This document shows positions 1-52,515 of a stretch of 52,515 nucleotides of DNA, piece by piece (position 1 is the first letter of the stretch; every line of letters starts with the position of its first letter). Both the position numbers and the translations under genes were made by a program. The notes beneath the pieces are model-generated. The model worked only from the letters and a program-made list of their open reading frames with translations, was not told where the DNA came from and made no database searches. Origin of the DNA: Saprospiraceae bacterium (GTDB lineage Bacteria > Bacteroidota > Bacteroidia > Chitinophagales > Saprospiraceae); NCBI GenBank assembly GCA_020436935.1, contig JAGQWX010000034.1, positions 1 through 52,515 on the forward strand, in the 5' to 3' direction.

Positions 1-284
1 GGGAAGGAAACCCACCACATGTGAATTACATTCGTCCAATCGGGAAGGAAACCCACCACATGTGAATTACATTTGTCCAATCGGGAGATAAACCCACCAC
101 ATGTGAATCACATTCGTCCAATCGGGAGATAAGCCCACCACATGTGAATCACATTCGTTCAATCGGGAAGGAAGTCCACCACATGTGAATCACATTCGTC
201 CAATCGGGATCTAAGCCCACCACATGTGAATCACATTCGTCCAATCGGCAGAGAAGTCCGCCACATGTGAATCACATTCGTCCT
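1..284. repeat. 41-bp tandem repeat array, about 7 units, cut by window start
   Basis: Units begin at about 1 (partial), 41, 82, 123, 164, 205 and 246, an exact 41-base period. Each unit carries a conserved core with the palindrome CACATGTG followed by AAT(T/C)ACATTCGTCC. A variable patch of about 8 bases follows CGGG. Since 41 is not a multiple of three, the array is not a coding repeat. There are no unique spacers, so it is not CRISPR. It ends with TCCTTTT before the 3' end of ddl. The function is unknown; the variable patch suggests an ageing minisatellite. Confidence 0.93.
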
Positions 285-364
285 TTTAATGGAATCAGGC
301 CTTCATGACAGATTTAGCAAGGTCTTTCAACCCAGTTATTTAGAGTTAGAGTGCTCTATAATAA

Positions 365-1459
365 TCAAATGCTCAGCAATCCATCAATCCTGGCATGTTC
401 TTCTTCCGCCAAGGTAATCAGCTTTGTGATCAGATCTGTGTATGCCAGACCAGCTGCCCCCCAGAGTTTGGGATACATGCTGATTTTGGTGAATCCGGGT
501 AAGGTATTTATTTCATTGATGATGACTTCATCATCCTCCAGCAAAAACATATCAACACGGGTAAGACCCCGGCATTCCAACAATCTATAGGTTTCAATGG
601 CAACCTCGCGGGCTTTCTCTCTTTGAGCATCAGTCAGATCCGCAGGTATAGCAATTTTTGCTCCGTCATCATCCACATACTTGTTTTCAAAGGTATACCA
701 CGATGTTTTGGGGAGAACTTCGCCAATTCCGGATGCTTCAATATGTTCGTTGCCCATGACCGCACATTCTATTTCGCGGCCTTTCATTTTGGACTCTACT
801 AGCACCTTGGTGTCGTAGCTGAATGCTGTTGCCAGGGCTTCGTCATAGGCTGCTTTATTGTCCACAAAGGAGACACCAACCGAACTGCCAAGAGTTGCCG
901 GTTTGATGAACAGCTCTGATCCCAGGATTTTACTCACTTCTTCAAAAGTAGTCTTATCTGAGTGCCCTTTCCTGAGGGTGATGAATGGGGCGATGCCTAT
1001 TCCTCCATCTCTGAGCACACGTTTTGCTATGTCTTTGTCCATGCCCACAGCACTGCCCAGTATGCCACAACCTACACAAGGCAGATTCGCAAGCTTTGCC
1101 AGACCCTGGACAGAACCATCTTCTCCAAAGTTACCATGTAAAACCGGATAAAATACATCAATGCTTGCGAGTTTTGATGCATCGTTTACATCCACTAGGC
1201 ATTTGTCATCCGTGTTTTGTGAGAAGTACACAGGGATAAGCTTTCCACTGTAAGAGATGGTTTTTGGATTTTCTTCGTCAGTCAATACCATGCCTTCCGG
1301 ACAGTAATGCCAGCGACCACCCCTGTCAATGTACACCAAAACAACTTCGTATTTTGCCTTGTCTATGGCGTTAAAAACATTTTTGCAAGACAAAATGGAA
1401 ATGTTGTGCTCTGGTGATTTCCCACCAAATACCATGGCGACTCTGGTTTTTGCTGACAT
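365..1459 (-). CDS. ddl: D-alanine--D-alanine ligase
   Basis: This cytoplasmic ATP-grasp enzyme joins two D-alanines for the peptidoglycan pentapeptide, upstream of MurF, which is also in this window. The 364 residues match the usual Ddl length. The N-terminal GGKSPEHNIS (12-21) contains the conserved Glu17. HGNFGEDGSVQG lies at 108-119, the ATP-grasp KPATLGSSVG at 186-195, and the metal-binding EINTLPG at 316-322. The start is ATG, with a -7-like TACATTTG (1483-1476, minus strand) about 17 bases upstream. The gene stands alone, divergent from the HAD phosphatase. Nothing is missing. Confidence 0.97.
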   Translation of the reverse strand: MSAKTRVAMVFGGKSPEHNISILSCKNVFNAIDKAKYEVVLVYIDRGGRWHYCPEGMVLTDEENPKTISYSGKLIPVYFSQNTDDKCLVDVNDASKLASIDVFYPVLHGNFGEDGSVQGLAKLANLPCVGCGILGSAVGMDKDIAKRVLRDGGIGIAPFITLRKGHSDKTTFEEVSKILGSELFIKPATLGSSVGVSFVDNKAAYDEALATAFSYDTKVLVESKMKGREIECAVMGNEHIEASGIGEVLPKTSWYTFENKYVDDDGAKIAIPADLTDAQREKAREVAIETYRLLECRGLTRVDMFLLEDDEVIINEINTLPGFTKISMYPKLWGAAGLAYTDLITKLITLAEEEHARIDGLLSI

Positions 1460-1475
1460 AGTGTATAAGTTTTTA

Positions 1476-1483
1476 CAAATGTA
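1476..1483 (-). promoter_or_regulatory. candidate -7 box for ddl
   Basis: On the minus strand this reads TACATTTG, a full match to the Bacteroidota TAnnTTTG element, 17 bases upstream of the ddl ATG. No good -33 TTG is seen at the expected distance, so the call is tentative. Confidence 0.4.
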
Positions 1484-1576
1484 AAAATACTTTAATATGT
1501 ATGCTTTATTTGAATCAATTTAATATGGCCGCAATACAAAAGAACACATTTAATGTTGATTATGTGCCGGGAAAAG

Positions 1577-1610
1577 TTTGCTTGAAGTTCGATTCCAAAC
1601 CCTATATTTG
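1577..1610 (+). promoter_or_regulatory. candidate promoter of the HAD phosphatase gene
   Basis: TTTG at 1577-1580 and TATATTTG at 1603-1610 are separated by 22 bases. This fits the Bacteroidota -33/-7 consensus, and the ATG follows 17 bases later. Confidence 0.55.
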
Positions 1611-1626
1611 ATTTTCAATCGACTAT

Positions 1627-2238
1627 ATGAGTTTTAATACCATCATTTTTGACCTGGGCGGTGTCCTCATCGACTGGAATCCGCGATATGTATTCAACGA
1701 TCAATATTTCTCTTCAGAAGAAGATCGAAATTACTTTTTTGAAAACATCTGCACCCATGACTGGAATGAAGCACAGGATGCAGGAAGGTCTATTGTTGAA
1801 GCAACGCAAATGCTCATTGCAGAACATCCTGAATGGGAATCGGCCATTCGTGATTTTTATGGCCGATGGACGGACATGTTGGGCGGCCCGATCAGGGAAA
1901 CTGTAGAAATCTTCAAACAACTCAAGGAAAACAGCAAACACAATATCTACGCCCTCACCAATTGGCAGGCTGGTTTATTTGAAATCGCCCTGGTAAGGTA
2001 TGATTTCCTGCATTGGTTTGATGGACGTGTGGTAAGTGGTGTTGAAAAAACGAGAAAACCCTTTCCTGAATTTTATCACATTTTATTGGATCGTTTTAGG
2101 GTAAATCCGGAAGAGGCAGTTTTTATAGATGACAATTTGAGAAATGTTGAAGCAGCAAAAGCGCTTGGCATTCACAGTTTGCATTTCACTACAGCAGGAC
2201 AATTGTCATGGGATTTGCAACAATTGAAGTTGCTTTAA
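1627..2238 (+). CDS. HAD-superfamily phosphatase (subfamily IA, YihX-like)
   Basis: This is a probable cytoplasmic sugar-phosphate or other small phosphomonoester hydrolase. All HAD motifs are visible in 203 residues. Motif I is FDLGGVLID with nucleophile Asp9; the second Asp of the common DxD form is Gly, as in the dehalogenase/YihX branch. Motif II is Thr111 in ALTNW, motif III is Lys141/Lys144, and motif IV is the acidic pair Asp168-Asp169 in FIDDN. A helical cap occupies about residues 18-90. A promoter-like element lies directly upstream. The substrate cannot be read from sequence; alpha-D-glucose-1-phosphate phosphatase is only a guess from overall resemblance. Confidence 0.85.
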   Translation: MSFNTIIFDLGGVLIDWNPRYVFNDQYFSSEEDRNYFFENICTHDWNEAQDAGRSIVEATQMLIAEHPEWESAIRDFYGRWTDMLGGPIRETVEIFKQLKENSKHNIYALTNWQAGLFEIALVRYDFLHWFDGRVVSGVEKTRKPFPEFYHILLDRFRVNPEEAVFIDDNLRNVEAAKALGIHSLHFTTAGQLSWDLQQLKLL

Positions 2239-2256
2239 TGAAGAGGTTTGTCTTTT

Positions 2257-2841
2257 TTACAACAGAGACTTCCTAGGTTTTAAATACCAGACTGTAGCAA
2301 AAATGGTTGACAGTAATAAAGTAATAACTACCGCCCAACTGGATAAAGTCGGGATTGCTATGAACCGATTACAATTTTCAAAAATAATGTCCTGGAAACA
2401 AATATCGGGACTGACAACATTACCATTACAGACAGCTGTAAAGGTTCTGGTAATAATTGCATCGTCGGTAGGGGTTGCGCCATACTGTATTTGATCCGTT
2501 ATCGTAACTGTAATATTACCAAAACATTGATCTTCATCCTCATCGTCACCTTCTGACGGCTCATAAACAAACTCAGCAAAACCTGTCTGGGTTGTCATAA
2601 CCAATTCTGCTTGTGGTGTACTGATGGAATTTGCAATGAGATTTCCGTTGTTATCCAATTGATAAGTTACCGGCTGCATAAATAAGACGTTGGCAACGTC
2701 AAAGCAATTAAAATTTCTAAAGCCATTTTCGTCAGTAAAACCGTCTACAGTTCCTGGGCAAAACTGAAGAGTTGGTTGGGAAAATGCGAAATTTGTTGAA
2801 AAGACTAAAAAAATAATATAAAAAATACGTTTCATGTCCAT
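2257..2841 (-). CDS. secreted protein with IPTL-CTERM sorting signal
   Basis: The 194-residue protein has an N-terminal signal peptide (about 1-21, ending FAFSQ). A mature region with an acidic EGDDEDEDQ patch follows. The last 32 residues start IPTLSSW, then a hydrophobic stretch, then a basic end (KPRKSLL). That tripartite tail is the IPTL-CTERM signal, a putative protein-sorting domain resembling exosortase targets. The mature part contains Cys residues and beta-rich stretches but no family I recognise. It is convergent with the HAD gene, with an 18-base gap between the stops. No exosortase-like gene lies in this window. Confidence 0.75.
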   Translation of the reverse strand: MDMKRIFYIIFLVFSTNFAFSQPTLQFCPGTVDGFTDENGFRNFNCFDVANVLFMQPVTYQLDNNGNLIANSISTPQAELVMTTQTGFAEFVYEPSEGDDEDEDQCFGNITVTITDQIQYGATPTDDAIITRTFTAVCNGNVVSPDICFQDIIFENCNRFIAIPTLSSWAVVITLLLSTIFATVWYLKPRKSLL

Positions 2842-2874
2842 TGGATTGAGGTGTTATTACAAAATAGCACCCAC

Positions 2875-2910
2875 AAAAAAATGTTTTATTTGACATAAAC
2901 ACAACATTTT
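2875..2910 (-). terminator. rho-independent terminator after the lemA-DUF2207 operon
   Basis: AAAATGTT (2878-2885) pairs with AACATTTT (2903-2910). On the minus strand the stem is followed by a run of seven T (A-run at 2875-2881). It sits 40 bases beyond the DUF2207 stop. Confidence 0.65.
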
Positions 2911-2949
2911 CAGAACTTTAACACATAAAGCTAAGGTTTTAGCCCAATT

Positions 2950-4602
2950 TTACCAGCTTGATCCACCTCCACCACCGGCGCCACCACCTGAAAACCCACC
3001 TCCTCCACTGCCAGAGCTGGAAGGTGAACTCGCAAAGGCACTCTGCATTTCCCTGATGCCTCCGTCAAATGATTTTCCAAAATCGCTCGGTGAAAATGAG
3101 GCATGCGGACCATATCCAACATACCAGCTTGGTGGTTGAGTCAGCAAACCATCAAATTTTTTGCTCCATTCCTTGGTGTAACCAAAAACCATGGCAAAAG
3201 GCAGCGTCTTTTCAAAATACATGGGGTCGTCTTTGAGCAATCGCTCCAAACGAGGCTTATCAGCTTTTTGCACAAACATTTTGAAACCATAAGTCTCCTG
3301 ATACAAGTGGAGCCCTTCTTCGTTTTTCTTGAGCATCTTGGCGGTCAAAATAAATCCGAAGATAGCGGTGATTCCCAAGAATAGAGCAGGGTATATGGAC
3401 TCCATAAATATGGTCAAAACAATTCCTAAGACCAAAGTCAAACCCGATAACAAACCAATGATGATTTGTTTTTTACCGGACTCCGGCGTGTAGGCTCTTT
3501 GTTTGATTTGTTTTTGAAGATCAGACCTGGCTGCATTCAAAGTGGTGTAAAATGTATCCTTCAGGCTGCTGATGAGGACGCTGTCACCACTGGCAAACAG
3601 CCTGTTGAAAATTGTGCGCTCGTAGCTTTTTGCATCAACAGGAAGTGGGGCGAGTTTGATCAGTTCATAATCATCCTTAAACCAATTTTTCTCCCTTTGC
3701 TCAATGCGAATAAGTCCTTCATGGGCCCAGTAGGGCAGTAGAGCCATGATATCTACGGTATCAGCACGCTCGTCGATGATGGTGCCAACTTCGGCAGGGT
3801 TCAATCCCGGTGGAGGAGTAAACCTTGCAGCTTTTACTATGGGCAGGTCCTTGCCATGTTTTTTCCATGTATTGTAGAAGAAAAAAGCAAATATGACGCC
3901 GAAAACACTGGATACAGACAACGGTCCATTGTCTTTCCACCACAATGCACCTGCTGAGGGACGGGCTACAGCATCGAGAGGAAGTTTGATCGCAATGGTC
4001 ATTCCTTCACCTGCATTCAATCCAACTGGCACCTTACCACTCATTTTTTTCATAGAAAAATCAATGTCTTCAATTCTGGACTCAGACCCATAAGGGCCAT
4101 AAAAAGCCTTATAGTCTTCTGGTTGTAATGAATAATACCCATCAAAATTGACCACAAAAGAGGCCGCATCTATGTGCGTATCCCACTGAGTGCCAATGAG
4201 ATTGAAATAAAATTCTGTGAAATCTTCGTGATACAGAAAGGGCTTGTTCATGGTGTACGAAATCACATAAGTAACTTCACCATTGACATAAGTATTTGCA
4301 TCACCTATCTTAAAAACAAAATTCCCATTCTCCTTATATGTTTCAAAGGGGTGATCCTTCACAGTGGCATTAGTGACTTTAAAACTTACTTTTTCACCAT
4401 CTCTACGCACTGTATAGGGGATAAACCTAATGATACCATGACGTTCCATGGTAAAATCGGCCAGCAAGGTTTCCTTGATGTCTACTTTACCATCTTTGTT
4501 GATCATCACTTCAACATGATAATCTTTGATATAATAAGGTTGCGCATAGACGAATGCAAATGCACCCATCAATAGGATGAAGGATAAAAGGAATTTTTTC
4601 AT
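2950..4602 (-). CDS. DUF2207 family membrane protein
   Basis: The 550-residue protein has a signal peptide (1-20, ending VYAQ). An extracytoplasmic DUF2207 beta domain follows (about 21-210; note the TLLADFTMERHGIIRFIP region). There is a TM helix near 230-250, a cytoplasmic part, and paired TM helices near 376-420. The C-terminus is a low-complexity Gly/Ser tail ending GGGGGSSW. Gly-rich tails are typical of this family. It follows lemA by 14 bases in the same operon. The LemA/DUF2207 pair is widespread in bacteria but its molecular role is not established; an envelope function is likely. Confidence 0.85.
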   Translation of the reverse strand: MKKFLLSFILLMGAFAFVYAQPYYIKDYHVEVMINKDGKVDIKETLLADFTMERHGIIRFIPYTVRRDGEKVSFKVTNATVKDHPFETYKENGNFVFKIGDANTYVNGEVTYVISYTMNKPFLYHEDFTEFYFNLIGTQWDTHIDAASFVVNFDGYYSLQPEDYKAFYGPYGSESRIEDIDFSMKKMSGKVPVGLNAGEGMTIAIKLPLDAVARPSAGALWWKDNGPLSVSSVFGVIFAFFFYNTWKKHGKDLPIVKAARFTPPPGLNPAEVGTIIDERADTVDIMALLPYWAHEGLIRIEQREKNWFKDDYELIKLAPLPVDAKSYERTIFNRLFASGDSVLISSLKDTFYTTLNAARSDLQKQIKQRAYTPESGKKQIIIGLLSGLTLVLGIVLTIFMESIYPALFLGITAIFGFILTAKMLKKNEEGLHLYQETYGFKMFVQKADKPRLERLLKDDPMYFEKTLPFAMVFGYTKEWSKKFDGLLTQPPSWYVGYGPHASFSPSDFGKSFDGGIREMQSAFASSPSSSGSGGGGFSGGGAGGGGGSSW

Positions 4603-4616
4603 GATTGTGGCTCTAT

Positions 4617-5168
4617 TTAGAACTTTACTTCCGGATTAGATCTCTCTCCAACATTGTCCAGTTCGAAATACTCAAACTTACCAAAGTTGAATGCGTTCGC
4701 AAAAAGATTGGAAGGAAAAGCTTCTACGGCAGTATTGTTGTCTCTGACGATGGCATTGTAGTATCTGCGGGCATTGGAGACATTTTCTTCGATTTCAGTC
4801 AGCGTCCTTTGCAATTCAACAAATGAAGTATTGGCTTTGAGATCAGGATATGATTCTGCAAGCGCAAAAACTGATTTAAGACTACCAGCAAGACTCGCCT
4901 CAGCCGCTCCTTTGGCTGCAGGATCGTTGCCTGAAATAGACATCGCCTGGTTGCGCGCTTCAATAACACGCTGCAATGTTTCGCTTTCATGAGACGCATA
5001 TCCTTTGACTGTATTCACAAGATTGGGTATAAGATCGTATCTGCGCTTGAGCTGTACATCGATGCCACTCCAGCTTTCTTCAACTTTATTTTTAAGCGAT
5101 ACCAGTCTGTTGTAAAAATACATGGCGGCAACTGCCAGAACAACGATGATGATTAAGAACATTCCCAT
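4617..5168 (-). CDS. lemA: LemA family protein
   Basis: The 183-residue protein has one N-terminal TM helix (about 3-21). The classic LemA four-helix bundle follows, with VEESWSGIDVQLKRRYDLIPNLV (about 32-55) as signature. Conserved positions such as the NARRYYNAIVRDNN motif and the C-terminal FP..LFA..F.F..F.YFE pattern are present. It is first in a two-gene operon with the DUF2207 protein. Members are membrane-anchored, with the helical domain outside the membrane. No enzymatic activity is known. Confidence 0.93.
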   Translation of the reverse strand: MGMFLIIIVVLAVAAMYFYNRLVSLKNKVEESWSGIDVQLKRRYDLIPNLVNTVKGYASHESETLQRVIEARNQAMSISGNDPAAKGAAEASLAGSLKSVFALAESYPDLKANTSFVELQRTLTEIEENVSNARRYYNAIVRDNNTAVEAFPSNLFANAFNFGKFEYFELDNVGERSNPEVKF

Positions 5169-5454
5169 GATATTGTATTGTTTGTTTAGTTTTTAAATGA
5201 TGATTCCGAAAAATACGAAATACGAAAGGAAAACAATTGATTGAGCTTCTAAAGTTTCGGATATCTCGTCTTTTGACGGCTATATCGACCAATATAACCC
5301 TACTACTGGTTGAACTCAGTCTTTTCTCCCATCAAACTATACCAATGGGTGGGCTTCGATTGACTTGTCACAGTTAGCTTTGACCCATGTGATGACGTTG
5401 AATCGCGGTTGTTTTTGACTGGATTCGGCTGTCAATGATTAACCGGCAAAAAAA

Positions 5455-6036
5455 ATGAACATGAAAAAATTAACTGGCTTATTCCTTTTCTTCCTGCTTG
5501 TGGGCTCATCTTGCAGCAAATCTGATCCTTGTGAAAGTCTTGTCTGTCAGAATGACGGCAGCTGTGTTGATGGCAAATGCCAATGTCCTGAAGGATGGGA
5601 AGGTACACTGTGTGAAACAGAATCGCTGCCCAATGCAGTCGTGGTGACCAACATCAAAGTCCCAAAATTTCCGGATAAAAAGTCCAATGGCTCCAATTGG
5701 GATGCTGACAACACCGGTCCTGACTTATTTACTGCGCTTTACACGTTAAAGGAAGACAATACTACTGATCAAGTGCTCTGGATCTCAGATGTGATAAAAT
5801 TGAATGTTGTTTCCGGCAAGACCCATGAGTTCAGTATTGTTTTACCAAAACTGGCCATGAATAATTACGAAAAAAAACTTGGTTTTTTTCTTTGGGATAA
5901 GGATGACGGCGCATCCGAAACAATGGGCGGAATTGCCTTCAAACTTCAAGACGTGATCAAAGGCCGACCTGACAGCTTTATCCTGGATTGTTCAACCTGC
6001 AAAGTGGCATTTGAATTGGCAGTGAAGTATGAATGA
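5455..6036 (+). CDS. EGF-like domain lipoprotein
   Basis: The 193-residue protein has a lipoprotein signal peptide ending VGSSC, with lipidated Cys near residue 20. Directly after it is a six-cysteine EGF-like module (about 24-53, CESLVCQNDGSCVDGKCQCPEGWEG spacing). A C-terminal domain of about 130 residues follows (NIKVPKFP...WDADN..PDLF), with the look of a C2-like beta sandwich carrying acidic loops; this last point is inference. ATG-AAC-ATG gives two adjacent possible starts, and the second ATG is followed directly by the Lys-Lys n-region. It has no operon partner. It is probably an outer-membrane surface lipoprotein with an adhesive or calcium-binding role, not proven. Confidence 0.7.
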   Translation: MNMKKLTGLFLFFLLVGSSCSKSDPCESLVCQNDGSCVDGKCQCPEGWEGTLCETESLPNAVVVTNIKVPKFPDKKSNGSNWDADNTGPDLFTALYTLKEDNTTDQVLWISDVIKLNVVSGKTHEFSIVLPKLAMNNYEKKLGFFLWDKDDGASETMGGIAFKLQDVIKGRPDSFILDCSTCKVAFELAVKYE

Positions 6037-6143
6037 TTGTCATGTTAAATTTGAAGTTGAGTTACGTTACCTAATTCGATTATAAAATTTTTATCTACCT
6101 GTCAGCTTGTTTTGTTTTTATCTTTGAAGGGTGAAATGAGCCG

Positions 6144-7064
6144 ATGATCAGACTAAAATCGAAAGTTCAATACAAAAATTTCGAGCAGGGTGAATATGTT
6201 TCTGAAAAATTGAGAAGCTTTGATGAGACTTTAGAACTTATTGGAACTTTTCCCTGGAAAGAACAAAGAGAAGATATTCATATTGACTTTACAAATCCCG
6301 GAATAGTAGTTGAAAGTGAAAATGGTATTTATCTGCAAATCGCCTTGTACTACAATCAGAAATTTGTTTTGAGATATTTCAATGGTAAACAAAAATTATA
6401 TACCAGGTCTTTGAATCGGCTTCAGGACAGCTATGATGTGATCCGGGAATTCTACAAATCAGACAATTTAGACTTATCGCTATTTAAAAAGGAGATCTCG
6501 TGGGTAATGCCAAGTTATAAAGTATTCAAAACCAAGTCCTTTGAATATGAACTTAATAAAGCTGTGATTTTTGAGCATGTGCTGAAAACCTCTCTTGGAA
6601 GGTTGATTGGACTTGTTGTTATACTATGCTTTATCGCCAACAATGATGTTTCACACTTAAATTGGAGTGTTAAACTGCTTTTATCCGTAATCATTTTTTC
6701 AATTTTTGGAGGTTTAAATCTCTTATTACTGTTGGATCATTTTTTTTATTTTAAAAACAAGAAATTGAAGCTTTCCAAAGGAAATGATACCTTTTATTTT
6801 GGAGTAAAGAATGATCTTAAAAGCTATGAAAAGCAAAACATCAAAGAGTATTTGATTTATAATCCTCAGTTTGGGGCTGGAAGAAATTTAAAACCCAACA
6901 TTCGTTTATTTATCATAATTATGGATAATGGGGATGAAGTGATCATTCCAAATATTTTTTTCTCGGAATGGGACATTAAAAATAAACTCAATTTCATGCA
7001 GCCTGTTTATGTTTACAGGCTTCCTTTTATTCCTGCAGAAGAAGGATTAAAGAATCAGAATTGA
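6144..7064 (+). CDS. unknown protein with two central TM helices
   Basis: I do not recognise this 306-residue protein. About 150 soluble residues rich in aromatic and charged positions come first. Two TM helices (about 150-170 and 177-203) form a hairpin. A C-terminal soluble domain of about 100 residues follows, with alternating strands (KLKLSKGNDTFYFGVKNDLKSY, IRLFIIIMDNGDEVIIP). The arrangement recalls bacterial PH-like membrane proteins, but this is only a resemblance. A -7-like TATCTTTG lies at 6119-6126, 17 bases before the ATG. It is lower in GC than its neighbours. It ends 86 bases before ettA. Confidence 0.6.
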   Translation: MIRLKSKVQYKNFEQGEYVSEKLRSFDETLELIGTFPWKEQREDIHIDFTNPGIVVESENGIYLQIALYYNQKFVLRYFNGKQKLYTRSLNRLQDSYDVIREFYKSDNLDLSLFKKEISWVMPSYKVFKTKSFEYELNKAVIFEHVLKTSLGRLIGLVVILCFIANNDVSHLNWSVKLLLSVIIFSIFGGLNLLLLLDHFFYFKNKKLKLSKGNDTFYFGVKNDLKSYEKQNIKEYLIYNPQFGAGRNLKPNIRLFIIIMDNGDEVIIPNIFFSEWDIKNKLNFMQPVYVYRLPFIPAEEGLKNQN

Positions 7065-7088
7065 TGCCCTCTAATCATTATTTTCTCC

Positions 7089-7096
7089 TACCTTTG
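7089..7096 (+). promoter_or_regulatory. candidate -7 box for ettA
   Basis: TACCTTTG matches TAnnTTTG and lies 54 bases upstream of the ettA ATG. The nearest TTG (7061-7063) is slightly too far, at 25 bases. Confidence 0.4.
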
Positions 7097-7150
7097 CCCC
7101 CTCAATCATTCAATCCTTTAACTTTTAACCTTTAACGAGCAACAAAGTAT

Positions 7151-8824
7151 ATGGCAGGAGATCATAAAGTAATATTTGCAATGGAGGGGGTGACCAAAAC
7201 CTACCCACCGCAAAAACAAGTCCTTAAAAATATCTGGCTTTCATTTTATTATGGTGCAAAAATTGGTGTCCTCGGTCTCAATGGCTCGGGAAAATCGAGC
7301 TTGCTCAAAATTATTGCAGGCCTTGATACCAACTACCAGGGGAAAGTCACCTTTGACAAGGAGTACAAAATCGGCTACCTGGCCCAGGAACCGGAACTCG
7401 ATGAATCCAAAACGGTAAGAGAAGTAGTTGAGCAGGGAGTTCAGCACATTGTGGATGTTGTCAAGGCTTATGATGACATCAATATGAAGCTGGCCGAACC
7501 GATGGACGATGACGAAATGATGAAGGCCATCGACAAGCAGGGAGAGCTGATGGAACTCATGGACCATTATAATGCATGGGAACTCGATCACACCCTCGAA
7601 ACCGCCATGCAGTCTTTGCGATGCCCGGAAGGAGATACTCCGGTCAAAGTTTTGTCGGGAGGGGAAAGAAGAAGGGTAGCTCTGTGCAGACTCTTGCTGA
7701 GTCAGCCTGATATTCTGCTGCTCGACGAACCTACAAACCACCTGGACGCAGAATCTGTGTACTGGCTGGAACAATACCTCCAGAAATTCCCCGGTACGGT
7801 CATCGCTGTGACCCACGACCGTTACTTCCTCGACAATGTTGCAGGCTGGATCCTGGAGCTGGACAGAGGTGAGGGAATTCCATGGGAAGGCAATTACAGC
7901 TCCTGGTTGGAACAAAAGGCTAAAAGGCTAGAACAGGAAGAAAAAACTGAAAGTAAAAGAAGAAAGACGCTGGAAAGAGAATTGGAATGGGTAAGGATGG
8001 CGCCAAAAGCCCGCCAGTCCAAAGGTAAGGCCCGTCTTTCTGCATATGAAAAGCTGAGTGGTGAACAAGGCAAGGAGAAGGAAGCCAAGTTGGAATTGTA
8101 CATACCACCGGGTCCAAGACTTGGTGATGTTGTGATCGAGGTAGACCATATTACCAAGTCGTTTGACGACAGGATACTCATCGACAATTTCACTTGCTCC
8201 ATTCCCAAAAATGCCATTGTGGGCATCATTGGTCCCAATGGTGTCGGTAAATCTACTTTCTTCAGAATGATCATGGGCGAAGAAAAACCAGACAATGGAA
8301 ACATTGTCGTGGGCGATACCGTCAAACTGAGTTATGTAGACCAGTCCCACAAGGACTTGCTACCGGACAAATCGGTCTTTGAGGTAGTCGGCGGAGGCCA
8401 GGAACTGATCAAAGTAGGCAACAATGAAGTCAATGTCAGAGCATATCTGAGTAAGTTTAACCTCGGCGGCTCCGACCAGCAAAAGAAGATCGGTGTGCTT
8501 TCAGGAGGGGAGAGAAACAGGGTTCACCTGGCCATGACGCTCAAGAACGGTGGCAATGTGCTCCTGCTCGACGAACCTACGAACGATATTGATGTGAACA
8601 CACTGAGATCATTGGAAGAAGCCATCGACAACTTCCCGGGTTGCGTCCTGGTGATTTCTCACGACAGATGGTTCATCGACAGGTTGGCTACCCACATCCT
8701 CGCCTTTGAAGGAGACAGCAAAGTCGTCTTCTACGAAGGCAACTTCTCTTCATACGAGGCAGCAAAAGTAGAACAGTACGGAGAAATCGCTCCCAAGCGA
8801 CCATCCTTCAAAAAACTCATGTAG
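7151..8824 (+). CDS. ettA: energy-dependent translational throttle protein EttA (ABC-F)
   Basis: This cytoplasmic ABC-F ATPase binds the ribosomal E site and gates entry into elongation according to ATP/ADP. The 557 residues carry two complete ABC domains. NBD1 has Walker A GLNGSGKS (42-49), signature LSGGERRR (about 170) and Walker [15 protein letters not shown]2 has GPNGVGKST, LSGGERNR and [11 protein letters not shown]. The arm region (about 105-150) and the basic, helical P-site tRNA interaction linker (about 250-315, RMAPKARQSKGKARL) are typical of EttA and separate it from Uup and YbiT. All catalytic residues are intact, in contrast to the second ABC-F gene in this window (23766-25394). 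Confidence 0.95.
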   Translation: MAGDHKVIFAMEGVTKTYPPQKQVLKNIWLSFYYGAKIGVLGLNGSGKSSLLKIIAGLDTNYQGKVTFDKEYKIGYLAQEPELDESKTVREVVEQGVQHIVDVVKAYDDINMKLAEPMDDDEMMKAIDKQGELMELMDHYNAWELDHTLETAMQSLRCPEGDTPVKVLSGGERRRVALCRLLLSQPDILLLDEPTNHLDAESVYWLEQYLQKFPGTVIAVTHDRYFLDNVAGWILELDRGEGIPWEGNYSSWLEQKAKRLEQEEKTESKRRKTLERELEWVRMAPKARQSKGKARLSAYEKLSGEQGKEKEAKLELYIPPGPRLGDVVIEVDHITKSFDDRILIDNFTCSIPKNAIVGIIGPNGVGKSTFFRMIMGEEKPDNGNIVVGDTVKLSYVDQSHKDLLPDKSVFEVVGGGQELIKVGNNEVNVRAYLSKFNLGGSDQQKKIGVLSGGERNRVHLAMTLKNGGNVLLLDEPTNDIDVNTLRSLEEAIDNFPGCVLVISHDRWFIDRLATHILAFEGDSKVVFYEGNFSSYEAAKVEQYGEIAPKRPSFKKLM

Positions 8825-8921
8825 GGACGCATGCAATGCGTCTCCACAAGTAAAGACGCATTGCATGCGTCTCATGTGCATGTGTCTCATCTGCATGCGT
8901 CTCATCTGCATGCGTCTTACA
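8824..8921. repeat. palindromic pair plus four 15-bp tandem repeats
   Basis: GACGCATGCAATGCGTC (8826-8842) and its exact reverse complement GACGCATTGCATGCGTC (8855-8871) flank a 12-base spacer, and each arm is also nearly self-complementary. From 8862 a 15-base unit TGCATGCGTCTCATC repeats four times (8862, 8877, 8892, 8907) with small changes. The block starts at the ettA stop codon and ends 13 bases before rnpB. Intergenic elements built on GACGC...GCGTC are a familiar class of small dispersed repeats. It may also end ettA transcription. Confidence 0.85.
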
Positions 8922-8934
8922 TGAGTCACAAGAT

Positions 8935-9300
8935 ATCACGGCCTGTCGCTACGACACGAAAGTCGTCGTAGAGGAAAGTCCGGACAACGCAGAGCGCCGC
9001 ACCACCTAACGGGTGGGCTCCCGGTGAGCAATCTAAGGGAGACAGAAAGTGTCACAGAAACTATACCGTCCCTACTAAGTGTAGGGATAAGGGTGAAAAC
9101 GCGGGGTAAGAGCCCACGGTGCTCGTCGGTGACGACGACACGGATAAACCTTGCGGGTTGAAATGCCATGTACATTCCGGCTGATCTTCGGGTCAGAAGG
9201 CTTGCTCGGCCAAGGTCGTAAGACCGCCGGAAGGGGTAGGCAGCTCAGATAAATGACAGGCAGGAGCTTCGGCTCCTCACAGAATCCGGCTTACAGTGAT
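8935..9300 (+). ncRNA. rnpB: RNase P RNA (bacterial class A)
   Basis: This is the catalytic RNA that matures tRNA 5' ends. Its conserved blocks occur in order: GAGGAAAGTCCGGAC (about 8982), ACAGAAA (about 9051), AGGGTGAAAACGCGGGGTAAG (about 9090-9110), AAGGGGTAGGC, CAGATAAATGACAGGC, and ACAGAATCCGGCTTAC near the 3' end. The outer bases ATCAC (8935-8939) and GTGAT (9296-9300) can close stem P1. A strong terminator follows at once. Its length of about 366 nt is usual for type A RNase P RNA. Confidence 0.97.
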
Positions 9301-9304
9301 TTTT

Positions 9305-9344
9305 AAAATGAGCTTCTACATTATCGTAGAGGCTCATTTTTTTT
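9305..9344 (+). terminator. rho-independent terminator of rnpB
   Basis: AAAATGAGCTTCTAC (9305-9319) pairs with GTAGAGGCTCATTTT (9326-9340) around a six-base loop, with T at 9337-9344. Confidence 0.9.
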
Positions 9345-9396
9345 GTAGTAAACTGTGAAAAAGTGAAGGGAAATCACTTTATAGTTTCGAATTGGG

Positions 9397-9433
9397 CAAA
9401 AAAAAGAGTTCCGGATAAAACACCCGGAACTCT
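9397..9433 (-). terminator. rho-independent terminator of porV
   Basis: AGAGTTCCGG (9405-9414) and CCGGAACTCT (9424-9433) form a perfect 10-bp stem. On the minus strand an eight-T run follows (A-run 9398-9405). It sits 20 bases beyond the porV stop. Confidence 0.9.
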
Positions 9434-9453
9434 ATATAAATAGTGTGGTAAAA

Positions 9454-10704
9454 TTATTCGTCTAATGCCTCTAAATTTCCAAGATCGAAGATCATACCAA
9501 AACGAAGGGTATTGTCAAGCGGACTCCTTCTGTTGTTGCCAGGTACGAGGTACGAAAGATCTATATTGAAGATATTGTATTTGATGCCAATACCTACTGT
9601 GTAAAATTTTCTTGCGCCTTTGAGTGGGTGCTCATAAAAGAACCCCGCTCTTGCCGCAAATTGGTTGTCATACCAGTATTCAGCTCCAATGGAGTAGTTG
9701 ATTTCCTGCAGTTCCTCTTTAAATCCTCCCTGTGCATCACCAAAAGATCCAAGTACACCATCTATTAGGTTTTTCTGTCGGTAATCTGCGGTGTTATCAC
9801 CATCTTTTGAAAATTCAGGGTTTGAGACCACGTTGCCGTTTTCATCCAACATGGATTTGGACACTGAAGTAGGTACCATTAGCTTATTGAAATCAACAGT
9901 GAATGTAAGAGAGTTATATTCATCCAGATCGAGTTTCAACCCACCCCCAATTCCAAGGTTGGTAGGAATGAAATCCCTCAGACTGTCTCTCGTGTAAGTA
10001 ACTTTTGAACCAAGGTTGGTAATGGCTGCACCAATGGAAAGCTCAGCATCGTAGCTGCCCAGTTGCATTGGCTTTTTATAAGTCAAGCCGATATCGGCTG
10101 CAAAGGATGTTGCGTTTGTGACTTCTATACCATTGGTGATCTGACCTGGAGCAAGTGCTGAAAACAAATAATTTCCTGTCACTGAAGCAGATAGGTAGTC
10201 ACTCAATTTTCTGGCATAGGCTACTCCAAACTGGAATTCTCTTGGTTTACCATCGCCATTATCATTTCCCTGCTGATCTCTGAAGTTGATCAAACCCAAA
10301 GAGAAATATTTAAATTGAAAACCAACAGCTGAAAGATCATCGATCTTCTTAAACCCGCTCAACTGAGCTAAATATACATCAGCAAGATTTAGATCCTGTA
10401 ACCATGGAGTATAAGTAGCAGATAAGGCAGCGTCTTTATTTGACCATGCCAAAGAAGATGCATTGTAATGAATTGAAGCCGGCGTTGGAGACAAAGCTAT
10501 ACCAGCGTCTCCCATAGCTCCGCCTCTTGCATCAGGTGCGATCCTAAGGAAAGGCATTGCCGTCAGATTGGTATTGGGCAAACACTCTTTATTTGCGTCA
10601 ACAACACAACCCTTCTGTGGGTCAAAAAACTGAGCGCTGACCTGAACGCTGACAGAAGAAATTACAAGGGTTATCAGAATAAAGTGGTATACTTTAGATA
10701 GCAT
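9454..10704 (-). CDS. porV: type IX secretion system outer-membrane protein PorV
   Basis: The 416-residue outer-membrane beta-barrel has a signal peptide (1-24, ending VSAQ). The PorV hallmark PFLRIAPDARGGAMGDAG (about 51-68) follows, then alternating barrel strands to an aromatic C-terminal region. In T9SS, PorV is the shuttle that takes cargo released from the translocon and passes it to the PorU sortase for cleavage and attachment. It is 101 bases downstream of porU on the same strand, with a -7-like element in the gap, so it may be transcribed both with porU and alone. It ends at a strong terminator. Confidence 0.95.
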   Translation of the reverse strand: MLSKVYHFILITLVISSVSVQVSAQFFDPQKGCVVDANKECLPNTNLTAMPFLRIAPDARGGAMGDAGIALSPTPASIHYNASSLAWSNKDAALSATYTPWLQDLNLADVYLAQLSGFKKIDDLSAVGFQFKYFSLGLINFRDQQGNDNGDGKPREFQFGVAYARKLSDYLSASVTGNYLFSALAPGQITNGIEVTNATSFAADIGLTYKKPMQLGSYDAELSIGAAITNLGSKVTYTRDSLRDFIPTNLGIGGGLKLDLDEYNSLTFTVDFNKLMVPTSVSKSMLDENGNVVSNPEFSKDGDNTADYRQKNLIDGVLGSFGDAQGGFKEELQEINYSIGAEYWYDNQFAARAGFFYEHPLKGARKFYTVGIGIKYNIFNIDLSYLVPGNNRRSPLDNTLRFGMIFDLGNLEALDE

Positions 10705-10730
10705 TTCGAAACTTGTTGATTTTAAGTGCG

Positions 10731-10738
10731 CAAAAATA
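10731..10738 (-). promoter_or_regulatory. candidate -7 box for porV
   Basis: On the minus strand it reads TATTTTTG (TAnnTTTG), 26 bases before the porV ATG. A TTTG at 10758-10755 lies only 16 bases further upstream, shorter than the usual spacing. Confidence 0.4.
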
Positions 10739-10805
10739 GCATTTCAGCAGCATTCAAAGTGATTTAATAATGAAAATATGAATTGACCTACCTCATAGTC
10801 AGGGA

Positions 10806-13800
10806 TTAAAGTTTCACCAACTTATGAAATTTACTTTGAAGTCTTAATCCAAACGACTCATCCGTGATATTTATTTTATAAAAGTATATGCCCGGGTGGA
10901 GATTGCTCAATGTTGTTCCACCACCTTCACCTTCTGTAATGGTGTCTATAGAACCAGTAAGGGGTTTTTGTATTTTTTTTGAAATGACCAGTGCTCCTGA
11001 AGTGTTGTACACGAATAGTTCTACCAACGCATTCTGACTTACCCTGTCGTGTTCGAAGGCAATGGTGGTATTGTCAATAAATGGATTTGGGTAATTGTAC
11101 ACATTCAATATTTCAGTCAGTTCATTCTCCAAAACAGTAAAGGTGATGGTTTCGACGGCACTGTTGTTGGCGATATCCCAGGCCTTTACTTTGATCTCAT
11201 AATCTCCTGGAAGTAAGTCATTGATTGGAAATAAGACCCTGCCTTTGTTGGGTGAATTTTGATCGGCCTCATAATAATCATTCAAAATGAATGTCTTTTT
11301 CAATGGGCCGGTCATTGTCGCTGTAAGGTCATGACCAATGCTATTGCCGGTGATATTGATTCCGAAATCGTCCTTCAAATCAACGATTAGGATAGGGTTT
11401 GGATGGGTGATGCCTCCATCTTTAAATGCGCGGTTGTTGACGAACAAATCAATTTCCGGCGCCAGTTGATCTTCCACCGAAACTTCACTGTCACCCCCAA
11501 TGAAAGGACCCTCAAAGTTTCCTCCGGCATCTGAATCACTGTCACTTGCATACATGCTGATTTTACCAAGTCCAATGGTGTAATTGATGTCCCTGGGCAT
11601 GGTAAACTCAATGGAAAACTTGCCATTTGTTACCGTGGCAACTCCTTTAAATATGATGTTTTTAAATTCTGAAAACGTGTACTTGAAGCTTCGCGGATCA
11701 TTGGCCAGGGTTTGCCTGTCGGAAGGCTTATCATATACAGAAATGTAAATATTGCCATTGAAATTCTGCAGAAGCATGCCATTTGGGCCAATGATTTCAC
11801 CCTCAATTTTTACAGATTCAAGTGCAGACAAGGTGTCTTCAAAGATGGCTGCATCTGTATTATTGATCTTTGTAACGCTGATCTTATGTTCTGGCAGGCC
11901 AATTTTCTGTGAAGGATCTCCGATCAAAGCAAACTTTCTTGCATTGGCAGATACCGTATCCCGCCCCTGATTGTTTTTTGCCTTCATAATGATGTCTCCC
12001 AGACGCTGAGGAGCCCCATCTTCTTTTTGAAAAATGAAGTCAAAAACAGATGAAGTAAGGCGTTCATTTTCACTCGAATATACACTTCTTACGGTGCTGA
12101 ATAAAGCTATAGCTCCTCCATAAGGCATCAAAATGGCTTCTTCTCCTGTGGTGACAAAATCCGGATTATCGAAGCCGGTCAAGGAACAGGTAGCCGTAAT
12201 AAAAAGCACTGGCTTCTCCCTGTTTTTCCAGTTTTTGATGTCATTGATTTGTAAAACCCTTTCCTGCGAAATCCCTGAAGGGCCGCCATGGCCCAAATAA
12301 CAAATGGCCAAAAGTCCCTTGAATACCTGATTTGAAATATCATCTGTGGCGTCAGGAAAGCGTTGCCCTCCTGGTGTTGTCACCTGTTGATAAGCATCAA
12401 AATAAGTCTTGCGGATATTCATTTGGGGATACAAAGAGGCTACCTTTCTGGCAATTCTGTCGGCCTGAACAATATGGGTATTGCTGTCTTCGTCATCAGC
12501 AGCAAACCCAACAGACAATCGCCAGTCTCCAAATCTGTCTGGATCAGTGTCGTACCTTATGATTTTATTTACCAGTGCATCCGCTTCATTTTTTGATTTT
12601 ACAGGCAATCTTCCGACTGAAATATCAAGTGCTCCGACCAGATTGCCTCCTTCCCCATCGGAAAGCAATGCAAAGTAGTCATCGGTCGGAAACGCAAAAA
12701 CAGGATGGATGGATTCTTGTGTTTCATATACGGGCACATAATCAAAGGTATTGCCGGGCTCAGTGATTTTTCTGTAATCGAATGTGGCATCACCAAATAG
12801 CAGTAAATACTTCAGGTTCTGATCTCGATCATAAACCATTTTTACAAAATCACGAAGTGCTGAGACATCCTGCCTTCCAGAGGAGAACTCATTGTAAACT
12901 TCTGAAATGGGTACGACAACTACATCCAGCTTGTCGAGTTGTTTCCTGTGATCCGCTAGTTTTATGGCAGATTCATACAGTTCATCTGCACAAACCACCA
13001 GCATATCGGCTTTGGTTATGCCATGCAGGTTTTGATTTTTTATTAGACCTATGGGTTCTGGTTCTATGGCATCTTTCAATTTGAATACCAGGTACCTTCC
13101 CAAAACAGATTTTTGCGGGGCTGTAAATTTTCCTGATTCAATGGGCAGGTTTTTTATTTGTGCCAAATGACTTACATCCCAAACCAATAGATCTGTGGTG
13201 CTTCCAATAAAAGTAAAAGCAGAAGTTTTATTGAGACTTTCAGCATCTGAAAATATAAAACTTTTGTCTTTATAAGCCAATGCTGATTTGCCAGTAAGCT
13301 GTATGTAATCCAACCAGGCTTCAGCATTTCCTGAATTGCCGGTGTACGTGACCTTGATGGCCTGAATTTCACTGGCATTTTCTACAATGGTATTGAAAGT
13401 AGCTATCGACAGATAAGAACTTTCAAAATCATCCAATCTTCGATCTGTCAGATTATAGCTGGCATTCACAGATCCGAGGTCCAGTTTTACATTTCCTTTT
13501 TGAGGAGATCTTCCACCAAAGATTCCTCTCACAAAAACGGGTTCATCAGATTTAAAAGCGCTTACATCAAACCTGGACAAGAAGTTTTTTTCTTCCCTGT
13601 CTCTAAAATAATCACCAAACCATTGTCTTCCGGAACCTTGTGTATTGACCTCCCTGGTAAGCACATTGGTCAGGTCTTCATTGTATATTTGAAGCTGATC
13701 ATAACTATTCGAACTATACTCTGCACCACCACTATCAATTTTAAGATCTTCGATATTGGTCCTTGCAGTGCCATCAATGGTTAAAAAGACATAGTTTGCA

Positions 13801-14219
13801 CGGTCATATACATTCAAATTATATTCCCATTGTTTTCCTGAGGGATTGTAGTTCCATTTATTGGGACCTTCAGCATAAAATAAAATTTCATCCCCTGCAT
13901 CGAGGACATTGTTGGCATTATCCCTCACCATAAGAGGTAAATCAATGAGGTCTGATGGTTCGGTCTGGGAAAGTGATTCCGGGAGGTGACCTCCTATATT
14001 GCTGTAAATCTTTACTTTTCTAAGGTCTATTTGTTGGGTTATGCCAAGTTTATCGGTTGTGGCTTTGGTTATTTTAAATATACCGCTCTGAGTGATTTTA
14101 AGTTTATAAAACTTACCAGAGGAAAGTACACTTCGCCCAGGGTGTATTTCCTGGGCATTTGTAGCCAAAGTCAGCGACAAAAACAGAGCAAAACCGATAA
14201 AGATGACGCGATATCTCAA
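10806..14219 (-). CDS. porU: type IX secretion system sortase PorU
   Basis: This gingipain-like C25 cysteine peptidase on the cell surface removes the C-terminal signal of T9SS cargo and attaches the cargo to the envelope. With the start used here it has 1137 residues. It has a signal peptide (RYRVIFIGFALFLSLTLATNAQ), an N-terminal beta region, and the C25 domain with FLFGDATFDYR, catalytic His in YLGHGGPSG (about 643) and Cys in ATCSLTGFDNPD (about 678). It ends with its own CTD-like domain (YPNPF... to FHKLVKL). No ATG exists at the 5' end. The reading frame allows GTG at 14285, but TTG at 14219 places the signal peptide at the N-terminus, so TTG was chosen. It is divergent from porP. Confidence 0.95.
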   Translation of the reverse strand: MRYRVIFIGFALFLSLTLATNAQEIHPGRSVLSSGKFYKLKITQSGIFKITKATTDKLGITQQIDLRKVKIYSNIGGHLPESLSQTEPSDLIDLPLMVRDNANNVLDAGDEILFYAEGPNKWNYNPSGKQWEYNLNVYDRANYVFLTIDGTARTNIEDLKIDSGGAEYSSNSYDQLQIYNEDLTNVLTREVNTQGSGRQWFGDYFRDREEKNFLSRFDVSAFKSDEPVFVRGIFGGRSPQKGNVKLDLGSVNASYNLTDRRLDDFESSYLSIATFNTIVENASEIQAIKVTYTGNSGNAEAWLDYIQLTGKSALAYKDKSFIFSDAESLNKTSAFTFIGSTTDLLVWDVSHLAQIKNLPIESGKFTAPQKSVLGRYLVFKLKDAIEPEPIGLIKNQNLHGITKADMLVVCADELYESAIKLADHRKQLDKLDVVVVPISEVYNEFSSGRQDVSALRDFVKMVYDRDQNLKYLLLFGDATFDYRKITEPGNTFDYVPVYETQESIHPVFAFPTDDYFALLSDGEGGNLVGALDISVGRLPVKSKNEADALVNKIIRYDTDPDRFGDWRLSVGFAADDEDSNTHIVQADRIARKVASLYPQMNIRKTYFDAYQQVTTPGGQRFPDATDDISNQVFKGLLAICYLGHGGPSGISQERVLQINDIKNWKNREKPVLFITATCSLTGFDNPDFVTTGEEAILMPYGGAIALFSTVRSVYSSENERLTSSVFDFIFQKEDGAPQRLGDIIMKAKNNQGRDTVSANARKFALIGDPSQKIGLPEHKISVTKINNTDAAIFEDTLSALESVKIEGEIIGPNGMLLQNFNGNIYISVYDKPSDRQTLANDPRSFKYTFSEFKNIIFKGVATVTNGKFSIEFTMPRDINYTIGLGKISMYASDSDSDAGGNFEGPFIGGDSEVSVEDQLAPEIDLFVNNRAFKDGGITHPNPILIVDLKDDFGINITGNSIGHDLTATMTGPLKKTFILNDYYEADQNSPNKGRVLFPINDLLPGDYEIKVKAWDIANNSAVETITFTVLENELTEILNVYNYPNPFIDNTTIAFEHDRVSQNALVELFVYNTSGALVISKKIQKPLTGSIDTITEGEGGGTTLSNLHPGIYFYKINITDESFGLRLQSKFHKLVKL

Positions 14220-14433
14220 ATTGTAAATATTATTAACATGATCACTGCAATTAACATAACGACCCGATGCTGAAACATCGTGCACCCAATTGGGTTCAAA
14301 GACAAATTAATTGAAAAACTATCAGACCAATACAAAATTTTATCCAACTTGTCCTTTTTAAGACGAAAAAATACACTTTGTAAACTATAAATAATGCATT
14401 TTCGTTGAATGGAAAAGTTTCCGGTAGGACTGT

Positions 14434-15459
14434 ATGCGGTATAAATTGCACATTTTTTTATTATTTCTATTTTTAAGTCAAAGCCTCATTCAGGATGGTT
14501 TTGCCCAGGATCCTGTATACAGTCAGTTTTACAACGCCCCGCTTCAAACCAATGCAGCATTTGCAGGAAACAGTGAGACGCCATACATCACTTCTATTTA
14601 CAGAAACCAATGGCTTGGTCTGGACAATGCATACCAGACTTTTTCTGCCTCCTACGACCAATATTTTTCAAATATAAAATCCGGCTTTGGACTTTCTGTA
14701 CTCACCGATTATTCAGGATCCGGCTCGATGAGAGCGACAAAAATAAACGGTGTGTACTCCTATAAATTGAGAATTACCAGAGGTCAATACATTAAAGGAG
14801 CCCTGGATGTTGGTTTTGCAAACAGGCGTCTTGACTGGGGACGATATACTTTTTACGATGCCCTTGACCCGATTTATGGTGCCATCAGCCCGGGAGGGAG
14901 CAGATACCCAAGTGCAGAAGTACCCCCAGATTTTGACAGAATTCAATATTTTGATCTGGGCACAGGAATATTATATTACACAGAAAAATTCTATTTGGGG
15001 GTTGGATTTTCACACATCAACAACCCTAAAAACAGCTTTTATAAGGAGGGTACAGCGCTTGTCACCGGATTGGAGATGAGGATCTCAGCGCAGGGCGGTT
15101 TTCAATACAATTTTGGAGACCCCAGAAGAAGCCGGTATGGGAGCAAACCGGATTTTATCGCCCCCAACTTTTTATACATCAATCACGGAGGATTTCAGCA
15201 GATCAATGTGGGTGCAGCCGCAGAAGTAAAAGGCTTGCTTGCAGGATTGTATTACCGGCACTCTGATACCAACGGAGACGCTGCCATTGCTTCATTTGGT
15301 GTCAGAACAGGGCCTTACAAAATTACCTATAGTTTTGATTACAACATCAGCGCTATTGCCTTAAGGGGGTATGGGAGTCACGAACTTTCCTTCAACTTTG
15401 GATTCATAAAGGAAAGACCAAAAGTAGATGTTAGCGATTGCCTGGAATTGTTTCGTTAA
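14434..15459 (+). CDS. PorP/SprF family type IX secretion membrane protein
   Basis: The 341-residue protein has a signal peptide (1-24, ending GFAQ). The PorP/SprF opening DPVYSQFYNAPLQTNAAFAG follows, with YRNQWLGL shortly after, then barrel-like strands and a C-terminal strand ending FGFIKERPK. PorP is an outer-membrane component of the T9SS. Bacteroidota carry many SprF-like paralogues that work with partner adhesins, so a dedicated role here cannot be assigned. It is divergent from porU, 214 bases from the chosen porU start, and precedes gldJ by almost 500 bases. Confidence 0.9.
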   Translation: MRYKLHIFLLFLFLSQSLIQDGFAQDPVYSQFYNAPLQTNAAFAGNSETPYITSIYRNQWLGLDNAYQTFSASYDQYFSNIKSGFGLSVLTDYSGSGSMRATKINGVYSYKLRITRGQYIKGALDVGFANRRLDWGRYTFYDALDPIYGAISPGGSRYPSAEVPPDFDRIQYFDLGTGILYYTEKFYLGVGFSHINNPKNSFYKEGTALVTGLEMRISAQGGFQYNFGDPRRSRYGSKPDFIAPNFLYINHGGFQQINVGAAAEVKGLLAGLYYRHSDTNGDAAIASFGVRTGPYKITYSFDYNISAIALRGYGSHELSFNFGFIKERPKVDVSDCLELFR

Positions 15460-15886
15460 AGCCTGATCCTGAGCTTTAAATAAAAGAAAACCTTATGAAC
15501 TCCAGTGCAAAAGTCTTCATTTACGAAAAGAATAAGTTGAAGAAAAGGCATATCTCTCAAGTATAAAAATTACCTGATTGCAAGACCTTGAACACAGAGA
15601 TATAAAGGAGACCGGTGAAAATTTAAAGAAATTTTTGATTTTTGAAAGACCTGTGGAAGACGTGCATGAATTTTTCTTCTGTTCTCACAATTTTTCATAC
15701 AGATTTTAAGTTTATACCACATATAAGTAAATTTTAGAAACTGACTGGATGAAAATATGAGCTGAGACTTTCTTCTCATTTTCAGTAGAGTATGAAAAAT
15801 TGTGCTATTGATTTCAAATGTTTTATAAGGTTGAATTCAGATGAATTCCAAAAAAATATTCAAGCTTCAAATATTTGGTATCAAAA
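15460..15886. other. AT-rich intergenic stretch between porP and gldJ
   Basis: No convincing gene, RNA or repeat is seen in these 427 bases. A 69-codon minus-strand reading frame at 15570-15779 has no family resemblance and no promoter. Clear signal begins only with the gldJ promoter at 15887. Confidence 0.6.
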
Positions 15887-15918
15887 TTGTTGAATTAAAG
15901 TAGACGCGATTAATTTTG
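15887..15918 (+). promoter_or_regulatory. promoter of gldJ
   Basis: TTG at 15887-15889 and TAATTTTG at 15911-15918 are separated by 21 bases, a full Bacteroidota -33/-7 match. The predicted transcription start near 15925 leaves a short leader before the ATG at 15948 and argues against the upstream TTG start at 15927. Confidence 0.65.
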
Positions 15919-15947
15919 CGCGTTGTTTGTTGAATAAAATTGTGCTA

Positions 15948-17444
15948 ATGAATAAATTCTTTAAGATTGCTGCGTTCAGCGTGAGTATCTTATCTATTGT
16001 ATCTTGTAGTAAGCAAACCGACAGGGACACAGCCACTGGTTGGGTTTACAATGATCCCAAATGGGGTGGTTACGAAAAATTTGACGCTGTAGTTCAGGAA
16101 ACTGGTCCAAACCTTGTACCGATTGAAGGAGGTACATTTGTTATGGGTTTGACTGAGCAAGATGTCACCTATGAATGGAACAATATACCAAGAAGGGTTA
16201 CAGTATCATCTTTTTATATGGATGAAACAGAAGTAACCAATCAGAACTGGAAGTTGTATGTAGAATGGTTGAAGAACACATATGTATCCTATCCACAGGT
16301 AGTTCTTGATGCCATGCCGGATCAGAAGGTATGGAGAGAAGAACTTGCATACAATGAGCCTTTGGTGGAAACGTATTACACACACCCTTCTTACAACAAC
16401 TATCCTGTCGTTGGTGTATCATGGCTACAGGCCAACAGGTACTGCGAATGGAGAACAGACAGGGTCAATGAAATGATTTTGATCGAAAAAGGTATTCTCA
16501 ATCCAAGTCCGGATGCCAAGGATAGTGAGTCTTTCAATACAAAGGCATATTTGGCAGGCCAATATCAGGGCAATGTCAATAAAAACATGAAAGATCTTAA
16601 AACCGGAGGTGAGAGACCTGTTAGATTTGAGGATGGTATCCTCTTACCAAGTTACATATTGCCATCTGAAGCACAATGGGAATATGCTGCCTTGGCTCTT
16701 CAGGGAAATCAATCTGAAACGGGCGATGAGCTCATCACTGACAGAAGAATCTATCCATGGAATGGTACAAGTGCACGTTACAAGAAGCACAATAAAAACC
16801 AAGGTGATATTCAGGCCAACTTCAAAAGAGGACGTGGTGATTACATGGGTATGGCTGGAGCGCTCAATGACAACGCTTCGATCCCGGCAGACGTAAGGTC
16901 ATATTACCCCAACGATTATGGATTGTTCAATATGGCGGGTAACGTCAGCGAGTGGACGGGTGATGTGTACAGGGCTACGACAAGCCTTTCATTGAGTGAT
17001 GCTGATAATCAGGATTTAAACAGCTACAGGGGTAACGTATTTACAGAGCCTATCGTAGATGAGAATGGACAACCTGTTGAAAAAGATTCATTGGGTAGAC
17101 TTAAAATTCGTGTTCAGGATGATGAAGAGCTTAAAGACAGAGAAAACTACCGCAAGGCAGACGTGAAAAACTACAACGACGACGATTCAGAAAACGTTGA
17201 CTATGGTTATGGAATCACAAGTCTTGTAAGTGATAAAGCAAGAGTAATCAAGGGTGGTAGCTGGGCAGACAGATTGTTCTGGTTGTCTCCAGGTACAAGA
17301 AGATTCAAAGATGAAGACAAATCTGATAAGACTCTCGGTTTCAGATGCGCAATGAATAGAGTTGGAGCTGAAAACTTTGAGTCCAACCAAAGTGGAAATA
17401 ACTTCAAGGAAGGAACAAAATCAAAAGTTAAGAGAAGATATTAA
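15948..17444 (+). CDS. gldJ: gliding motility / T9SS lipoprotein GldJ
   Basis: The 498-residue protein has a lipoprotein signal peptide with lipobox IVSC. A formylglycine-generating-enzyme (SUMF1-like) fold follows: ETGPNLVPIEGGTFVMG, FYMDETEVTNQNW, HPSYNNYPVVGVSWLQANRYCEWRTDRVN, and NVSEWTGDVY...VIKGGSWADR..WLSPGTRRF near the end. GldJ, with GldK, is a structural lipoprotein of the T9SS/gliding apparatus and is not expected to be catalytic. Long inserts around 170-215 and 370-420 are usual for GldJ. ATG 15948 was chosen over TTG 15927 because it starts the signal peptide and lies after the promoter. murF follows, as in Flavobacterium. Confidence 0.93.
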   Translation: MNKFFKIAAFSVSILSIVSCSKQTDRDTATGWVYNDPKWGGYEKFDAVVQETGPNLVPIEGGTFVMGLTEQDVTYEWNNIPRRVTVSSFYMDETEVTNQNWKLYVEWLKNTYVSYPQVVLDAMPDQKVWREELAYNEPLVETYYTHPSYNNYPVVGVSWLQANRYCEWRTDRVNEMILIEKGILNPSPDAKDSESFNTKAYLAGQYQGNVNKNMKDLKTGGERPVRFEDGILLPSYILPSEAQWEYAALALQGNQSETGDELITDRRIYPWNGTSARYKKHNKNQGDIQANFKRGRGDYMGMAGALNDNASIPADVRSYYPNDYGLFNMAGNVSEWTGDVYRATTSLSLSDADNQDLNSYRGNVFTEPIVDENGQPVEKDSLGRLKIRVQDDEELKDRENYRKADVKNYNDDDSENVDYGYGITSLVSDKARVIKGGSWADRLFWLSPGTRRFKDEDKSDKTLGFRCAMNRVGAENFESNQSGNNFKEGTKSKVKRRY

Positions 17445-17462
17445 TCTATCATACTTAAGGAT

Positions 17463-17499
17463 AAAAAAGCCTTTGTACTTTTGTGCAAAGGCTTTTTTT
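17463..17499 (+). terminator. gldJ terminator abutting the murF start, with an internal -7-like box
   Basis: AAAAAAGCCTTTG and CAAAGGCTTTTTTT form a stem of at least 12 bp, and the T-run ends immediately before the murF ATG (17500). The loop and the adjoining stem base contain TACTTTTG (17476-17483), a full TAnnTTTG match. The same segment could therefore end gldJ transcription and start murF transcription. No -33 TTG is evident. Confidence 0.75.
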
Positions 17500-18762
17500 A
17501 TGGAATTACTTAAGCTGTTCCTTGAATCCTCCGGAATCTGCACGGATTCAAGGAAAGTAAAAGCAGGAGACTTGTTCTTTGCATTGCGAGGCGAAAATTT
17601 TGATGGCAACCTGTACGCTCAATCAGCACTGAAGAGTGGGGCAAGTTATGCAATCATTGACCGTGCGGATCTTATAGGGTCGGGAATGATACTGGTCGAT
17701 GATGTGCTCAAAGCTTTGCAGGACCTGGCCATAGCCTACCGGGATACTTTTGATGTGCCGGTATTGGCCATAACAGGTTCGAATGGAAAAACCACAACAA
17801 AAGAACTCACCGCAGCGGTCATTTCTCAAAAGTATAATCCTTTGGTAACCTCGGGGAATTTCAATAATCATATTGGCGTCCCACTGACTTTACTTTCGGC
17901 AAAAAGAGAAAATGATTTTTTCATCATTGAAATGGGGGCAAATCATCAAGGGGAAATTGATCAGCTCTGTAAGATTGCAAAGCCAAACTTTGGCATGATA
18001 ACAAATATTGGACGCGCCCACCTTGAAGGTTTTGGAGGTGTGGAAGGAATCAAAAAGGGAAAGTCCGAAATGTACAGGTTTCTTGCAAAACACAAAGGTC
18101 AAATATTTTTAGATAATTCAGATGAGGTGTTGAAATCTTTGATCCCTCAAGCTTTCAAATCGGTCATTGGTTATGAATCAGACAGATTCTCTACATCTGT
18201 TTCTAATGACAATTTTCTTACTTTTAAATATGATGATGAAGACGTAGAAACACATCTGTTTGGCGAGTTCAACATTAAAAATATTGCTGCGGCTATTGCA
18301 ATTGGGGAATATTTTGGTGTGGAAAAAAACGATATAACGTTTGGAATTAAAAACTACGTACCTGGCAACAACCGATCGCAGATGGCAAAGATTGGCCAAC
18401 ACGTCGTCGTCAAGGATGCTTACAATGCCAATCCAAGCAGTGTGGATGCCAGCCTCAAAGCCTTTTTTTCAATGAAAAGTGAGCTGAATAAAGGTATTAT
18501 TCTGGGCGACATGTTGGAATTGGGTGACGAAAGTGAAGCAGAACACCAAAAAATCCTTGAACTCATTTCGGAAAATGTACTGGCATTCAAAATTTTCATT
18601 GGGCCAATTTACTACTCGTTGAAAGACAAGTTTGAGGGAGAATTCTTTGAAAATATGACGGATGCCAAGTCATCAGTGCAACTTCATATGCTGGCCGAAC
18701 CTCATCTGATATTGCTCAAAGGGTCACGAGGCATCGCCGTAGAGAAAATCCTTGAGAGTTAG
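17500..18762 (+). CDS. murF: UDP-N-acetylmuramoyl-tripeptide--D-alanyl-D-alanine ligase
   Basis: This cytoplasmic ATP-dependent ligase adds D-Ala-D-Ala (made by Ddl) to UDP-MurNAc-tripeptide. The 420 residues contain the N-terminal UDP-binding CTDSRKVKAGDLFFALRGE (about 14-32) and P-loop ITGSNGKTTTKEL (about 95-107). They also contain NFNNHIGVPLTLL, IEMGANHQGEI, the central YNANPSSVDASLKAF and a C-terminal Rossmann-type domain. The frame stays open upstream to 17362 inside gldJ, but ATG 17500 begins exactly at the conserved N-terminus. It stops 7 bases before the convergent next gene. Confidence 0.96.
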   Translation: MELLKLFLESSGICTDSRKVKAGDLFFALRGENFDGNLYAQSALKSGASYAIIDRADLIGSGMILVDDVLKALQDLAIAYRDTFDVPVLAITGSNGKTTTKELTAAVISQKYNPLVTSGNFNNHIGVPLTLLSAKRENDFFIIEMGANHQGEIDQLCKIAKPNFGMITNIGRAHLEGFGGVEGIKKGKSEMYRFLAKHKGQIFLDNSDEVLKSLIPQAFKSVIGYESDRFSTSVSNDNFLTFKYDDEDVETHLFGEFNIKNIAAAIAIGEYFGVEKNDITFGIKNYVPGNNRSQMAKIGQHVVVKDAYNANPSSVDASLKAFFSMKSELNKGIILGDMLELGDESEAEHQKILELISENVLAFKIFIGPIYYSLKDKFEGEFFENMTDAKSSVQLHMLAEPHLILLKGSRGIAVEKILES

Positions 18763-18769
18763 CACTATT

Positions 18770-19708
18770 CTAAGTAAATAGTTTTCTGAAAAGCCGGTCG
18801 GATAGGAATCCCATCGAAGCTCGTTCGTAGTCCTCCTTGCTACATGGAATCAATTTTTCAGAGTCTTCAACCCGCACCCACCATTTTCCATCATCGGTAT
18901 TGATGGCAAAGACCAAACTTTCTTCTATGTCTTTGACGTTGAGCACAAATTCCTGAAAACCTGAAATGGCATAGTCATTTTTGAAAACCCTGGAATCCAC
19001 ACCTTCTATAAAATACCAGCATGCTATAGCTATTGAGCTGATACAATCTGCGTTTTGCCAAACCTCCGGATTTAGGTCATTTATCCCAAAGTACTCTATT
19101 TGATAAGAAGATCCACAATACCGAAATATCTGACAGATTTCCTCTACCGAAAGGCCTGTTGGAAGACAGATATTCATTCCCGGCCACTCGCTGGATCTAC
19201 CGGCAGACAGATCAAAAGCCACCGCCTGGACCGTTCTGAAAACAGGTTCCAGTTCAGTGTGTCTGTTTTTGATCATACCCAAGGAAGATGAGCCAAGGGA
19301 ATAAGTGTCGACATGGAGTAGGTCGGCCTGTTCTACAATATGCCTTTGAAAACCAATAAAATCTGTTTCCGGCAGAGCCTTTAGTACTTCCTTTTCTATT
19401 TTGTTAGAAATGTACTTCACATCAGCGATGGTCTTGTCCTTTACAAAATCGAATATTTTTGAGGAGGAAGATGTGAAGTCAACGACCACCCAGCCGAGTT
19501 GAATCAATTCTTTAATATCACCAATTGTCAGTGCAACAGCTGTTCTGATGTCGCATTTTTGAAAATGATTGGCCAGACATAAAAAGTGATTTAAATACTG
19601 TTCTTTAGTCTCCGGCGAATGAAAATTAAACAAAATATGATTGCTGGGGTGGTCTGGAAAGGTGCTTTTACCCCATTCAACAAGGTGTTCTAGCTTATCA
19701 ATTGGCAT
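18770..19708 (-). CDS. degenerate arginase/formimidoylglutamase-fold protein
   Basis: The 312 residues contain a stretch, VAFDLSAGRSSEWPGMN...PTGLSVEEICQIFRYCGSSYQIEYFGINDLNP (about 165-220), that follows the C-terminal core of Bacteroidota formimidoylglutamase-like ureohydrolases. In active enzymes the metal site there is SFDxDAxxxSDAPG. Here the acidic metal ligands are replaced (DLSAGRSSE). The upstream GDxHxD-type motif is also not visible. It is therefore probably a pseudo-enzyme of the arginase fold; this rests on pattern recognition, not on an alignment. ATG 19708 was preferred to an in-frame TTG at 19717. It is convergent with murF. Confidence 0.55.
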   Translation of the reverse strand: MPIDKLEHLVEWGKSTFPDHPSNHILFNFHSPETKEQYLNHFLCLANHFQKCDIRTAVALTIGDIKELIQLGWVVVDFTSSSSKIFDFVKDKTIADVKYISNKIEKEVLKALPETDFIGFQRHIVEQADLLHVDTYSLGSSSLGMIKNRHTELEPVFRTVQAVAFDLSAGRSSEWPGMNICLPTGLSVEEICQIFRYCGSSYQIEYFGINDLNPEVWQNADCISSIAIACWYFIEGVDSRVFKNDYAISGFQEFVLNVKDIEESLVFAINTDDGKWWVRVEDSEKLIPCSKEDYERASMGFLSDRLFRKLFT

Positions 19709-19882
19709 ATATATCAATTATGTATGCGAAATTAATTTAATTTTTAAACTATTGACCAGATGAATAAAACTATTCTTGCCTTAAGGCGTTAACGAGTATT
19801 ACCTCAAAGTTAAATTTTGTGCCGCTCAATAAAAACAAAAATAATTTATATAAAAACATTTCAAAATAAAGCTTCGAAATGT

Positions 19883-19890
19883 TAAATTTG
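19883..19890 (+). promoter_or_regulatory. candidate -7 box of the OmpA-like gene
   Basis: TAAATTTG matches TAnnTTTG and predicts a transcription start near 19897. That is downstream of the first in-frame ATG (19879) and upstream of ATG 19924, so it supports the internal start. Confidence 0.45.
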
Positions 19891-19923
19891 GTCTTTAAAT
19901 CTCAAACATTAAATTATTTCTCT

Positions 19924-21663
19924 ATGGTACGTAGGATATTTACTTTATCTGTTACCCTTTTGGTTGGGCTATCCCTTAGCGCCCAGGAAATGTCTATCTC
20001 AGACAACCAAACGATTGACCCTGAACAGAATAAAGAGTGGCGTATGGGCAAAAATCCATATAGCGCCAAACCAAAAGATGCATGGGAATTGGGTATCCAT
20101 GCAGGTCATTTTTTCATTGATGGTGATGTTGACCCTAAACAGCCCGGAGGTTTCGGTCTAGGTTTGCACATCAGAAAAGCCATCCATTACAGCTTTTCTT
20201 TAAGAGGAGATTTGTTCTATGGCCAGGCAAAGGGTCTAGATCCTCAGGCATGGAGTGGTCCAGGACTTGGTGGTGGTTTATTAGAAGAGGAGTATGTTGA
20301 TTATAGAAACGCTGCATGGTTTCCATCATACAAGACTTCCTATTTCTATGGCGCACTCCAGGGTGTATTAAACATTGGCAACATCCTTTTCCACAAACCA
20401 AGCAATAAATGGAATTGGTACATGGCAGTAGGTGTTGGTTTAGATAACCACAATGCAAAGCTTGACCTTTTTAATGGTACAACACCATATAGTAATATTG
20501 TATCAGCTGTGGGTTGGACACCTCAAAAATTTGATACAAAATCCGGCAGAAAAGAAATTAAATCTGCCATCAAAGACATTTATGATGGCGAATATGAGAC
20601 TGCCGGACCTCAGAAAAAAGGTATCTTCAGACTTGGAGACAAAACCAATATTCACGCTGTTTTCACAGCGTCAATGGGAATTTCAAGGAAAATAAACGAT
20701 AGAATCAATCTTGGTCTTGAGCACCAAATCATGGTGACTGACAATGACTTTCTTGATGGTATCAGATTCAGATCAGCAGTGGATCAAACCAACCAGAACG
20801 ACATGGGGCACTATACAAACCTCAGATTGGGCATCAACCTTGGTGACAAAGAAAAAGTTACAGAGCCATTGTATTGGTTGAATCCACTTGGTTCTACGAT
20901 GAATGACATTGCTGAGTTGAAGCAAAGACCAGTATTAGACCTGACAGACTCAGATGGTGATGGTATTATCGATATGTTGGATCAGGAGAAAGATTCTCCT
21001 GCAGGCGCTGTTGTTGATACAAGAGGTGTTACTCTTGATTCTGACGGTGACGGAATTGCAGATTACAAAGACAAAGAACCATACTCTGCTCCAGGATTTG
21101 AAGTAGATGGTGATGGTGTTGCTAAAGGAGTAGTAAGAAGTGAAGCTGATGTCCTCAAATTGATGGATGCAAGAGCAGCTCAGTGGTGTGAAGATTGTAA
21201 GAAAGGAATGTCCGAGTGCGGAAAATGGTTCCTGCCTATGATCCACTATGATCTTAATTCTTCAAAATTGAAACCTGAATTTTATGGTCATTTGCACCAC
21301 GTTGCAAGCGTGATGAAAATGTGTCCTAATACTTGTGTTACTGTTATTGGTCATACTGATGACAGAAGTTCAACACAATACAACGAGGGCTTGTCTTACA
21401 GAAGAGCTCAAACAGCTATCGACTATCTGGTTTCTAACTATGGAATTGACAGAAGCAGATTTAAGTTGATGTATGACGGTGAGGAAATGCCTTTGATCAA
21501 ATCTTCAAGAAGAGACAAAGAACATTATATGAACAGAAGGGTAGAATTTAGAGTGTGTATGCCAGATGATGCCGAAATGGGCGCACCTGCATCTGCCTCT
21601 CCTTCTGGTACGGGTTCTAGATCCGGATCAACGATCCGTGGCGATAAGAACTCTGGATTCTAA
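19924..21663 (+). CDS. OmpA family outer-membrane protein with TSP3 calcium repeats
   Basis: The 579 residues have a signal peptide (MVRRIFTLSVTLLVGLSLSAQ) and an N-terminal barrel-type domain (WELGIHAGHFFIDGDVDP... to about 325). Two thrombospondin-3-like calcium motifs follow (DSDGDGIIDMLDQEKDSP and DSDGDGIADYKDKEP, about 340-395). A C-terminal OmpA domain (about 440-555) binds peptidoglycan: IHYDLNSSKLKPE, VIGHTDDRSSTQYNEGLSYRRAQTAIDYLV, NRRVEFRV. A short Ser/Gly-rich tail ends it. ATG 19924 starts a clean signal peptide, whereas ATG 19879 would add 15 residues and lie before the promoter. It is likely an abundant structural link between outer membrane and cell wall. Confidence 0.9.
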   Translation: MVRRIFTLSVTLLVGLSLSAQEMSISDNQTIDPEQNKEWRMGKNPYSAKPKDAWELGIHAGHFFIDGDVDPKQPGGFGLGLHIRKAIHYSFSLRGDLFYGQAKGLDPQAWSGPGLGGGLLEEEYVDYRNAAWFPSYKTSYFYGALQGVLNIGNILFHKPSNKWNWYMAVGVGLDNHNAKLDLFNGTTPYSNIVSAVGWTPQKFDTKSGRKEIKSAIKDIYDGEYETAGPQKKGIFRLGDKTNIHAVFTASMGISRKINDRINLGLEHQIMVTDNDFLDGIRFRSAVDQTNQNDMGHYTNLRLGINLGDKEKVTEPLYWLNPLGSTMNDIAELKQRPVLDLTDSDGDGIIDMLDQEKDSPAGAVVDTRGVTLDSDGDGIADYKDKEPYSAPGFEVDGDGVAKGVVRSEADVLKLMDARAAQWCEDCKKGMSECGKWFLPMIHYDLNSSKLKPEFYGHLHHVASVMKMCPNTCVTVIGHTDDRSSTQYNEGLSYRRAQTAIDYLVSNYGIDRSRFKLMYDGEEMPLIKSSRRDKEHYMNRRVEFRVCMPDDAEMGAPASASPSGTGSRSGSTIRGDKNSGF

Positions 21664-21688
21664 GAGAGGGATTTAAATTTATTGTTTG

Positions 21689-21724
21689 AAATGGGGACGT
21701 ATTTAAGAATATTTCCCCATTTTT
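21689..21724 (+). terminator. rho-independent terminator of the OmpA-like gene
   Basis: AAATGGGGA (21689-21697) pairs with TCCCCATTT (21714-21722), ending in a T-run. It begins 26 bases after the stop. Confidence 0.8.
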
Positions 21725-21951
21725 GTTTTCAATAAATATTGTTTGTTTTAAAGGCTTTGCAGCACAAGAGGTGATTTGTAGAGTGAATGGCAAAAGGGTA
21801 AAAGAACTCAATAGCTTTGAGCAATTTGGAAGACGATTCTAAAATTGTGCTTTTTTGAGGATTGAGGTGAACATAATTCCTGGTATAACATTAGATAACA
21901 TGCAGTATTTGTATTATTCAGGTTACAAAACTTTTTATTAAAAATCAGATT

Positions 21952-23253
21952 ATGGCTGAAATTATCAGAATGCCCAGATTGAGTGATACCATGGAAGAAG
22001 GGAACATAGTTTCATGGTTGAAGAAAGAGGGTGAATCAGTAAGTGTAGGAGATGTCCTTGCGGAAGTTGAAACAGACAAGGCAACAATGGAACTTGAAAG
22101 TTTTTTCGATGGAACATTGATTTATATTGGTGTAAAAGAAGGACCTGTACCGGTTGATGGAATCATTGCCATCATAGGTGATAAGGGAGATGATGTGCAA
22201 AAATTACTTGCTGACGCCGGTGGAAATGCCGCTGCGGCTGAAAAACCTAAGGAAGAAGCACCTAAAGCGGAAGAAAAACAATCCCCTAGCCCTGCAGCAT
22301 CAAATGGGAAAGATATGTCTTCAGCGCCTGCTCCTTCTCATGCAGAAACAAGCCCGGCTCCTGTTGAAGCTGGTTCAGGAGATGACAGGCTCAAAGCCTC
22401 ACCATTGGCAAAATCTATTGCCAGAGAAGCTGGTGTAAGTCTTGAAAATATTCCTGCAGGTGATCATGGAAGAATTACAAAGAAGGACGTAGAATCTTAT
22501 CTCAAGAATCCTCCTGCAGCGCCTGCTCCTGCAGCAGCTAAGGAATCAAAACCTATTCAGGCACCAAGCACAGTGGCATATGGTGACATGCCTGTGACTC
22601 AAATGAGAAAGGTCATTGCCCGCAGACTCGGCGAAAGTAAATTTACTGCGCCTCACTTTTATGTGACTGTGGAAATCAATATGGACAATGCCATGGCTGC
22701 CAGAAAGGCTATGAATGAAGACGGATCTGTAAGAATATCATTCAACGACTTCGTACTTAAGGCCTCAGCGGTGGCTTTGAGAAAACATCCGATGATCAAT
22801 TCGTCATGGATGGGTGATAAAATTGTTGTTCATGAAGACATCAATATCGGAGTGGCGGTTGCAGTGCCTGATGGACTTTTGGTCCCTGTCATCATGAATG
22901 CTGATAGAAAATCAATGAGTTATATCAATCAGGAAGTAAAGACATTGGCAGGTAAAGCAAAGGACAAAAAATTGCAACCTCAGGAAATGACTGGAAATAC
23001 TTTCACGATTTCTAATCTGGGTATGTTTGATGTAGATGAATTTACAGCCATTATCAATCCACCAGATGCTTGTATCCTGGCTGTTGGCTCTATTGTAGAG
23101 AAGCCAATTGTTAAGGATGGGGCAATTGTGGTAGGCAATACGATGAAGGTAACTTTGTCTTGTGATCACAGAGTTGTAGACGGTGCAACAGCTGCGCAAT
23201 TCCTGCAGACGCTTAAGTCGTTGTTGGAGCAACCAGTAAGAATGTTGGTCTAG
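21952..23253 (+). CDS. pdhC: pyruvate dehydrogenase complex E2, dihydrolipoyl acetyltransferase
   Basis: This is the core acetyltransferase of the pyruvate dehydrogenase complex in the cytoplasm. In 433 residues there is one lipoyl domain (1-75, lipoyl Lys43 in ETDKATM). An Ala/Pro/Glu-rich linker (about 90-140) leads to a peripheral-subunit-binding domain (about 143-180, SPLAKSIAREAGVSLENIPAGDHGRITKKDVESYL pattern). A second linker precedes the catalytic domain (about 205-433) with the DHRVVDG active-site motif near 405-411. One lipoyl domain and an opening MAEIIRMPRLSDTMEEG suit the PDH rather than the 2-oxoglutarate complex. E1 and E3 genes are not in this window. Confidence 0.92.
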   Translation: MAEIIRMPRLSDTMEEGNIVSWLKKEGESVSVGDVLAEVETDKATMELESFFDGTLIYIGVKEGPVPVDGIIAIIGDKGDDVQKLLADAGGNAAAAEKPKEEAPKAEEKQSPSPAASNGKDMSSAPAPSHAETSPAPVEAGSGDDRLKASPLAKSIAREAGVSLENIPAGDHGRITKKDVESYLKNPPAAPAPAAAKESKPIQAPSTVAYGDMPVTQMRKVIARRLGESKFTAPHFYVTVEINMDNAMAARKAMNEDGSVRISFNDFVLKASAVALRKHPMINSSWMGDKIVVHEDINIGVAVAVPDGLLVPVIMNADRKSMSYINQEVKTLAGKAKDKKLQPQEMTGNTFTISNLGMFDVDEFTAIINPPDACILAVGSIVEKPIVKDGAIVVGNTMKVTLSCDHRVVDGATAAQFLQTLKSLLEQPVRMLV

Positions 23254-23307
23254 GCTTTAAGAAAATGAAATAATGCTGGCTTAGTGAGGCCAATGCATTT
23301 TTAAGGC

Positions 23308-23345
23308 AATAAAAGGCAGTTTCGGTATCGGGATTGCCTTTTATT
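23308..23345. terminator. bidirectional terminator between pdhC and the HigA-like gene
   Basis: AATAAAAGGCA (23308-23318) and TGCCTTTTATT (23335-23345) form a perfect 11-bp stem between two convergent genes. It partly overlaps the stop of the leftward gene. Confidence 0.75.
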
Positions 23346-23688
23346 ATAGACTTCCAAAAAGCTTCAAGTCCAATCTGAAGTAGGCTGCCAGTTTACGTGC
23401 CAGCTTTTTGCTGATTTTTACATTGCCTTTCAAAATCCTATTGATGAGTGGTTGTGATACATCCAGTGCATCAGCCAAACCAGACTGTGTCAGGTGGCTT
23501 TTCTCCAGTAAAAGGCTCATGAGACAAGCGTGCTCAATTCCGGTTGGTGTAATGTTCATGGTTGATTCATATTCCTGTATTTTATTCTCGATGTCGAGAA
23601 GAATTTTGTCAGGAACCGGATCCAAAGAATGAAGCAAGATCTCGTATTCCACAAAGAGCCTTTCGTAATCCGTTTGGTTTTTAATCAT
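23344..23688 (-). CDS. HigA-like helix-turn-helix regulator without adjacent toxin
   Basis: The 114 residues begin with an N-terminal MIKNQTDYERLFVEYEILLH segment like HigA antitoxins. An XRE helix-turn-helix follows at about 62-105 (LTQSGLADALDVSQPLINRILKGNVKISKKLARKLAAYF). No HigB-type toxin lies on either side: the neighbours are pdhC (convergent) and an ABC-F gene (upstream, same strand, ending before it). It is either a solitary regulator or an orphan antitoxin. DNA binding is a safe inference; the target is unknown. Confidence 0.75.
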   Translation of the reverse strand: MIKNQTDYERLFVEYEILLHSLDPVPDKILLDIENKIQEYESTMNITPTGIEHACLMSLLLEKSHLTQSGLADALDVSQPLINRILKGNVKISKKLARKLAAYFRLDLKLFGSL

Positions 23689-23765
23689 TGGTTTCTACTT
23701 TTGATTATTCAATAAAAATTTCCAGAAGTTTTTAGGGGCAACTCCTAGGAAATTGGTCAGTTATA

Positions 23766-25409
<1,644 letters not shown>

Positions 25410-25419
25410 TTAAAAGCTG

Positions 25420-25453
25420 CAAAGGTAACCAGCTGTACCCAATAAAATCCAAA
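25420..25453 (-). promoter_or_regulatory. promoter of the YbiT-like gene
   Basis: On the minus strand TTTG (25453-25450), 22 bases, then TACCTTTG (25427-25420) match the Bacteroidota -33/-7 consensus. The ATG lies 25 bases downstream. Confidence 0.6.
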
Positions 25454-25508
25454 CTTTTAGTTAAAAAAAGTTTGTGCAAAATGTTTGTAATGTTAAAATT
25501 TGAAATGC

Positions 25509-27743
25509 CTAATCATTTATTCCAAGAATGTCCAGCAAAAATGCATATTCCATAGACGTTTCTTTGTATCTGGCGAACCTACCCGAGGCTCCTCCGTGTC
25601 CAACTGCCATGTTGCAATAAAGCAGTAGCGGGGTGTCATTTTGTTTTAAATCACGCATTTTTGCCACATATTTGGTTGGCTCCCAATACTGTACCTGACT
25701 GTCATGATATCCCGTAGTGACAAGCATTGCAGGGTAGTTGCCTGTGGTAAGATTGTCGTAGGGTGAATATGACTTCATGTAGTGATAGTATTGCTCTTCA
25801 TTGGGATTTCCCCATTCATCATATTCGCCGGTTGTCAAAGGAATGGATTCATCGAGCATTGTTGTCACAACATCTACAAATGGGACAGCATTGATCACTG
25901 CTTTCCACATGTCTGGCTCCATATTTACAACGGCACCCATGAGCAGTCCACCAGCGCTTCCACCCATCGCGGTAAGCTTGTCAGGAGCACAATATTTGTT
26001 GCTGACCAGGTATTTGCCACAATCTATGAAATCGTAGAAGGTGTTCTTTTTATTGAGCAGTTTACCATTCTCGTACCATTGTCTCCCTAATTCTTCCCCT
26101 CCGCGTATATGAGCCAGTGCAACCACAAATCCACGGTCAATCAATGAAAGCCTTGCCACGTTGAAAGTGGGGTCAAGGCTGGCACCGTACGAACCATAGC
26201 CGTAAAGCAAACAGGGACTTGAGGCGTTACGTTTAAATCCTTTTTTATATACCAGTGAAACCGGAATTTCAACACCATCCCTTGATTTGACCATCAACCT
26301 TTCTGACATATAATCTTCAGAGTTGAAATCTCCGACCACTTCCATTTGTTTCATCATATGGAGCTCACGCGTCCGCATGTTGTAGTCATAGGTGGTATTG
26401 GGCGTTGTCAAAGAGCTGTACTCCAGCCTTAAAGTAGTCGCTGATGCCTCTGGGTTGAATGAAGTATATGCATAAAAAGCCTCCTCTCCAAAATTGATGA
26501 AATGCCCATCTGCATTCCATGGCTTTACAAAAATTTGCGTGATGCCTTTAACTCTTTTTCCTACAACGAGGTAGTCTTCAAACAATTCAAAATTTTCTAC
26601 CAGGGCATTTTCTTCATGAGAAATAAGGTCTTTCCATTGCTCTTTTGAGGTATTGGCTTCACCGCATGACATGATTTTGAAGTTTTTCGCCCCATCAATG
26701 TTGGTTCTGATATACCATGTACCATTGATGTGGTCGATGCCATATTCAAGATTTCTTTCTCTGGGCTGAAACAGCGTCAATTCATCATCCGGGTGGTTGG
26801 CGTCAAGGTATCGATATTCCTGAGAAACTGTAGCCCAGGATCCTATAACGATAAATTTGTTGGATTTAGACTTGAAAACGTAAGCATTGAAAGTCTCGTC
26901 GTCTTCCTGAAACACCACAGTATCATTGGCAGGATCCTGACCGAGTATATGTTTTACGATCTGAAATGACCTCAGTGAAGCGTCTTTTTTGGTATAAAAA
27001 ACGGTCTTATTATCATTGGCCCAAACCAGACTTCCCGTAGTATTGGGTATGACATCGGTGAGATATTGACCAGTGTGGATATCTAGAAATCTGATATTGT
27101 ATTGCCTTCTGCTGAGTGTATCTTCGCCAAAAGCCAGGATATTGTTGTCCGGACTTACATTCCTTCCGGCTGTAGCATAATAGGCATAAGGTTTTGCCAG
27201 CACGTTTTCATCAAGAAGAAGCATATCTTCAGCCTCAAGACTTTCCTTTTTTCTGCTTCTTATGGCGTATTCGCGACCTTCTTCAAACCTGGTCAAATAC
27301 CAGTACCCATTGTGGAAGTATGGTACTGAAATATCGTTTTGTTTTATTTTTCCTACTATTTCCTGATAGATTTTTTCCTGGAGAGGTTCCAGCGGTTCCA
27401 TTACTTCAGTTCTGTAGAGATTTTCTGCATTGAGATGGGCGATGACTTCTTTGGTCTGGTCATCTGGTTCGGAGGCAAGTTTTTGCTCATCCGAAAGCTT
27501 CATCCAATAATATTCATCGATTCTTTTGTCACCATGAGTCACCAACTCGTGAGGTATTTTGGAAGCAACGGGTGCTTTCAAGGTTTTGCTGCGTTCGGCA
27601 ATGATACCCGATTTTGTTCTAAGAGCTGTATCCATAGTCTGTTTTACTTTGCAAGCTGCAAAGGTCATAAAACATAAACAGAATACAAAAATTTTATTGA
27701 TGGTTGAAGTTTGTGGTGATTTAAGGCACCGGGGCGGTAACAT
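25509..27743 (-). CDS. oligopeptidase B family S9 peptidase, probable lipoprotein
   Basis: The 744 residues comprise a signal peptide with lipobox-like FAAC (Cys about 31), a prolyl-oligopeptidase-type beta-propeller (about 70-460) and an alpha/beta hydrolase domain. GYGSYGASLDPTF, catalytic Ser in MGGSAGGLLMG (about 596) and His in VGHGGASGRF (about 713) are the oligopeptidase B signatures, giving expected cleavage after basic residues. Asp is probably in the YHDSQVQYWEP segment. The lipobox would place it outside the cytoplasm. The ATG overlaps the preceding cistron by 23 bases, and no other ATG precedes the signal peptide, so it is likely translated from the sigma-factor operon. Confidence 0.9.
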   Translation of the reverse strand: MLPPRCLKSPQTSTINKIFVFCLCFMTFAACKVKQTMDTALRTKSGIIAERSKTLKAPVASKIPHELVTHGDKRIDEYYWMKLSDEQKLASEPDDQTKEVIAHLNAENLYRTEVMEPLEPLQEKIYQEIVGKIKQNDISVPYFHNGYWYLTRFEEGREYAIRSRKKESLEAEDMLLLDENVLAKPYAYYATAGRNVSPDNNILAFGEDTLSRRQYNIRFLDIHTGQYLTDVIPNTTGSLVWANDNKTVFYTKKDASLRSFQIVKHILGQDPANDTVVFQEDDETFNAYVFKSKSNKFIVIGSWATVSQEYRYLDANHPDDELTLFQPRERNLEYGIDHINGTWYIRTNIDGAKNFKIMSCGEANTSKEQWKDLISHEENALVENFELFEDYLVVGKRVKGITQIFVKPWNADGHFINFGEEAFYAYTSFNPEASATTLRLEYSSLTTPNTTYDYNMRTRELHMMKQMEVVGDFNSEDYMSERLMVKSRDGVEIPVSLVYKKGFKRNASSPCLLYGYGSYGASLDPTFNVARLSLIDRGFVVALAHIRGGEELGRQWYENGKLLNKKNTFYDFIDCGKYLVSNKYCAPDKLTAMGGSAGGLLMGAVVNMEPDMWKAVINAVPFVDVVTTMLDESIPLTTGEYDEWGNPNEEQYYHYMKSYSPYDNLTTGNYPAMLVTTGYHDSQVQYWEPTKYVAKMRDLKQNDTPLLLYCNMAVGHGGASGRFARYKETSMEYAFLLDILGIND

Positions 27744-27978
27744 CCGGAGTCTGATTTCTTATTTCAAATTTCACATCAGAAGCCTTTTCGGCTCTGTTTT
27801 GGCCGAAATATGCTGCAAGAGATAGAATCATCAATGCAAAGAAAATAGACGTAAACCAAATCAAGATGAGTCTTTTCTTTTTTTCTTTTTCCAAACCGTT
27901 GACGACACCACTCCATACATTTTCTGAGAATGCAGATTCGTGTTCGTGTATGTTTTGATTGAATATGATGTCTTTCAT
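27721..27978 (-). CDS. small single-TM protein in an ECF sigma operon
   Basis: The 85-residue protein has about 37 N-terminal cytoplasmic residues (VWSGVVNGLEKEKKKR), one TM helix (about 38-60, LILIWFTSIFFALMILSLAAYF) and a short outer tail ending PDVTAPVP. It lies 65 bases downstream of the ECF sigma gene and overlaps the next cistron. The position and topology suit a minimal anti-sigma or sigma-associated membrane protein, but no anti-sigma motif is recognisable. Its function is open. Confidence 0.65.
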   Translation of the reverse strand: MKDIIFNQNIHEHESAFSENVWSGVVNGLEKEKKKRLILIWFTSIFFALMILSLAAYFGQNRAEKASDVKFEIRNQTPDVTAPVP

Positions 27979-28043
27979 TTTCCGGATGTTGAGATAAAAG
28001 TATAAAGTCCTGACCTATTTATATTGTTTTAAGGTCTTTTTAT

Positions 28044-28622
28044 TTATTTTTTAATACTTACTTCGTTAGAAGATTCTATTTTTTTCTGAAGCATCTTCCT
28101 TGCTTTTAATAATTGGCTTCGCGAAGTAGCTTCTTCAATGTTGAGAAGATTTGCAATTTCTTTATGCGAATAACCTTCGATGATGGCAAGGTTGAAGACT
28201 GTTTTGTATCCCAAAGGAAGTTGGCCTATGTAAGAAATGATTTCCTCAGAAGAAAGTTTATCAATGACCAATGGAGGCATTGCCGGATCATTGGCATCTT
28301 CAGGAAAGTGAGCGTCGTGTCTAAATGTGCTGGAATTGATATTCCTTAAAATAGAATGTACGAATACCCGTCTTACCCATCCTTCAAAAGAACCTTCATT
28401 CTTAAAACTCCCAAGATTGATGAAAACCTTGATGAATCCTTCCTGAAGTAAGTCTTCTGCTTCATGCTCATATTGCGCATATCTCCTGCACATGGTCATC
28501 ATCTTGCCGGCAAACATGACGAAGAGCTCTTTTTGAGCTTTGCGGTCATCTTTCCTACAGCGCTCGATCAGCGCAACAAGAGATGCATCATTCTCATTAT
28601 TTGCAGTGTATGCTCTCTCCAT
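28044..28622 (-). CDS. ECF-type RNA polymerase sigma factor
   Basis: In the 192 residues region 2 is clear (about 30-95, YAQYEHEAEDLLQEGFIKVFINLGSF and the WVRRVFVHSILRN recognition part). Region 4 is also clear (about 130-180, LPLGYKTVFNLAIIEGYSHKEIANLLNIEEATSRSQLLKARKML). It heads a probable operon with the small TM protein and the lipoprotein oligopeptidase. Sigma factors of this group are membrane-signalled; the signal and regulon cannot be read here. No TAnnTTTG box is seen upstream. Confidence 0.9.
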   Translation of the reverse strand: MERAYTANNENDASLVALIERCRKDDRKAQKELFVMFAGKMMTMCRRYAQYEHEAEDLLQEGFIKVFINLGSFKNEGSFEGWVRRVFVHSILRNINSSTFRHDAHFPEDANDPAMPPLVIDKLSSEEIISYIGQLPLGYKTVFNLAIIEGYSHKEIANLLNIEEATSRSQLLKARKMLQKKIESSNEVSIKK

Positions 28623-28989
28623 TCAATAATAAGCTTCAGCTTTCAAGGTAAAATATTTGTCCACCGGAAATAACGAATAACATAACCATCATATTTTAAT
28701 GGCAATGGTCTCCCGGAGTCTTAAGATACCTCGTTTTAAGCCAATAGCACAACAATTGTATTAACAAAAAGGTATAAAGCGTAAATTAAACTTCATCAGC
28801 ATAAGTTCAATTAACATGCCAATCTTTTATAATGGGCCAAAGGCCTTTAATTTTATGCAAGTTTTAAGATTTGGAGCGAGGACAATCTTTGCTTTTGAGC
28901 ATTAAAGTGGGGGAGAATGGTCACGTAGGTGGTAGTCCAGTTTGAAACTTAAATCACAAATATTCTCGAAGCATAGCCAGGACTTCGTA
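28623..28989. other. intergenic stretch upstream of the ECF sigma gene
   Basis: No gene, RNA, repeat or clear promoter is recognised in these 367 AT-rich bases between the sigma-factor start and the terminator of the next leftward gene. Confidence 0.6.
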
Positions 28990-29033
28990 AAAAAGAAAAG
29001 GGGATGTAGTATCTACAATCCCCTTTTACAATA
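28990..29033 (-). terminator. terminator of the LEA-like gene
   Basis: AAAAGGGGAT (28996-29005) and ATCCCCTTTT (29018-29027) enclose a further short stem, GTAG/CTAC. On the minus strand a T-rich tract follows. It lies just beyond the stop at 29045. Confidence 0.85.
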
Positions 29034-29044
29034 ATTATTATTCC

Positions 29045-30205
29045 TTATGCCGGTTGACCGGGATCAGTCGGTTTTTCTTCCTGACCTTCCAACGGTTCTT
29101 CACTTGTCGCTTCATCCTCAGAAGAGGTTTCAGAAGAGGAGTCAACCGCGTCAGCTGTTTCTTCTATTACCTCCTCAGCTTCCTCTGTAGTTTCTGAGGT
29201 GGCTTCAGAAGTTTCTGCAACTACAGGACTTTCGACGGACTCAGAAACTGTTGCTGCAGGGTCTTCAACGACTTCAGTTACCGCTGCCGGAGCTTCGGTA
29301 ACTGGAGCTTCAACCGATTCGATCACAGGTGCACTCACAGAGGTTACAATTTCATCTGCAGCATCGTCTACCTCTTCAGTTGGCAATTGCACCGGAGCGA
29401 TAGGCTCATCAAATTTGGCTTTGATGTCTTCGACAGTATCTTCTACTTTTTCTTTGAATGCGTCGTATTTTCCTGATGCGAAATCTGCAGCTTTGCTAAA
29501 AAAGTCATCTTTTCCTCCCATCAAAGAACCACCGGTTGTGAGGGTCTTATCAGAGAACTCTTTTTTCGGAGTTGCCTTTTCGATTTCGGCTTCTTTCATG
29601 GCTTTATCAGCCAATTCTTCATATTTCTGCTCGATTTTATCGGCTGCAACTTTAGCTTTTTCCACGAGGTCTTCTTTGGCCTGACCAAGTTTTTTGCCGA
29701 TGGTTTCACTCAGGCTGCTTCCTTTTTCTGTGGCTTTATCGGCCAATTCTTCACTTTTGTCCATCAGGCTTCCTGTAGCACTTAGCACTTTGCTGCCAAT
29801 ATCTTCAGCAAAATCCATGGCTTTGTGGCCCAACTCTTCGCCCTTGCTCATCACCTTCGAACCAATATCTTCAGTGAAATCCATGGCTTTTCTGACTTTT
29901 TCGTTTTGGCCCAATTCCTCCAGCTTTTCATCAATTTTCTGATCAACTTTGGCCGCAACTTCTTTTGCCTTTTCACCTATATCTTCCGCAAAATCTTTGG
30001 CAGTTTCCAGTCCTTTTCCTGCTTTTTCCATAATGGATTCTCTCAGACCACTGGTTTTTTCACCAGCATCCTCCATAAAATCTTTTGCTTTTTCTTTGAT
30101 CTCAATGGCTTGCTCTTTCACATAATCCATTGACTTGTCAGCTGCCGATTTGGCTACCGATTCAGAAGCAAACAACAATCGCTTCAACGAACTAAATATT
30201 CCCAT
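29045..30205 (-). CDS. LEA/apolipoprotein-like amphipathic-helix repeat protein
   Basis: The 386-residue protein has no signal peptide and no TM helix. Residues about 15-270 are amphipathic helices rich in Lys, Glu and Ala with recurring units such as AMDFAEDIGSKV and KSEELADKA. The last 110 or so residues are a disordered acidic Glu/Ser/Thr/Ala/Pro tail. Cys, His and Trp are essentially absent outside one His. Such composition is shared by LEA-like and apolipoprotein-like stress or membrane-surface proteins, but no specific family is assigned. It is divergent from the coiled-coil gene at 30448 and ends at a strong terminator. Confidence 0.7.
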   Translation of the reverse strand: MGIFSSLKRLLFASESVAKSAADKSMDYVKEQAIEIKEKAKDFMEDAGEKTSGLRESIMEKAGKGLETAKDFAEDIGEKAKEVAAKVDQKIDEKLEELGQNEKVRKAMDFTEDIGSKVMSKGEELGHKAMDFAEDIGSKVLSATGSLMDKSEELADKATEKGSSLSETIGKKLGQAKEDLVEKAKVAADKIEQKYEELADKAMKEAEIEKATPKKEFSDKTLTTGGSLMGGKDDFFSKAADFASGKYDAFKEKVEDTVEDIKAKFDEPIAPVQLPTEEVDDAADEIVTSVSAPVIESVEAPVTEAPAAVTEVVEDPAATVSESVESPVVAETSEATSETTEEAEEVIEETADAVDSSSETSSEDEATSEEPLEGQEEKPTDPGQPA

Positions 30206-30447
30206 AATCTTTCCCTTTTTTTAGTCAGATAAAGTTAAATATTATTTTCTGTATGAACACATAAATAAATACAATATCGGGGCCATATATCGATCAATGC
30301 ATTCAAAATCAATACGGAAAAGCACAAATATGCGGGAGAAACAAAACTGGTGGCTTTATATTTGGTTTTAAATGCTGAAAAATCCAATTTTGTGCAACGT
30401 ACCTCTGCTGACCAGAGATTTTTCCTTGCATCAAGAAAGTTTTCATC

Positions 30448-31377
30448 ATGACCAATACTTCCGAAAGGATCAAAACACTCATCAGTGAAGTTGCCATTGC
30501 TGAGAAGACTGAGAAATATTTCAATGATTTGAAAGTGGCGTATGAACAGAAACTCATTGAAAATGAATCCCTGGTATTGTTCGTACAAAAAGAACTTGAA
30601 GATGTAACAGAATTGGAGAAGATGAGCGTCAAAGGCTTGTTTTACAAAGCCTTGGGAAGTAAGGAAGCACAGCTGGAAAAAGAAAGACAGGAATATCTCC
30701 TCGCAGCACTCAAACAAAGAAATCTGGCTAAGGAACTCGAACTTGATAAGTATGAGATTGACCTCATTGGTCAAAAGCTCGATGACTTGAAGATCAAACA
30801 AGCAGAACTCAGCCAACTTAAAAAAATCAGAGAGAAAGAAATTCTTTCCAATCCCAATGAATCATTGCACGGTGTACTTCGCGACATCACAGCAAAAATT
30901 GATGATGAGCACAAATTTGCGGTTGAAATCAATGAAGCCATCACTGTAGGTAATGAATTGATCAATCTGTTTGTTTCATCACTCAATTTACTTAAGCGGG
31001 CCCAAAATTGGGGTCAATGGGATATGGCAGGAGGTCGCGGTTATCTCAAAAAATCTTCGATAGACAAGGGACTTGATGAAGCGTACAGGGCATCCAGCAT
31101 GTTGGAAAGATACAAAAGAGAACTTGCAGACATAGGCCTGGTCTACAATGGACTCAACTTACAACTCGGGCAAGTCAACAGTTTTATGGACATCATTTTT
31201 GATAACCTGCTCTCAGATTGGATCATTCAAAAAAAGATTAAAAATGCAGTTGCAACTGTTGAGAGTGTATTTGACAAAGTGAGGGTCATCCAACAAAACG
31301 TTGCAGGTGAGGCAGAAAAAGTGCGGATAAAACTGGAAGATTTGATGAGGCAAAAAGATCAGATTCTACAGAAATAA
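30448..31377 (+). CDS. conserved coiled-coil protein of unknown function
   Basis: The 309-residue soluble protein is almost entirely helical. Long heptad stretches lie at about 20-60, 75-130 and 280-309. A conserved-looking break, NWGQWDMAGGRGYLKKSSIDKGLDEA (about 187-212), carries the Trp and Gly residues. I recall a similar WGxWDMxGGG...K...ID pattern in uncharacterised bacterial and protist proteins, but cannot name a family. No catalytic motif is visible. It is divergent from the LEA-like gene and ends 12 bases before a convergent membrane-protein gene. A TATATTTG lies at 30357-30364, 83 bases upstream. Confidence 0.65.
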   Translation: MTNTSERIKTLISEVAIAEKTEKYFNDLKVAYEQKLIENESLVLFVQKELEDVTELEKMSVKGLFYKALGSKEAQLEKERQEYLLAALKQRNLAKELELDKYEIDLIGQKLDDLKIKQAELSQLKKIREKEILSNPNESLHGVLRDITAKIDDEHKFAVEINEAITVGNELINLFVSSLNLLKRAQNWGQWDMAGGRGYLKKSSIDKGLDEAYRASSMLERYKRELADIGLVYNGLNLQLGQVNSFMDIIFDNLLSDWIIQKKIKNAVATVESVFDKVRVIQQNVAGEAEKVRIKLEDLMRQKDQILQK

Positions 31378-31389
31378 TTAGATCCTGGG

Positions 31390-31827
31390 TTAAAACCGAT
31401 TTTTAGGTCCGGAACCGAGTTTCTCTGCAAACTTTACCAGTAATTGAATGGTGTTGATGATGGCCAGAAAAATGAGATAACACATCGTAACAACGACAAG
31501 CAGCCACCGGAAAGAACCTGCTTCATCCATAGAAAATCCGGAAAGATAAGTACTTACCAGAATGGCCACCAAACCAAGACCTAAGAAGGTATATAATGAT
31601 TCCTTGAAATAATTCGCCTTGGCTCCACTTACCATTGCAATGATACAGTTGATGATCACGTAAAAGAACATCAAGGCAACTGCATTGGTCCACATGCTCA
31701 CCCCCATTGATTTTTCGCCTACAGTGTTGGAAGCGTAACTGACCATATCAAACAATAAAATGCATACCAGGGTCAATATGCCTTGTTTGACGGGCCTGAA
31801 TCCGGCAAGAGATAGTTTAACTTCCAT
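31390..31827 (-). CDS. small four-TM membrane protein
   Basis: The 145 residues contain four hydrophobic helices (about 15-32, 46-68, 78-96 and 107-130). The short N-terminus is basic and the C-terminus is basic (KLGSGPKNRF). I do not recognise the family. The helices lack polar catalytic motifs. It is convergent with the coiled-coil gene. Confidence 0.6.
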   Translation of the reverse strand: MEVKLSLAGFRPVKQGILTLVCILLFDMVSYASNTVGEKSMGVSMWTNAVALMFFYVIINCIIAMVSGAKANYFKESLYTFLGLGLVAILVSTYLSGFSMDEAGSFRWLLVVVTMCYLIFLAIINTIQLLVKFAEKLGSGPKNRF

Positions 31828-31973
31828 GCATGTAAGAATTATTGATAATGGCTCAACAAGTTACAATAGAAATGGTTTTTATTTTACTCTACATTCATGT
31901 TTTGAAAAAATCAAATATGTTGTGGTCAATGTGCATTAATGTTAGATAATTTTTATTATTAATTTAATTTCCA

Positions 31974-32004
31974 TTGATAAAATACAGTGATATTACTATA
32001 TTTG
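31974..32004 (+). promoter_or_regulatory. promoter of the Lrp/AsnC gene
   Basis: TTG at 31974-31976, 20 bases, then TATATTTG at 31997-32004 are a full Bacteroidota -33/-7 match. About 60 bases of leader precede the ATG. Confidence 0.65.
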
Positions 32005-32063
32005 GAATATTGTTCTAAAGGGTTTTCATAAATGCCGGTTGAAAAGCCATTTATACTGAGTCA

Positions 32064-32558
32064 ATGCCACAGAGAATGAAAAAGACAGTAATAGACCAAT
32101 TGGACGACATAGATCAGAAGATTCTGACCATCTTATTGGAAGATGGAAAAACGCCATATGCTGAGATCGGCAAAAACCTTCACATTTCGGCAGGAACGGT
32201 TCACGTACGCATCAAAAAAATGATCGATTTGGGTGTAATCATTGGCAATCACATAGAGATTGATCATAAAATCCTGGGTTTTGATATCAGCGCATTTTTG
32301 GGTATTTATCTGGAAAAGTCCTCTATGTACGATGAGGTTTCCAAAGAATTGATGGACATACCTGAAGTAGTCAGCGCACACTACACTACAGGAATGTATA
32401 GCATATTTGCAAAGTTGGTTTGCCGCGATACTGATCATCTTAGAGAAACCCTATCCAATAAAATCCAGAAAATCAAAGGCATTCAGCGCACAGAAACATT
32501 CATTTCACTGGATGCTACGATAGACAGGCCAGTCAGCGTTCAAGGTATGAATTTATAA
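32064..32558 (+). CDS. Lrp/AsnC family transcriptional regulator
   Basis: The 164 residues begin with a winged helix-turn-helix (about 10-60): LDDIDQKILTILLEDGKTPYAEIGKNLHISAGTVHVRIKKM. The ligand-binding/oligomerisation RAM domain follows (about 70-150, with VVSAHYTTGMYSIFAKLVCRD). A close alternative start is Met5. Such proteins form octamers that sense amino acids or related metabolites. It stands alone with its own promoter, so its target is not indicated by context. Confidence 0.92.
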   Translation: MPQRMKKTVIDQLDDIDQKILTILLEDGKTPYAEIGKNLHISAGTVHVRIKKMIDLGVIIGNHIEIDHKILGFDISAFLGIYLEKSSMYDEVSKELMDIPEVVSAHYTTGMYSIFAKLVCRDTDHLRETLSNKIQKIKGIQRTETFISLDATIDRPVSVQGMNL

Positions 32559-32717
32559 ATTCGGTGTTTGGTAGCACACTTTTACCTGCTCGTTAAGAGA
32601 GTAGCCAAAAATTTTCCTTTCAGCAAAGCCTCCAATTAATAAGGCCGCGGCTATCTACCACTAGAAATTCTTTAATACATTCACTCTTATTTTCTGCTTT
32701 ATAATACTATCCAAGGA

Positions 32718-33839
32718 ATGAGATCAATTCAATTGTTGCGATTTTGCGCAGGCATTACATTCATTTTGATGACAATGCATTGCAAAGACCAAAAACCTGA
32801 GCCAGTGGACGAACAAGTTAAAGATCAAAGTACAGCTCCAAAGCTTGGCATGGAGGAAGCCAACAGGTTGGCAGCGCTTCCATTGCATTGTATAGATGTA
32901 GAATATCCAAATAAACCTGGAGAAACCCTGGCCGGCGCGGATGACATCAAAAGTCCGAAGTCGATGCACCCGGCATTTTATGGCTGTTTCGACTGGCATT
33001 CTTCTGTTCACGGACATTGGTCATTGATCACCCTGCTTAAAGAATTCCCCAATCTTGAGAACAGAGACAGCATTCTGATGAAGCTGCACAGCAACATTAG
33101 TACAGACAATATCGCAAAGGAGGTTGAATATTTTTTGCAGCCTGTCAACACCGGTTATGAGCGGACCTACGGATGGGCCTGGTTGCTCAAGCTTGCACTC
33201 GAGATTCACACCTGGGAAGGAGAAGATGCCAGAAAACTGGAAGCAGCCTTAATGCCCCTTACCGAGCTCATTGTTGACCGGTACAAAAACTTTCTGCCTA
33301 AACTCAACTATCCAATCAGAGTCGGCGAACATACCAATACTGCATTCGGTCTTGCCTTCGCTTATGATTATGCAGAGGTTATCGGCGACACCTCTCTGAC
33401 CAAAGCTATAGAAGAAGCCGCACTTCGATTTTATAAAAACGATGTTGGATGTCCAATGTCTTGGGAGCCGGGAGGGTATGATTTTTTATCCCCATGTCTG
33501 GAAGAAGCAGATCTGATGCGGAGAATTTTGCCGAAAGAAGAATTTGATGGTTGGCTTGATGCATTGATGCCTCAGCTGGCGGATAGTAACTTTAGCTTAG
33601 CACCGGGTCAGGTTTCCGACCGAACAGATGGAAAACTCGTGCATCTGGATGGTGTGAATTTCAGCAGAGCATGGTGCCTTTATGGCCTGTCCCGGACTTC
33701 AGAAAAATATGCCCATTTGCGCAAGATTGCAGACCAACACATCGCATATTCTCTTCCTTCTATCGTAGATGAGAATTACGAGGGCACCCACTGGCTGGGC
33801 AGCTTTGCAATTTATACACTTCAGGAAAGCCGCCTGTAA
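32718..33839 (+). CDS. DUF2891 family secreted protein
   Basis: The 373-residue protein has a hydrophobic leader ending MTMHC (possible lipid anchor at Cys22, though His before Cys is atypical). The all-helical DUF2891 domain fills the rest: MHPAFYGCFDWHSSVHGHWSL (about 75-95), YGWAWLLKLALEIHTW, HTNTAFGLAFAYDYAEV, FLSPCLEEADLMRRIL, LDGVNFSRAWCLYGL. The His/Trp/Asp-lined pattern suggests an alpha/alpha-barrel with a catalytic or sugar-binding pocket, but the family is uncharacterised. It shares its transcript with the Nramp gene, whose ATG lies one base after this stop. Confidence 0.85.
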   Translation: MRSIQLLRFCAGITFILMTMHCKDQKPEPVDEQVKDQSTAPKLGMEEANRLAALPLHCIDVEYPNKPGETLAGADDIKSPKSMHPAFYGCFDWHSSVHGHWSLITLLKEFPNLENRDSILMKLHSNISTDNIAKEVEYFLQPVNTGYERTYGWAWLLKLALEIHTWEGEDARKLEAALMPLTELIVDRYKNFLPKLNYPIRVGEHTNTAFGLAFAYDYAEVIGDTSLTKAIEEAALRFYKNDVGCPMSWEPGGYDFLSPCLEEADLMRRILPKEEFDGWLDALMPQLADSNFSLAPGQVSDRTDGKLVHLDGVNFSRAWCLYGLSRTSEKYAHLRKIADQHIAYSLPSIVDENYEGTHWLGSFAIYTLQESRL

Positions 33840-33840
33840 A

Positions 33841-35049
33841 ATGAATAAATTCAGGAAATGGCTACAAAATAAAGGCCCAGGGGCATTGATTGCTGCTGCA
33901 TTTATAGGTCCCGGTACTGTCACAACTTGCACCATTGCAGGAGCGAATTATGGATTCACCTTGCTTTGGACGATGGTGCTGGCCATTCTTGCTACCTATA
34001 TGCTTCAGGAAATGTCTGTGAGAATGGCTATTGTCACAGGTAAGCCTTTGCCTGAGGTAATTCGTCAAAAAATGAAATCCAAAGTCAGCAGAGTATTGAT
34101 CATTGGCCTTATCCTGGCAGCAATTTTAATCGGCAATGGAGCCTACGAAGCGGGCAATATAACTGGAGCAGCTCTGGGCTTGTCCGGAATATTTCCGGGA
34201 CTTCATTCGATGGCGCCAATATGGATAGGCTTGTTCTCACTCCTGGTATTGTGGGTGGGAAACTATAAATACATAGAGCGCATGCTGGTAGCTTTGGTGA
34301 TCATTATGAGTTGTGCATTTCTTGCAGCTGCTATTTTTTCAAAACCAGACATGGGAAAAATCATTTCCTCTATCCTTATTCCGACGATACCTGAAAACTC
34401 CATTTTTACCATTGTCGCACTCATCGGAACAACCGTAGTCCCTTACAATATTTTTTTGCATGCTTCTGTTGGCCTTGAAAAATGGAAGAGCACCGAAGAC
34501 ATCCGTCATGCCAGAAGTGACGCAGCTTTGGCCATTATCGGAGGAGGCTTGATTTCTATGGCCATCATCATCACCGCTGCAGCAGCTGGAATTGGGAAGC
34601 CACAAGGATTCATGGATCTGGCAAAAGCACTGGAAGTTGTTTTTGGGCAATATGCCAGCATTTTACTGGGTGTAGGTCTGATGTCTGCCGGTTTGACCTC
34701 AGCAATAACAGCACCACTTGCAGCATCTTATGTTGCCGAAGCCTGCCTTGGATGGAAAGGCGGTTTGAAAGATTGGAAATTCAGAATCGTTTGGGCTTCA
34801 ATCATTGTGATCGGAACGGTTTTCTCATTGCTAGGATTCAAGCCTTTGTCCATCATCAGCTTTGCACAACTGGCCAATGGTGTCTTACTCCCCATCATTG
34901 CCTTCATGGTGATTGGACTGACCAATGACGAAAACATCATGGGAAAGTTTGCGAATACTTTTACTCAAAAACTCCTGGCCTGGTCCATATGGATCGTCAC
35001 TGTAGTGCTAGGGTTGATGTCCGTGGCGAAAGGATTGGGAGTGTTGTAG
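33841..35049 (+). CDS. Nramp-family transporter with altered metal site
   Basis: The 402-residue inner-membrane protein has about 11 TM helices and the Nramp fold. The ATG lies one base after the DUF2891 stop. The frame is open further upstream to 33769, but that is inside the other gene and lacks Nramp similarity. In classical MntH/Nramp, TM1 carries DPGN and TM6 carries AxxMPH. Here TM1 reads FIGPGTVTTC (about 22-31; Asp to Gly, Asn to Thr) and TM6 reads TTVVPYNIFLH (about 195-205; Met to Val, His to Tyr). All side-chain metal ligands of the Mn/Fe type are gone, so the substrate is probably not Mn2+ and may be another ion. Confidence 0.9.
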   Translation: MNKFRKWLQNKGPGALIAAAFIGPGTVTTCTIAGANYGFTLLWTMVLAILATYMLQEMSVRMAIVTGKPLPEVIRQKMKSKVSRVLIIGLILAAILIGNGAYEAGNITGAALGLSGIFPGLHSMAPIWIGLFSLLVLWVGNYKYIERMLVALVIIMSCAFLAAAIFSKPDMGKIISSILIPTIPENSIFTIVALIGTTVVPYNIFLHASVGLEKWKSTEDIRHARSDAALAIIGGGLISMAIIITAAAAGIGKPQGFMDLAKALEVVFGQYASILLGVGLMSAGLTSAITAPLAASYVAEACLGWKGGLKDWKFRIVWASIIVIGTVFSLLGFKPLSIISFAQLANGVLLPIIAFMVIGLTNDENIMGKFANTFTQKLLAWSIWIVTVVLGLMSVAKGLGVL

Positions 35050-35108
35050 GCATTGGTGCTGAAGTCCAGATCTAAGGTGATGAAACTTTGACAAGAGCTC
35101 TGATTTTG

Positions 35109-37286
35109 TTATTGTTTGTTAACCTGATCAGCATTTTGCTCTGCCAACTTTACCTCCATTGCTTTGAACTTTTGCTCCATCATGTTTTGCACCAACTCGA
35201 GTTCTTTCTTCAATCTTTCTATCTCCTTGCTCAACTCCTGCGTTGCACTCACGTTGAGCATGGCGATGGCATCGTAGTCCACAATGTGAAAATCATTGAC
35301 CATCTTGCCATATACAAAGAGCTTTTCCGGGGTATTATTGGATGCTATTGTGAATGTATTTTTTTGGTCTGTTGACAACACTTTTACCAAGGTTTCTATG
35401 CCTTTTTCGTTGATGATGCGGACTTCATCGCCAGCTTTTAGCTCGTGGTTTTTGGTGAGTGAAATGCTGATTTGGCCATCTTTGAGCTTTTCTATTTTTG
35501 AGGCTTGCTGCATGATATTGGGAATGACCGATCTGGTCTTTGATACGGCTTCGGGCATGACGGTTTCCAGTTGTTGGGCGATGACCTTGGTTTGCACTGC
35601 ACTGCTTTTTGCGATGGTATCAATGTGGGTATAGCGCGTGATGGTTATGCGATTGAGGCGGTCCAGATCTTCGCGGCCGTTGCTTTGACCAATGATGTTT
35701 TTGATGCGAGCGTCGGAGAAGTTGAAACTCACACTTGAGATGAAAGCTTGGGTTGAACAAATGTTGCCCTCGGTGAGTACGGTCGTTTGACCTGTCCAGT
35801 TGTTTGCGGTTGCAATGCCGGAAAGCTGATAATTAAAGTATTTCATATTGGTAGGACTAGAAGTACTGCTCATGCCGGTAATATGTAAAGGAGCTACAGG
35901 AGTATTTGTACCTATGCCCACGAAACCGTTACCCCCATTGATGGTTACCCTTGAAGTTGCTCCAAAATTACCATCAGCCCGGATATACAGATTTCCTCCT
36001 TTCACATCGATATATCCATTGTTGAAGGCATGATGAAACCTGATGCCATTCTTGCCTTGGCTTGTATTTCCACCTACATATACCGACCTGCCGGTTTTTA
36101 GAACGATATCTTCATCAATCACATTATAGTTGTAATTTTCTACTGGGTCGAAATTCCAAAAATCATTTAAAAAGTCTCCAGACTGGCTACGACCTGTTCC
36201 CACATAAGCTCTTCCATCAATTGCAAAAGCACTGGCTGACCTTCTTGCTGACCCTTCGAAGTCACTTATCCTTGCCCAAGAGTTATTTATAGGATTGTAC
36301 TCCCAAAAATCTTTCTTATATTCCTGTAAATAGTTCCCCAGACCAACGAGTCCTTTATTTTCTAATGAAAGACCTACTGCATCATATCTAAAACCTACAT
36401 TTGAGAGGTTAGCTTTTTCAGTCCAGGAATTACTTACAGGGTCAAATTCATGGAAATCAACGAAACTTGTCATATTGTTCGAACCCAAGCCAACATACCC
36501 TTTGGTGCCGATTGAAAAACCAATTGCACCAGAGCGGCCAGAAATAAAGTCTGCTTTTTGCGTCCATGTATCATTTGAAGGATCATATTCCCAGAAGTCG
36601 ATAGCAAATGTAGAGTTTTCATGACCCAAGCCAATATATCCTTTATCACCAATGGCAAAGCCTACAGCTTCAGATCTTGCAGTTCCCCCGAAGTTTGCTT
36701 TTTGTGTCCATGTATTGATTGTTGGATCGTATTCCCAAAAGTCTTTACGTACATTAGGCCCTTCATCGCCTGTTCCAACATAACCTTTATTCCCAATAGC
36801 AAAGCCTATTGCTGATGACCTATCGTTTCCACCAAAGTCAGCTTTTTGTGTCCATATATCATTTGAAGTATCGTATTCCCAAAAGTCTCTGCAAGCGTTA
36901 TTCACATTAATCCCAGTTCCAATGTATCCTTTATTACCAATGGCAAAGCCGACAGCTTCAAATCTTGCGGCTCCCCCAAAATTTGCTTTTTGAGCCCATC
37001 CTACGTTTGTGATCTCAGGAAGAAAGCCACAATTCTGAACCCAAATATTGTCAACAAAAGTATAAATACACTTATCCTCGAGTCCCATGACCATCAAGCC
37101 CTGTGCGGGATTTGCAATCGCATCCCGCTGTTCTTTGGTCATCCTGGGCAAAAGCAAGCCTTTGCTGGTGGAAGAAATGTCTAGTACTGCCGTGGTATCG
37201 GGTGTGGTGGTACCTATGCCGACAGATTGGGCGTATGTCGAAATGTAACCAAGAAGTAATATGACGAGACATATAAGTTTTTTCAT
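35109..37286 (-). CDS. secreted Kelch-propeller protein with S74 chaperone domain, copy 1
   Basis: The 725 residues have a signal peptide (1-19, ending TYAQ) and the opening [35 protein letters not shown]. Six Kelch-like blades of about 47 residues follow (W.QKA.F...[14 protein letters not shown]....DFWEYDP; about 97-380). A fibre-like neck leads to an S74-type intramolecular chaperone region containing FSDARIKN (about 522-529) with the Ser-x4-Lys dyad. A coiled coil near 680-715 ends the protein. It has no T9SS CTD. It is last of three tandem paralogues, 8 bases after copy 2. The S74 domain suggests trimeric fibre assembly with autocleavage, known from phage tail fibres; application here is inference. 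Confidence 0.85.
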
Positions 37287-37294
37287 TTGACAGG

Positions 37295-39445
37295 CTAATT
37301 GCTTTTTACAAAAAATTTGGATTGAAGCATTTGATGTATTTCACGCACTTCTATGCGTTGATTTTCAAGCTCTTTTTTCAATCTTTCTACCTCCTTGCTC
37401 AACTCCTGCGTAGCACTCACGTTGAGCATGGCGATGGCGTCGTAGTCCACGATATGAAAATCATCGACCATCTTGCCATAAACAAAGAGCTTTTCCGGGG
37501 TATTATTGGATGACACTGTGAATGTATTTTTTTGGTCTGTTGACAACACTTTTACCAAGGTTTCTATGCCTTTTTCGTTGATGATGCGGACTTCATCGCC
37601 AGCTATTAGCTCGTGTTTTTTGGTGAGGGAAATGCTGATTTGGCCATCATTGACCTTTTCTATTTTTGAGGCTTGCTGCATGATATTGGGAATGACCGAT
37701 CTGGTCTTTGAAACTGCTTCGGGCATGACGGTTTCCAGTTGTTGGGCGATGACCTTGGTTTGCACTGCACTGCTTTTTGCGATGGTATCAATGTGGGTAT
37801 AGCGCGTGATGGTTATGCGATTGAGGCGATCCAGATCTTCGCGGCCGTTGCTTTGCCCAATGATGTTTTTGATGCGAGCGTCGGAGAAATTGAAACTTGA
37901 GGCAGAGATGAAAGCTTGGGTGGAACAAATGTTGCCTTCGGCGAGCAAGGTCGTTTCACCTGTCCAGTTGTTTCCGGATGCAATGCCGGAAACCGAATGA
38001 TTAAAGTATTTCATATTGGTAGGACTAGTTGTACGACTCATACCGATTATATGTAAAGGAGCTACAGGAGTATTTGTACCTATGCCAACGAAACCGGTAC
38101 TGCTATTGATGGCTATCCTTGAAGTTGCTCCAAAATTACTATCAGCCCGGATAAACAGATTTCCTCCTTTCACATCGATATATCCATTGTTGAAGGCATG
38201 ATGGAGTCTGATGCCATTCTTGCCTTGGCTTGTATTTCCACCTACATATACCGACCTCCCGGTTTTTAGAATGATATCTTCATCAATCACATTATAGTTA
38301 TAAATTTCCAGTGGGTCGAATTTCCAAAAATCATTTACAAAGCCTTCCGACTGGTTGTAACCTGTACCCACATAAGCTTTTCCATCAATTACAAAAGCAC
38401 TGGCAGCCCTTCTTGCAGACCCTTCGAAGTCAATTGTCTTAGACCAGGTGTCATTTAAAGGATGGTACTCCCAGAAATCTTTATTATATGCTGGAGAAAT
38501 TCCAAGACCAACAAAGCCAATATTTTCTGCTGAAAGGCCAACCGCTTGAATTCTCCTGCTTCCTGCGTAATCAGCTTTTTGCATCCAGGAATTACTTTGA
38601 GGGTCAAATTCATAGAAATCCTTGAAAAATTCATTGTTGGTTTCACCCAAGCCAACATATCCTTTGGCACCGATTGAAAAACCAATTGCAGAAGAGCGGC
38701 CAGAAATAAAGTTTGCTTTTTGCGTCCAGGTATCATTTGAAGGATCATATTCCCAGAAGTCATCAAGATCAGAATTGTAGTAACCCAAACCAACATATCC
38801 TTTATCACCAATGGCAAAGCCGACAGCTTCATACCTTGCCATTCTTCCGACGTCTGCTTTTTGAACCCAGGTGTTGGTTGTTGGATCGTATTCCCAGAAG
38901 TCTTTATATTTACTGCCCTCAATATAGCCTGTTCCAACATATCCTTTATTCCCAATGGCAAAGCCTATTGCTGATGTCCTATCGTTTCCGCCAAAGTCAG
39001 CTATTTGCGTCCAGGTATTGTTTGAAGGATCATACTCCCAGAAGTCTCTGAAAAATGAGCTCAAATTTGTGCCTGTTCCAAAATATCCTTTATTTCCGAT
39101 TGAAAAGGCTACGGCATTTTCCCTGGCAACTCCTGCAAAATTTGCTTTTTGAGACCATGCTCCGTTGATGATTTCAGGAGTAAAACCACAATTTTGAATC
39201 CAAATATTGTCTACAAAGGTATAAATACACTTATCCTCGATCCCCATGACCATCAAGCCCTGTGCTGGATTTGCAATCGCTTCCCGTTGTTCCTTCGTCA
39301 TTCTGGGCAAAAGCAAGCCTTTGATGGTGGAAGAAATGTCCAAAACGGCGGTGGTATCGGGTGTGGTAGTGCCTATGCCGACCGATTGACTGTATACCAA
39401 AATTTGACCAAGAAGTAATATGACGAGGCATGTATATTTTTTCAT
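37295..39445 (-). CDS. secreted Kelch-propeller protein with S74 chaperone domain, copy 2
   Basis: The 716 residues have the same architecture as copies 1 and 3: signal peptide (1-19, LVYSQ), SVGIGTTTP head, six blades, neck, the S74-like FSDARIKN near 520, and a C-terminal coiled coil ending SKFFVKSN. The tail from the neck onward is almost identical to the other copies. The propeller blades differ mainly in the loops between the GTG and DFWEYDP strands. The short gap to copy 1 repeats the gap before this gene nearly base for base, so the duplication unit included the intergenic spacer. Confidence 0.85.
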
Positions 39446-39453
39446 TTGACAGG

Positions 39454-41880
39454 CTAATTGTTTTTTACAAAATATTTGGATTCAATAATTTGAAGTCTTT
39501 GATTCATTTCCGCGCGTTGATGTTCAAGCGCTGATTTCAATTGCTCTATTTCCATTTTCATACTAAGTGTTTCATATTGCTGGACCTCTCTTTCTTTTAT
39601 TAGCTTATCCACCTCCTTGCTCAACTCCTGCGTGGCACTCACGTTGAGCATGGCGATGGCGTCATAGTCCACGATGTGAAAATCATCGACCATCTTGCCA
39701 TAAACAAAGAGCTTTTCAGGGGTATTATTGGATGCCACTTTGAATGTATTTTTTTGGTCTGTTGACAACACTTTTACCAAGGTTTCAATGCCTTTTTCGT
39801 TGATGATGCGGACTTCATCGCCAGCTTTTAGCTCGTGGTTTTTGGTAAGTGAAATGCTGATTTCGCCGTCGCTTAGCTTTTCTATTTTTAAGGCTTGCTG
39901 CATGATATTGGGAATGACCGATCTGGTCTTTGACACGGCTTCGGGCATGACCGTTTCCAGTTGTTGGGCGATGACCTTGGTATGCACCGCACTGCTTTTT
40001 GCTATGGTATCAATGTGGGTATAGCGTGTGATGGTTATGCGATTGAGGCGCTCCAGATCTTCGCGGCCGTTGCTTTGGCCAATGATGTTTTTGATGCGGG
40101 CGTCGGAGAAGTTGAAACTCGCACTTGAGATGAAAGCTTGGGTCGAATAAATGTTGCCTTCGGCGAGTATGGTCGTTTCACCAATCCAGTTGTTTCCGGA
40201 TGTAATGCCGGAAACCGAATGATTAAAGTATTTCATATTGGTAGGACTAGAAGTATTGCTCATGCCGGTAATATGTAAAGGAGCTACAGGAGTATTTGTA
40301 CCTATGCCCACGAAACCGTTAACCCCATTGATGGCTATCCTTGAAGTTGCTCCCAAATTGAAATCAGCCCGGATAAACAGATTCCCTCCTTTCACATCGA
40401 TATATCCATTGTCTAAGGCATGATGAAACCTGATGCCATTCTTCCCTTGGCTTGTATTTCCACCGACATATACCGACCTCCCGGTTTTTAGAATGATATC
40501 TTCATCAATCACATTATAGTTGTAAATATCCTGAGGGTCGAATTTCCAAAAATCATTCAAATAGCCCGACGGGCTGTTACTGTAACCTGTACCCACATAA
40601 ACTTTTCCATCAATTGCAAAAGCACTGGCAGATGACCTTGCAGACCCTTCGAAGTCTGTTTTTTGTGACCAGGTATCGTTTAATGGATTGTACTCCCAGA
40701 AATCTTTATTATATACTCCCCCAAAGTTTCCCAGACCTACCAATCCTATATTTTCCGTTGAGAGGCCAACTGCCCTTGTTCTCAAACCTCCTCCAAAATC
40801 AGCTTTTTGAGTCCAGGAATTACTTTGAGGTTCAAATTGATAGAAATCCTTGAAAAATTGGCCTGAGGCGAAACCCAAGCCAACATATCCTTTGGCTCCG
40901 ATTGAAAAACCAATTGTTCCTATGCGGCCACCAACAAAGTTTGCTTTTTGCGTCCATGTATCATTTGAAGGATCATATTCCCAGAAGTCATCAAGTTCCG
41001 AGATGTTGTAACCCAAACCAACATATCCTTTATCTCCAATGGCAAAGCCGACAGCTTCATACCTTTCCATTCCCCCTACATCAGCTTTTTGTGTCCAGGT
41101 ATTGATGTTTGGATCGTATTCCCAGAAGTCTTTATATTTAATACCCTGATTATAGCCTGTTCCAACATATCCTTTATTCCCAATGGCAAAGCCTATTGTT
41201 AATGTCCTATTGTTTCCGCCAAAGTCAGCTTTTTGCGTCCATGTATCATTTGAAGCATCGTATTCCCAAAAGTCTGTGAAGTAGATTGAATTTCCATTTC
41301 CAGTTCCCATGTATCCTTTATTTCCGATTGAAAAGGCTGCAGCATTTTGCCTTGCAACTGCAAAATTTGCTTTTTGAGACCATGCTCCGTGTATGATTTC
41401 AGGAGCAAAACCGCAATTCTGAACCCAAATGTTGTCAACATGCGTATAAATACACTTATCCTCGAGCCCCATAACCATCAAGCCTTGTGCGGGATCTGCA
41501 ATTGCTTCCCGCTGTTCTTTGGTCATTCTGGGCAAAAGCAAGCCTTTGTTGGTGGAAGAAATGTCCAAAACGGCGGTGGTATCGGGTGTCGTGGTGCCTA
41601 TGCCTACTGATTGGGCATATATACTTATCGGAAATAGATTTGCCCACATAATCATTGTCAAAAATGCAAATATCTTCGTTTGAAAGCCTCGCCGGAGGTA
41701 CCACTCCGGCTGTGTTTTCTGCCTCGATCTTTGCATTTTTGCCTTCATGTTTAAAATGGACCATCCATTTTCCGATAAGTATGTGTGTAGCCATGGCATC
41801 ATCGCAAAAGCAAATAACATCAGTACGCAATAAGGCGCTGATCCAGGCTTGATAATTGTATTTTTATGAGTTGAACACAT
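39454..41880 (-). CDS. secreted Kelch-propeller protein with S74 chaperone domain, copy 3, N-terminally extended
   Basis: The 808-residue protein has six blades, a neck, FSDARIKN near 592, and an enlarged C-terminal coiled coil (about 730-800, KEREVQQYETLSMKMEIEQLKSALEHQRAE). Unlike its siblings it has about 90 residues before SVGIGTTTP. These include a hydrophobic segment near 19-36 and a second one (FLTMIMWANLFPISIYAQ) that is the true export signal. Met44 or Met48 are alternative starts. The ATG at 41880 lies 9 bases after the LytTR stop, which favours translation as part of that operon. It is the promoter-proximal copy and probably the parental one. Confidence 0.82.
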   Translation of the reverse strand: MCSTHKNTIIKPGSAPYCVLMLFAFAMMPWLHTYLSENGWSILNMKAKMQRSRQKTQPEWYLRRGFQTKIFAFLTMIMWANLFPISIYAQSVGIGTTTPDTTAVLDISSTNKGLLLPRMTKEQREAIADPAQGLMVMGLEDKCIYTHVDNIWVQNCGFAPEIIHGAWSQKANFAVARQNAAAFSIGNKGYMGTGNGNSIYFTDFWEYDASNDTWTQKADFGGNNRTLTIGFAIGNKGYVGTGYNQGIKYKDFWEYDPNINTWTQKADVGGMERYEAVGFAIGDKGYVGLGYNISELDDFWEYDPSNDTWTQKANFVGGRIGTIGFSIGAKGYVGLGFASGQFFKDFYQFEPQSNSWTQKADFGGGLRTRAVGLSTENIGLVGLGNFGGVYNKDFWEYNPLNDTWSQKTDFEGSARSSASAFAIDGKVYVGTGYSNSPSGYLNDFWKFDPQDIYNYNVIDEDIILKTGRSVYVGGNTSQGKNGIRFHHALDNGYIDVKGGNLFIRADFNLGATSRIAINGVNGFVGIGTNTPVAPLHITGMSNTSSPTNMKYFNHSVSGITSGNNWIGETTILAEGNIYSTQAFISSASFNFSDARIKNIIGQSNGREDLERLNRITITRYTHIDTIAKSSAVHTKVIAQQLETVMPEAVSKTRSVIPNIMQQALKIEKLSDGEISISLTKNHELKAGDEVRIINEKGIETLVKVLSTDQKNTFKVASNNTPEKLFVYGKMVDDFHIVDYDAIAMLNVSATQELSKEVDKLIKEREVQQYETLSMKMEIEQLKSALEHQRAEMNQRLQIIESKYFVKNN

Positions 41881-41889
41881 ATATGGTTT

Positions 41890-42192
41890 TTATTGAATTT
41901 TTTGTAAACTCCTCATTTTGAAAGACCTTGCAATGCTCGCGGATAGGTCATTTTCAAGAAATATCTCTTTGGCACTGCGGTCTATCTTTCTGATGAAATT
42001 TTTATTGATGAGGTAGGAGCGGTGTATCCTGATGAAGTCTTTGCCCTCAAAACAAGACTGCCAGTGTTTCAGTGTTTTGGATGTAAAGAGCCTGCGTCCA
42101 TTGGCGAAATGGATAAAGGAATAGTTGCTCTCTGCTTTGACCATGATGATTTCTGACGCATAGCCGGTTTTTTTAGAAGGAGATAAAGTCAT
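41890..42192 (-). CDS. stand-alone LytTR DNA-binding protein
   Basis: The 100-residue protein is little more than a LytTR domain: IIMVKAESNYSFIHFANGRRLFTSKTLKHWQSCF and FIRIHRSYLINKNFIRKIDRS (about 51-71). There is no receiver domain and no TM helix, so its activity must be controlled by level, by partner or by an unseen ligand. It sits between the DUF4907 gene and the Kelch copies. Three 21-bp repeats upstream of the gene cluster resemble LytTR half-sites, so autoregulation of the operon is plausible. Confidence 0.9.
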   Translation of the reverse strand: MTLSPSKKTGYASEIIMVKAESNYSFIHFANGRRLFTSKTLKHWQSCFEGKDFIRIHRSYLINKNFIRKIDRSAKEIFLENDLSASIARSFKMRSLQKIQ

Positions 42193-42252
42193 GATTCGTT
42201 TATTTTTTGGATAAATTAATGTCTATCGGGCCATTCACTTTTTGTTTGAAAT

Positions 42253-42663
42253 TCATGGTAATTTTATGGCCAATTGCCTGAGTTCCTCTGTACTGATGGT
42301 GGGTGGCACATAGCCTGCTCTTATTTTGCTGATGGCGAAGGCAGCAGTGCGTTCTGCTTCTTCTTTTGTTGAAAAGCCTTTTTTTCCTGCCACAGCCGGA
42401 ATGCTTCTTTGATCGATGACCATTTGCCCGTCCACGAAAATGTAGTAACCATAGCCTTCATCCTGACTAAAGGCAATCATGGAGGTGATTACCGCACGGT
42501 CCATTTTTTTGGCCATTTCCATTCTCTGTTCCTCAAATGCAAGTTTCAAAGAGTCGGTGTTTTCTGTCGAGATCTCTTTGGTTATAGTTTGTTGGGCAAG
42601 TACCATTTTGGGAATCAAAAAAGTCATGATGACTATGATTCGGATAGAAGTTTTAATACGCAT
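42253..42663 (-). CDS. DUF4907 family secreted protein
   Basis: The 136-residue protein (from ATG 42663) has a signal peptide MRIKTSIRIIVIMTFLIPKMVLAQ. The C-terminal part follows DUF4907: GYGYYIFVDGQMVIDQRSIPAVAGKKGFSTKEEAERTAAFAISKIRAG..PPTI. An upstream ATG at 42681 would add six residues (MQNFDA) to the n-region. A near -7 motif (TACCTTTT) just before it would place the transcript start close to 42681, which favours 42663. The family is uncharacterised and periplasmic or surface-exposed. It lies 60 bases upstream of the LytTR gene on the same strand. Confidence 0.8.
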   Translation of the reverse strand: MRIKTSIRIIVIMTFLIPKMVLAQQTITKEISTENTDSLKLAFEEQRMEMAKKMDRAVITSMIAFSQDEGYGYYIFVDGQMVIDQRSIPAVAGKKGFSTKEEAERTAAFAISKIRAGYVPPTISTEELRQLAIKLP

Positions 42664-42817
42664 GGCATCAAAATTTTGCATGTTTTAAAAGGTAAAAAAC
42701 CATTCTAATTTTAGATTGCTATTGAGCACATGCAAGCGTCAGTTTTTGCTCATAGCGCCTGTGCCAATAAACTTTAACCAAAGTTGCACATAAGCTTAGG
42801 CTGCAAGCAAAATCATA

Positions 42818-42880
42818 GGGTTGAAAAAACGGCCATTTGGGTTGAAAAAACGGCCATTTGGGTTGAAAAAACGGCCATAT
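42818..42880. promoter_or_regulatory. three direct 21-bp repeats, putative LytTR operator
   Basis: Three contiguous units start at 42818, 42839 and 42860, each containing GTTGAAAAAACGGCCAT. The first two are identical and the third differs only at the second-to-last base (TTT to TAT). On the minus strand each unit carries GGCCGTTTTTTC. The published LytTR site is a pair of 9-base direct repeats, (T/A)(A/C)(C/A)GTTN(A/G)(T/G), 12 bases apart. That is a 21-base period, and GCCGTTTTT agrees at 7 of 9 positions. The block lies upstream of the DUF4907-LytTR-Kelch cluster. Confidence 0.7.
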
Positions 42881-42915
42881 CTTGATAATTTATTGATATT
42901 TAATCGGTTATGAAT

Positions 42916-45900
42916 TTACAGCGCGTAACCGAATCGCTCCTGGAAAAGCCTGGACATGTATTTGTGGTCGGTATAGCCTACAGCATTTGCAAGCTCTTTG
43001 AGCGTTTTTTCACGGCCTTCTTGTCTGAGCTCCCTCAGTAAATTCATCTGCACTTCAGTGATGAAATTCTTGGGCGTCATACCTATTTCCCTTTGCAAAA
43101 ATCTGCGTAAGTTGCGCTCGCTCATTTGTAGGTGTTCGGCCAGTGTTTCTACGCTGAAGGTAGGGTCTGTCAGATTTGTACGAACAAAGTTTGTGAGCTT
43201 CTCATAGGTTACATGCTCATCATTGACCTCCCCCTCAATTTCATCTTCGACACTTACGGCAGATCTTCGAACTTCATAATTCAGCAGCAGTCTACGCATA
43301 CGCAACAGTAACTCCTTTTTTGAAAATGGCTTGGTGATGTAATCGTCAACGCCAAGTCTGAGCGCAGAAAATTTAGACAGCTCATTGTGTTTTGCTGTGA
43401 GAAAAATGAATGGTAATCTTTTCAGCCTTTCATCTCCTTTAATGTGGTACAACAAGGCCATGCCGTCCATTTCAGGCATCATAATGTCTGAGACGATGAT
43501 GTCGATGTCCTCCGTTTTTTCTAAGACCTCTAGCGCTTCCTTCCCATTGCTTGCTTTTACCAGCTGGTAATGCTCTTTCAGGATCATGCCCAAAAAGGTC
43601 GAAAGATCAGCATTATCCTCCACAATCAAGGCTTTGGCTTTTTTGGTTTGCTCGCCGGTAAAAGTCTCGTAAGGCTGTTCAAGGGTTTCAAAAACTTTTT
43701 CGACTTGAGCAACGGGTACTTTTACGGTAAAATGAGTTCCAAGGTTTTTACCGGAAAGCAGTGCAATCTTACCCCCCATGAGGTCTACATATTCTTTGAC
43801 GATAGACAAGCCAATACCCGATCCACCTGCTGCACTTGCCTGCTCAATCTGGTAAAACTTTTCATAAATTCTTGTCTGGTGTTCTTCCGGAATTCCCGGT
43901 CCGTTATCCTTGATTTCCAGCATCAGCTCATTTGTTGAATACCCGACATCAATCGTGATAATCGACCCACGAGGGCAATATTTCAAACTATTGGCAATGA
44001 GATTTTGCAGGACTTTGCCCATTTTTTTTTCATCAAACAGCAAGACAGTAGTATTTAAGTCCGGACTGCTGACCCTCAAAGTCATTTCCTTTCTTTCGGC
44101 CTCTAATCTGAAGATTTCTACATTGTTGTTTACAAAGTCTTCAATCAAAACCGGCTGATTGTGGACACCCACCTTGCCGTGTTCAAGTCTGTTCAGCTCA
44201 AGCATTTCTTCTACTCTTGCAGAGAGGTGGCCTACGTTTCTGTCGATCATTTGGATGTAAGCATTGGCCTCGGCATCCTCTTGCATTTTACTATCTTTCA
44301 AAACATCCAGCGGGCCCGCAATCAGGGTCAATGGTGTTTTTAATTCATGAGATATATTGTTGTAGAATTGAGTCTTTAATTTATCGAGCTTTGTCAATTC
44401 CTCTGCTTGCTGCTCGATGGTCTCCTTATCCCTCTTCAATTCAAGGGTGCGTTTGTCGACTTCCAGCTCAAGGCGTTCATTTTCAAGTTTTAAATGCCTC
44501 CTCCACCAAAGGAATATGGCAGTGACCGCGCTTAGAAACAGTAAGCTAAACCACCAGCTTTTGTAAAAATAGTCATCGACATGTAAGTTAATTTTTACAA
44601 TATTTGATTCTGTTGTTGTCAGCCCTGTTCTGGCTTTTGCCAACAGTTGATAGGACCCACTTTGAAGATTAATCAAGGAAATATCAGCGTTGTTGCTGTT
44701 GTTGAGCCAAACGGTGCTTTCATTTTCGACCTTGCCAGCAGGTATAATGGCGTAATGGTAAGTCAATTTATCGTCTCTGACCAGCCCGGGGGCAAGGCTT
44801 ATGGTGAGGTTCCTATGATAGGCGTCTAAAGAAATGGAGTATTCTGTGGTCCTGAGGAAATCGAGTGTATCCGTTTTTTCAAGTGCTTTATTGTAATATT
44901 TCAAGGACGAAAGCACAAGTTGCAGGGCGGGTTTATGCAGCGCTACCTTGTTTACATCAATGATGTTGAGTCCTCTTACGGTGCCGATAAACATTCGATT
45001 GTAGACCTTGTCGTAAAAGCCTGAGAGTCGATTGCATTCTACATGGCTCAATAACTTATCATCAATTTTAGACAGTTCCCCAGTATTCAAAGCATAAACA
45101 AAAACACCACTGAAAGTCCCTAGCCAAAACCTATTGCTGTCATCTTTGGTTATGCTTACCAATGGTGCGCCTGTATTTGCCAACTCAATTATTTCATATG
45201 CTTTTGATTTTTTTTCCAGGCGATAAAGTTTGCCGCTGATGCCGCCAAAATACCACAAGTCATCACTGTCCCGTGCCAGGCTCATCACAGTTTCTCCTGT
45301 GAATATAGGTTTTCGGACCTTTTGTAAAGCATCGTATTCATACAAACCGTTTTTACAAGCTATATAGACACTATTTTTACCACTTGCCAACATATGGTGG
45401 GTGTCGTCAAAAGCTTTATCTACAAAATCATCCATTTTCCAAGTGTTTACATCAGCGGTTTTCATACCTAAATCAGCTGAAATTAGGACTAAAGAATCAT
45501 GGAGCATTATAGCTTCTGTCACAATAGCCTGGACATTAAAAGTCTCAATTTTGCCTGGCTTGATTTTGTAAAATTCCGCTTCGCTGCTGGTGAGCGAGGC
45601 ACCATCTTTTGTCCATTCAAAAAGCCTTGGAAAAAAATCACGGCGTTCTAATTTAAAGTCAAGTTTTTGCTTATAGTCGGAAGAGTAAATTCCTCCATTT
45701 TCGGTGGCAACATAAAGCTTGTTGCCAACCTGACGTATTTTCCGAAGACTAGCGGTGATAAATTCATGTTCGACAAAAGCACCTTTAAGCTGTACTTCAA
45801 AAAAATCACTGCTACTCACTATCCAGAATGCTTCCAGGAAATTTTTACCCACTACATTCCGGATGTTGGGAATTTCCAGTTTTAAATCCGATAAATCAAA

Positions 45901-46830
45901 AATGCTTTCATCTTTGGTCACAAGAAAGAGGTGTTGCAAGCGGTATGGGTAGTCGTAAACATAAAGGGTATTTCCAAAATCATCGGCTTTTATTATTCTA
46001 ATAAGATTAGGTATAAAAAGTTGTTTAAAAGGGTTTTGTTGCACTTTGTTATTTCCGTCTATTATGAATGGTTTATCCATATGACTCATGACTTCAAAGC
46101 CCCTGGGTGTCCTGCCTGCAGTAAAAAAATTATAATCATTATCGGTAAGGTCAATCTTTTGCATGAGTGTACCCTTTAAATCCAGGCGAGAAATAGCACT
46201 AAAAGTGCATGCCCAGACGCCATCATCATCTACATCAATGCTACCATAAGCTGCCATATAAGGCGAAGTAAAAAGCTTAGAAAATTGCCCGTCTTTAAAT
46301 CTATACAAGCTTACAGGACCTTTTAGCTCACCCGCAACAAAATAAAATGCGTCTTTGAAAATATTACCATAAAAGACTCGCCCTGTCACTAAATCAGGCA
46401 AGGTTATTTTAGAAAGCCTTATTTGATTTATATCAAAAATAAATAACTTCCTTTCATTTTCTGGCTGATAGATAATTTCTGATTTGTTCAATAAATGACC
46501 AAAGTAATTGCGGTCTATGGACCATCCATCCTGGGCATCGAAGGTGTAGTTTTTGAAACGAACTCCATCAAAACACACCATTTTCAAGCGACTGTCTCCT
46601 TTGAATATTGTTTGATTGCCTCCCAGTAACCAAATGAAGCCGGCGCTGTCGCGTACCATGCTTTTTAAGTTTGGTAGGTTCAGACCGTTTTCAGCACTAT
46701 ATTGTTTGATACTCCAGGTAATGGATTCCTGACCATAGCCTGAGCTGGTTGAGATAAGTAAGAAGTAAAGCAATATGCAATACTTTATTGTGTATGGTAT
46801 TTTTGTTGTTTGGATGTCAATCACATGCAA
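42916..46830 (-). CDS. hybrid two-component sensor/regulator (propeller, HisKA, REC, AraC)
   Basis: The 1304-residue one-protein signalling system sits in the inner membrane. It has a signal peptide (to about 35), a large periplasmic sensor of degenerate propeller repeats (about 40-670), and a Y_Y_Y-like domain (about 675-750, YHYAIIPAG..W..). A TM helix lies near 755-775. HisKA follows with phospho-His about 828 (FYNNISHELKTPLTL), then HATPase (DNGPGIPEEH, GSGIGLSIVKEY). REC carries Asp about 1110 (VSDIMMPEMDG), and an AraC HTH occupies about 1205-1304. No ATG begins the frame: TTG 46830 and GTG 46824 are the candidates. It lies just upstream of the DUF4907-LytTR-Kelch cluster, its likely target. 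Confidence 0.92.
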   Translation of the reverse strand: MHVIDIQTTKIPYTIKYCILLYFLLISTSSGYGQESITWSIKQYSAENGLNLPNLKSMVRDSAGFIWLLGGNQTIFKGDSRLKMVCFDGVRFKNYTFDAQDGWSIDRNYFGHLLNKSEIIYQPENERKLFIFDINQIRLSKITLPDLVTGRVFYGNIFKDAFYFVAGELKGPVSLYRFKDGQFSKLFTSPYMAAYGSIDVDDDGVWACTFSAISRLDLKGTLMQKIDLTDNDYNFFTAGRTPRGFEVMSHMDKPFIIDGNNKVQQNPFKQLFIPNLIRIIKADDFGNTLYVYDYPYRLQHLFLVTKDESIFDLSDLKLEIPNIRNVVGKNFLEAFWIVSSSDFFEVQLKGAFVEHEFITASLRKIRQVGNKLYVATENGGIYSSDYKQKLDFKLERRDFFPRLFEWTKDGASLTSSEAEFYKIKPGKIETFNVQAIVTEAIMLHDSLVLISADLGMKTADVNTWKMDDFVDKAFDDTHHMLASGKNSVYIACKNGLYEYDALQKVRKPIFTGETVMSLARDSDDLWYFGGISGKLYRLEKKSKAYEIIELANTGAPLVSITKDDSNRFWLGTFSGVFVYALNTGELSKIDDKLLSHVECNRLSGFYDKVYNRMFIGTVRGLNIIDVNKVALHKPALQLVLSSLKYYNKALEKTDTLDFLRTTEYSISLDAYHRNLTISLAPGLVRDDKLTYHYAIIPAGKVENESTVWLNNSNNADISLINLQSGSYQLLAKARTGLTTTESNIVKINLHVDDYFYKSWWFSLLFLSAVTAIFLWWRRHLKLENERLELEVDKRTLELKRDKETIEQQAEELTKLDKLKTQFYNNISHELKTPLTLIAGPLDVLKDSKMQEDAEANAYIQMIDRNVGHLSARVEEMLELNRLEHGKVGVHNQPVLIEDFVNNNVEIFRLEAERKEMTLRVSSPDLNTTVLLFDEKKMGKVLQNLIANSLKYCPRGSIITIDVGYSTNELMLEIKDNGPGIPEEHQTRIYEKFYQIEQASAAGGSGIGLSIVKEYVDLMGGKIALLSGKNLGTHFTVKVPVAQVEKVFETLEQPYETFTGEQTKKAKALIVEDNADLSTFLGMILKEHYQLVKASNGKEALEVLEKTEDIDIIVSDIMMPEMDGMALLYHIKGDERLKRLPFIFLTAKHNELSKFSALRLGVDDYITKPFSKKELLLRMRRLLLNYEVRRSAVSVEDEIEGEVNDEHVTYEKLTNFVRTNLTDPTFSVETLAEHLQMSERNLRRFLQREIGMTPKNFITEVQMNLLRELRQEGREKTLKELANAVGYTDHKYMSRLFQERFGYAL

Positions 46831-47182
46831 AAGTATCTTCCTGTCACATGGCTAAAGGTAAGAAGTGTCTATTAATTTTTTTGTATAGTATTGGATAATA
46901 GAAAATTGTTTGACTGCTATGCATCCTGGTATTTTACGGCAATATTATGGTGTAAAGGTGGACCCAATTCCGGCGTGATTTCATGGTATAAAGGCGCTTT
47001 ATCAATTCCAATTTGCCTTTGGATAAGTCAGAATTGTGTATAACCATCTTGTTAACCATGCGAATAATGCGCCACGGGAAATAAATTTTTTCCAAAAAGT
47101 AAGCCTCATCTGGTTATGAAATGATTTTGGTCATCACCAATGAATAGTTAATCATCAAATTATTCAAGCAAAATCATTCATC
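46831..47182. other. intergenic region with possible IS-end relic
   Basis: These 352 bases separate the divergent sensor and azoR genes. On the minus strand TACTTTTG (46835-46828), a TAnnTTTG match, overlaps the sensor start codon. At 46947-46960 and 46983-46996 two imperfect copies of ATGGTGTAAAGGTG occur 36 bases apart, with CCCAATTCCGGCG between them. This resembles the repeated ends of some IS elements. Nothing else is recognised. Confidence 0.4.
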
Positions 47183-47791
47183 ATGAAAAAAATTTTATGT
47201 GTCCTAAGCAGCCCTAGCGGCGAGTACTCTGTGAGCAACAAATTGGCCAAAGCAATTGTCGAGAAATTGAGCAGTTCATCAGATTCTGAAGTTACAGAAT
47301 TTGATTTGACGAAAGAAGACATTCCCCATATCGATGGTGCAACCATTGCAGCATTTTATACACCAGCGGAGTATTTGGATGATGATAAAAAGGCAACATT
47401 AGCAACTTCAGACAGAGTTATAGATGCTTTGCTGGCAGCTGATGAAATTGTCATTTCTGTACCATTCCACAACTTTGGAATTCCATCTTCATTAAAAGCA
47501 TGGATCGATCATGTTGCCCGGGTTGGAAAAACATTTTACTTCAATGCAGACGGAACTCCAACCGGCATGGTGACAGGAAAGAAAGTTTTTCTTGCCATAT
47601 CTTCAGGAGGCATATATTCAAGCGGACCTATGCAATCATTCGACTTTGCGGAACCATATTTAAGAGCCATACTTGGATTCCTCGGCATTACAGATGTGAC
47701 CACTTTCAGAGCTGAAGGAATGGCCATACCGGGAGTGAAAGAAATAGCGTTGCCCAATGCCATCGAGCAGTTATCACAGATATCTGCTTAA
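47183..47791 (+). CDS. azoR: FMN-dependent NADH azoreductase
   Basis: The 202-residue flavodoxin-fold enzyme is cytoplasmic. It reduces quinones and azo compounds by two electrons with NADH via FMN. Signatures are the N-terminal phosphate-binding loop LSSPSGEYSVSNKLA (about 8-22), the AzoR motif PFHNFGIPSSLKAWIDHVARVGKTF (about 94-118) and SSGGIY (about 139-144). Length and motif order match AzoR. It stands alone. Physiologically it is probably a quinone-detoxifying oxidoreductase. Confidence 0.92.
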   Translation: MKKILCVLSSPSGEYSVSNKLAKAIVEKLSSSSDSEVTEFDLTKEDIPHIDGATIAAFYTPAEYLDDDKKATLATSDRVIDALLAADEIVISVPFHNFGIPSSLKAWIDHVARVGKTFYFNADGTPTGMVTGKKVFLAISSGGIYSSGPMQSFDFAEPYLRAILGFLGITDVTTFRAEGMAIPGVKEIALPNAIEQLSQISA

Positions 47792-48198
47792 GAATTACTA
47801 TCTGATCTGATTTTGTTGATGGCCAGGGAATAATTCTTTATGATCACAACATTAGTATTAAAGATAGGTAGTATATCATCGTGGATCAAAGGGTATTACT
47901 GACTTTTGTTGTTGTAGTACCCTTGATCTTCCATCACCTGCCTGAACATTATTAAACATCAAGAGGATTATGATTTTGCACCCAATAATTGCACTGTACC
48001 TGTGAACCCCAAAGGTCGCCCTACACGTGCAATTCAACCATCCATTATTAAGTTCATCTTGAGCCAAATATTGGGTGGTTGTTTTTTAAATTATAGTTAT
48101 TTGGATGGTGAAATCTCCATCTGAATGTTTTTTATACCTCATCTTTTCGTGGACGGCTCATAAAATCTTATTTTACAGACCATTAGTCTATCATTGCC
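47792..48198. other. intergenic region with two unexplained hairpins
   Basis: No gene is seen in these 407 bases. An inverted repeat at 47884-47928 (GATCAAAGGGTATTAC / GTAGTACCCTTGATC, one wobble pair and one bulge) lacks a T-run on the plus strand. A second pairing, CAACCATCC (48035-48043) with GGGTGGTTG (48073-48081), is followed by T at 48082-48087 and is reported separately as a terminator candidate. The stretch could be the azoR 3' region, a short RNA, or a leader of the next gene. Confidence 0.5.
48035..48087 (+). terminator. candidate rho-independent terminator or attenuator
   Basis: A 9-bp stem with one T-G pair and a 27-base loop is followed by six T. It lies 244 bases after azoR and 112 bases before the oxidoreductase ATG. 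The long loop makes it weaker than the other terminators here. Confidence 0.4.
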
Positions 48199-50391
48199 AT
48201 GCCAAAAAAAGTAGATACACCCTCCATTCAAAAATACAACCGCAGACACTTCGTGCAAATTTCAGCCCAGGGTTTAGTTGGAGTTGGAATTGGTTCATTT
48301 GCGGTATCCAACTTATCGCTGATCGGCTGTGCTACAGAAAATGCGTCTAAAAAAGTATTCGGAGCTTGTCATCATGATTGTCCTGACACGTGCAGCTGGG
48401 AAATTGAGACTCAAAGTGGTCAAGTGGTTTCGTTTAAAGGCAGCCCGTCAAATCCATACACTGCAGGAAAGTTGTGCAATAAGATGGATCACTTTGATAG
48501 TGAGGTGGTTTTCAGCCCGCATCGATTGCTCAAACCTTTGAAGAGGGTAGGAGCCAAGGGCCAGGCAGAATTTAAAGAAGTATCGTGGGAAGAAGCCATC
48601 AGCGATGTTGCCAAGAGAATAAACACTATCACTTCTGAAAAAGGAGGTGAGGCCATTCTCCCATTTTCATATGGTGGAAATGAAGGTATGGTTCAAGGCA
48701 AAGCAGGGAGGAGTTTTTTCAAACACATTGGAGCTTCCAATCTCGAAAGAACCATATGCGGTGATGCTGCCGTCGCCGGAATTGAAGCAGTAAACGGACA
48801 ATCTACGGGCATCATGCCGGAAGACATTGTCCACAGTAGATACATCGTTCTATGGGGCACGAATACCCTATATTCCAATCAGCACTTGTGGCCCTACATA
48901 GAAAAAGCAAGAGCTGCAGGAGCAAAACTTGTAGTCATTGATCCTTTCGTGTCCGCAACAGCAGAAACCGCTGATGTACACATTCAACCCTTTCCGGGAA
49001 CTGATACTGCCCTGGCCCTGGGTATGATCAACATCATTTTGTCTGAAGGACTACAAGACCAGGAATACATCGACAATTACACCTCAGGTTTTGAAGAACT
49101 TAAGACCCACGTACAAAAGTATACACCGCAATATGTTTCTGAAATCACAGGACTTGAGATTACTGCCATTGAAGCATTTGCCAGAGAATATGCAACATCT
49201 AAGCCAGCCCTCATCAGGATATTGATTGGCATGGAACATCAGAGCAATGGAAGTTCTGCCTTCCGAACCATAGGCATGCTGCCAGCCCTGACAGGAGCGT
49301 GGAAAGACCTCGGTGGCGGACTGATGCATATGGCTTACGAACTTTTTGGACAAAGCCTCAACTATTCGATTTTTGATTTACCTGAGGAAGTTTCCGGCAA
49401 AAAAGTGAGGAGCATCAATATGGTAGAGCTGGGTAAGGCCCTCACAGATAAGGAAATGGCACCATCTGTAGATGCATTGTTTGTTTACAATGCAAACCCA
49501 GCCGTCACCATTCCAAATCAGAACCTGGTATTAGCGGGATTAAAAAGAGAAGATTTATTCACGGTAGTCATAGAGCACTTTATGACAGATACGGCCATGT
49601 ACGCAGATTATGTATTTCCGGCTACAACTCCTTTTGAGAATTGGGATTTGTTCACCTCGTGGGCAACGCCTTACATCAACATCAATCAACCCGCAATTCC
49701 ACCTCTCGGTGCCGCCAAACCCAATACTGAATTCTTCAGATTGCTGGCCAGGGAAATGGGATTTACGGAAGACTATTTATATCTGGAGGACAAAAGCATC
49801 GTGCAATCCATGTTGAATTCAGACCACCCATACTTGGAAGGCATTACTTTTGATTCGCTTGAAAAATCAGGCTGGGCAAGGCTAAAAGTACCCAATGAGT
49901 GGCGCCCTCACGCAGCAGGAAATTTCAATACACCTTCAAAAAAGTGTTTGCTGTACAATCCTGATGTCCAGCCAGCATTGCCGGATTATATTGCAGTAAC
50001 ACAAAGCGAAACAGACAAAAAAAGCTATCCTTTGAGATTGCTGAGTATAAAGTCCACCAGGTATTTTCTAAATTCTTCTCACGCCAACATTACCACGCTG
50101 AGAGATTTGGAAGGTCAGCCAATGCTGGATATTCATGAGTTGGACGCCAAAAATTATGGGATAGCCGATGGTGACGAAGTAAAAGTATTCAACCAAAGGG
50201 GCGAAGTGTTTTTGAAAGCCCGAATAAAAAACAAAGTTAAAAAAGGGGTGGTTTGCATGCCCCAGGGGTATTGGAACAGCCTGATGCCCAAAAGCTCATC
50301 GGCAAATGCACTCACCCATGACTTACTCACGGATATGGGAGGTGGAGCAGCCATTCAGGATACTATGGTCAATGTCATGAAACTGGCTTGA
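48199..50391 (+). CDS. Tat-exported molybdopterin oxidoreductase with 4Fe-4S cluster
   Basis: The 730-residue DMSO-reductase-superfamily catalytic subunit opens with a Tat leader, NRRHFVQISAQGLVGVGIGSFAV (about 14-36). SLIGCATE follows, where Cys could be a lipid anchor. A 4Fe-4S motif CHHDCPDTC...GKLC (Cys about 57, 61, 65, 92) comes next. Bis-MGD binding regions include YIVLWGTNTLYSNQHLWPY and VVIDPFVSATAETADVHIQPFPGTDTAL. The C-terminal cap domain has MLDIHELDAKNYGIADGDEVKVFNQRGEV. No electron-transfer or membrane subunit lies beside it, so partner and substrate are unknown. The Mo ligand cannot be assigned with confidence. Confidence 0.88.
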   Translation: MPKKVDTPSIQKYNRRHFVQISAQGLVGVGIGSFAVSNLSLIGCATENASKKVFGACHHDCPDTCSWEIETQSGQVVSFKGSPSNPYTAGKLCNKMDHFDSEVVFSPHRLLKPLKRVGAKGQAEFKEVSWEEAISDVAKRINTITSEKGGEAILPFSYGGNEGMVQGKAGRSFFKHIGASNLERTICGDAAVAGIEAVNGQSTGIMPEDIVHSRYIVLWGTNTLYSNQHLWPYIEKARAAGAKLVVIDPFVSATAETADVHIQPFPGTDTALALGMINIILSEGLQDQEYIDNYTSGFEELKTHVQKYTPQYVSEITGLEITAIEAFAREYATSKPALIRILIGMEHQSNGSSAFRTIGMLPALTGAWKDLGGGLMHMAYELFGQSLNYSIFDLPEEVSGKKVRSINMVELGKALTDKEMAPSVDALFVYNANPAVTIPNQNLVLAGLKREDLFTVVIEHFMTDTAMYADYVFPATTPFENWDLFTSWATPYININQPAIPPLGAAKPNTEFFRLLAREMGFTEDYLYLEDKSIVQSMLNSDHPYLEGITFDSLEKSGWARLKVPNEWRPHAAGNFNTPSKKCLLYNPDVQPALPDYIAVTQSETDKKSYPLRLLSIKSTRYFLNSSHANITTLRDLEGQPMLDIHELDAKNYGIADGDEVKVFNQRGEVFLKARIKNKVKKGVVCMPQGYWNSLMPKSSSANALTHDLLTDMGGGAAIQDTMVNVMKLA

Positions 50392-50502
50392 TCATTCGCC
50401 CAAAACAGAGCAATGCTGATATCTCACGGCTAGGCTGTAAAAATTAGTTAAAATCAAATACCTTCGCAGGGTTTGATATTCCTAAACAATAAGCCAAGTT
50501 AT

Positions 50503-52380
50503 ATGCCGTATTTTCAAAGATTGAAACCTCTGTTTCTTGCTGTAATTCTTTTGCAATGCACCATAGTGAAAAGCCAGGATATTTTACCGCCCGTTCCCGA
50601 ATGGCATGGTAAGAGTGAAGCCCTGATTGCCCAACCTGACAACAAATGGATCACCCACACCGAAAAATCAGGTTTCGTAACTACGCCTAATTATGCAGAG
50701 ACCATGGCTTGGTTGAAAAAACTGACCGAAGCTACACCTTTGATGTCCATGATTTCAATAGGGAAAAGTGTAGAGGGTCGGGATATCTATATGGTCATAG
50801 CCTCCACAGAACAGGTAAAGACACCGGACGCATTAAAGAAGTCCGGAAAACCCGCACTTTTTGTTGAAGCAGGCATACATTCGGGAGAAATTGATGGAAA
50901 AGATGCCGGCATGATGTTGTTGCGGGACATCGCTTTTGGTGGTAAAAAATCCTTGCTGGACAAAATCAATTTTTATTTCATCCCCATCCTCAATGTCGAT
51001 GGTCACGAAAGATCGTCGCCATACAACCGCCCCAATCAAAGAGGTCCCAAAAATATGGGCTGGCGCACCAATGCACAAAACCTCAACATCAACAGAGACT
51101 TTGCCAAAATTGACACCAAAGAAGCCAGGGCAGTCATCAAAGTCATGAATGAATATGATCCCGCCATGTTTATGGACATACATGTGACAGATGGCGCTGA
51201 CTATCAATATGACATCACTTTTGGTGGCTACGGTCAGGATGGCTACTCACCACAAATCTCCCAATGGCTGAAGAATACTTTTAAGGTGAAAGCCGATGAA
51301 GCCCTGAAAGGGCAGGGGCACATCCCGGGGCAACTCATGTTCGCCTTCAACGACAAAGATTTTTCGGAGGGAAATATACTCAGCCTTGGTGGTGCAAGAT
51401 TTTCTGACAGTTATGGTGATACCAGGCACCTCGCGAGTGTTTTGGTTGAAAACCATTCTCTCAAACCCTTCAAACAAAGAGTACTCGGTACTTATGTACT
51501 GCTGGAAGCGACGATGAAGCTCCTGGCAACAGAAGGCAGAGAACTTGTAGAAAGGACAAAAAAGGACAGGAGTACCTTCGCTGATGAAGTACCCATGGAA
51601 TTCAAAGTTCCACAATTGCAGAAAACTGTAGTATTTGACGCAGAACCGGAAGCTGCAGCAATGGTAAAAGGTGTGCAGGCCCCTGATTCAATGGTACATC
51701 TTGGCGTAGAACACATTACAAAAATATCGGAGATCACTGGTAAACCTTACCTGCAATGGACAGGCAAACCCATTACCCAAACCATTGTGAATTACAAAGC
51801 AACGCTGCCATCCAATCTGATCAAAAGACCAAAGGCCTATTATGTACCAGCTGCTTGGCCGGATGTCATTGAGAGACTCCAAGCCCACGGCATTTCGGTG
51901 GAAGTATTGGCGGAAGCCCGGGAAGTTGAAGTGGAGCTGGATCGTATATTGAGTTATAAACTCGAAAATGAAAGCAAACAGGTCAGGGCATTTGAAGGGC
52001 ATATGCAACTCAATGCCGTAACAGAACTTTTTACACAAAAGAAAGTGTACGCTCCGGGTTCTGTGCGTATTCCTACAGATCAGGCTCTTGGAGAACTGGC
52101 TATGATTTTATTGGAACCTTCATCCAAAGACTCCTATTTCTCGTGGGGATTTTTTAATGAAATTCTGCAACGGACCGAATATATGGAGGCTTACGTCATC
52201 GAACCCATGGCGCAAAAAATGCTGGCAGAAAACCCCGCGTTGAAAGCAGAATTTGAGCAAAAGAAAGCTGAAGATCCAAGCTTTGCCGGCAACGCAGGAG
52301 CCATTTTGTCCTGGTTTTACAGCAAATCACCTTATTATGATGACCGATATCTCATTTATCCGGTAGGTAGAGAAAAATAA
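50503..52380 (+). CDS. M14 family metallopeptidase (zinc carboxypeptidase-like), secreted
   Basis: The 625 residues from ATG 50503 have a signal peptide ending IVKSQ. The M14 domain has zinc ligands HSGE (about 126-129) and the His of DIHVTDG (about 226). NINRDF supplies the substrate-carboxylate Arg pattern, and the probable catalytic Glu is in LVENHSL (about 315). A C-terminal region of about 250 residues follows (YYVPAAWPDVIERLQAHGISVEVL), usual in large Bacteroidota M14 proteins. An in-frame TTG at 50473 is less likely because it breaks the signal peptide. No T9SS CTD is seen. A very strong terminator follows. Confidence 0.9.
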   Translation: MPYFQRLKPLFLAVILLQCTIVKSQDILPPVPEWHGKSEALIAQPDNKWITHTEKSGFVTTPNYAETMAWLKKLTEATPLMSMISIGKSVEGRDIYMVIASTEQVKTPDALKKSGKPALFVEAGIHSGEIDGKDAGMMLLRDIAFGGKKSLLDKINFYFIPILNVDGHERSSPYNRPNQRGPKNMGWRTNAQNLNINRDFAKIDTKEARAVIKVMNEYDPAMFMDIHVTDGADYQYDITFGGYGQDGYSPQISQWLKNTFKVKADEALKGQGHIPGQLMFAFNDKDFSEGNILSLGGARFSDSYGDTRHLASVLVENHSLKPFKQRVLGTYVLLEATMKLLATEGRELVERTKKDRSTFADEVPMEFKVPQLQKTVVFDAEPEAAAMVKGVQAPDSMVHLGVEHITKISEITGKPYLQWTGKPITQTIVNYKATLPSNLIKRPKAYYVPAAWPDVIERLQAHGISVEVLAEAREVEVELDRILSYKLENESKQVRAFEGHMQLNAVTELFTQKKVYAPGSVRIPTDQALGELAMILLEPSSKDSYFSWGFFNEILQRTEYMEAYVIEPMAQKMLAENPALKAEFEQKKAEDPSFAGNAGAILSWFYSKSPYYDDRYLIYPVGREK

Positions 52381-52402
52381 AAAAGCTTTATACTAAGGCT
52401 TA

Positions 52403-52437
52403 AAAAAAGGAGGACATTAAATGTGTCCTCCTTTTTT
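52403..52437 (+). terminator. strong rho-independent terminator of the M14 gene
   Basis: AAAAAAGGAGGACA (52403-52416) and TGTCCTCCTTTTTT (52424-52437) form a perfect 14-bp stem with a seven-base loop and a six-T tail. It is directly followed by the group II intron start. Confidence 0.93.
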
Positions 52438-52440
52438 AAT

Positions 52441-52515
52441 GTGTGCCATGCATGTTCAAAACCTAAGAGGTGGAAGTCCTCAATGGGCCGGCCAACGGGA
52501 ACCATTAGCCAAATG
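52441..52515 (+). mobile_element. 5' end of a class C group II intron, cut by window end
   Basis: The sequence begins GTGTGCC, the conserved 5' splice end. As in the Oceanobacillus iheyensis class IIC intron, as I recall it, a short hairpin GAGG-TGGAAGT-CCTC (52467-52481) follows. A stem AATGG (52482-52486) / CCATT (52502-52506) comes next, then AGCC. Oceanobacillus has AACUGU/ACAGUU-AGCC at the same place, so the pairing is kept with different bases. Class C introns insert just after terminator hairpins, and this one starts 4 bases after one. The reverse transcriptase would lie beyond the window. Confidence 0.83.

Follow-up and report, generated by a model that had tools for sequence, protein, structure and literature searches.

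The locus at positions 35109–46830 of the window (the whole 52,515-nt stretch of DNA analysed, from contig JAGQWX010000034.1 of the Saprospiraceae assembly GCA_020436935.1) joins three gene associations that recur elsewhere: a sensor with tandem S74 fiber genes, the pairing of Kelch and DUF4907 (plus LytTR), and surface protein genes next to LytTR. The complete gene set was found only here among the loci examined. Each link is found in other places, and the arrangement looks like a real, undescribed control of sticky surface proteins. Its best explanation, which has about an even chance of being correct, is an inducible, self-processed, MAT-like adhesive-fiber locus under control of the sensor and of LytTR feedback.

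Gene Organization of the Locus

The six ORFs are all found on the minus strand in the order sensor, DUF4907, LytTR, Kelch3, Kelch2 and Kelch1 (Table 1), in line with the first-pass annotation, which had placed a hybrid sensor, DUF4907, LytTR and three Kelch and S74 genes on one strand. The DUF4907 gene is spaced by 234 nt from the sensor gene and by 60 nt from the LytTR gene. Gaps of 8–9 bases had been noticed between the last four genes. Those separating Kelch3 from Kelch2 and Kelch2 from Kelch1 (8 nt each) stand, and the 9 nt between LytTR and Kelch3 are unsure: the Kelch3 start is uncertain because its amino terminus is ~70 residues longer than those of Kelch1 and Kelch2, and the true gap may therefore exceed 9 nt. 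A consensus scan listed no minus-strand terminator-like site from the sensor stop to the end of Kelch1, which allows, without showing it, co-transcription of this stretch. The locus is flanked by a convergent gene for an Nramp transporter and by a divergent one for a flavodoxin-fold protein.

Table 1. Features of the locus, with positions in the window.
Feature	Positions	Strand	Basis
Hybrid two-component sensor, HTCS-type, 1304 aa	42916..46830	-	Pfam
21-bp direct repeat, three exact copies; candidate LytTR (or HTCS) binding sites	42818..42878	-	TRF, shuffles
Promoter-like TTTG-21 nt-CAACTTTG, Bacteroidota-type	42779..42811	-	Match to consensus
DUF4907 protein, N-terminal signal-like helix, small beta-beta-beta-alpha domain	42253..42681	-	Pfam, AlphaFold2
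Receiver-less LytTR DNA-binding protein, 100 aa	41890..42192	-	Pfam, tree
Kelch-S74 fiber protein 3 (Kelch3), start uncertain	39454..41880	-	ORF, Pfam
Kelch-S74 fiber protein 2 (Kelch2)	37295..39445	-	ORF, Pfam
Kelch-S74 fiber protein 1 (Kelch1)	35109..37286	-	ORF, Pfam; model propeller similar to solved Kelch domains
S74 core of protein 1, with SDARIK	35544..35717	-	Motif; 7dc3_A match
S74 core of protein 2	37712..37885	-	SDARIK motif
S74 core of protein 3	39934..40107	-	SDARIK motif

The Kelch-S74 Proteins

Each Kelch protein features a signal-like start, a VGIGT-type amino terminal stretch, six Kelch blades, a beta-rich stalk, an S74 domain and a helical tail. The assignment of three Kelch and S74 genes is supported by Pfam matches well above cut-off to Kelch families and just over it to Peptidase_S74 in all three proteins (27.2, 26.9 and 28.5 bits; cut-off 22). 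The SDxxxK motif is present in the three as SDARIK. Two stretches of the S74 region align with MyRF chain 7dc3_A (E 1.1e-6), and the ~63 residues between them (query 88–150), which have no counterpart in 7dc3, are modelled as beta-rich. The propeller of the Kelch1 model matches solved Kelch domains with TMt values up to 0.90. Note that the whole Kelch1 model, built as a monomer, has a mean pLDDT of 75.5 with low values in the stalk. A T9SS sorting domain was not matched in the Kelch proteins by Pfam.

The variable head and conserved S74 domain initially proposed are found when the copies are compared: the propellers share 67–77% identity (dS 0.41–0.47, dN 0.15–0.24), while the S74 cores share 93–96% (dS 0.15–0.23, dN 0.03–0.04). 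The stalk has a dS of 0.08–0.18, the amino terminal stretch a dS of 0.45–0.66, and the helical tail only 37–52% identity. That dS is lower in the stalk and in S74 suggests that these regions have been homogenized between copies. The GxG-DFW loop is hypervariable in every blade (24% identity over all six). Outside this loop, blades 2, 3, 4 and 6 are 77–89% identical between copies, and blades 1 and 5 give 38% and 30% in a simple ungapped count that is out of register. Such a pattern, with a single hypervariable loop in each blade, would be expected of a varied binding face.

The Sensor and Its Association with S74 Genes

The description of the sensor as a hybrid protein with AraC output proved accurate. 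Pfam assigns to this single chain, behind a large amino terminal sensor region, the HTCS-type domains HisKA, HATPase_c, a receiver (Response_reg) and an AraC-type HTH (HTH_18). Its similarity to the Reg_prop and Y_Y_Y periplasmic families (18.0 and 17.4 bits) lies below their cut-offs (20.4 and 26.6). A search of 150 genomes of the family with the sensor half, scoring up to seven candidates per genome, gave one clear relative (G055:C76, 506 bits), followed by a paralog in the window's own genome (159 bits) and then by matches of at most 87 bits. The relative, from a different genus, is 43% identical to the sensor over 1275 aa. It is encoded ~120 bp upstream of three slightly overlapping tandem S74 genes, one of which carries an LVIVD propeller (116.6 bits), and these are followed by the gene of a protein with a T9SS tail. 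The neighborhood recurs in another genus for the sensor and the three tandem S74 genes but not for the remainder, BLAST finding no LytTR, DUF4907 or Kelch at the sensor-S74 loci of G055, G022 and G119.

Sensors accompany fiber genes at loci with this S74 variant. Eight of ten such loci (L147–L156) have usable flanks; the sensor lies directly beside the fiber gene in four (L147, L148, L154, L155), and in L149 a single gene separates the two. The paralog in the window's own genome (L091) adjoins a group of genes where two similar ones flank a stand-alone LytTR, with PMP repeats in the one of the two that was scanned. No S74 was detected by BLAST in 18 more distant HTCS loci (L201 holds the HTCS gene alone). 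Several of these adjoin large secreted or T9SS-like proteins, and the sensor-surface protein pairing is therefore broader in the family.

DUF4907, Kelch and LytTR

The DUF4907 assignment is robust (63.1 bits in Pfam; cut-off 25), as first annotated. The AlphaFold2 model has a small beta-beta-beta-alpha fold whose core blocks reach pLDDT 95–98; its comparison to the PDB gave no confident match and no fold suggesting function. The protein looks exported. No paper naming DUF4907 was found in the literature searched.

DUF4907 is present in 5 of the 150 genomes of the window's family, and Kelch adjoins it in all five loci. A Kelch ORF is found in 30/35 DUF4907 loci with flanks up to 1.5 kb, and in a set of 45 larger loci (comprising the window, four others of its family and 40 chosen from a search of the order, where 62/298 genomes have DUF4907) the two genes are at most 1.5 kb apart in 39. 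In family f20, LytTR occurs within 6 kb in 20 of 30 DUF4907 loci vs 1 of 20 control regions (Fisher p 9e-6), counts that ignore phylogeny, many f20 loci being close relatives. The order search matched 34 f20 genomes, 29 of which supply these loci, and the controls are 13.2-kb regions elsewhere in 19 of the f20 genomes and in one genome of another family. The distance is at most 1.5 kb in 17/30 loci. Of the f20 LytTRs, five (L065, L069, L219, L224, L225) are short and run convergent to DUF4907; the remaining ones have response-regulator size, some being encoded directly upstream of Kelch (L071, L073, L228). Outside f20, the window excepted, none of 14 DUF4907 loci has LytTR within 6 kb. At the four other DUF4907-Kelch loci of the window's family LytTR was not found on the sequence covered, the flanks being cut by contig ends in some.

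In a LytTR tree, 17 of the 19 f20 loci included form a single branch. The LytTR of the window is placed elsewhere, with stand-alone LytTRs from its own genus. The LytTR-Kelch-DUF4907 link probably arose more than once because the f20 proteins branch apart from that of the window. LytTR control of Kelch-DUF4907 would then probably be convergent, with more than one origin, and such repeated origin argues for function. Note that the DUF4907 alignment used 28 of 34 loci plus the window, leaving out four without a picked ORF and two picked on the wrong strand.

The undescribed module that had been proposed retains its DUF4907-Kelch pair and its LytTR linkage in f20, but not its S74 component, which BLAST found at none of the 44 DUF4907 loci other than the window. 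The co-occurrence suggested for other genomes holds, against controls, for gene pairs and for the LytTR-Kelch-DUF4907 trio, whereas it does not extend to the full set.

Stand-Alone LytTR and Surface Protein Genes

The locus LytTR has a LytTR match alone in Pfam (59.2 bits), with the receiver unmatched, and is receiver-less as was proposed. Sixteen short LytTR candidates were collected from six genomes of the genus; two (L095, L096) were dropped at contig ends. Nine of the 14 retained have a same-strand surface-type neighbor (Kelch, YadA/S74, FISUMP, PMP, beta-helix or VGIGT-type architecture) vs 3 of 22 full-length LytTR regulators (p 0.003), in a comparison where neighbor classes were assigned by the analyst after the neighbors were seen and where a kinase occupies one side of the control response regulators, leaving fewer free sides for surface genes. 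Pfam covered 13 neighbors or near neighbors of short LytTRs and seven control neighbors, the remainder being judged from protein ends. The FISUMP match is barely above cut-off in L087 and below it in L089, which was counted on its VGIGTTNP start despite an intervening 70-aa ORF. A looser count of any secreted same-strand neighbor gives 12/14 for short vs 7/22 for full-length LytTRs (p 0.002). In the tree group of the window's LytTR, four of six members adjoin Kelch proteins (window, L082, L085, L088), the Kelch gene being upstream of LytTR in L085 and L088.

The association is weaker in the direction from S74 to LytTR than from LytTR to surface genes. S74 was matched 22 times in the genus, at 18 places, and a short LytTR lies beside S74 in 2 of the 15 places examined with flanks (window, L083). 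At one further place, L127, a gene end matching LytTR, of response-regulator size, is found 40 nt upstream of an S74 gene. None of the 20 S74 loci L147–L166 has a LytTR; L083 and L127, which have one, are outside this set. The literature searched yielded nothing on LytTR together with Saprospiraceae.

The 21-bp Repeats and the Promoter-Like Site

The repeated operator-like DNA that had been noticed is a 21-bp unit present in 2.9 copies with 100% matches (TRF), whose 17-base cores begin at 42876, 42855 and 42834 on the minus strand. None of 100 dinucleotide shuffles matches the strength of the array, and among eight repeat spacing classes tried on the 234-nt region only that of 20–23 bp is significant. 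Exact matches to the paired repeat motif were not found in the rest of the genome. The promoter-like site starts 6 nt after the last repeat core and is close to the Bacteroidota −33/−7 promoter pattern. Such a match occurs in 155/1000 shuffles when unrestricted and in 5/1000 with a position restriction whose window was picked after the match was seen. The repeat unit fits only 7/9 positions of the LytTR consensus, and better fits occur outside the repeat. Upstream of short-LytTR operons, 20–23 bp repeats are significant in only 3 of 12 cases, two of which also show other spacings. The autoregulated LytTR operons described in PMC6193735 have direct repeats directly upstream of the promoter, with 11-bp repeats separated by 11 bp in Bacteroides LRS-like examples. 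Position and periodicity suggest that LytTR probably acts at the 21-bp repeats.

Proposed Mechanism and Alternative Explanations

The simplest mechanism would be an inducible fiber operon in which LytTR feeds back at the repeats and S74 processes the proteins that carry it. The sensor would detect an envelope or outside signal, its AraC output turning on the genes below it. LytTR, produced from the putative shared transcript, would bind the 21-bp repeats upstream of the promoter-like site and reinforce its own operon, creating a switch between on and off states. Once exported, the three Kelch-S74 proteins would trimerize via the beta stalk and the S74 domain, which would cut itself off to leave fibers on display, and their propeller heads may bind ligands via the six loops that differ between copies. 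The weakest step is DUF4907, a possible envelope partner of the Kelch protein that would assist its folding, anchor it or relay its occupancy to the regulators.

Observations that speak for this explanation are the recurrent Kelch-DUF4907 pair, the LytTR linkage, the sensor-S74 arrangement of G055, the enrichment of short LytTRs, the divergence of heads relative to S74, the single hypervariable loop in each blade and the 21-bp spacing and position of the repeats near the promoter-like site, which resemble those of published LytTR operons. On the opposite side are the four same-family DUF4907-Kelch loci without LytTR, the G055, G022 and G119 loci without LytTR, DUF4907 and Kelch, the repeats confined to 3/12 short-LytTR operons with 7/9 agreement to the LytTR consensus, the missing T9SS domain, the S74 scores just above cut-off and the lack of a DUF4907 fold match suggesting function.

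The sensor might alone control the fibers, LytTR acting elsewhere and the 21-bp array being the AraC-type operator of the sensor or a slippage repeat. This is rather doubtful: G055 combines sensor and tandem S74 genes without LytTR, tandem arrays exist elsewhere in the window (1–283 and 8862–8917, TRF) and the repeats are not general to short-LytTR operons, but the LytTR-Kelch-DUF4907 linkage involves LytTRs of two branches, stand-alone LytTRs are enriched beside surface-type genes and 20–23 bp is the sole significant spacing class tried in the window.

It is improbable that the Kelch-S74 proteins are NanM-like propellers engaged in periplasmic or secreted sugar processing, or scaffold proteins, rather than adhesive fibers. 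The Pfam NANM model scores just above its cut-off of 45 in all three (48.1, 52.7 and 45.5 bits) and a T9SS tail was not found, both of which would suit such a role; the likeness to the NCBIfam mutarotase and NanM models is however sub-threshold, at ~10–28% of the curated cut-offs. The S74 domain, the stalk and the coiled-coil-like tail suit fibers, PHROGs gave tail-fiber matches for the two copies scanned, and the concentration of copy variation in one loop per blade suits a binding face. A chance neighborhood, with mobile S74 genes of one family inserted among unrelated regulators, would account for the complete set being at no other examined locus; it is very unlikely and already disfavored by the recurrence of each link against controls.

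Significance

Beyond the window, LytTR-Kelch-DUF4907 could form a regulated module for surface recognition that is as yet undescribed and occurs in two or more families of the order, with DUF4907 signaling to the regulators whether the propeller is occupied or assembled. In the window this module would have merged with a sensor-S74 fiber locus, yielding self-processing, inducible fibers with swappable six-loop heads for prey, hosts or glycans. This broader proposal is speculative and, taken as a whole, unlikely. The locus itself would link three orphan observations (DUF4907, receiver-less LytTR proteins and phage-like self-cleaving fibers) in a single system, open to testing, by which Bacteroidota-type bacteria turn on and vary recognition fibers. 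The conserved Kelch partner would give a first handle on DUF4907, and hypervariable loops on a homogenized scaffold would be a natural display format.

Comparison with Known Systems

The HTCS proteins of Bacteroidota polysaccharide loci, like the sensor of the window, combine a sensor, a kinase, a receiver and an AraC output in a single polypeptide. Their genes adjoin SusC/SusD genes, whereas here the neighbors are the DUF4907, LytTR and fiber genes and the flavodoxin-fold gene. The S74 domains share the SD-x-R-x-K motif with the MyRF ICA domain and phage endosialidase S74, together with the sequence match to 7dc3_A, and differ by the ~63-residue insert relative to 7dc3 and by a bacterial export signal. 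The Kelch and DUF4907 gene pair of the order has Kelch within 1.5 kb in common with the window, and differs in that BLAST found S74 at none of the 44 other loci. With the LytTR regulatory systems (LRS; PMC6193735), the locus shares a soluble LytTR regulator; its direct repeats are clear and lie directly upstream of a putative operon promoter recognized by a consensus match. The LRS co-encode a transmembrane inhibitor, while a multi-pass membrane inhibitor gene is not evident beside the locus LytTR, whose neighbors are DUF4907, with one amino terminal hydrophobic helix, and the exported Kelch fiber proteins.

The nearest studied proteins to the Kelch-S74 set are the MAT fibers of Bdellovibrio, one of which self-cleaves at the SDxxxK serine and another of which binds prey glycans (PMC10769870). 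MAT fibers were shown on the predator surface; the Kelch-S74 fibers are predicted to be surface-displayed. The word "propeller" is absent from the main text of that paper; here a Kelch head sits between the amino terminal domain and the stalk, and the copies are in tandem in one cluster with HTCS, LytTR and DUF4907. The conserved beta-rich domain that follows the MAT signal peptide has ~130 aa; the stretch between signal and propeller has ~70–75 aa here. With regard to the MAT capping motif V-G-G/N-x-x-x-P-x-x-x-L, the three proteins all fit G-x3-P-x3-L with one extra residue between VG and G. The features shared with MAT fibers are the signal peptide, the carboxyl terminal S74 domain with SDxxxK (in one MAT subgroup), candidate VGxG-type capping motifs, and a conserved end with a diversified head in several copies per genome.

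Other features of the window

Outside the sensor and fibre locus, the window codes for a C25-family peptidase and carries two tandem arrays, one of them at the contig end and the other immediately beside an RNA gene. The ORFs for the Nramp protein and for the DUF2891 protein upstream of it share 71 nt (33769-33839); the true start of the Nramp gene is probably later than its ORF start.

Additional features of the window
Feature	Position	Remark
Tandem array, 41-bp unit	1-283	6.9 copies, 90% matches
Tandem array, 15-bp unit	8862-8917	adjoins RNase P RNA gene
Class A RNase P RNA gene	8930-9309	
C25-family peptidase with T9SS sorting domain	10806-14285	sorting domain match barely above cut-off

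Related gene neighbourhoods at other loci

Stand-alone LytTR genes are also found next to genes of surface type. In L089 (4448-9339) such a gene is followed by four tandem proteins with the VGIGTTNP start motif and FISUMP-like ends (match under cut-off), and TTAAC-type repeats are abundant in the upstream DNA. L092 (7784-17500), in the window's own genome, codes for a protein of surface type that has 3239 residues or more and a beta-helix match; it begins 70 nt downstream of a stand-alone LytTR. A sister genome of the genus (L127, 3-1839) has an S74 gene with the end of a LytTR gene, of response-regulator size, 40 nt upstream. At L210 (4467-9107), in another genus, the gene immediately upstream of a stand-alone LytTR codes for an HTCS.

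The window has no counterpart of the T9SS-tailed protein encoded after the S74 fibre genes at two loci carrying its S74 variant (L147, 13299-14816; L149, 11144-12529). At those loci this protein is a possible surface partner.
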